Source: Nitrosopumilus sp. BACL13 MAG-121220-bin23 (GTDB lineage: Archaea > Thermoproteota > Nitrososphaeria > Nitrososphaerales > Nitrosopumilaceae). Taken from it: DNA of 38,544 nt. The notes beneath the pieces were generated by a model. The model was given only the letters and a program-made list of their open reading frames with translations, ran no database searches and was not told the DNA's origin. Below are positions 1 through 38,544 of this stretch, piece by piece. Every line of letters begins with the position of its first letter. Position 1 is the stretch's first letter. The stretch spans positions 1-38,544 of the forward strand of contig LIAL01000002.1 of assembly GCA_001437625.1 (NCBI GenBank), in the 5' to 3' direction. The translations under genes were made by a program, and so were the position numbers.

Positions 1-59
1 TTCACTATTTTTAGTAAAATTGAACTTGAAAATTAATTACGCTCTTTTTATTTAAAATA

Positions 60-509
60 TTGATGTCTGTTATTACTTCTGAAATCAAAAATTTTCTAGA
101 TGTTCAAAAATTAGGTTATGTTGCAACTGTTTCTTCTGATGGCAAACCTAACATTTCTCCAAAAGGAACTATAATTGCTTGGTCTTCTACGGTTCTTGCA
201 TTTGCTGATATTCGTTCTCCTGACACCCTGTTAAATTTACAAAATAATCCTTTTGTAGAAATTAATGTAATTGATCCTTTATCTCGTAAGGGATATCTAT
301 TTTCTGGAACTGCTAAAATAATTAAAGATACTCCCCTTTATGATGCTATTCTTACTCATTATAGAAATAATGGTGTTCAAAGTCCAATTAATTCTATTGT
401 GGTAATTGATGTTTCATCTGTTTCTATCGTAACTTCTCCACTGTATGATTTAGGTAAAACTGAAGATGAAATTAAATTAAAATGGAAAAAATATTTTACT
501 GATTTATAA
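60..509 (+). CDS. Pyridoxamine 5'-phosphate oxidase-like FMN-binding split-barrel protein
   Basis: 149-aa ORF; 'LGYVATVSSDGKPNISPKGTI...ADIRSPDTLLNLQNNPFVEINVIDPLSRKGYLFSGTA' is typical of PNPOx-like proteins. Confidence 0.85.
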   Translation: MMSVITSEIKNFLDVQKLGYVATVSSDGKPNISPKGTIIAWSSTVLAFADIRSPDTLLNLQNNPFVEINVIDPLSRKGYLFSGTAKIIKDTPLYDAILTHYRNNGVQSPINSIVVIDVSSVSIVTSPLYDLGKTEDEIKLKWKKYFTDL

Positions 510-518
510 TTTTTAGAT

Positions 519-1280
519 TTAATTTGTTGATGCTTTAATTTTTATTAATTCTTGTCTTGTTTTTTTATGTGCTTCTCTTTCTTCTTCTAATAGTCCCTGT
601 ATTTCTTCTAATTCTTTTTGTGCTGTATTGAGTTTTGATTTTAATGATCCTACAACTATGCTTGCAGCCTCTATCACACTTGCATTATTTTTTTCAATAG
701 GACTATTTCCTTTAATCACTCTTTCTTCTTTTGGTGTTAGAATACTAGTATCTTGAAAATTATCTTTTTTATCTAACTCTTGTTTTGAATTGTATAATCT
801 TGAATTTGCTTCATCTAATTCTTTTCCTACTTCTATTTGCTGCTTTCTTATTCCATGTAGTGTTGCTTGTCCTTTTACAATCTCATCTTTCATTTGCTTG
901 TGTTCTTTTGTAATTTTATCTAATTCTTCTTTTATTTTTTTAAAATTATTTTCCGTTTTATTAAATTCATCAATTGTTTTTGTATCTTTAATTTGTTGAG
1001 CGTTTTTGATCTTTTCTCTTGTTTCCCTGTGTTCTCTTTGAACTATGTCCAATTCCATCTTTTTTTGATTAAACTCTTTTTTTATTAGCATTAAATTGGT
1101 GACTGTTGTATCATATTCTTCTTTGACTGTTTGAATTTTTTCTGTAATTTTTGTAATTTCTTCCTGTTTTGCTCTGAATTCATTTTGAAGGCTTTCTACT
1201 TCTGTTTCTAATTCTTCTTTTAGTACTGATTCATTATTTTCCTCTATTTCTGCTTCTTTCTTTTTACCAAAAAATCCCAT
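519..1280 (-). CDS. Coiled-coil protein of unknown function
   Basis: 253-aa ORF with long Glu/Lys-rich heptad-like segments; N-terminus MGFFGKKK. Confidence 0.75.
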   Translation of the reverse strand: MGFFGKKKEAEIEENNESVLKEELETEVESLQNEFRAKQEEITKITEKIQTVKEEYDTTVTNLMLIKKEFNQKKMELDIVQREHRETREKIKNAQQIKDTKTIDEFNKTENNFKKIKEELDKITKEHKQMKDEIVKGQATLHGIRKQQIEVGKELDEANSRLYNSKQELDKKDNFQDTSILTPKEERVIKGNSPIEKNNASVIEAASIVVGSLKSKLNTAQKELEEIQGLLEEEREAHKKTRQELIKIKASTN

Positions 1281-1316
1281 ATTCTTACTCCTCTTTTCTA
1301 AAAAATGAACCTTTCT

Positions 1317-1517
1317 TTATTGACGTTTTACTCTATTTCTTACAAATTTTAGATAAAATCCAATTGAACCGATTATTATGCCTCCAACCCATCCGATTAG
1401 TTTCAAACTTGACGGAAAAATGTCCTCATTTGGTGCTATTATAAGTAATAATGCACCTAAAATTATTAATGCAAATCCTCCACTGTTCTTACTTTTGTTA
1501 TATTCTCCGTGAACCAT
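1317..1517 (-). CDS. Small two-TM membrane protein
   Basis: 66-aa ORF with hydrophobic segments 'GGFALIILGALLLIIAP' and 'LIGWVGGIIIGSIGFYL'; sits tightly upstream of lysS. Confidence 0.55.
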   Translation of the reverse strand: MVHGEYNKSKNSGGFALIILGALLLIIAPNEDIFPSSLKLIGWVGGIIIGSIGFYLKFVRNRVKRQ

Positions 1518-1519
1518 GA

Positions 1520-3109
1520 TTATAGGTATTCTGAAAGTGTTTTGGCAACTTGTTTTCTTCCAATGTCTCCAATGAATGGTCCTATTTTTGGTCCTCTTGA
1601 AGTTCCTAAAATTATCTGATATAATATTTTAAAGAAATCTTTTGGTTGTACGTCATTTGCTTTTGCAATTTGATATATTGTATTTTGTATGTCTTCTGGG
1701 TCTTCTTCTTCTTGTAATGCTGTAACCAGTATCCCTAGTGCTTTTTTGGATGTATCATCTAACTCTACTTCTGTTTTTTCTTGTTCATCAAACTCATCTG
1801 AATAATTTCCAGCAATTTCAATTAATTTTTCAATTTCTGGTTCTGGTTTTTTTATTACGCCATAATCAATTAATTTTTTCATCACTCTTTCATTTCTATC
1901 TTCTTTGAAAATTCTTGTTAATTCAATTAATAGTCTATAATTAACATGAATGCTTGATTGTTTTGGTGGATTGAGAAGATTGACATATTCGTAGAGCCCT
2001 TTTAATTTAGTTAACTTTGCTTGATTATCTACTTTGATTTTTCCAAAGTATGTATCTTCAAGTTCATTATATTCATTCATTAAACCTGGGATGTCATCTA
2101 ATCCTAATTCTCTAGCTCCTGTAATTCTTTTGTATAGTAATAGTAGGATTGATTTTGAATTACCAAACTCTAACCATTTTTGTGCTGTAATTACATTCCC
2201 TAATGACTTTGAAATCTTCTTTCCTCCTTTGTCCAAAAACATTTCATATTTTACATGGTGAGGATGCGGTACTCCTAAAATTTCATCTGACACCCAGTCA
2301 TTCACTTTCACTGAATCCATGATGTCTTTTCCATATGCTTCAAATCTAATGTCAAATGCAGACCAACGTGCTGCAAATTCTACTTTCCATGCTAATTTTC
2401 CTAAATCTTTTGTAATGTCTGATTCTCCCTCATGACCACAACCTTTGACCATCTTTGAACCGATTTCTGTATCGTGACATTTGTATTTCACTTTTTTTTC
2501 TGAAATAATGTATTCTGTAGCTTCAGCTGTGTAGAGCCGATTACATTCTGCACATACTGGAAAATAAGGTAAATATTTTTGATATTTTGCTTGTCCTACT
2601 AATTCTGAAATACCGTCTCCTATTTTTGCACTATTTTGTAATATTGTATGGATGTGATCTTTTAGTAATCCTTTTTCGTATGTGTCTTTGGCTCTTCTAA
2701 ATTCATATTTTACTCCAACTTTATCTAATCCGTCTAAAAGAATACTGCTCATGTGCATTCCGTAAGAGTCATGACATCCATAAGGATCTGGAATTAGCGA
2801 CACTGGTTTTGCAATGTGTTCTTCTAAACCAAATTCTTTCATTCCTTCTGGAACTTTTCTTAATCCGTCTAGATCATCTGAATATGCAATTAATTCTGAT
2901 TTGTATCCTAAATTCTCTAATGCTAATTTTACACCATACGCTCTAACTGCATCTCCTAAACTTCCAATGTGTGGGATTCCTGATGCTCCTAGACCACTTT
3001 CAACTCTTAACATGTCTAAACTTCTTCCTAATTTTTTTTCACGTTCAATTAATTCAGATGCTAATTTGTCTATCCATGTTCCTTTACCAATAATTTTTTC
3101 TTCTGACAT
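1520..3109 (-). CDS. lysS: Lysyl-tRNA synthetase, class I
   Basis: 529 aa; HIGH-like 'GIPHIGSLGD' and KMSKS-like 'KISKSLGN' typical of archaeal class I LysRS. Confidence 0.93.
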   Translation of the reverse strand: MSEEKIIGKGTWIDKLASELIEREKKLGRSLDMLRVESGLGASGIPHIGSLGDAVRAYGVKLALENLGYKSELIAYSDDLDGLRKVPEGMKEFGLEEHIAKPVSLIPDPYGCHDSYGMHMSSILLDGLDKVGVKYEFRRAKDTYEKGLLKDHIHTILQNSAKIGDGISELVGQAKYQKYLPYFPVCAECNRLYTAEATEYIISEKKVKYKCHDTEIGSKMVKGCGHEGESDITKDLGKLAWKVEFAARWSAFDIRFEAYGKDIMDSVKVNDWVSDEILGVPHPHHVKYEMFLDKGGKKISKSLGNVITAQKWLEFGNSKSILLLLYKRITGARELGLDDIPGLMNEYNELEDTYFGKIKVDNQAKLTKLKGLYEYVNLLNPPKQSSIHVNYRLLIELTRIFKEDRNERVMKKLIDYGVIKKPEPEIEKLIEIAGNYSDEFDEQEKTEVELDDTSKKALGILVTALQEEEDPEDIQNTIYQIAKANDVQPKDFFKILYQIILGTSRGPKIGPFIGDIGRKQVAKTLSEYL

Positions 3110-3118
3110 CTCTTTTCA

Positions 3119-4705
3119 CTAATTCAATATCTTGGACATGTATGGCCCATATAATGAATACCCTAATTTTTGATAATATTCTCTTGTACCTATTGCACTA
3201 ATCACTAGAAGTTTTTTAGCATCAAATTCTTCTTTGGATATCTTTTCAGCTTCTTTCATCAATTTCTTTCCTAACCCTGTATGCTGAACTTCATCTTCTT
3301 CTTTTTCTCCTAGTTTCAATGATTTTCCATATACGTGAATTTCTCTTACTATGCATGTATCTTGATTAATTTCATCTCTATGTGCTTCAATACTTGGTTT
3401 TCTTAATCTCAAAAATCCATAAATCAATTCATTCCTATCTTCATATGACAAGAATACTTCTTTTCCGCCTGATGAATCATAGTTAATTCTGTCTAATCTG
3501 ACTTCGCCTCCATTTGATTTTTTATTAGATAGACCTACTTCTCTACATCTGATACATTTGCAAGACATTCCTTGCTTTGCAAGATTTTGGTGTACAATTT
3601 GTCTTAAATTACCTGCCTTTGGCCCTGCAATAATTTCTCCTGGTGTGATTTCTCTTTGAACCCTCATAATTCGTACCCATTTTGGAACATTTCTTTTTGC
3701 TTCTGTTAATACTTTAATCATATCTTCATCTGAGTATGGGGTGTATCTTCCTTGCATGTATTCTTCATACAGTGGGGTGTTTTCAATAACTAATGATGGA
3801 TAAATTTTCAACATATCTGGACGTAATTGTGGATCTGAAAATAATTTTTTAAAATCTGCGATATCTTCATCTGGTTTCATTGTAGGTAAACCTGGCATCA
3901 TGTGTGCGACTAGTTTGTATCCTGCATCTTTTGAAATTTGAAATGATTCAATTACGTCATTATAGTTATGACCTCTGTTAACTATTTTGTAAACTCTTTC
4001 TTGTAATGACTGAACTCCAATTTCTACTCTTGTAATTCCATAACTTAACATTAAATCTACATGTTCTTTCTTACAGTAGTCTGGTTTTGTTTCAATTGTA
4101 AAGCCTACATTTCTTATTGCTGCATGTTCGTTGTTGGATTTTGCTTCTTCCAAATCTTTTGAGTCAATTCCATTTAATGCATCATAACATGATTTAATGA
4201 AATCTTTCTGATAGTCTTTTGGCATGAATAGGAAAGTTCCACCAACTATCACTATTTCCATTTTCGATGGATCATGTCCAAAAGCAATTAATTTTTTAAT
4301 CTTTGATGTGATTTGTAATTTAGGATCAAATTTATTTGCAATTGCATTTAATGACGATGGTTCTTTTCCTGTATAGCTGTTGGGGGAATTAAACTCAATT
4401 CCTCCTGGACAATATGTGCATCTTCCATGAGGACATGCGTATGGTTTTGGCATTAATGCTACTACTGATACTCCTGATGCTGTTTTTGCAGGTTTTCTCA
4501 TGAGTACTTTTTTTAATTTATCAAAATCTGATTTTTTTGCCATTGATAATATTTCATAATTTTTTGGAATTCTATCTAATGAGTATTTTGTACAAATTTT
4601 AATGATTTCTTGTTTTACTTGTTTTTTAGTTGGATCTTGAATTGTTAAAAGATTCTGAGTAATCTCAGTATATGCTTTAGATTGTATTGAATCTAGATTA
4701 ATCAT
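3119..4705 (-). CDS. elp3: Elp3-family tRNA uridine-34 carboxymethyl synthase (radical SAM plus GNAT)
   Basis: 528 aa; 'CPHGRCTYCPGG' cluster motif and C-terminal acetyltransferase 'TGLGKKLMKEAEKISKEEFDAKKLLVISAIGTREYYQKLGYSLYGPYMSK'. Confidence 0.93.
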   Translation of the reverse strand: MINLDSIQSKAYTEITQNLLTIQDPTKKQVKQEIIKICTKYSLDRIPKNYEILSMAKKSDFDKLKKVLMRKPAKTASGVSVVALMPKPYACPHGRCTYCPGGIEFNSPNSYTGKEPSSLNAIANKFDPKLQITSKIKKLIAFGHDPSKMEIVIVGGTFLFMPKDYQKDFIKSCYDALNGIDSKDLEEAKSNNEHAAIRNVGFTIETKPDYCKKEHVDLMLSYGITRVEIGVQSLQERVYKIVNRGHNYNDVIESFQISKDAGYKLVAHMMPGLPTMKPDEDIADFKKLFSDPQLRPDMLKIYPSLVIENTPLYEEYMQGRYTPYSDEDMIKVLTEAKRNVPKWVRIMRVQREITPGEIIAGPKAGNLRQIVHQNLAKQGMSCKCIRCREVGLSNKKSNGGEVRLDRINYDSSGGKEVFLSYEDRNELIYGFLRLRKPSIEAHRDEINQDTCIVREIHVYGKSLKLGEKEEDEVQHTGLGKKLMKEAEKISKEEFDAKKLLVISAIGTREYYQKLGYSLYGPYMSKILN

Positions 4706-4734
4706 GACTATTGATGATCCAACACCGTTAAAAT

Positions 4735-5982
4735 TTATTCTGATTTTGGTTCTATTGTTTTATTTGATTCATTATTGTCATTTTTTTGCTCTTTTCTATA
4801 TTCAATTTTTAACCAAATTGGGGTGATGATGGTTGTTACTACTACCATGATTATGATTGTAGAGTATACTTCAGATGTAAGAATTCCTGCTGTTACTCCA
4901 ACGCCTGCTACAATTAATCCTACTTCCCCTCTTGAAATCATTCCAATTCCTACACGCAATCCTTGCTGTTTGCTTTTTAAGAAATACATTGCAGGAAGAC
5001 CACATCCAAACAATTTTGTTGTAACTGCGACTATGATGATGACTCCACTTAATATCATAATATTCAAATCCACTGCTCTTAGATCTACTTGTGCGCCGAT
5101 GATTGCAAAAAACAGTGGTGCAAAAATTAATCCTATTTTTCCAACGTAGTTTTCTATTTTATCAAATACCTTAGTAGTTGATAATGCCATACCTACCGCA
5201 AATGCGCCTACAATTGGTGACAAACCTATTGATCCTGCAAGAGCTGCTGCACCAAAGAACGCCGCAGTAGCTATGCCTTCAACACTTCCTTTTGCTTTCC
5301 ATATTCTTGGTGTGATTACCTTTGGAATTACAACTACTGCTACAATGAGCATTATTGCAAAGAATCCTAATACTTGTAAAATTGTAATGACAATTTCTGT
5401 AATGTCTATGTTGTCCACTCCTCCATCTGATCCTGCAATGGATGTTACTACTGATAGAACTGCAATTGCTAGAATATCATCTACAATTGCTGCACCTATG
5501 ATTAGTCTAGCTTCGGGTGTTTTGATTTTTCCAAATTCACTTAACACTTGAATTGAAATTGCAATGCTTGTTGCTGTAAGTGCTGTTGCAATTAACATTG
5601 ATTGTAATGCATCAAATCCAAATAATTGGAAAACTGTGAGTCCTACAAAGAATGGAATAACTACTCCCAATGTACCCACTACGAATGCTGCTTTTCCTCC
5701 TTTGAGAAATTCTTTTGGTGTCATTTCTAGCCCTGCCATGAATAAAATTACAATTGCACCCATTTCTCCTAATATTCTAATCTCATCATTAATTTGCAGC
5801 AATTGTTTTCCGTCAATTATTTGCAATCCGCCTAATGCAAATGGTCCCACAATCATACCTGCAATTAATTCTCCTAATACAATTGGAAGTTTTAATCTGA
5901 GGAAAAGTTCTGCCATTAATTTAGCTGCAAAAAGAAGTATTCCTACTCCGATTATTGTTTCAATAAACTGAACCTCACTCAT
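4735..5982 (-). CDS. Cation:proton antiporter (CPA2/KefB-like)
   Basis: 415 aa polytopic; 'LPIVLGELIAGMIVGP', 'AAIVDDILAIAVLSV'. Confidence 0.9.
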   Translation of the reverse strand: MSEVQFIETIIGVGILLFAAKLMAELFLRLKLPIVLGELIAGMIVGPFALGGLQIIDGKQLLQINDEIRILGEMGAIVILFMAGLEMTPKEFLKGGKAAFVVGTLGVVIPFFVGLTVFQLFGFDALQSMLIATALTATSIAISIQVLSEFGKIKTPEARLIIGAAIVDDILAIAVLSVVTSIAGSDGGVDNIDITEIVITILQVLGFFAIMLIVAVVVIPKVITPRIWKAKGSVEGIATAAFFGAAALAGSIGLSPIVGAFAVGMALSTTKVFDKIENYVGKIGLIFAPLFFAIIGAQVDLRAVDLNIMILSGVIIIVAVTTKLFGCGLPAMYFLKSKQQGLRVGIGMISRGEVGLIVAGVGVTAGILTSEVYSTIIIMVVVTTIITPIWLKIEYRKEQKNDNNESNKTIEPKSE

Positions 5983-6056
5983 TATTATCTAATGAAAATA
6001 AAAAATTCTGTCATATAAGGTGATGGCAAGTTAAAAATTATTTTGTTGTTGTTAAA

Positions 6057-7079
6057 TTAAGCAATTTTTATTGAGTTTACTGTAACTCCCTTTTTAGAAA
6101 CCACTTGCCCTATTTCCTGGCTTTTGATTTTATGCTTTTTAAATATTGATTTAATTTTACTAACTTGATCTTTTGGTGTCATTACACAGAATCCAACTCC
6201 CATGTTGAAAGTTTTGTACATTTCTTCTGATTTCACTCCTTGCTCTTCTATTAATGCCATAATTGGTGGTATTTTTGGGAGTGAGTCTATTTCATAACCT
6301 ATGTTTTTGAGGCGTAATAGTTTTGTAAATGAGCCTCCTGTGATATGGGCTAATCCGTTTATCTTACATTTTTGATTTATTTCAAGAACTGGATTTGTAT
6401 AGATTTCTGTAGGTGTCAGTAATGTATCTCCTATAGTTCCAACTCCTTTTACTTTGTCTTTAACTGAATATTTTGTTAACAAAGCTTCTCTTGCAAGTGA
6501 ATATCCATTTGAATGAATTCCTGAACTGTTTACTCCAATAATTACATCTCCTGCTTTAATTTTATTTCCTAAAACCATGTCTTTTTTATCTAATAATCCT
6601 ACAACCATTCCTGCTAAATCACATGCAAATCCTTTTCCTTCAATCACATCTGGCATGATTGCAGTTTCTCCGCCAACAATTGGCACTGCTGATTTTTTTG
6701 CACCTTTTACTAACCCTTCTACAATTTTTTTAAATATTGATACATCATTTTTGTTTGCAGCAATATAATCTACAAATGATATTGGTGTTGCACCAATACA
6801 AATTATATCATTTACATTCATTGCAACACAATCAATTCCTATTGTATCATATTTTTTCATCATATTTGCAATTACCACTTTAGTTCCAACACCATCTGTA
6901 TGTGTAGCTAAAAGTTTCCCACCTGGAATTTCAACTATTCCTGCATAATGCCCAAATCCATGAGTCATTTTTGCTTTTTTCTGGAGTTTGTGTGTTGACA
7001 CAATTAATTTTCCAATTGCCTTTTGGCTTTGTTTAATTTTTGAAATATCTACACCTGCTTTTTTATACGTTAAAGCCAT
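6057..7079 (-). CDS. purM: Phosphoribosylformylglycinamidine cyclo-ligase (AIR synthetase)
   Basis: 340 aa; 'TYKKAGVDI', 'LLATHTDGVGTK', 'GGETAIMPDV', 'GLAHITGGSF'. Confidence 0.95.
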   Translation of the reverse strand: MALTYKKAGVDISKIKQSQKAIGKLIVSTHKLQKKAKMTHGFGHYAGIVEIPGGKLLATHTDGVGTKVVIANMMKKYDTIGIDCVAMNVNDIICIGATPISFVDYIAANKNDVSIFKKIVEGLVKGAKKSAVPIVGGETAIMPDVIEGKGFACDLAGMVVGLLDKKDMVLGNKIKAGDVIIGVNSSGIHSNGYSLAREALLTKYSVKDKVKGVGTIGDTLLTPTEIYTNPVLEINQKCKINGLAHITGGSFTKLLRLKNIGYEIDSLPKIPPIMALIEEQGVKSEEMYKTFNMGVGFCVMTPKDQVSKIKSIFKKHKIKSQEIGQVVSKKGVTVNSIKIA

Positions 7080-7128
7080 AGTTTGTTCCGTATTTATTAT
7101 GAATAAAAGATTTTGCCTATGGTTTTCA

Positions 7129-7854
7129 TCACATGTACATTCCAGATATTTCTTCTCTGTGCTTTACATATTTTTGAGATAATTCGTTAAATTCTGAATG
7201 AATTCTGTCTTTGTCTTTTTTAAGTTCTGATGTATTGATTTCCATATCGTAAAATCTGTTTAATGCTTCAATTAGTGTTGCAGCTGCACCTGAATCAGGC
7301 TCTGTTTTGTTTGCTTTTGCTAACAATGTTAATCCTTGAATTTTTCTTACTAGACATTCATTTAGTATTCCTCCTGGTATCCCTGTGATGAATCCCTGTG
7401 GAATTAAACTGATATCTTTATCTGCCATTGTTCTGATTAAATCTTCTTCTGCTGCACAATATGCTTTATCATCATGCTCCGTACTTGCAACTCCATCTAG
7501 AATTACTATTTCTTTGGATCCGTTTTTTTCTGCCCAATCTAATATTGATGATACTAATGTATACAGTCCTTCCATTCGTAATGTTATTTCACAAATTATT
7601 GCACAAATTGTTCCTTCTGAATTTGCATAAAATCTAAACGGATGACGTAATCTTCCTCTCATGAAAACTGTTGATGGTGGGAGATATTTTGATCTCATTA
7701 CTGCAATCTCTACCATTTTTAATTCTGTAATCATGTGAGTGATTGCAAGAGGGCCTACAAGGCCTGCACCAACAAATCCTGCAAAGATTATCGGGCTTTT
7801 TAATTCCACTTTTTTAGTTTGGAATACTTCTGCTTCTGGAAATTTTTTTTCCAC
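7129..7854 (-). CDS. PAC2-family protein (proteasome assembly chaperone-like)
   Basis: 241 aa; 'FAGFVGAGLVGPLAITHMI', 'IPGGILNECL' typical of archaeal PAC2. Confidence 0.85.
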   Translation of the reverse strand: MEKKFPEAEVFQTKKVELKSPIIFAGFVGAGLVGPLAITHMITELKMVEIAVMRSKYLPPSTVFMRGRLRHPFRFYANSEGTICAIICEITLRMEGLYTLVSSILDWAEKNGSKEIVILDGVASTEHDDKAYCAAEEDLIRTMADKDISLIPQGFITGIPGGILNECLVRKIQGLTLLAKANKTEPDSGAAATLIEALNRFYDMEINTSELKKDKDRIHSEFNELSQKYVKHREEISGMYM

Positions 7855-7876
7855 AGTTTGCCTCGATATCTTCTAT

Positions 7877-8224
7877 TTAATTATTCTTTTGCATGAATAG
7901 ATTTAGCATTAATCTTCCTTTGTCTGTAATTGTATAGATTACATTTGGTCCTACTGCTTCCTTTTCAATGAAATTATAATTTACACATAGATGCAAATAA
8001 TTCAAAAATGATCTTTTCATTCTAATTTTTGATTTTGAATACAGGTTTGTAAATGTCATTGGATTTCCTTTAAGTTGGTATAACAACTTTAACAAAGATA
8101 ACGTGCTGAAATCTCTGGTTCTTGCTTTTACTGCATCTAAAACTTGTTCTTCTCGTTTTATTATGAAGTCTTCAAATTGATCTGCCACTTCTAGTGGTAC
8201 ATATGTTAGTCTTGCTTTCATCAT
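7877..8224 (-). CDS. Winged-helix transcriptional regulator
   Basis: 115 aa; 'YQLKGNPMTFTNLYSKSKIRMKRSFLNYLHLCVNYNFIEKEAVGPNVIYTITDKGRLML'. Confidence 0.75.
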   Translation of the reverse strand: MMKARLTYVPLEVADQFEDFIIKREEQVLDAVKARTRDFSTLSLLKLLYQLKGNPMTFTNLYSKSKIRMKRSFLNYLHLCVNYNFIEKEAVGPNVIYTITDKGRLMLNLFMQKNN

Positions 8225-8240
8225 ACCGTATAGTACGGTA
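8224..8240. promoter_or_regulatory. Perfect inverted repeat TACCGTA-TAG-TACGGTA, putative operator
   Basis: Exact 7+3+7 palindrome abutting the start codon of the wHTH gene. Confidence 0.55.
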
Positions 8241-8448
8241 CATTACCTTATTAGTCTTTGACTTGTTTATTTCTAATCCTTCTAAGTGGTTTTTTTACAC
8301 CTAATTCTATGTTTTTTAAATATTAAATCTGATGATAAATCATATATTTTAAGATCTTTATTATTTTTCTGAACTTAATTTGAATTGGTAAAATTGTAAA
8401 TTTTTAGTAAATCATCTCCTTTAAACAACCATCCTCTAAAATTTGATT

Positions 8449-9384
8449 ATGGATGTTTTACTAAGTACTGCCTTACTGATAATTGGATTAGTTATGTTAT
8501 GTCTTGGTGGGAATTGGTTAGTTAATGGTGGTATTACAATTGCAAAAAAATTTCGTATAAGTAATCTTGTAATTGGTATGACTATTATTGCATATGGTAC
8601 ATCTGCTCCTGAACTCGCTGCAAGCATTGCAGCTGCTGGAGATCACAGTGCAATAATTTTGGGAAATATTGTTGGAAGTAATATTGCTAATATTGGGATG
8701 GTTGTTGGGTTTGCTGCCATTCTCACTCCGCTTACAATTCGGAAATCTATACTACGAAAAGAAATTCCAATAATGTTGGGTGTTTCTGTATTGCTTATTT
8801 TGATTTCCATTGATGGTGAAATTTCTCAATATGATGGAATTTTACTTCTTATTGGATTGGGAGTATTTGGATTTTATACATTTAAGAATGCACTAAAACA
8901 TAGAGAGACTGCTAAAGATGAGATAAATTCTGGTAAGAGTAACGTCTATCTAAAATCTGCTGGATTAATCGGACTCGGTATTGTTGTTTTGTATATTGGA
9001 TCTATACTTACAGTTGATAATGCTGTGGTTCTTGCAACTGAATTTGGTTTATCTGAAAAAATTATTGGACTTACTGTAATTGCAATTGGAACTTCTCTTC
9101 CAGAATTAATTACTTCTATTATTGCAATTCGTAAAGGACACAGTGACATTGGAATTGGAAATATTATTGGAAGTAATATCTACAATATTTTGATGATAAT
9201 GGGTGTTGGTGCGTCACTTGGAGGTATTTTGATTACTACTGACGTTTATGTAGATTATGCAATAATGATTATTTTTGGCCTTTCTTTGTTAATTGGTTTC
9301 AAAACTCAAATAATCAATAGAACCATGGGTATAATTTTGACTACTGGTTACGTGCTGTATTTACTAACGACATTTTTAAAGTAA
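8449..9384 (+). CDS. Calcium/sodium antiporter (CaCA family, YrbG-like)
   Basis: Duplicated alpha repeats 'GTSAPELAASI...GNIVGSNIANI' and 'GTSLPELITSI...GNIIGSNIYNI'. Track start 8443 is TTG; ATG at 8449 is preferred. Confidence 0.93.
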   Translation: MDVLLSTALLIIGLVMLCLGGNWLVNGGITIAKKFRISNLVIGMTIIAYGTSAPELAASIAAAGDHSAIILGNIVGSNIANIGMVVGFAAILTPLTIRKSILRKEIPIMLGVSVLLILISIDGEISQYDGILLLIGLGVFGFYTFKNALKHRETAKDEINSGKSNVYLKSAGLIGLGIVVLYIGSILTVDNAVVLATEFGLSEKIIGLTVIAIGTSLPELITSIIAIRKGHSDIGIGNIIGSNIYNILMIMGVGASLGGILITTDVYVDYAIMIIFGLSLLIGFKTQIINRTMGIILTTGYVLYLLTTFLK

Positions 9385-9402
9385 TCTGTGCCTAAATTAT
9401 CC

Positions 9403-10764
9403 TTAAATTGAATTTACTGAGATATTTTCAACTTTAATTGATGGAGTAATTGACGGCAACGATGCCCATTGAATAACTCTTCTTTGATCATTTCCAACAA
9501 CTGATATATTTTTTAATAATGTTGGAAGATTATGTACTATTCTTACTGATTTTCCAGGTCCCTTTATTTTTCCATTTTCAATTATTCTAATTCCACTTCT
9601 TGCAGTACATGAAAAATCCCCTTTGATTGGATTTACTGCATACGTATACCATAATCTTCCCACTAACAAACCATGTTTTGTATCTTTGATCATGTCTTCT
9701 TGAGATGTATTGCCTGGTGTAACTGTAAGATTATGTGGTGCAGAAATTGGAATTGGATCTGCACTTCTCCCCATTGGAGATCCAATTCGTATTGCATTGC
9801 CTGACGATTCTTTCTTACCTTCTTTGTAGCTATCATAACTGTTTGAAAAAATATTTTCAAAAATACCATTTTCAATTAATTTTATTTTTTTAGTTTTTAC
9901 TCCTTCATCATCTATTGATTTTGTTCCAATCCCTTCTGGTATGTGCGGATCATCTATTAAATTAAATTCTTCTACGGATATTCTATTTTTAAAATTATTT
10001 GAAAAACAACTTTTCTTTTCTGATAATGTTTTAAAATTAAAATTTGATGCTACTACAAATGATAGTAATTCTCCAACTGAATATGGATCAAAAATTATGG
10101 AATATTTATCTGAATTAATTTTTTGTGGATTAATTGATTCTACACACATCTTTTTTGCATCACGTCCTATTTGTTCTGGAGAAAATTTTGATAATGTTCT
10201 ACCGCATGCATGACCTATGCCTGATACTGGTAACATACTCTGTTCTGATTCGGCATTAATGATCCCTGAAATGTATGTGGATTCATGATTAAAATTTAAT
10301 CCCTTGGAATTACTTAACTCAAAATCTTCGTAAACTATGTTCAATGAACCTGTGATTGTATCTATTTTTTTATTTTCTGATGAGTTAATCATATTTTGAG
10401 CAATATCTGCTGCTTTTGAGCCTGAAATGTCCTTTAATTTTTGATCAAATGTTCCTTCTAACTGTGTAATCTCTTTTTTATTTGGTAAACCTCTCCAAAA
10501 TTCTCTTGATTTTAGTTTTAGAGTTATTTTCAATCCTTCATTGATTGAATCTGTTATTTTTTCTTTGTTGGTTGTTTGTATTGATGCAATTTTTTTCTGA
10601 TGAATTAATCTGATTCCATAATTTTCATCAAAATTTTGTTTAATTTCTACAATTTCTGAATCTGTGATTCTCACTGTCGTAATGTTTTTTTTAACAACAA
10701 CAACCTCACATTCATCTATCCCTATGTTGTTTGAATGAGTTAATGCCTTTTCTAAGGCTGACAA
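9403..10764 (-). CDS. TldD/PmbA-family metalloprotease-like protein (TldE/PmbA type)
   Basis: 453 aa; 'SDKYSIIFDPYSVGELLSFV', 'GTKSIDDEGV', 'SSGNAIRIGSP', 'NPIKGDFSCTARSGIRIIENGKI'; no HExxxH seen. Confidence 0.88.
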   Translation of the reverse strand: MSALEKALTHSNNIGIDECEVVVVKKNITTVRITDSEIVEIKQNFDENYGIRLIHQKKIASIQTTNKEKITDSINEGLKITLKLKSREFWRGLPNKKEITQLEGTFDQKLKDISGSKAADIAQNMINSSENKKIDTITGSLNIVYEDFELSNSKGLNFNHESTYISGIINAESEQSMLPVSGIGHACGRTLSKFSPEQIGRDAKKMCVESINPQKINSDKYSIIFDPYSVGELLSFVVASNFNFKTLSEKKSCFSNNFKNRISVEEFNLIDDPHIPEGIGTKSIDDEGVKTKKIKLIENGIFENIFSNSYDSYKEGKKESSGNAIRIGSPMGRSADPIPISAPHNLTVTPGNTSQEDMIKDTKHGLLVGRLWYTYAVNPIKGDFSCTARSGIRIIENGKIKGPGKSVRIVHNLPTLLKNISVVGNDQRRVIQWASLPSITPSIKVENISVNSI

Positions 10765-12030
10765 TTATTTTTCTCTTGGATTCTTGTATCTAAATTCATT
10801 AATTTTAATTAATTCTGCATATGATCCGAATTGTGAATAATCTGTAATCTTGTCTAACCCTTCTTCAGACTCATTCCCTTCTTCAAACTTTTTTAATATT
10901 TTATATTGTGTATTTCTTTCAGCTGGAATTCTTCCTATTTCCCGTGCCATTCGTCTTATTTCTTTTGGTCTTATTAATTGCCCATACTCTGAACCTGCTG
11001 ATGTAGATATGCTCTCATTCATCAATGTTCCTCCAAAATCATTTGCTCCCCACATTAGTAATAATTGTGACATTTTTTGACCTTCTTTTACCCATGACAT
11101 TTGAATATTATCTATTGAATTATTGAACATAATTCTTGCAACTGCATGTGTAAGTAAAACATCATTCCCACTTCCGCCTTGCTGTATTCCTTCATGCAGT
11201 TGATGTTTGTACATCGGTGCTTCTGTATGGACAAAATTTAGTGGAACAAATTCCGTAAACCCCCCTGTTTCTTTTTGAATTTCTCTTAATTTTACAATGT
11301 GATTTACTCTTTGTTCCAGAGTTTCTAGATGACCAAACATCATAGTAGATGTTGTATTTATTCCAATTTTGTGGGCTCCCTTGATAACTTCTTCCCATTC
11401 TTTTACTGTAATTCTTCCTGGAGAAATTTTATCCCTTAATTTTTGGTCCAAAATTTCTGCTGACGTTCCTGGCAGTGTATCCACACCTGCTTCCTTCATT
11501 CTTTTTAAAAATTCTGTAATTGAAACATTTGATCTAGTTGCTCCGTAAAGAATTTCTTCAGGTGAAAATCCATGAATGTGAATATCTGGAATTTCTTTTT
11601 TAATTTCTCTACAAATATTTTCATACACGTCTCCTTCCATGTCTGGAGGTAATCCTGCTTGAATGCAAACTTCTGTGGCACCTAAACTATGAGCTTCTTT
11701 TGCTCTACGTACAATTTCTTCTGTTGGTAGGAAATATCCTTCTTCTTCTCTAAAATCTCTACTAAATGCACAAAATCCACATTGCTTAATACACACATTT
11801 GTAAAATTAATATTTCTATTAACTACATAAGATACTGTGTTTCCTACTCTCCTTTTTCGTAATTCATTTGCCACTAATCCTACTAGATGAAATTCAATTC
11901 CTTCTGTTTTGTATAATTCCAGTCCTTCTTTAGCAGATACCTCTTTTTCTGATAATGCTTTGTTTAAAATTTCTATTACTATTGGATCTGCATTTCTAAA
12001 TAGTGAATCTATGTTATTTGTCATCTCCAA
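10765..12030 (-). CDS. cofH: 5-amino-6-(D-ribitylamino)uracil--L-tyrosine 4-hydroxyphenyl transferase (FO synthase subunit 2)
   Basis: 421 aa radical SAM; 'NRNINFTNVCIKQCGFCAFSR', 'EVCIQAGLPPD', 'AGSEYGQLIRPKEIRRMAREIGRIPAERNTQY'. Confidence 0.93.
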   Translation of the reverse strand: MEMTNNIDSLFRNADPIVIEILNKALSEKEVSAKEGLELYKTEGIEFHLVGLVANELRKRRVGNTVSYVVNRNINFTNVCIKQCGFCAFSRDFREEEGYFLPTEEIVRRAKEAHSLGATEVCIQAGLPPDMEGDVYENICREIKKEIPDIHIHGFSPEEILYGATRSNVSITEFLKRMKEAGVDTLPGTSAEILDQKLRDKISPGRITVKEWEEVIKGAHKIGINTTSTMMFGHLETLEQRVNHIVKLREIQKETGGFTEFVPLNFVHTEAPMYKHQLHEGIQQGGSGNDVLLTHAVARIMFNNSIDNIQMSWVKEGQKMSQLLLMWGANDFGGTLMNESISTSAGSEYGQLIRPKEIRRMAREIGRIPAERNTQYKILKKFEEGNESEEGLDKITDYSQFGSYAELIKINEFRYKNPREK

Positions 12031-13190
12031 TATTCCTCTTTTACGTACCCTTCTTCATTTTCAATCACTGCTATTTTATCTCTTAACTTTTTACTAATAA
12101 AAGAAAAGAATTCTGGGTATACTGGAAATCTACATTTTAGATCAAACCCTGCTTTTTTTGAATTTTCTTCTACTTTGTTAATTTCTGGCCAAGAGAATTC
12201 AGGATTCACAAAATCTGGTGTTAGTGGCGAAATTCCTCCCCAATCATTGATTCCTAGTTGTAAGAAACTTTGATATGATCTTGGAGATAGATTTGGTGGA
12301 ATTTGTATATTCATTTGTGGTATTATGATCCTTGTTAATGCTACAATTTTTTTAAAATATTCTTCATTTGCTGATGGTACATCTTTCATTATTGTATCTG
12401 GTTTTGGCTGAAAATTTTGTAAAATTACTTCTTGAATATTTTTATATTTTTCATGTAATCCTTTAATTGCTAATATTGAATCTATGATTTCTTCTGCTGT
12501 CTCACCAATTCCTACAAGAATCCCTGTGGTCATTGGAATTCCTAGTTTTCCTGAATTTTCTAAAATTTTTAATCTGGTTTGTGGCTTTTTACTTGCTGCC
12601 AAATAATGCGGCATTCCTTTTTTTGTCAATCTCTCACTGATATTTTCTAGCATAATTCCCATTGACACATTTGTTTTTTTGAGTTCTTTCATTTCTTCAA
12701 AGTTCAAATTTCCTGCATTTGTATGTGGAAACAATCCTAATTCTAATGCCATTTCTGATGAATGTACTAAATATTCTGAAGTTGACTTGAATCCATTTTC
12801 TTTAAGCCACTCTCGTGCTTCTGGATATTTTTGTTCTGGTTGTTCTCCTGTCACAAAAAGTGCTTCAACACATTTGTATTTTTTTGATAATTCCAACAAT
12901 TCTTTAATTTGTTGTTTTGACATTAACGACATTTTTTTCTCTCCTGGCTCTGCCTTGTATGTGCAATATGAACAAGTATCTTTACATAGATTAACAATGT
13001 TAAAAAATGCTTTTTTTGAAAATGTAACTGAATTATTTTTATTTTTTATTCTTAAATTTTGTGCAGTTAAAAATAGGTCATTTGAATTTTTTATTGAATT
13101 TTGATAAATATCTATAATTTCTTGACGAGTAACGGGTTTATTTTCTAAGACCTTATTTAGAACCTCAGATTCTAATATCAAATTAGTCAT
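12021..13190 (-). CDS. cofG: 7,8-didemethyl-8-hydroxy-5-deazariboflavin synthase (FO synthase subunit 1)
   Basis: 389 aa radical SAM; 'FFNIVNLCKDTCSYCTYKAEPGE', 'FVTGEQPEQKYPEAREWL', 'NLSPRSYQSFLQLGINDWGGISPLTPDFVNPEFSWPEI'; overlaps cofH by 10 nt. Confidence 0.93.
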   Translation of the reverse strand: MTNLILESEVLNKVLENKPVTRQEIIDIYQNSIKNSNDLFLTAQNLRIKNKNNSVTFSKKAFFNIVNLCKDTCSYCTYKAEPGEKKMSLMSKQQIKELLELSKKYKCVEALFVTGEQPEQKYPEAREWLKENGFKSTSEYLVHSSEMALELGLFPHTNAGNLNFEEMKELKKTNVSMGIMLENISERLTKKGMPHYLAASKKPQTRLKILENSGKLGIPMTTGILVGIGETAEEIIDSILAIKGLHEKYKNIQEVILQNFQPKPDTIMKDVPSANEEYFKKIVALTRIIIPQMNIQIPPNLSPRSYQSFLQLGINDWGGISPLTPDFVNPEFSWPEINKVEENSKKAGFDLKCRFPVYPEFFSFISKKLRDKIAVIENEEGYVKEEYWR

Positions 13191-13236
13191 TAAAATAATT
13201 TTTTAGTGTATGTATTTATGCTTGTATCTATTTTTT

Positions 13237-14397
13237 TTATTGATTTGGTCTTTCTTGAAGTATAATTGTAACGTTTGTTGTTCTACTGTCTCTTAAAACC
13301 TCTAAAACCATTTCATCCCCCACTGCTTTTTCTCTTTGAAGATGTATCAATATGTCATCTATTTTTCTAACATCTATTCCGTCTACTGAGACAATCACAT
13401 CTCCTCCAATGGAATACTCCCTCCCTTCTACTTTTATCGTTTTATTTGATCCGATTAAACCTGCATCTGATGCTGGACTTTTTTCTACTACTGTAATAAT
13501 TAAAAATCCTAATGTGTTCTCTAATCCTATTACGTGTGCCATCTCCAGATCAATATCTGTCCCTGAAATTCCAATCCAAGGATGCTTGTACTCTCCATCT
13601 CTGATCAAAGTCGGTACAATTTTTACAACTGTTTGTGATGGTATTGCAAATCCCACTCCTGTAAATTCACCTGTTGATGATTGTATCGCTGTATTAATTC
13701 CTACAATCTCTCCTCTCATATTCAATAACGGTCCTCCTGAATTTCCTGGATTAATCGCTGCATCTGTTTGAATTACATCTGGAATCGAATATCCTGAATT
13801 TGATGGAAGTAGTCTCCCCATTTGACTAATAATTCCTGATGTCATAGAACCTGATAATCCAAATGGATTACCAATTGCAGTTATTGGTTCTCCTACTTGT
13901 AGATTAGATGAATCTCCAAGTGACAATGGATGTAATAATTTTAAATCTGCGTTAACTTTGATTACTCCAATATCTGTATATTCATCAATTCCTACAATCT
14001 CTGCATTGTATGATCTACCATCTAAAAATGTAACAACTGTTTTTGTTGCATCCTTGATTACATGTGCATTTGTAATTATGTGTCCTTGATTATCAAATAC
14101 AAACCCTGAACCTACTCCCCCACCACTTTCATTTTCTGTTTGATTTCTTTGTATGTTAACTCTGACCACTCCTGGTTCAGCTTTTTCAAAAATTTCAATT
14201 AATGACAATGCTTTTGGTTTTGTTAAAATTATATTATTAATTTCATTTATCTGATCTTGTATTTTTATTTCATTTTCATTTATCTGCTCTTGCATCTGTC
14301 TTGTCGTTTCATCTGATATCATGAATAGTGCCAAAAATATGATGAATACGCTTACACTTCCTACTACTGTGCCAACAATTATGCCTGATTTATCCAT
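13237..14397 (-). CDS. Membrane-anchored HtrA/DegP-like S1C serine protease with PDZ domain
   Basis: 386 aa; N-terminal TM, 'GSGFVFDNQGHIITNAHVI', 'TDIGVIKV', 'AINPGNSGGPLLN', C-terminal PDZ. Confidence 0.93.
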   Translation of the reverse strand: MDKSGIIVGTVVGSVSVFIIFLALFMISDETTRQMQEQINENEIKIQDQINEINNIILTKPKALSLIEIFEKAEPGVVRVNIQRNQTENESGGGVGSGFVFDNQGHIITNAHVIKDATKTVVTFLDGRSYNAEIVGIDEYTDIGVIKVNADLKLLHPLSLGDSSNLQVGEPITAIGNPFGLSGSMTSGIISQMGRLLPSNSGYSIPDVIQTDAAINPGNSGGPLLNMRGEIVGINTAIQSSTGEFTGVGFAIPSQTVVKIVPTLIRDGEYKHPWIGISGTDIDLEMAHVIGLENTLGFLIITVVEKSPASDAGLIGSNKTIKVEGREYSIGGDVIVSVDGIDVRKIDDILIHLQREKAVGDEMVLEVLRDSRTTNVTIILQERPNQ

Positions 14398-14443
14398 GAG
14401 ATCGTTATTTTCTTATTTCTATCTAAAAGTATTGCTGCGTTTA

Positions 14444-15652
14444 CTATATGCTGAGAGAACTATGTGTATGATCTTTCAATGAATAACTTCTTCCTCTCCA
14501 TGATACTGATGATGTCCCTTTAGCTTGAATCAGCCCTGCAAGAAACCCTAAACTTACTACTAATCCTCCCAGTGGTGCACATATGGCATGAATGAGTTTT
14601 AATTTTAATCCCATTTTTACTTCAATCACAGCTCCTGTGTAAATTAACCCTGATGCAACTGCTGCTGAAACATATAGTATTTTTGTTGGAAATGACTCTA
14701 TTGGAATAAAATTTGTAATTGCAAATACTGGAAATGGGATAAATAATAAAAATAGCACTGCAAAAAAACTCCCAATAGCAATTTTTTCACTTTGCAAATA
14801 AAGTGGAATCATTAATCTTTTTAATGCATGCCATAGTGTACTTGAGTCTCTTGCCCATACTGCATCTATGAGATGGTCTCCACGAACAATTCTCATTTTA
14901 TGTCCTGATTCTTTTACTTTTTTACCTAAGGCCCCATCTTCAATTATTTCATGTTTAACTCCCTCATGCATTCCTACTTGTTCATATGTTTTTTTTGTAA
15001 TGATGAAAAAACTTCCAAAAAAGTAGGCTGCTTTCTTCTTTGGATTGTTTACGTTAATTGCTGAAAATCTTGTATGCAAAAATGTGGATATCATTGGAAG
15101 TGACACTTTGGTTAAGAAATCAAATGTAAGTAATCTTGGAATTGCTGACAATGCATCTAATTTTAAACTAAGTAGATGTGAAACCGATAATGAAATTACT
15201 TGTTTTGAATGCTTTGTGTCTGCATCTGTAAATAGAAGTAATTCTCCTGTTGCATGCCTATATCCTTCCATACATGCCCAATTCTTACCCATCCACCCTT
15301 CTGGTTTTGAATTTGCTGAAACATGTATAATTTTAGAATTTTTCTTTACATACTCTGCAATTATTTTTCCTGTTGAATCTTCTGATGAATCATCAATTAC
15401 TATGATCTCATAATTTTGATAATCCTGATCAATTAAAGAATCTAAACATTTTTCTAAATATTTTTCTTCATTTCTTGCAGGAAGAATAATTGAAACTTTA
15501 GGTGTTAAATTATTTGTATTTTCAAATTTATCCAAGTACGGTGTTAATGTGAATGTTTCAATCATTGATTTAATTAGATATACCCATGCTCCACAAATTC
15601 CAATTAAAATTGCTGTAACTGCGTAAATAATTATCTCTATAATTAATTCCAT
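14444..15652 (-). CDS. Family 2 glycosyltransferase, membrane-associated
   Basis: 402 aa; 'PKVSIILPARNEEKYLEKCLDSLIDQDYQNYEIIVIDDSSEDST', 'LLFTDADTKH', several C-terminal TMs. Confidence 0.9.
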   Translation of the reverse strand: MELIIEIIIYAVTAILIGICGAWVYLIKSMIETFTLTPYLDKFENTNNLTPKVSIILPARNEEKYLEKCLDSLIDQDYQNYEIIVIDDSSEDSTGKIIAEYVKKNSKIIHVSANSKPEGWMGKNWACMEGYRHATGELLLFTDADTKHSKQVISLSVSHLLSLKLDALSAIPRLLTFDFLTKVSLPMISTFLHTRFSAINVNNPKKKAAYFFGSFFIITKKTYEQVGMHEGVKHEIIEDGALGKKVKESGHKMRIVRGDHLIDAVWARDSSTLWHALKRLMIPLYLQSEKIAIGSFFAVLFLLFIPFPVFAITNFIPIESFPTKILYVSAAVASGLIYTGAVIEVKMGLKLKLIHAICAPLGGLVVSLGFLAGLIQAKGTSSVSWRGRSYSLKDHTHSSLSI

Positions 15653-15655
15653 GAT

Positions 15656-16072
15656 TTATTTCTCGATTTCTTCCTTAATGCTCTTCATCGCTTGTTCTGT
15701 TCCGCTTTTAATATGATTTTTTATTACTGCTGTAAACATATTCATCATTCCTGATAATTTAATATCCCATTTTGTTTCTAAAATTACAGTATTATTTTTA
15801 GGAATTAGTGTGATGATTTTTGTTCCATCTAGTATTCCTTGTGTGAATGTTGCTTTGATTTCTTCTTTATGTTTTAATTGAATTTCTTGTAGGCATTTTT
15901 GATCTCTGAATGCTATTGTAATCTCTCTTTTAATGATATTTCCTTCTTTTGATAATGTCTTTACTTCTTTGGTGCCTTTCCAAAACCTTGGTTCATTGTC
16001 TATATCTGAAATAACTTCCCATACTTTCTCTAATGTGGAATTAATTTCTGCTTGAACCACAATTATTGTCAT
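15656..16072 (-). CDS. SRPBCC (START-like) family protein
   Basis: 138 aa; 'VVQAEINSTLEKVWEVISDIDNEPRFWKGTKEV'. Confidence 0.82.
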   Translation of the reverse strand: MTIIVVQAEINSTLEKVWEVISDIDNEPRFWKGTKEVKTLSKEGNIIKREITIAFRDQKCLQEIQLKHKEEIKATFTQGILDGTKIITLIPKNNTVILETKWDIKLSGMMNMFTAVIKNHIKSGTEQAMKSIKEEIEK

Positions 16073-16103
16073 CTTTAGTTAAATTCATTTTGTATCAAAT
16101 ATA

Positions 16104-16199
16104 TTAGATTCCACCAGCTTTTGATTCAGACTGTGGTGGGCCAATGCCTAAAATCCAGAACATTAACTCCGGTTCTAATGGCCTTGACCATTCTTCCAT
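16104..16199 (-). CDS. Candidate 31-aa small protein MEEWSRPLEPELMFWILGIGPPQSESKAGGI (absent from ORF track)
   Basis: ATG..TAA open frame in a GC-elevated intergenic block directly upstream of the SRPBCC gene on the same strand; also overlaps potential RNA secondary structure. Confidence 0.45.
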   Translation of the reverse strand: MEEWSRPLEPELMFWILGIGPPQSESKAGGI

Positions 16200-16243
16200 C
16201 ACAGTCCCTTAAAATTTAAAAGAACACCCATTTTACTTTCTAT

Positions 16244-16441
16244 ATGCCCAAAATTGAAACTTTTGACGCTAGCACTTTTTGGAAGGATGCTTATGCGCAC
16301 CAACGTGGCAAATTGTTAAAAAAAGTCAGTGTCCCTGATGATCAAATTATTGAAATGGTTAACAAAAAATATGTGGAATTACCAGCTGCTTTAAAATATG
16401 ATATTGAAACTAGTGGAATTACAAAAAAAGACTTACAATAA
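16244..16441 (+). CDS. Conserved hypothetical small protein
   Basis: 65-aa ORF starting at ATG in its own gap, same strand as the following gene, no overlap with a better ORF. Confidence 0.65.
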   Translation: MPKIETFDASTFWKDAYAHQRGKLLKKVSVPDDQIIEMVNKKYVELPAALKYDIETSGITKKDLQ

Positions 16442-16478
16442 TGCAAATTGATTTTAAACCGATAAATTTGGATATGTT

Positions 16479-16808
16479 ATGACCACTGTTTCATATGATG
16501 ACTTTGCAAAATTAGATCTTAGAGTTGCAAAAATTATTGCAACTGAATCTATTGAGGGTAAATCTAGAATTATTAAAGGTAGAATTGATTTGGGCGGAGA
16601 TGATCAAAGGGATGTAATCATCGGAGGTGCTCAATACTTTGAACCTGAAGATATCATTGGAAAAACTGTAATTGTTCTTGCAAACTTGGAGCCAAAAACT
16701 ATGGCTGGTGTTGAATCAAATGCCATGTTACTAGCTGCAGATGTGGATGATAAACCATATTGGTTAACTGTCACTGAAGATGTTGCATTGGGAAGCCCAA
16801 TCAAATAA
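16479..16808 (+). CDS. tRNA-binding domain protein (MetRS beta-subunit / Trbp111-like OB fold)
   Basis: 109 aa; 'FAKLDLRVAKIIATESIEGKSRIIKGRIDLG...VIIGGAQYFEPEDIIGKTVIVLANLEPKTMAGVESNAMLLAA'. Confidence 0.92.
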   Translation: MTTVSYDDFAKLDLRVAKIIATESIEGKSRIIKGRIDLGGDDQRDVIIGGAQYFEPEDIIGKTVIVLANLEPKTMAGVESNAMLLAADVDDKPYWLTVTEDVALGSPIK

Positions 16809-16836
16809 ACTAATTTTTTTATAAATATTTTTTTAG

Positions 16837-17397
16837 TTAATCGTAAACCATCAAATCTTTTTCTTCTAACAATGAATGAACATTGTTTACAGATCTGTAT
16901 ACTTCAGTTTCAAGTTTAGCGCCAACACAAACCAATTTTCCTGATGCAAAAATCAAAATAACTGTTTTTGGATCAAGCATTCTGTGAATCAAACCTGGAA
17001 ATTGTTCTGGCTCGTACATGCTTCTTGGTAGTGTTCTTGCAGCTTGCTCTAGGTTGACTTTGCCACCAAGATTGATTGAAGATACAATATTTTGAATTGT
17101 TACTACTGCATCTTTTTTTACTTTAATTCCTCCTTTTCGAAGTTGTTGAACTACTGTTTTGACTGCTTTTTTTGCCAAATCTTCTGATTTAGAACCTGTG
17201 CATACCATTTTTCCTGAACTAAAAATCAAGGTTGCACTTTTTGGAACTTTTAATCTAAAAACTAGACCTGGAAATACGTCTGGATGATATTCTACGTCTG
17301 GAAATTTTCTTGTAATGTCGTTTAAATCCATTTTTTGATCTACTGATGCTGAGGCTACTACGTTAACTATGCTTATCATTGGTTTTGTTTGTGGCAT
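16837..17397 (-). CDS. tbp: TATA-box-binding protein
   Basis: 186 aa; two TBP repeats 'PDVEYHPDVFPGLVFRLKVPKSATLIFSSGKMVCTGSKSEDLA' and 'PRSMYEPEQFPGLIHRMLDPKTVILIFASGKLVCVGAKLE'. Confidence 0.96.
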   Translation of the reverse strand: MPQTKPMISIVNVVASASVDQKMDLNDITRKFPDVEYHPDVFPGLVFRLKVPKSATLIFSSGKMVCTGSKSEDLAKKAVKTVVQQLRKGGIKVKKDAVVTIQNIVSSINLGGKVNLEQAARTLPRSMYEPEQFPGLIHRMLDPKTVILIFASGKLVCVGAKLETEVYRSVNNVHSLLEEKDLMVYD

Positions 17398-17416
17398 GTG
17401 CAGTTTTTTTTATTCT

Positions 17417-17429
17417 ACTATATAAAAGG
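17417..17429 (-). promoter_or_regulatory. Box A/TATA element of the tbp gene
   Basis: Minus-strand CCTTTTATATAG; element centre about 26 nt upstream of the tbp ATG, matching a leaderless archaeal promoter. Confidence 0.6.
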
Positions 17430-17497
17430 ATAATATATTGACTATTTTTCATTTTTTCATTTTTTTGACGAATCATTTAATTTAGATTTGAAAATAT

Positions 17498-18622
17498 TTG
17501 TTTTTATTGAATTTCACAGATTTTGATCAAATGCTCTCAATGAGTGATGAGACAAATCCTTTGATGATGTTGGTTTGGATTCTACCAATAATTCTTTTTG
17601 TATTTTATGGACAACACATTCAACTTTTAGTAACTTCTGGTGAAATTAAAAAAGGAATTAAAAAATTAGATGGATTTAGAGCAAATTCTAAAAAAGAATT
17701 AATTGATTATGTGAAGAATAATATCTCTTCCATAAATGATCCTACAAAAAAAATTGAACAATTTTTAGATTATTTTACAATAATGCCTGTTGATATGGAT
17801 CCCACTGGAATTGTTGATAAAGTACGTCATACTGTTAGGTCCAGAGAAGAGTACACTCGAAATCATGTAAAATCTATTTCTTCTGAACTTAGTGAAATTG
17901 AAATAAGTCGCATCCAAACTTTACTTGAAATTTCATCATCTTTACAAATGATTTACAAAATAGTCAATCATATGTTTTTGACTGCAAAAAAACAAAAGAA
18001 CTATCCGTTAATTTTACCTGTACAAATGATGCTTCCGTTTCTTATGGAACATGCAACAGCAATGAATGCTTCAATCCCTGCATTCAAATTGGGACAACCT
18101 CTTGGTGATGGAATTGGGCCAATGGTAGTTGGAAAAATGATGTTGAATTCTGAAAAAGAAATTATTTCATTTCAAACTGCTCTTGCAAAAATAGAATATA
18201 AAAACAGAAAACTTTTTTTGCTAAAAGCAGAAGGTCCTGGCTCTACTGTTGGTAGACCTGATGACGCATTACAAAAAATTGTTGATACTAACAAAATTGA
18301 TGCAGTAATCATGATTGACGCTGCATTGAAAATGGAGGGTGAAGATTCTGCATCCGTTGCACGTGGATTTGGTGCAGCGATTGGTGGAATTGGAACTGAA
18401 AAATTTCAAATTGAACACATTACTACTCAAAATAAAATCCCTGTTTTTTCAATTGTGGTTAAACAGTCTGTAAAAGAGGCAATTACTTTGATGACTAAGG
18501 AAATTGCTGATCAGGCTGATAATGTACGGTCACAAGTGTATGAGATGATCCTTGAAAATACTGTTGAAGGTGAATCTATAGTTGTAATTGGTGTTGGAAA
18601 CACTGCTGGAGTTCTTCAATGA
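17498..18622 (+). CDS. DUF1512 family archaeal membrane-anchored protein
   Basis: 374 aa; N-terminal TM, 'LLKAEGPGSTVGRPDDALQKIVDTNKIDAVIMIDAALKMEGEDSASVARGFGAAIGG'. Start could be TTG 17498 or 17507. Confidence 0.82.
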   Translation: MFLLNFTDFDQMLSMSDETNPLMMLVWILPIILFVFYGQHIQLLVTSGEIKKGIKKLDGFRANSKKELIDYVKNNISSINDPTKKIEQFLDYFTIMPVDMDPTGIVDKVRHTVRSREEYTRNHVKSISSELSEIEISRIQTLLEISSSLQMIYKIVNHMFLTAKKQKNYPLILPVQMMLPFLMEHATAMNASIPAFKLGQPLGDGIGPMVVGKMMLNSEKEIISFQTALAKIEYKNRKLFLLKAEGPGSTVGRPDDALQKIVDTNKIDAVIMIDAALKMEGEDSASVARGFGAAIGGIGTEKFQIEHITTQNKIPVFSIVVKQSVKEAITLMTKEIADQADNVRSQVYEMILENTVEGESIVVIGVGNTAGVLQ

Positions 18623-18801
18623 TATTTTCTAAAGAAAAAACTATACTTGCATACACTGTTGAAAAATGTCCAAAATGTAAAAAATTTCACAAAAGAGATT
18701 TTTCTGAAGGTGATATTTTATTTACAAATTCCTCCAAATGCAATTTTTGTGATGGTATTACAACTATTGATAAAATATTTGGTACAGTTTTAAAAAAATA
18801 A
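18619..18801 (+). CDS. Small zinc-ribbon protein
   Basis: 60 aa; CPKC...CNFC; overlaps the DUF1512 gene by 4 nt (translational coupling). Confidence 0.7.
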   Translation: MIFSKEKTILAYTVEKCPKCKKFHKRDFSEGDILFTNSSKCNFCDGITTIDKIFGTVLKK

Positions 18802-18877
18802 TTTTTTTGGCATTATCTTGTTTTATAATTTAATAAATACTGTTAATTTTTTTAATTATGTGGTGTGATAATACAAA

Positions 18878-19435
18878 ATGAAAAATAAATTAAATTTAGC
18901 AAAACAATGTGCGATAAAACAACACAAGGGACAGTATCGTAAAAATAATAAAACTCCATACTGGCATCATTTACGTGATGTAGTGGATAATCTTGAAATA
19001 ATGGGAATTACTGATGAATCTATTTTATGTGCTGGTTGGTTGCATGATGTTATCGAAGACACTTCCTTTGATTTTGATGATGTCTCAAAATCTTTTGACA
19101 TACAAATTGCTCAAATTGTTTCTGATGTAACAAAAGAAACACGTCTACCTAAAAATCAACAAGAAAAAAATTATTTAACACAACTTGTAGACTCTTCTTG
19201 GCAAGCAAAAGTTGTCAAACTTGGAGATATTTTGGCAAATATTTCTGATTTAAAAAATTCTGAATTAACTAAAAAACAAAAAATCATTCAAATTAAATAT
19301 AAAATAAAATATCTCGGTGCAATAAAATCTGGAATTATTAAAAATAAATCTAAAATTCCAAATTTATCTCAAACTGAAAATTTATTGAATTTAGTATTAT
19401 CCCAATACGGTCAAAGAAAAATTACTTTGTTCTAA
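18878..19435 (+). CDS. HD-domain protein, MESH1/SpoT-like (small alarmone hydrolase-like)
   Basis: 185 aa; 'IKQHKGQYRKNNKTPYWHHLRDVV', 'AGWLHDVIEDT', 'VTKETRLPK', 'AKVVKLGDILANISDL'. Confidence 0.82.
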   Translation: MKNKLNLAKQCAIKQHKGQYRKNNKTPYWHHLRDVVDNLEIMGITDESILCAGWLHDVIEDTSFDFDDVSKSFDIQIAQIVSDVTKETRLPKNQQEKNYLTQLVDSSWQAKVVKLGDILANISDLKNSELTKKQKIIQIKYKIKYLGAIKSGIIKNKSKIPNLSQTENLLNLVLSQYGQRKITLF

Positions 19436-19535
19436 ATTTAAGATTGCATGTTGGACAAAACCATGAAACTGTCTCACCTTGCTCTTTAAACATTAATTTG
19501 CCACATTTTGGGCACGTTCTAATCTCTTCACTCAT
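19422..19535 (-). CDS. 37-aa zinc-ribbon protein (absent from ORF track)
   Basis: MSEEIRTCPKCGKLMFKEQGETVSWFCPTCNLKFRTK with CPxC...CPxC; ATG..TAA; overlaps map by 8 nt upstream and the HD gene by 14 nt tail-to-tail. Confidence 0.8.
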   Translation of the reverse strand: MSEEIRTCPKCGKLMFKEQGETVSWFCPTCNLKFRTK

Positions 19536-20448
19536 TTTTGTGTGTTATTGCTTTAGTTGTTACAGTAACTCCGCTTTCCATTGGGATGAATGTGTGTTCG
19601 GCCTGAGCTACTCTTTGTTCGTTTATTTCTATTAGTATTGGATATGCTTGCACTGCTTTTTTCTTTATTAAAATATCTAGTAATTCTCTAGCTTCTTTTT
19701 CTTCCCATTTTCTTGTAATCCATCTTAATGCAAATGGTAACATGTTAAAATTTTCCCAAATAAAATCTAATAATTTATCTGCTTCACCATTCTTTGTTTT
19801 CTTTCTTGAATTTATTGCAAAAATATTTTTTATTACTCCATTTCTTACAAACCCTCCACCTTGTTCTGTTGTAACAAATGGTTCACATGCATAAGCTGTA
19901 TTCTCTGAAAGTGAAAATCCTCCAATTGACCAAATGTTTGGAATTGATCTTCCTGCATGAATTGTATATTGTCCTAATGAATGTCCGCTAAGATTTGCAA
20001 TTGGTTTGAATCCTTTTTGTTTAATTGTAGATTCTATTGTTCTTCCAATGTCGCTTGCTTTCACACCTGTTTTTATCATGGACATTGCATTTCCTAATGC
20101 TTCTTCTGCTGCTTGAACTAACCCGTCAAACTGTGGATCGTAGCAAACTGTTACCGCTGTATCTGCAATGTATCCGTTGATTTGTACACCTAGATCAATT
20201 TTTACTAAATCCGTATCTTTGATTACAATTGGATCATTTGGCTCTGCTGTATAATGTGCTGCAATTTCATTAATACTGGCATTTACTGGAAATGCACATT
20301 TTGCACCTCTTTTTATGATTTCATTTTCAACTTCTTCACAAATTTCATACACTGTTTTCCCTATCCAATCTTTGACCCTTACCATTTCTCTAATTTCTGC
20401 TGCAATTTTTCCTGCTTTGACATAATCTTCAAATGGCATAATTTTCAT
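19528..20448 (-). CDS. map: Methionine aminopeptidase, type II
   Basis: 306 aa; 'AFPVNASINEIAAHYTAEPNDP', 'DLVKIDLGVQINGYIADTAVTV', 'GHSLGQYTIHAG'. Confidence 0.94.
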   Translation of the reverse strand: MKIMPFEDYVKAGKIAAEIREMVRVKDWIGKTVYEICEEVENEIIKRGAKCAFPVNASINEIAAHYTAEPNDPIVIKDTDLVKIDLGVQINGYIADTAVTVCYDPQFDGLVQAAEEALGNAMSMIKTGVKASDIGRTIESTIKQKGFKPIANLSGHSLGQYTIHAGRSIPNIWSIGGFSLSENTAYACEPFVTTEQGGGFVRNGVIKNIFAINSRKKTKNGEADKLLDFIWENFNMLPFALRWITRKWEEKEARELLDILIKKKAVQAYPILIEINEQRVAQAEHTFIPMESGVTVTTKAITHKNE

Positions 20449-20511
20449 CCTCTATCTGCCTTTAAAATTATTATCTGTGAAGCTTAAATTGGGGCGTTTT
20501 CGTATTTCGCT

Positions 20512-20585
20512 GGGATCGTGGTCTAGCTTGGTATGATTCTGCGTTTGGGACGCAGAGGTCGCGAATTCGAATTTCGCCGGTCCCA
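20512..20585 (+). tRNA. tRNA-Pro (anticodon TGG)
   Basis: 74-nt cloverleaf: acceptor GGGATCG/CGGTCCC, anticodon arm CTGCG-TTTGGGA-CGCAG, T-arm GCGAA-TTCGAAT-TTCGC; no encoded CCA, no intron. Confidence 0.95.
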
Positions 20586-20627
20586 CTTCAACCATTATCT
20601 TATTATCAAATTATTTGATACTCCTAT

Positions 20628-20703
20628 TGTCGAGCAATGAGGATGAGTTAGAGAATTGATTTTGAATGAAATATACTACTAATACCGAGCTCGGCATGTT
20701 TTT
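20628..20703 (+). ncRNA. Candidate structured small RNA downstream of tRNA-Pro
   Basis: 8-bp closing stem TGTCGAGC/GCTCGGCA (20628-20635 with 20689-20696, one G-T) followed by T5; internal GGATGA and TTGA/TGAATGA only loosely resemble C/D boxes. Confidence 0.35.
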
Positions 20704-20728
20704 ATGAATTTGATTTAACTTATTTTTA

Positions 20729-20968
20729 TTGAAATTTGAGCGACGTGATATTATTTTAATTGCTGGCTTAATACTGGTCATGCTTGGATTAAGCCCATTC
20801 GCAGGACTTGTTTATTCAGCAATTATAACAATTGGACTATTTTTTGGAATCAAACTCTTTGTTGCTAAGAAAAATCAATCAATCCAGCAAGATGTGGGTG
20901 AGGGTATCTGTATGGAATGCGGTTCTAAAATTATTGATAACAAATGCTCAAATTGTGATGAATCTTAG
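20729..20968 (+). CDS. Small membrane protein with C-terminal zinc ribbon
   Basis: 79 aa, TTG start; hydrophobic hairpin then 'CMECGSKIIDNKCSNC'. Confidence 0.65.
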   Translation: MKFERRDIILIAGLILVMLGLSPFAGLVYSAIITIGLFFGIKLFVAKKNQSIQQDVGEGICMECGSKIIDNKCSNCDES

Positions 20969-20977
20969 TAACAAGTT

Positions 20978-21097
20978 CTACGTATTTCTTAATACGTTGT
21001 AATTTTCTTTATTTTTTATGATTTTAATATCTCTGACTTTAACAAATAGCTCAACTTTTTCTCCATTTAATTCTAAAATGAGTCCTTTTCTCAACAA
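20978..21097 (-). CDS. Candidate 39-aa small protein MLRKGLILELNGEKVELFVKVRDIKIIKNKENYNVLRNT
   Basis: Open frame with TTG start, protein-like composition, not in ORF track; no ATG start and no clear promoter. Confidence 0.3.
   Translation of the reverse strand: MLRKGLILELNGEKVELFVKVRDIKIIKNKENYNVLRNT
20980..20997 (+). terminator. Hairpin plus T-rich tract, putative terminator
   Basis: Perfect 7-bp stem ACGTATT-TCTT-AATACGT 11 nt after the 20729-20968 stop, followed by AATTTTCTTTATTTTTT. Confidence 0.55.
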
Positions 21098-21112
21098 ATA
21101 TAGGAAATACAA

Positions 21113-23149
21113 ATGAAATACTCTCTTCTTCTACTATCTTTGGTACTACTTGTAGGAATTTCTACTCCGGCATATGCTCAAACAATTACTGATCATGTGG
21201 TAATTAATGAAGTTGATACTAATCCTCCTGGTAATGACTCTGAATCTATTTCTGAATGGGTAGAGCTTTACAATCCTACTGACGGTGATATTGATTTGAG
21301 TGGTTGGAGTATTGCATCCACTACAGTATTGAAAAAAACATTAACAATTCCTGAAGGAACTATTATTTCTTCTGGAGATTTTTTAACATTTGTTAATCAA
21401 AAAGTTTGGTTTACTGATACTGCTGAATTAATTGAACTAAAAAATAGTGATGGACTATTAGTTGATAAAACTCGTGAAGTTTTTGATCTTGCAAATGATT
21501 TTAAATCTTGGCAACGAACTTATGATGGTTTTTCTGATTGGAAATTTGCACCTTCTACTGCAGGTAGTTCTAATGGAAAATTAATTGAATATTTTGATCC
21601 TTTAGCTGTTGTACTAACTCTCACATCTGATAAAATTTCATATGGGTTTGATGATACTGCAGTAATTCACGGAACTGTTTCTGAAAAAATTTTTGTTGAA
21701 AAACCTTATTTTCAACCTGAGCCAATTTTAATAACTATTGTTGGACCCAATTTTTATCACAATGTTTCACTTTATCCTGATTACAATCTAAATTATGAAA
21801 CAACTCTTAGAATATCCCAAATTCTAGGAGTTGGAGAGGGTAACTATGAGGTATCTGTTACTTATGATGATGTAGTTGCTACATCTACTTTTTCTGTCAA
21901 TTCTGATATTATTGAAGAAATTCAAGATGGTGATGATTCATTACTAACTATCATGACTGATGAGCCTGAATACATTCCAGGTCAATTAGTTGCTATTACT
22001 GGAAGTACGTCTGAAATTATTCCTTTTGAGAGTTTACAATTTACTATCTATGATTCTATTGGTAAATTGATTGCTAGTGGAAATTTATTTACATCTGACG
22101 GACAATTTCATACTAGTCTTTTTCTAACAACAGTAAATCCAAATTATGGTATTTACACTATTGACGTTGAATATGATAATGATGTTGCATCTTCCACTTT
22201 TAACGTAGTTGAAAATTTTATTGATGAATCAGAATCTGTCATTATTGTTTCAGACTCTATAATTTTTGATATTGATAAATCTAAATACTTTCTTAATGAC
22301 TACATGACTTTATCTGGAACTATTACTAATTTTGATTCTAGTAATAGTGTATACTATCAAGTTGTTTATTTTAATTTTTATACTTCTAATGGAATACCTA
22401 TAACTTTTCCAGGACATTTTGATGAAAATGATAATTGGGAATTATCTAATATAGATTTTAAGGCTACTTCTATTCCTGATGATTCAGGTGCATTCTCTGT
22501 TACAGTTAGAATTCCATTTAATACTTTTTCTGAAGGTGACTATGTTGTAAAAGCAAATTATGGTGGTCTTATTGCAAATGAATCTTTTTCTATCATACCT
22601 GGAACACATTCAATTGGTGAAAAACCCTCTGAGAAAAATCCAAATGCTTCTATTCCCGGTAAACCTTCTTCAACTGACGAAAAATTTGAAAATGTATATT
22701 TTACTTCCAATGTAAAAACAATTATTGAAAAAGTTAATCGTATTTCTGATAATTTAATATCTGTCACTACTCAGGAAAAAATAATTGATGAAGAATCTGT
22801 AAAACCTAGGGTATTATCTGGTTCTATGCTTACTATGTCCAGTGATAATCAGTCTGATGTTAATTTACGAGTTATGTCTGAATCTGGTATTTGTATAATT
22901 GGTACTTCTGATGAATGTCTAGTAAGTGAATCTACAAGAAAACCTGGTCAAATTTTTGAAGTAGTGCAAATTGATGGATTAAATCTTAATGTACGTTATT
23001 CTGGTCCTGATGTTCGTTTAGAGAAATTTAGTATTCTTCCTACATCTTCTGATGAATTTCTTCCTAATACTAATTGGAATGTTGAAGTGATTAAGACTGA
23101 TGAAATTTCAAGACTTTATTATAAAATTACTTACAAAACTTTCGAGTAA
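21113..23149 (+). CDS. Secreted lamin-tail-domain (LTD) surface protein
   Basis: 678 aa; signal peptide, 'DHVVINEVDTNPPGNDSESISEWVELYNPTDGDIDLSGWSI', then repeated beta-sandwich-like segments. Confidence 0.85.
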   Translation: MKYSLLLLSLVLLVGISTPAYAQTITDHVVINEVDTNPPGNDSESISEWVELYNPTDGDIDLSGWSIASTTVLKKTLTIPEGTIISSGDFLTFVNQKVWFTDTAELIELKNSDGLLVDKTREVFDLANDFKSWQRTYDGFSDWKFAPSTAGSSNGKLIEYFDPLAVVLTLTSDKISYGFDDTAVIHGTVSEKIFVEKPYFQPEPILITIVGPNFYHNVSLYPDYNLNYETTLRISQILGVGEGNYEVSVTYDDVVATSTFSVNSDIIEEIQDGDDSLLTIMTDEPEYIPGQLVAITGSTSEIIPFESLQFTIYDSIGKLIASGNLFTSDGQFHTSLFLTTVNPNYGIYTIDVEYDNDVASSTFNVVENFIDESESVIIVSDSIIFDIDKSKYFLNDYMTLSGTITNFDSSNSVYYQVVYFNFYTSNGIPITFPGHFDENDNWELSNIDFKATSIPDDSGAFSVTVRIPFNTFSEGDYVVKANYGGLIANESFSIIPGTHSIGEKPSEKNPNASIPGKPSSTDEKFENVYFTSNVKTIIEKVNRISDNLISVTTQEKIIDEESVKPRVLSGSMLTMSSDNQSDVNLRVMSESGICIIGTSDECLVSESTRKPGQIFEVVQIDGLNLNVRYSGPDVRLEKFSILPTSSDEFLPNTNWNVEVIKTDEISRLYYKITYKTFE

Positions 23150-23183
23150 ATTCAAAATACTGCTAAATTAATGCTTGATTAAA

Positions 23184-23675
23184 TTGAAATTACAAGTTTT
23201 AATGTTCTATCAAGACGATCCAAAAAAATGCACTGCTGCAAAAATGGTAAAGTTTGGTCTTGCTAAAAATATAAAAAAAATTGGCTCAAGGGGATTAGTT
23301 TTAGATCCTTTTTCAGAAAAAACATTACTTCCAAAAGATAAGTCTGTGATTAATTCTATTGTTGGTATTGACTGTTCTTGGAATCTTGCAGATCATGCTT
23401 TTTCTCAAAAATTTAACGGTATCAAAAGAAAGTTACCTCCATTGTTTGCTGGAAACCCTGTAAATTATTCTAAATTAAATAAACTAACTACTGCCGAAGC
23501 CCTGTCTGGCTCATTATTTATTCTTGGTTTTAAAGAACAAGCTTTGGAATTATTAAATAAATTCAAGTGGGGTCATACTTTTTATGAATTAAATCAAAAT
23601 CTTTTAAATGATTATTCTAACGCTGAAAACGAGGAACAAATTCAAACTATTCTTGACGATTACGGTTTACTTTGA
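23184..23675 (+). CDS. tsr3: Tsr3/DUF367-like rRNA aminocarboxypropyltransferase
   Basis: 'DDPKKCTAAKMVKFGLAKNI...LDPFSEKTLLPKD...IVGIDCSWNLADHAF...RKLPPLFAGNPVNYSKLNKLTTAEALSGSLFILGF'. Track start is TTG 23175; TTG 23184 gives MKLQVLMFYQDD. Confidence 0.9.
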   Translation: MKLQVLMFYQDDPKKCTAAKMVKFGLAKNIKKIGSRGLVLDPFSEKTLLPKDKSVINSIVGIDCSWNLADHAFSQKFNGIKRKLPPLFAGNPVNYSKLNKLTTAEALSGSLFILGFKEQALELLNKFKWGHTFYELNQNLLNDYSNAENEEQIQTILDDYGLL

Positions 23676-26124
23676 TTTTTGCGTATGTGATAACTCCTAT
23701 GATTACTATGATTAGTATAGATGGGATCATCCATGTGTTGTGATTTATTTTATTTTCAATATTTGATATGCTTATCATTGCACTAGGTAATTCCACATTA
23801 TTTTTACTAATTAGAAAACTTGATTCATAGAAATCTGGTTTTAAAACTGAATTTGAAATTGCAAATACTTTGATACTGTTTGCCCCTGGTTGCAATTTTT
23901 CTGTTATCTCTGATGTTATTTCTATGGTAACCTTATTTTCTTTAACATTTAATTTTTCTGAGGCTTGAATATTCCCTTTACTATCCATTAAAAAATATAA
24001 TATTGAATCTGTGTTTTCTGCTTCAATTAAAATATCTGTACTCTCTCCATATTGAATTATTTTATCCATATCAATTTTTTTAATAATTGGAAATTGCACG
24101 TTCTCAAACTCTGACCATTTACCAATTTTAAATGGATATGATTCATCATCAAATGCTTTTACTATGATTGTCCTTGATTCTGGGGAATATGATTCCAAAT
24201 AAAATGGACCGTTACTAATTACGGCATGATTATTTTCTTCAATCCATTTAATTGATGATTCATATCTATTTTCATAATATCGCTGTGTGTTTTCATTTTG
24301 TTTTAATGAGTTTGGAATGAATTCTTTATTTTTATATTCTTGCAGATTCTCTTTAATTATTTCTGCATCTTTTGGAACAATTAATGATAACCAATTAACA
24401 CTCTTAGCTGTAGCTCCTGATCTTGAAAATGATACCTTTCCATCCATTACTGCTTTTTCCATAGATGATGTTATTTCCCATGGAATTGGGCTCCATAAAG
24501 CAGCCCACTCTGCAATTTCATTTTCATCAAAATGCCAATAATCTACATATACTTCAATAGTATCGCTATCAATTTGATTTATCCCTATGATTGTCTGAAT
24601 ACTTTGCGCTGCTCTTGGTGTAAACTCTGTATCAAATGTTTTATCATTTGCACCATTTTGTGTTCCCCACTCGATTGTAAAATACAATGAATGCAAAATA
24701 TCATTCATATCCATTGACTGTCCATTATGCCAATTACTAAATTTAAAATCAAATGTTACCTTACTTGTTGCAAGTGTGTTTGTTGGAACATTGTTCCATT
24801 TTTGTGATGTTGGATCCCACATTTTAGCCTCAATTGGAACTTCAATCTTTTGATTTAATCCTAATGTTTCAACTTCCCACTGCGCTCTAACTGGAAATGT
24901 TTCTCCTGTAAATGGGTGCTTGAATGTTACAGGGTCTGAAATTATTCCCCAGATTTGTCTACTGTATGTATCTGTTAAACCCATCACTGGATTCCATGCT
25001 CCTTGATAAATTTGCTTTACAGCAATTACTAATTCGTTATCATTATTTTTTGCATTAATTGGAGTGAATCTACTTGGAACCCCAGCTCCTAAATCATTAA
25101 TCACTCCTTCTACATTTTGATTTACAACATATTGATCAATTTTACTTGCTAGAAAAATTCTCACTGATTCATTAATTCCTTCTACCACTGCTTCTTGAAT
25201 TAATTGCGTTCTTTTTTCTGATGTTTCAAAACTTCCTTTGTATATTTCTTGAGTTAACTCATCTAATTTTTTATTTTCATAATTCCAATATGTCGGGTCG
25301 TTAAACCCTGGCATATTTGAAAACCATGGTGAATACATTTGACTTAGTCCTATTGAATCATATTTTACAAATGCAGAGCGCCCCCATCCTTCTGTGTATA
25401 AATTCCATTTTGAATCTGCTGGATTTGATCCATAAACTACAACAAATGCTTTATTCAAATCACCATAGTCTTTTTTTACTGTAAATCCCATATTTTCTAA
25501 TTCTGCTGATAATATCTCTCCAATTGACTTTCTAACTGGATCATCACTTCGAATAAAAATTGTTATTTGAATTTCATCATCTTCAATTTTCCATTTATTA
25601 TCAATTTTTACTGCACCACGCTCCACCAGTGACTCTGAAATAATCTCTTCAGCTAATGTTGGATTGTATTTAAAATTGAATGATTCTAATTGTTTTATTA
25701 TTGTAAGATACTCTGGATCTGTTGGTCCATAGTATGAAATAATTGGAGATCCATATCCTCCCATCAATTCATTAACAATCATTTTTCTATCTACTAAGTA
25801 GTTCAAGGCAAATCTGGCGTCTTTACTTGAAAATGGATTAAATTTTTCTGATTCTGCTGGATTCACCAATATGCTGTATGATCCTCCTGTGGAATCAAAA
25901 ACTTTCAACCCCTCCCTTGACTGATTGCTTTCTAACCTATCTGATGAAATTCTATAATAATACATGTCAAGATTACCATTTCTTACTTCTTCTAATGCTG
26001 TATTTTCATCTAAATACTGAATAAATTTTATTGAATCTACAAAAGTATTTTTTTCTGCAAATACTTCATTATGTGTTATTACTATAATTGAAAGAGCTAG
26101 TATGATTACTAGCATTTTTTTCAT
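23647..26124 (-). CDS. Family-5 extracellular solute-binding protein, C-terminally membrane anchored
   Basis: 825 aa; signal peptide, SBP_bac_5-type segments, C-terminal TM 'MIPSILIIVIIGVITYAKIK'; segment order appears permuted (see findings). Confidence 0.85.
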   Translation of the reverse strand: MKKMLVIILALSIIVITHNEVFAEKNTFVDSIKFIQYLDENTALEEVRNGNLDMYYYRISSDRLESNQSREGLKVFDSTGGSYSILVNPAESEKFNPFSSKDARFALNYLVDRKMIVNELMGGYGSPIISYYGPTDPEYLTIIKQLESFNFKYNPTLAEEIISESLVERGAVKIDNKWKIEDDEIQITIFIRSDDPVRKSIGEILSAELENMGFTVKKDYGDLNKAFVVVYGSNPADSKWNLYTEGWGRSAFVKYDSIGLSQMYSPWFSNMPGFNDPTYWNYENKKLDELTQEIYKGSFETSEKRTQLIQEAVVEGINESVRIFLASKIDQYVVNQNVEGVINDLGAGVPSRFTPINAKNNDNELVIAVKQIYQGAWNPVMGLTDTYSRQIWGIISDPVTFKHPFTGETFPVRAQWEVETLGLNQKIEVPIEAKMWDPTSQKWNNVPTNTLATSKVTFDFKFSNWHNGQSMDMNDILHSLYFTIEWGTQNGANDKTFDTEFTPRAAQSIQTIIGINQIDSDTIEVYVDYWHFDENEIAEWAALWSPIPWEITSSMEKAVMDGKVSFSRSGATAKSVNWLSLIVPKDAEIIKENLQEYKNKEFIPNSLKQNENTQRYYENRYESSIKWIEENNHAVISNGPFYLESYSPESRTIIVKAFDDESYPFKIGKWSEFENVQFPIIKKIDMDKIIQYGESTDILIEAENTDSILYFLMDSKGNIQASEKLNVKENKVTIEITSEITEKLQPGANSIKVFAISNSVLKPDFYESSFLISKNNVELPSAMISISNIENKINHNTWMIPSILIIVIIGVITYAKIKVNRNRQE

Positions 26125-26148
26125 ATCGTTATTTCTTAATGCTTCTAA

Positions 26149-26198
26149 TAAAACCTATATCCTGATTTCTTGATATCCTAATTACCTAAAACCTATAT
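26149..26198. repeat. 12-bp direct repeat TAAAACCTATAT x2 in a divergent promoter region
   Basis: Exact copies at 26149-26160 and 26187-26198. Confidence 0.5.
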
Positions 26199-26223
26199 TT
26201 CCTGTATTGCACAAAAATCACAA

Positions 26224-26859
26224 TTGAAAATTTATCCCAAAATGATTACCAGTTTAAATGGAATAATTCAAGGCGGTGTATCTGTCAAGGATTTTTCTAC
26301 TGTTACTGAAATTAATCTAAATGACTCTAAAGATATTTTAAATAATTTCATCGATAATGGAATTGGAACACTAACAGACGATTTCTATTATTTTGAAGCC
26401 GGTGATAAATTAAAAATTGCGATTTCCTTCCTTCAACATGGGTTACCTTTAGATGAAATTTCAATTGCATTGGATTGGAGAGATTTTGAAGGTTTAACTG
26501 CTGAAATTTTATTTTCAAAAAATTTTGCTGTGATTAAAAATTTAATGCTAACAAAACCTAGGATGGAGATTGATGTTGTTGGAATTCGTTTAGGTATTGC
26601 GATATTAATTGATTGTAAGCATTGGAAAACATATAGTCAATCATCCTTGTCATCTGCTGTCCAAAAACAAATTGAAAGAACCAAACAGTACGTTGCTAAA
26701 ACTCCTGGTTCTACTGCTGTACCTGTTATTGTCACTTTACATCAAGATAAAATTAACTTTGTTGATAAAGTTCCAATTGTACCTATTTTTCAATTTGCTT
26801 CATTTATTGATGAATTTTATGGTAATGTTGATCAAATGAAAACTATAGGAACAGACTAG
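26224..26859 (+). CDS. Orphan PD-(D/E)XK (Mrr-like) nuclease with N-terminal wHTH-like region
   Basis: 211 aa, TTG start; 'WRDFEGLTAEILFSKNFAVIKNLMLTKPRMEIDVVGIRLGIAILIDCKHWK' contains E..D..(D)xK core. Confidence 0.75.
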   Translation: MKIYPKMITSLNGIIQGGVSVKDFSTVTEINLNDSKDILNNFIDNGIGTLTDDFYYFEAGDKLKIAISFLQHGLPLDEISIALDWRDFEGLTAEILFSKNFAVIKNLMLTKPRMEIDVVGIRLGIAILIDCKHWKTYSQSSLSSAVQKQIERTKQYVAKTPGSTAVPVIVTLHQDKINFVDKVPIVPIFQFASFIDEFYGNVDQMKTIGTD

Positions 26860-28588
26860 TTATGAATAATCCTAGACTGGCAATTACAAAAATTTTAGTA
26901 ATTTTCAAAGAGTTGTCTAAAGCTTTTGAATAATCTTCATAGATACTCTTACCCATAACTCTAACACTAGTTTCATTTTCTAAAATTTCATATTTTGCTG
27001 ATAGCATATTCAATTGTGAATTTTCTGCAATTTTACTAAACCATTTTGAAATTTTATCTGAACTTGTAATTAATCCTAATTGATAATACCCATTTCTGTT
27101 TCTTGCTTTAACTGCTGCATAGTGTGTATCTGACGTGCAAATTTCTAATAAATTATTTCCGTTATTTGAAAAGTCTTCTATGATTTTCTCTCTAACTCCG
27201 TTTTCCATGTTGTTAGAGTCTGCCCATCCTAGAAAATATTTTTTATTATTAATTTTTAGACATGTAATTCCTAATCCTCCCATTCCAATATCTTCTGCCC
27301 ATACATCCATCTCTTCTGTATTTGCATATCCAAACTCTATTGGGAAACTATCTTTTGTAATCAATGAATCCAAACATGATTTAGCAGCTTTTAACATATC
27401 ATCACCATCTTCTTTTGAAATTTCTTCGCCCATTGCATTGTGACAATCAACAGTCATTATTTTTGTATAATTTCTATTATCTCCATACTGTTCAATTTCT
27501 TTTTTTATGTAATTGGGAATATCTTCCATGCCGTGTGGCGATAATGATAATAACAATAATGGATTGTTTCCAAAAAGTATTCCTGTAACCCTTGCTTTGT
27601 TAATTTGAACCACTACTGGCTCTGTACATTTCATACCTTCTTCTTTTATTTCAAAATTTTGCAAGTTATTTAGATAATTATCTACTTCATTTCTTGATGG
27701 TAAATTTAACGCATGGTCTGATATGCTATGCATTACCATTGCAGATGATGATAAATTTTTGTAAATCAGGTATGGGATATTACTGCCTCCTACTGGATGA
27801 TATGGTCCTGGGTGTATCTCTGGTAAAACCATTCTAAATTCTTTAGTTCCATCTTGTGATGATAATTTTATTTGAAATGTTGCAACTTTAGTTTCAGTTG
27901 CGTGTTCTCCCATCAATTCTTCAGCATCACTAACATCGTTACCTTGTGATGCAAGATATGCTTGAATGGTTTTATGTGTACTTTTCATTCCAGGTCTTCC
28001 TGCTCTATCTGTTACTGCTGACCATGCAGTTGCAATAATTAAAAATGAAAATCCATATGCTAGTACAATTGGGTCCGTGAGCATTGAAATCCATCTATCT
28101 TGTGGAATCAATACCAAAAACATTGCTAGTGGTTGAATGAATGCAATTGCCCATGCTTTTTTTAGACTTGCCCCCAATGTTGTTGTGTATAGGCCAATTC
28201 TAAAACTTGCAAAAAGTATCATTCCAAATGTGATAAAAAACAATGATGCTTCTTTTGATAATACGACACTTGCTAGTAATCCCATTAGAATTGTAACTAC
28301 CCAAAGCATATTTCCAAAAAGTGATGAATGCAGTGATTTTGAATATTCTTTTTTCTTTGCAAATTTTATGTCTAGTAATTGCATTGCAGCCATTATTCCT
28401 AATACCATTGGTATCTTGTACCAAAATTCATTGAACTCCAAGCTGAGATATCCAAAATATGTTGCAAGCACAATTACTATTCCTACTACCAATGAGCCTA
28501 CTAGTGAAAAATACTTGGATCCTGGATTTACTAAAGTAAGAGAAAATCTATCGTGTATGTTTGAAACATCATCTGACTCTTGTTCCAT
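26843..28588 (-). CDS. DUF2070 family archaeal membrane protein
   Basis: 581 aa; N-terminal TM bundle, 'LPEIHPGPYHPVGGSNIPYLIY', 'DCHNAMGEEI'. Confidence 0.88.
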   Translation of the reverse strand: MEQESDDVSNIHDRFSLTLVNPGSKYFSLVGSLVVGIVIVLATYFGYLSLEFNEFWYKIPMVLGIMAAMQLLDIKFAKKKEYSKSLHSSLFGNMLWVVTILMGLLASVVLSKEASLFFITFGMILFASFRIGLYTTTLGASLKKAWAIAFIQPLAMFLVLIPQDRWISMLTDPIVLAYGFSFLIIATAWSAVTDRAGRPGMKSTHKTIQAYLASQGNDVSDAEELMGEHATETKVATFQIKLSSQDGTKEFRMVLPEIHPGPYHPVGGSNIPYLIYKNLSSSAMVMHSISDHALNLPSRNEVDNYLNNLQNFEIKEEGMKCTEPVVVQINKARVTGILFGNNPLLLLSLSPHGMEDIPNYIKKEIEQYGDNRNYTKIMTVDCHNAMGEEISKEDGDDMLKAAKSCLDSLITKDSFPIEFGYANTEEMDVWAEDIGMGGLGITCLKINNKKYFLGWADSNNMENGVREKIIEDFSNNGNNLLEICTSDTHYAAVKARNRNGYYQLGLITSSDKISKWFSKIAENSQLNMLSAKYEILENETSVRVMGKSIYEDYSKALDNSLKITKIFVIASLGLFITSLFL

Positions 28589-28595
28589 TATTTTT

Positions 28596-28760
28596 TCACG
28601 GAGCTAAAAATGAATCAATTATCCATGAAACTGCAATTAGGGCAATTGGAATTGACATTACTATTTTTGGATCTATTTTGAAACCTTTTGTTTCATCTTC
28701 AAAGAATCTCATAAGACCCCCACTTGATGCTGGAAGTGGTGCTGCTTTCTTATCTGCCAT
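28596..28760 (-). CDS. Preprotein translocase subunit Sec61-beta (absent from ORF track)
   Basis: 54-aa ORF MADKKAAPLPASSGGLMRFFEDETKGFKIDPKIVMSIPIALIAVSWIIDSFLAP; 'PASSGGLMRFFEDETKGFKIDPKIV' plus C-terminal TM is the archaeal Sec61-beta signature. Confidence 0.92.
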   Translation of the reverse strand: MADKKAAPLPASSGGLMRFFEDETKGFKIDPKIVMSIPIALIAVSWIIDSFLAP

Positions 28761-28798
28761 TATGATTCAGAAAAATAAATTTTAACATAAAAACTTTA

Positions 28799-29128
28799 TT
28801 ATTGTTTTTTGACCTTTTCGATCATTTCCAGTAGTAAATTGATTGATTTTAGTATGGATTGCTGTTTGTCGTGATCCATTTCCTGTTCTAACTCTTTTGA
28901 TAATGCCTCTAATTTTTTCTCTAGTATTTTATTTAGCGGTTTCTCATTTTTTTCTTCATTTTCCTCAGTTACTATTTTTCTTTTTTCTGGTGTCCGTCCA
29001 CATTTTGTACACAATGCTTGTCCTTCTTTCATTACTCTTACTCCATTACAATATGGACATGGTTCACTTAGCAACGTTGCCCCATTTAGTAACATTTCAG
29101 CAGCTTTTTTTCTAAGTTCTTCTGACAT
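28799..29128 (-). CDS. Sjogren's/scleroderma autoantigen 1 (p27)-like zinc-ribbon protein
   Basis: 109 aa; 'KKAAEMLLNGATLLSEPCPYCNGVRVMKEGQALCTKCGR'. Confidence 0.9.
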   Translation of the reverse strand: MSEELRKKAAEMLLNGATLLSEPCPYCNGVRVMKEGQALCTKCGRTPEKRKIVTEENEEKNEKPLNKILEKKLEALSKELEQEMDHDKQQSILKSINLLLEMIEKVKKQ

Positions 29129-29228
29129 TATTTTTTTCTTATTTTTCTATTTTAAAAATCTGATTATTTTGATTTTCTATATTCAAAGAAGGCTTAATAG
29201 TCCGTATCCTTGGATTAATATCGAACGT

Positions 29229-29537
29229 ATGGCGGTAATTTGTAATACTTGTGGTCTTCCCGAAGACTTGTGTGCATGTGGAGAACTTGCTAAAGATAGC
29301 ACTAAAATTATAATTCGCTTAGAAACTAGACGATTTAAGAAAAAAGGTACTATGATTGAAGGATTAGATCCAAAATTAAATAATTTAGAAACTGTTGCAA
29401 AAGATCTTAAAAATAAATATGCTTGTGGTGGTACTGCAAAAGAAGGCTATATTTTCTTACAAGGTGATCATAGAGATACAATTAAGGAGACCCTTGTTCA
29501 TTTGGGTTTTGCAGAAGATACTATAGAACTTCATTAG
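29229..29537 (+). CDS. Translation initiation factor 1 (SUI1/aIF1)
   Basis: 'MAVICNTCGLPEDLCACGELAKDSTKIIIRLETRRFKKKGTMIEGLD...LKNKYACGGTAKEGYIFLQGDHRDTIKETLVHLGF'. Internal ATG 29229 preferred over track start 29169. Confidence 0.93.
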   Translation: MAVICNTCGLPEDLCACGELAKDSTKIIIRLETRRFKKKGTMIEGLDPKLNNLETVAKDLKNKYACGGTAKEGYIFLQGDHRDTIKETLVHLGFAEDTIELH

Positions 29538-29544
29538 AACAAAA

Positions 29545-30519
29545 TTGCAAAATCAAAATAAAATAATTCAATTACTTGGTATTCCTTTCACAGCTTTATT
29601 ATCTATAATTTTTGGATTACTTTTGATTTCTTTTCCTGTTGGAATTTATGTTGTGTTTGAAAGTGATATTGGCGATGACATTCATTATGATTACCCTATA
29701 ACTCATTTAGATATTTTTAGTCAAACTGATTTCTATCAATCCTCCATTGATATTACCCTCGGTGACGCATTTGCTATTTTATGGATGTTTTATCTGATTA
29801 TTTTTGTAATTGCTCTTCTTGGACCTAAACAACATTTTCTAAAATCTATTTCATCTTTAATTTCTATGGGCAAATATGATGCCAAATTAAATTATATGTT
29901 TGCTATGACAAAATGGCTATCTATACTGATTCTAATTTCTGCAATAATTAATTTCATTCAGGAATCCTTTGGAATTGTAACTATTCCTCCTCTTGGAGGA
30001 AATAGTTTGATTCAATTTTTCTACGTATCTTTTGCACCTCTATTGGAAGAATTTATTTTTCGTATAATTTTAATTGGAATTCCGTTGTTTGTCTTGTACT
30101 CTGGTCGAGCATCAATACGTTATTTTGTAAAATGTTTGTGGAGTCCTTCTTCATTAAATATACTCAATTCTAAAAAAGCAATTTTATTAATTATTTTTGT
30201 TGGTATTTTATTTGGATTTGCTCATATTGCATTTAGTGATTCTTGGAGTGATGGTAAGTTTGCTCAGGCAACTGTAGGTGGTATAATTCTAGGTTGGGTA
30301 TATCTTAGGTATGGGATTGTTGTTTCACTTTTAATTCATTGGGCTACAAATTATTTTATTTTTGCATATGCTCATTTTATTTCTCAAATTAACTATGTTC
30401 CTTTAGAAATCGCTTTTACTAATCCTTTAATGTCATCCTTAGAATGGATATTCTTATTTTCTGGTGTACTGGGTGTTTCTATTCTACTTTTAAATAAATT
30501 TTATTTAAAAATTTTTTAA
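29545..30519 (+). CDS. CPBP-family intramembrane metalloprotease
   Basis: 324 aa, TTG start; 'FAPLLEEFIFRIILIGIP', 'ILFGFAHIAF', 'IVVSLLIHWATNYF'. Confidence 0.9.
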   Translation: MQNQNKIIQLLGIPFTALLSIIFGLLLISFPVGIYVVFESDIGDDIHYDYPITHLDIFSQTDFYQSSIDITLGDAFAILWMFYLIIFVIALLGPKQHFLKSISSLISMGKYDAKLNYMFAMTKWLSILILISAIINFIQESFGIVTIPPLGGNSLIQFFYVSFAPLLEEFIFRIILIGIPLFVLYSGRASIRYFVKCLWSPSSLNILNSKKAILLIIFVGILFGFAHIAFSDSWSDGKFAQATVGGIILGWVYLRYGIVVSLLIHWATNYFIFAYAHFISQINYVPLEIAFTNPLMSSLEWIFLFSGVLGVSILLLNKFYLKIF

Positions 30520-30546
30520 TTTAAAACTAACCTGTATTGACAAGTT

Positions 30547-30639
30547 ATGGTCTTGATCTTATTCGTACATGAAACAAGAAATTCTGATGAAGGAATATGC
30601 TACCAAGAAATACTAGAAAAGTTAACAGTTTTTACCTAA
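30547..30639 (+). CDS. Candidate 30-aa leader ORF MVLILFVHETRNSDEGICYQEILEKLTVFT
   Basis: ATG..TAA frame with TTTAAAA about 22 nt upstream; precedes a hairpin/T-run and the 30708 operon. Confidence 0.3.
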   Translation: MVLILFVHETRNSDEGICYQEILEKLTVFT

Positions 30640-30643
30640 ACGA

Positions 30644-30666
30644 GTATCTTTTAAGATACATTTTTT
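30644..30666 (+). terminator. Hairpin GTATCT-TTTA(AGATAC) plus T6, putative terminator or attenuator
   Basis: Inverted repeat 30644-30659 followed by TTTTTT at 30661-30666. Confidence 0.45.
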
Positions 30667-30707
30667 CCAGTCAAGATCAGTTTTTGTACTAGTTCCAAAT
30701 TCTAGAT

Positions 30708-32885
30708 GTGTTGAAAATTGCATTAATGTATAACAAAAATAATATTTCTCCTTCTGATGTGATTAATATTTCTGATATTCCTACCCAAGAACATTATTCC
30801 TCAAATACAATTGAGCAAGTTGCAAAAGCATTAGAAAAAGGAAGCCATACTGTAAAGCTGATTGAAGCCAACATGCATGCAATTGATGAAATGCATAATT
30901 TTATGCCAAAAGTAATGGATGGTGATAGACCTGGCCTTGTCTTTAATATGGCATATGGATTACAGGGGCATAACAGGTACACACATGTCCCTGCAATACT
31001 TGAGATGTTGGGGGTACCATATCTCGGTTCGGGTCCTGCAGCACATGCCATAGTTCAAGATAAAGCAATGACAAAAGTTATTTTACAAAGAAATAATATT
31101 CCTACTCCTGGATTTTGGGTATTTTCAAGTCATGAAGATCAATTCGACGATTTAATTTTTCCAGTTATTGTAAAACCCAAATCTGAATCAACTTCGATGG
31201 GAATGAAAGTTGTTGATAATTGGGATGATTTGAGAGAAGCAGTTAAAGAACAAATTAAAAAATATCATCAAGATGCTTTAGTTGAACAATTTATTCCCGG
31301 AAGAGAATTTGCAGTTGGGTTAATTGGAAATGTAAATAGTGTTGAAGTTTTACCAATTGTAGAAATTGATTTACAAGGAGATCCTAATAAAATTCAATCA
31401 AATGAAGATAAATTAAAAAAACCTCTAGACAAAATTTGTCCTGCAAAATTAACTAAAGAACAAGAAGATGAAATGAAACGCTTGTGTATTTTAGCATTTA
31501 AAAAACTTGGAATTAATGATTTCTGCAGAGTTGATTTTAGAATGGATACATATGGAAACATGTACATTTTAGAATTAAATTCAATGGCAAGTTTGGGTGT
31601 TCGAGGTTCCTTTGTTCATGCGGCAATTACTGCCGGTTATACTTTTGAATCTCTAATCCACAAACTTCTTGATGTTGCCGTAATCAGATATTTTGGAGAA
31701 TCTCCATCACACGCACCTCAAATGGATGCTTCTGAAAATTTACGTAGTCAGCCATTGAGAGTATCTGCAAGAAGTTATCTTCGCAGTCATCTTAGAACTA
31801 CAATAATACTTCTACAGGAAATGTGTGTAGTTAACACCAGTGTAAGAAACATTGAAAATATCAATCGATTGGGAATGATGTTATCAAAAAGGTTAACTCA
31901 TCTTGGATTTTCTGAGCGTATCCATAATCAATTTGACATTGGCGATATACGATATTTCACAAATCATGAGGGAAAAACCGATGATGTCCTTCTAATCGTT
32001 CATTTGGATACTCCTTATGCTTCTAGAGATTATGTACAATTTAGAGAAGAAAAATCTAAATTATTTGGTTCAGGCATTGCTGAAAGTAAAGGAGGAATAG
32101 CAGTAATGCTTTCTGCACTACAAGCATTAAGATTTTCCAAGAAATTGCGAAAAATCAATTGTGGTATATTGTTAACTACTGATGATAGTTTGGGTGGACA
32201 ATATGCACAACCTTTCATTGAATCTTATTCTAAAAATGCAAAATATGTTCTTGGATTAAAATGGGGAAAGCTTGATGGTGGAATTGTTACATCCGCATCA
32301 GGTAGAGATGAATTTAAAATTAACATGTCAAACATTTCCGATTCTTCACGTCCAACTATTTCTGAATTAATTCCTGTTGTGTGTAAAAAAATTACTGCAA
32401 TTAAAAAACTCTCAAAGAAAGATAATATCATTAGAATTATGTCTATTGACGGACAAACATCATATGGTAATTCGCCAGATCATGTATCAATTTCTTTTTA
32501 CACTACATTTGCAAACAAATCTGATGCAAATGAATTAGAACGACAGATAAAATCAATATTAAAAAAACAAGAAGACATGAAGATTGACCTTGAAGTTTCT
32601 AAAGGTGTACGTAGAGATCCATATTTAGAATCTACAAATACAAAAAAAATGTATTCTATTGTTGAAGAACTATCTATTCGATTAGAACAAAAAATAAATT
32701 CAATTCACAGAGACATATCTTCTGATATCAGCCATGTCCCGCAAGAAATTTCTTCTTTAGAAGGATTAGGTCCATTAGGTGCAGAATATCGTTCTCCTAA
32801 TGAGTATATTCTCAAAGACAGTTTGATTGACAGATCTCTTCTTTTGACTATGTTGATTCATAAACTATCTACGGTGGGAAAATAA
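30708..32885 (+). CDS. ATP-grasp ligase (D-Ala-D-Ala ligase-like) fused to M20 peptidase-like domain
   Basis: 725 aa, TTG start; N-terminus 'GLVFNMAYGLQGHNRYTHVPAILEMLGVPYLGSGPAAHAIVQDKAMTKVIL...VKPKSESTSMGM...VEQFIPGREFAVGLIG...YILELNSMASLG'; C-terminus 'LLIVHLDTPYASRD...GSGIAESKGGIAVMLSAL'. Confidence 0.9.
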   Translation: MLKIALMYNKNNISPSDVINISDIPTQEHYSSNTIEQVAKALEKGSHTVKLIEANMHAIDEMHNFMPKVMDGDRPGLVFNMAYGLQGHNRYTHVPAILEMLGVPYLGSGPAAHAIVQDKAMTKVILQRNNIPTPGFWVFSSHEDQFDDLIFPVIVKPKSESTSMGMKVVDNWDDLREAVKEQIKKYHQDALVEQFIPGREFAVGLIGNVNSVEVLPIVEIDLQGDPNKIQSNEDKLKKPLDKICPAKLTKEQEDEMKRLCILAFKKLGINDFCRVDFRMDTYGNMYILELNSMASLGVRGSFVHAAITAGYTFESLIHKLLDVAVIRYFGESPSHAPQMDASENLRSQPLRVSARSYLRSHLRTTIILLQEMCVVNTSVRNIENINRLGMMLSKRLTHLGFSERIHNQFDIGDIRYFTNHEGKTDDVLLIVHLDTPYASRDYVQFREEKSKLFGSGIAESKGGIAVMLSALQALRFSKKLRKINCGILLTTDDSLGGQYAQPFIESYSKNAKYVLGLKWGKLDGGIVTSASGRDEFKINMSNISDSSRPTISELIPVVCKKITAIKKLSKKDNIIRIMSIDGQTSYGNSPDHVSISFYTTFANKSDANELERQIKSILKKQEDMKIDLEVSKGVRRDPYLESTNTKKMYSIVEELSIRLEQKINSIHRDISSDISHVPQEISSLEGLGPLGAEYRSPNEYILKDSLIDRSLLLTMLIHKLSTVGK

Positions 32886-32903
32886 ATTTAGTAGTGATCA
32901 AGT

Positions 32904-34535
32904 ATGGATATTGAAAAAATAGAATCCTCTTTTGTTCCAACTTTAGACAAGAAATGTTCTGTTGCCAAAAAAGGAATGGTTTCATCAGCATTTCCTAATG
33001 CTACAAAGGCAGGAGTTGAAATGCTCAAAAAAGGTGGAAATGCCATTGATGCTGCTTGTGCAACTGCTCTTGCTTTGGGAGTATGTGAGCCTCAGGCCTC
33101 TGGATTGGGTGGACAATCCATGGGAATTATTTATGCTAATGGAACATCTTACGCAATTGACGGTTCTAGCAGGTCTCCCTCATTAGCTCATTCTTCTATT
33201 TACACAAATAAGAAAAATCGTCGTCTTGGATACAAGGCAACCACAGTTCCTAGCACTCTAGCTGTAATTGGATTTTTACATGAACGATATGGCCGATTAG
33301 AATGGCAAAAAATAGTTGCACCCTCAATCAATATTGCTAAAAAAGGATATAAAATTACTCAACTTCAACATGATTTACAAGAAAGAGAACTAGAAAACTT
33401 TCTTTCAATAAAATCAAAATCAGGTGCAAAATATTTTCTAAAAGATGGTATAGTACCATACGATGTTGGGGATAGATTCATTCAAGGAGATCTAGCTGAA
33501 ACACTTACATCAATTTCAGACTTTGGATATCGTGTTTTCTATCAGGGTGAAATTGCTAAAAAAATTGTTCAAGATATGAAAAACAATCAAGGATTAATTC
33601 AAGATGAAGATTTGGCATACATCCCTGAACCACTTGTTCGAAAACCCATCAGTAGAAAGTATAGACATGTATCAGTAGTCACTTTGCCTCCTCCTGCTGC
33701 TGGAAGAACATTATTGCTCACACTCATGATGCTAAACCATCTTCCTTCAAAGTTTTTACGTAGCTCAAAACCAAGTTCGTATCATTTTGTTGCAGAGACT
33801 TTTCGAAAGGCATTCTTACATAGAGTACAACGACCGTTTAATCGACACACCTATGATCAAATTGAAGAGAAGGTTCATCTTCAAAGATCATTTGCAAAAC
33901 AGATGACCCAATCCATTCACAATTCAATGGATGCTACTTTACCTATGATTGATCCTGATTTTGGTGGTGAGGATACCACGCATCTTTCAACTATGGATGA
34001 TGAAGGAAATGCAGTAGGAATAACTCAGTCAGTAGAACTTGCATATGGTTCAAAAGCAGCAGCTGATGGTTTGGGATTTCTATACAACAATTACATGTCT
34101 GCATTTGAATTTACAAATCCAAATCATCCATTTTACATTCGACCTAATTCTATTCCCTGGACTTCTGTATCTCCCGCCTTAATTTTCAATAATTCAAAAC
34201 TTTGGATGGTACTTGGAAGTCCAGGTAGCCAAAGAATATTTTCTACAGTGACCCAATTCCTCTCAAGAATAATTGATGGTGATTTGCCTATGAGCCAGGC
34301 AATAGAAAAGCCTAGATTCCATTGTTCAATCAATGGCACAGTAAGCATTGAATATGGAGGATTCCGTACTGAAATTATTGACTATCTTAAAGAAATGGGA
34401 TACAATATTTCTGTTAAGAACAGATACTCATTTTATCATGGTGCAATTCATGCAATAATAAAATGCCAAACTACTGAAGGCTTTCAGGGAGTTGCTGAAG
34501 TACGACGTGATGGAACAGCAGAAGGATTAGAATGA
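32904..34535 (+). CDS. Gamma-glutamyltransferase family (Ntn hydrolase) protein
   Basis: 543 aa; 'KGMVSSAFPNATKAGVEMLKKGGNAIDAACATALALGVCEPQASGLGGQSMGIIY', 'DTTHLSTMDDEGNAVGITQSV', 'GSPGSQRIFSTVTQ'. Confidence 0.93.
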   Translation: MDIEKIESSFVPTLDKKCSVAKKGMVSSAFPNATKAGVEMLKKGGNAIDAACATALALGVCEPQASGLGGQSMGIIYANGTSYAIDGSSRSPSLAHSSIYTNKKNRRLGYKATTVPSTLAVIGFLHERYGRLEWQKIVAPSINIAKKGYKITQLQHDLQERELENFLSIKSKSGAKYFLKDGIVPYDVGDRFIQGDLAETLTSISDFGYRVFYQGEIAKKIVQDMKNNQGLIQDEDLAYIPEPLVRKPISRKYRHVSVVTLPPPAAGRTLLLTLMMLNHLPSKFLRSSKPSSYHFVAETFRKAFLHRVQRPFNRHTYDQIEEKVHLQRSFAKQMTQSIHNSMDATLPMIDPDFGGEDTTHLSTMDDEGNAVGITQSVELAYGSKAAADGLGFLYNNYMSAFEFTNPNHPFYIRPNSIPWTSVSPALIFNNSKLWMVLGSPGSQRIFSTVTQFLSRIIDGDLPMSQAIEKPRFHCSINGTVSIEYGGFRTEIIDYLKEMGYNISVKNRYSFYHGAIHAIIKCQTTEGFQGVAEVRRDGTAEGLE

Positions 34536-35302
34536 ACAAACTTCCTATTTTATTATCAATTCCACATGGAGGAATACGACAACCTTCAGAACTTGAAGGA
34601 CATTTGTCTGTAACAAACAAGGATCTGTTTGATGATTCTGATCCTTTTGTAGTAGAACTCTATGATTTAGGAGATAAAGTTCAACGTGTAATTAAAACAG
34701 ATATTGCACGAGCATTTGTAGATCTTAATCGCTCTTTACAAGACATGCCCCCAGATAACCCTGATGGATTAATTAAAAGTAAAACATGTTATGACAAACC
34801 AATTTATACAAATGGAAAAGAACCAAATGATTCACTTAAAACAATGCTTATCGAATTATACTATCGTCCATACCATCAAGCAATTCAAAAAAGTATTGAT
34901 GAATTAGATTTAAAATTATGTTTAGATTGCCATTCAATGGCCTCTACTGCTCCGTATTTTTCTCCAGATAAAAATAATTCAAAAAGACCACTATTTTGCA
35001 TATCCAACAATGATGGACAAACATCATCACAAGAGATGTTGGAACTTTTAGCTGATTCTATTTCAGAGTCTTATTCCATTGGCAGACAAGAAATTTCTTT
35101 AAACAATCCATTTCATGGAGGACACATTACTAGAACATATGGGAATAATCCATTTCCTTGGATTCAAGTTGAGATGAATAGAGATTTGTATTTATCAAAA
35201 CCTTGGTTTAATGAAGAAACTCTTTCAGTAGATGCAACTCATCTTCAAAAACTAAATAACCAATTTGAAAACACCCTTGAACACTTTTTCTCAAAAATCT
35301 GA
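34532..35302 (+). CDS. N-formylglutamate amidohydrolase family protein
   Basis: 256 aa; 'LLSIPHGGIRQP', 'ARAFVDLNRS', 'YYRPYHQAIQ', 'LCLDCHSM'; ATG overlaps the GGT stop by 4 nt. Confidence 0.88.
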   Translation: MNKLPILLSIPHGGIRQPSELEGHLSVTNKDLFDDSDPFVVELYDLGDKVQRVIKTDIARAFVDLNRSLQDMPPDNPDGLIKSKTCYDKPIYTNGKEPNDSLKTMLIELYYRPYHQAIQKSIDELDLKLCLDCHSMASTAPYFSPDKNNSKRPLFCISNNDGQTSSQEMLELLADSISESYSIGRQEISLNNPFHGGHITRTYGNNPFPWIQVEMNRDLYLSKPWFNEETLSVDATHLQKLNNQFENTLEHFFSKI

Positions 35303-35345
35303 TTTCATACATATCTACATCATTTTCAATCCCTAAACACGACTT

Positions 35346-35420
35346 GAGTTCAAGTGGGCTGAACTTTAAATTAGTCTGGAAAAATACTTACGAATAGTTG
35401 ATACTATTCATCTAACTAAT
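35346..35420. other. Structured convergent intergenic region (three inverted repeats)
   Basis: GAGTTCA/TGAACTT (35346-35352 with 35360-35366), GAATAGT-TGAT-ACTATTC (35392-35409) nested in ATTAGT/ACTAAT (35370-35375 with 35415-35420). Confidence 0.45.
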
Positions 35421-35437
35421 CCAAAATTGACCAATCT

Positions 35438-36070
35438 TTAATTTAGAATCTTTCTAATTTTTTCTACAAGATCTGGTTTTTCATTTTGTTCTAAAAACAA
35501 CTCCAAATCTTCTTTATCGTCTATGTCCAACATTATTCGTTTAACAAATACCATTGCAACATTACGTGTGTGTTCCTTTGCTGTAGCCATGTGATTTCTA
35601 TAACTATCATTATCATAATGTGTCTTCATTAAATCCACTGGCATTCTTACAAGTGCATTTGTTCCATCAAATTTACGTGATGGAACTATTATTGCAAAAT
35701 TTGGATATGTTTTATAATTTAACATAAAATCAATGTCTTGTGTTTTGATACCTGGTATGTCTTGAGGAAATACCATTGATGCAACAAAATTATTTTCTAA
35801 TAGATATTTTTCTGCTAGAGACACTGCTTGATTTACACCCTCTTCTTTTTCATCAATTATTACTACTGCGTTAAATTTTTTAGCAATTTCTATGGCTTTT
35901 TTTTCTTTTGTCACTATGATTATTTTTTCAATTTTAGGTGATATTGATAAAACTTGTAATATTTCTTCTAACATTATTTTGCATAATTCTTCTATTTTTT
36001 CTACAGGTAACTGCAATCGTGTTTTTGCATTTGAGAATGTTTTTACTGGAATAACTGCTGCTGTTTTCAA
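35438..36070 (-). CDS. cofC: 2-phospho-L-lactate guanylyltransferase
   Basis: 210 aa; 'MKTAAVIPVKTFSNAKTRLQLP', 'VFPQDIPGIKTQDIDFML', 'IIVPSRKFDGTNALVRMP'. Confidence 0.92.
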   Translation of the reverse strand: MKTAAVIPVKTFSNAKTRLQLPVEKIEELCKIMLEEILQVLSISPKIEKIIIVTKEKKAIEIAKKFNAVVIIDEKEEGVNQAVSLAEKYLLENNFVASMVFPQDIPGIKTQDIDFMLNYKTYPNFAIIVPSRKFDGTNALVRMPVDLMKTHYDNDSYRNHMATAKEHTRNVAMVFVKRIMLDIDDKEDLELFLEQNEKPDLVEKIRKILN

Positions 36071-36071
36071 A

Positions 36072-36992
36072 TTAAACGTGTACTTGTTTTAAAATAAAAT
36101 TTGCCAATGCATCTTCTGCCAATTTATTCTTCATAGTAATTTTTGTATCATATGCTTTCATGTCCAAGTCTTGAATTTTACTAACTAATGCTTTGTCTTT
36201 AGTATCTACAATTACATTTGAGCATACGTCTGAATACATTTTTGCTAATCCGTATGCGTTTGACTCTATTCCTGCTGCTTTCATGTATTTTGCTGCAGGA
36301 CCGCTAAGTGCGTTATCTCCAATTAATGGACTTACTGCCACAACTCTTTTCTTAATTTTTGATAATTCTTTTCTAATTCCTTTAATGTTTAACATTGGAC
36401 CAATTGAAGTTAGTGGATTTCCTGGTGCGAGTATGACCATATCTGCATCATGTATTGCATTTATGGCCTCAGGATTTGGTCTTGCTTTATCTGATCCAAT
36501 ATATTGAATTCCTTCTACTGGATCCAATCCTCTATGTTTTACCCAATATTCTTGTAAATGTAACTCTCCTTTACTTGTAGTAATTCTTGTTTCTACGGTG
36601 TTATCTGTAACTGGAATTATGTTTGCAGTAACTGCAAATTTCTTACACATCCATTTTGTAATGTCGCTGAGATTTTTTCCATTTTTTAACATGTTGGTTC
36701 TAATCAAATGTGTAGCTGCATCTCTATCTCCGACCCCAAACCAAGTCTCTTCACCAAACACTTCCATTTGTCGTAAAAAGTTGAATGTGTCTTTTTTAAT
36801 TCCCCAACCTTTATCTTGATCAAGTAGATCTGCTAAACCATAAATTATTGTATCAATATCTGGACATACGTATAATCCGTATAACCAATAATTATCTCCG
36901 ACATTTGTAATAACATTCACTTTATCGTGTTGTGCAACTAAGCCACGTACCAATTTGACTGAACCTGTACCTCCTGCTAATACTGTAATCAT
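36072..36992 (-). CDS. cofD: 2-phospho-L-lactate transferase
   Basis: 306 aa; 'MITVLAGGTGSVKLVRGL', 'ITNVGDNYWLYGLYVCPDIDTIIY', 'FGVGDRDAATHLIRT', 'LAPGNPLTSIGPML'. Confidence 0.95.
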   Translation of the reverse strand: MITVLAGGTGSVKLVRGLVAQHDKVNVITNVGDNYWLYGLYVCPDIDTIIYGLADLLDQDKGWGIKKDTFNFLRQMEVFGEETWFGVGDRDAATHLIRTNMLKNGKNLSDITKWMCKKFAVTANIIPVTDNTVETRITTSKGELHLQEYWVKHRGLDPVEGIQYIGSDKARPNPEAINAIHDADMVILAPGNPLTSIGPMLNIKGIRKELSKIKKRVVAVSPLIGDNALSGPAAKYMKAAGIESNAYGLAKMYSDVCSNVIVDTKDKALVSKIQDLDMKAYDTKITMKNKLAEDALANFILKQVHV

Positions 36993-37125
36993 ATCATTTT
37001 CCTTAAATGAGATATGCTATATCCGTTACTCTCTATCATTTTTTAGAAGATCCTTATTTCGCTAAATTACCATTTTTCATAAAAATTTGGATAAGTTTAT
37101 TACCTTTATTTAGAGAATTTTTATC

Positions 37126-38523
37126 GTGACTAAGGCTATAATTTTAACTATTTTACTTGCTGGTCTTATTGTTATTGGTACAAGTGCTCCTGCTTGGGGT
37201 GCACAATTAGATACTAGAATTAATCCAAATAATGCTGAATCTCCATTTAAGATGAGTTACCTCAAAACTATCTTTATTGAATATCCAGACGGTGGTGTTT
37301 TGTTTGATGCATTAAGTACAAGTCAATGGATTGTATCTGGAACTGCTGACTCAACAAATCCTGGAGTTCAAGAATTGATGAGTAATCTAAACAATGGAAT
37401 TCAATCTGATGGAAGTCAAGCAAGAATTTCTGACTTGAATGTGATATATGAATTTCAACTAAAAGGTAGGAGTATTCAAACATCTATTGATTATCGTGTA
37501 GTTTTAGAGGGTACCATAACTGATTATATTATTACAGAAGATTCACAAAAACAATTAGTTGATTTAGGTTGGAGAGGATTAACAACTACATCTCCAATTC
37601 AAATTAATGGTATTGAAATTAACATTCCTCTTGGTGTTCTTGAAACTGAAGAACCTCTTCTGTATAATACATTTGTAGGAACTGAGGCTGAATCTGTTCT
37701 TAACCGAGAATTAATTAACGCTGATTTTATTTTAGAACAACCATTAACTAATTGGCATTTCTTGTTTGACCCAACTGGAATTAATGCAGATGCTAGTACA
37801 TTTGGATTAGATGCTTCAATTGCAGGATTTGTTGTATCTAGTTGGACTATGGGTGAAAGTAGTATTAGAGAAGGCAGACAAGTTGAACGTGTTTATGAAG
37901 CTGAAGTGATGGCTGATGAACTTTATATTATAAGAAGTGTTCAGTCTACTGATACTGCAAACTTGTCTTCAATTGGATTTGGTGCTTTAGATCTTTTAGA
38001 TGGTGTTGAAATTATTGGTGTTACCCCAACCCCTCCTGCTGACTATATGACAACATCGACTGGTGGTTTTCCAATTATGATTATTTATGGTATGGCTGGA
38101 TTAGCAGCTGTTGGTGGTATTGGATTCTTTATTATTAGTAGTAGATCCATGAAAAACCAAGCACAAGGACAACAAGGCATTGATCCTAGCAATCTTGTTG
38201 GATACCAAACAAGTGCATCTTCTGGTGGATATCAAACCAATAGAGGTGAAGCCCATTTGAAAGATGACACTGATTATAATCAAACAAGAAGTGTTTATGA
38301 GGATATGCAGAAAGAAACTCTTCCGCAAGAAACTCTCCCTGAAGAAATTGTTTCTACACAAACTATGCCTTCTGCTGGTGAAGATGATGCTGCATGTGGT
38401 TGCGCTGCATCAGCAGAAATTGGTTCTGAATGTGATTGTGAAATGCAAGGTTCATGTTTGTGTGATGCAACTTGTCAATGCAATGCAGATGTTTGTAAAG
38501 AACACGTCCATGAAATGAGTTAG
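37126..38523 (+). CDS. Secreted/membrane protein with one C-terminal TM and Cys-rich cytoplasmic tail
   Basis: 465 aa, GTG start; signal peptide, TM 'FPIMIIYGMAGLAAVGGIGFFII', tail 'CGCAASAEIGSECDCEMQGSCLCDATCQCNADVCKEHVH'. Confidence 0.85.
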   Translation: MTKAIILTILLAGLIVIGTSAPAWGAQLDTRINPNNAESPFKMSYLKTIFIEYPDGGVLFDALSTSQWIVSGTADSTNPGVQELMSNLNNGIQSDGSQARISDLNVIYEFQLKGRSIQTSIDYRVVLEGTITDYIITEDSQKQLVDLGWRGLTTTSPIQINGIEINIPLGVLETEEPLLYNTFVGTEAESVLNRELINADFILEQPLTNWHFLFDPTGINADASTFGLDASIAGFVVSSWTMGESSIREGRQVERVYEAEVMADELYIIRSVQSTDTANLSSIGFGALDLLDGVEIIGVTPTPPADYMTTSTGGFPIMIIYGMAGLAAVGGIGFFIISSRSMKNQAQGQQGIDPSNLVGYQTSASSGGYQTNRGEAHLKDDTDYNQTRSVYEDMQKETLPQETLPEEIVSTQTMPSAGEDDAACGCAASAEIGSECDCEMQGSCLCDATCQCNADVCKEHVHEMS

Positions 38524-38544
38524 AATTTTATTAATCACATCATC

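Follow-up and report, generated by a model that had tools for sequence, protein, structure and literature searches.

Circular permutation of a family-5 solute-binding protein in Nitrosopumilus and across its phylum

The open reading frame (ORF) at 23647–26124 of the window—the whole 38,544-nucleotide stretch of Nitrosopumilus DNA that was analysed—is, as judged from its sequence, a circular permutation of one family-5 solute-binding protein (SBP), in which the half that is C-terminal in canonical relatives (block B) precedes the half that is N-terminal (block A). The permutation is genuine, old, and present in nearly every sampled group of the phylum. Very probably, the product is the membrane-tethered receptor of an OppABCDF-type oligopeptide importer, the old termini having been joined and a surface loop of lobe I opened in this permuted form.

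Order of the two halves and layout of the chain

A preliminary description of this DNA had placed the R-lobe first and the SNGPFYL block second, an order that was confirmed by phmmer, by Pfam, and by a profile of relatives. In a phmmer search against the PDB, residues 29–284 of the window protein match residues 323–602 of 7fi3_A, the OppA of Thermococcus kodakarensis (TkOppA), with an i-E of 5.4e-19 and 71.1 bits, and residues 370–663 match residues 17–309 of the same chain with an i-E of 7.4e-30 and 107.0 bits. The score against the Pfam family SBP_bac_5 (PF00496) is 93.1 bits at a curated gathering cut-off of 32.4, which makes the protein a member of this family. The match falls into two stretches, residues 14–251 corresponding to profile positions 132–350 and residues from about 464 to 660 corresponding to positions 28–139, so that the halves do not follow the canonical linear order and the protein ranks as a circularly permuted variant rather than an ordinary member. 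Domains in normal order, the finding that would contradict a permutation, were looked for by domain search, and the swapped order was seen instead. When 7fi3 was placed on a profile built from 14 relatives, its residues 18–309 fell on profile positions 385–675 and its residues 313–591 on positions 31–285, while a weak third match (domain E 0.094) placed residues 671–722 on positions 320–371. These placements bracket both cut points and show the two former termini connected through a short linker; the gap between the block matches at this joint measures 8–31 residues across relatives. The new chain ends lie near TkOppA residues 310–313, in the TkOppA loop after 'GPYYVDEY...VRIKKF'. In the window protein, the chain is opened in a lobe-I loop after 'GPFYL...IIVKAF' and before the 'VDSIKFIQY' strand.

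When the sequence was un-permuted by placing A before B, 7fi3 was matched in a single collinear alignment (chain 18–602, 184.3 bits) and SBP_bac_5 in a single stretch (profile 28–350, 101.8 bits), block A alone covering profile positions 28–139 and block B alone positions 148–350. Rotation thus restores collinearity with a canonical homologue, the property by which a natural circular permutant is recognised. Although the B-then-A order could also result if half-SBPs of two different paralogues had been fused, the distances among homologues measured on A and on B are strongly correlated (Mantel r 0.85, with 0 of 2000 permutations as high), and this shared evolutionary history argues for the rearrangement of one protein rather than the fusion of two unrelated half-genes. 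Moreover, TkOppA is the closest solved protein of both blocks, at about 27% and 28% identity, and the joints sit at the canonical termini and in one loop, with collinearity fully restored by rotation. A paralogue chimera was rejected on account of these congruent halves and is considered very unlikely. The circular permutation proposed in the preliminary description is supported by the restored collinearity, by the congruent histories of A and B, and by the phylum-wide order.

Table 1. Positions of the SBP gene, its parts, and its neighbours in the window
Feature	Position	Strand	Details
Circularly permuted family-5 solute-binding protein (OppA-like) ORF	23647..26124	(-)	825 aa; ATG at 26124, stop at 23647
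Signal-peptide-like N-terminal segment, residues 1–24 (MKKMLVIILALSIIVITHNEVFAE)	26053..26124	(-)	hydropathy peak at residues 1–19
Block B, residues 25–359	25048..26052	(-)	equivalent to canonical C-terminal half (TkOppA about 313–722); motifs ALNYLVDR, YTEGW
Joint of old C-terminus and old N-terminus, residues 360–366	25027..25047	(-)	from profile matches and hydropathy
Block A, residues 367–675	24100..25026	(-)	equivalent to canonical N-terminal half (TkOppA 17–309); motifs WNP..DTYSR, NWHNGQ, SNGPFYL
Beta-rich domain, residues about 676–775	23800..24099	(-)	AF2 model: 8 strands, pLDDT mostly 76–92
C-terminal transmembrane anchor, residues about 796–820, then basic tail	23665..23739	(-)	from hydropathy and AF2
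Tsr3-type ribosome biogenesis gene (Ribo_biogen_C)	23175..23675	(+)	3′ end overlaps that of the SBP gene by 29 bp
Conserved neighbour	26224..26859	(+)	211 aa; no Pfam match at E 0.01
Secreted-looking protein	21113..23149	(+)	678 aa; N-terminal lamin tail domain (LTD), weak MG2 match

From its N-terminus, the chain consists of a signal-like segment, block B, a linker, block A, a beta-rich domain, a further linker, and a C-terminal membrane helix (Table 1). The N-terminal segment presumably directs secretion of the product. Located between the SBP part and the C-terminal transmembrane (TM) segment, the beta-rich domain of ~100 residues does not appear in the preliminary description; the AF2 model suggests that it is probably an Ig-like spacer, and Pfam returns a weak FlgD_ig match to the equivalent region of one relative. 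The C-terminal TM segment had been noted earlier and is indeed present, as a hydrophobic peak at residues 799–817 and as an AF2 helix at residues 796–824. In a hydropathy scan of 83 ORFs, a count that includes loci fetched twice, hydrophobic segments were found at the N-terminus in 80 and at the C-terminus in 79. The AF2 model of the entire protein is of moderate confidence (mean pLDDT 71.9, pTM 0.67). Its top Foldseek matches are 7fi3 and bacterial SBP_bac_5-type proteins, with about half of the chain aligned; the match to 7fi3 extends over 386 columns at a TM of 0.32–0.36, a partial alignment of the kind expected when a sequential aligner is applied to a permuted fold. The whole protein would be expected to fold as one canonical two-lobed clamp.

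Distribution and history of the permuted order

The permuted protein is present in 273 of the 330 genomes of the class, many of which are closed, the named close relatives being Nitrosopumilus and its kin. A profile search of the phylum matched 301 of 397 genomes, many of the weak matches being ordinary SBP_bac_5 proteins. With block order called by separate A and B profiles and loci fetched twice removed, the B-then-A order was seen, in one frame, in 69 distinct ORFs, which represent more than 40 family-level groups of the phylum. The A-then-B order was found in only two ORFs (L221:6179-8863 and L234:5464-8157, from genomes G381 and G443), both belonging to family f44. Whether thaumarchaeal paralogues share the swapped order had been raised as a check in the preliminary description; they do share it, and so do most of the other phylum members that were examined. 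An artefact of assembly or annotation, such as a mis-joined contig or two adjacent half-genes, might be suspected in a source assembly of 183 contigs, but the one-frame B–A order recurs in closed single-contig genomes (e.g., G006, G007, G012, and G021) and throughout the phylum. Since independent closed genomes carry this order, the artefact was rejected and is hardly conceivable.

Two fragmentary genomes without the SBP (G180 and G222) have a contig end beside the conserved DUF2070 neighbour. In the closed genome G168, OppB is present and neither the SBP nor the DUF2070 gene was detected, which is possibly the result of a deletion. A search for plasmid-borne relatives of the permuted SBP found none. 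Between positions 67 and 68 of block B, roughly 25–60 extra residues occur in a subset of lineages (loci L200, L201, L202, L204, L225, and others), and the f44 proteins of canonical order show such residues too.

The permutation appears to date from the base of the phylum or close to it, and tandem duplication followed by trimming may have produced it. A tree was built from 42 sequences with A and B concatenated. Its best topology places the f44 proteins, with their canonical order, within a subclade of permuted ones (SH-aLRT 99), and at least two order changes are needed. We tentatively propose, at somewhat less than even probability, that the Opp receptor was permuted once, at the phylum's base, that this form then became standard, and that f44 was later re-permuted to the canonical order. 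A different history, in which the permuted order arose once and f44 retains the older state, is given room by the AU test, in which a tree holding the canonical sequences together was not rejected (p 0.098), so that f44 could have branched before a single permutation. However, the nesting of f44 in the best tree and an insert-like stretch common to f44 and its permuted neighbour L225 speak against this retention, which is regarded as only slightly less probable than the re-permutation. If f44 was indeed re-permuted, nature would have run an experiment in protein topology first forwards and then backwards, and the point at which the tether exits the clamp relative to the permease would be a possible driver of the order changes.

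Genomic context and proposed role

Of 34 neighbourhoods of the SBP gene, 29 have OppB beside or near it, usually along with OppC, OppD, and OppF in an oppABCDF cluster. The lack of adjacent permease and ATPase genes noted in the preliminary description holds for this window and fails for most relatives. In the source genome, the opp genes are scattered over four contigs, with OppB–OppC (recognised by Pfam) on C12, OppD on C68, OppF on C52, and the SBP on C2; the OppD and OppF ATPases both carry the oligo_HPY domain. A search of this genome for a second SBP_bac_5 protein found none besides the window protein. In closed relatives, oppA and oppB lie far apart (at 846,566 and 529,899 in G006, for example), and among the closed-genome family relatives examined the permuted protein is the sole SBP_bac_5 in all but G168, which has none. 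In a sister genus of the same family (G226 and G227), the permuted SBP adjoins oppB. The permuted protein is thus encoded with, or is the sole partner of, OppB/OppC/OppD/OppF, as is characteristic of an Opp/Dpp receptor.

In the 455-aa OppC of the source genome (L022:116-1480 on contig C12), the N-terminal TM segment is separated from the permease domain by about 200 residues, which probably form an ectodomain. Similarly long OppC proteins occur in most relatives, including one of 500 aa encoded beside the canonical-order OppA in L221, and OppC length therefore does not track the permutation. In the lineage of the window, the SBP gene is flanked on one side by the Tsr3-type gene and on the other by a small conserved ORF and then a DUF2070 gene; of 80 named loci of Nitrosopumilaceae type, most keep this arrangement. 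The Tsr3-type gene is convergent with the SBP gene, as it is within 250 bp in 69 of 80 related loci. The gene for the secreted-looking protein listed in Table 1 lies beside this housekeeping gene.

The most likely role of the window protein is that of receptor for the sole Opp importer of the source genome. After export by its N-terminal signal, the chain would adopt the two-lobed clamp fold typical of Cluster C, with its connectivity re-routed, and would be tethered to the cell surface by the beta-rich spacer and the C-terminal membrane helix. A peptide, or some other oligomeric ligand, would be captured as the clamp closes and then passed on to OppBC, with OppD and OppF driving the transfer. 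In Nitrosopumilus, the opp genes would since have been scattered to at least four places, and with their dispersal the SBP stands alone. A peptide substrate is suggested by the family and by analogy with TkOppA. Uptake of oligo- and dipeptides by ammonia-oxidising thaumarchaea has been inferred from genome content, in an account that, where it deals with this uptake, does not comment on topology (PMC6790972).

In the Nitrosopumilus lineage, the SBP gene is unlinked to the opp genes, its neighbours are unrelated genes kept in most of the 80 loci, and the protein is anchored by a spacer and a TM segment, all of which would also fit a stand-alone surface receptor, adhesin, or sensor whose transporter role has been lost in Nitrosopumilus. 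Against this reading, the source genome retains OppB, OppC, OppD, and OppF and has no other SBP_bac_5, the sister genus keeps the SBP beside oppB, and the opp operon is kept in most other lineages. A receptor without a transporter is disfavoured by this sole-SBP status and by the operons of the relatives, and is thought unlikely. As the receptor of an importer, the window protein is likely the binding component of the one Opp system that its source Nitrosopumilus-type genome was found to encode, and it bears on the acquisition of organic nitrogen by ammonia oxidisers.

Comparison with known solute-binding proteins

The closest solved relative, by both sequence and fold search, is TkOppA (7fi3), an archaeal OppA with an endogenous pentapeptide. 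Both halves of the two proteins are homologous, at about 27–28% identity. TkOppA has the A-then-B order; in the window protein, B comes before A, and a beta-rich domain separates the SBP part from the C-terminal TM segment. PF00496 is likewise shared with the bacterial Cluster C SBPs of the DppA/OppA/NikA type. In contrast to these, the Pfam stretches of the window protein are reversed and merge only after un-permuting; the permutation accounts for the two broken SBP fragments that appear in domain searches.

Few transporter receptors have been described as natural circular permutants. No report of a permuted family-5 SBP was found in the literature searched, subscription literature lying outside its scope, and the family-5 permutation is apparently unreported; the only natural permuted SBP encountered in that literature is TpMglB-2 (Tp0684) of Treponema pallidum. 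In this glucose-binding protein, the first three strands of the N-lobe have been moved to the C-terminal end, and its authors propose the sub-class 'Type Ic / Cluster Bc' and regard membrane tethering as a possible driver of the permutation (PMC4990184). Like TpMglB-2, the window protein is a naturally permuted, membrane-tethered ABC solute-binding protein. Despite this likeness, TpMglB-2 is a Cluster B (type I) sugar binder and differs from the window protein in SBP class, in breakpoint, and in domain of life. With the permutation fixed in most sampled families of the phylum, and with many canonical structures of this SBP class solved, the effect of tether position and connectivity on receptor–permease docking becomes testable.
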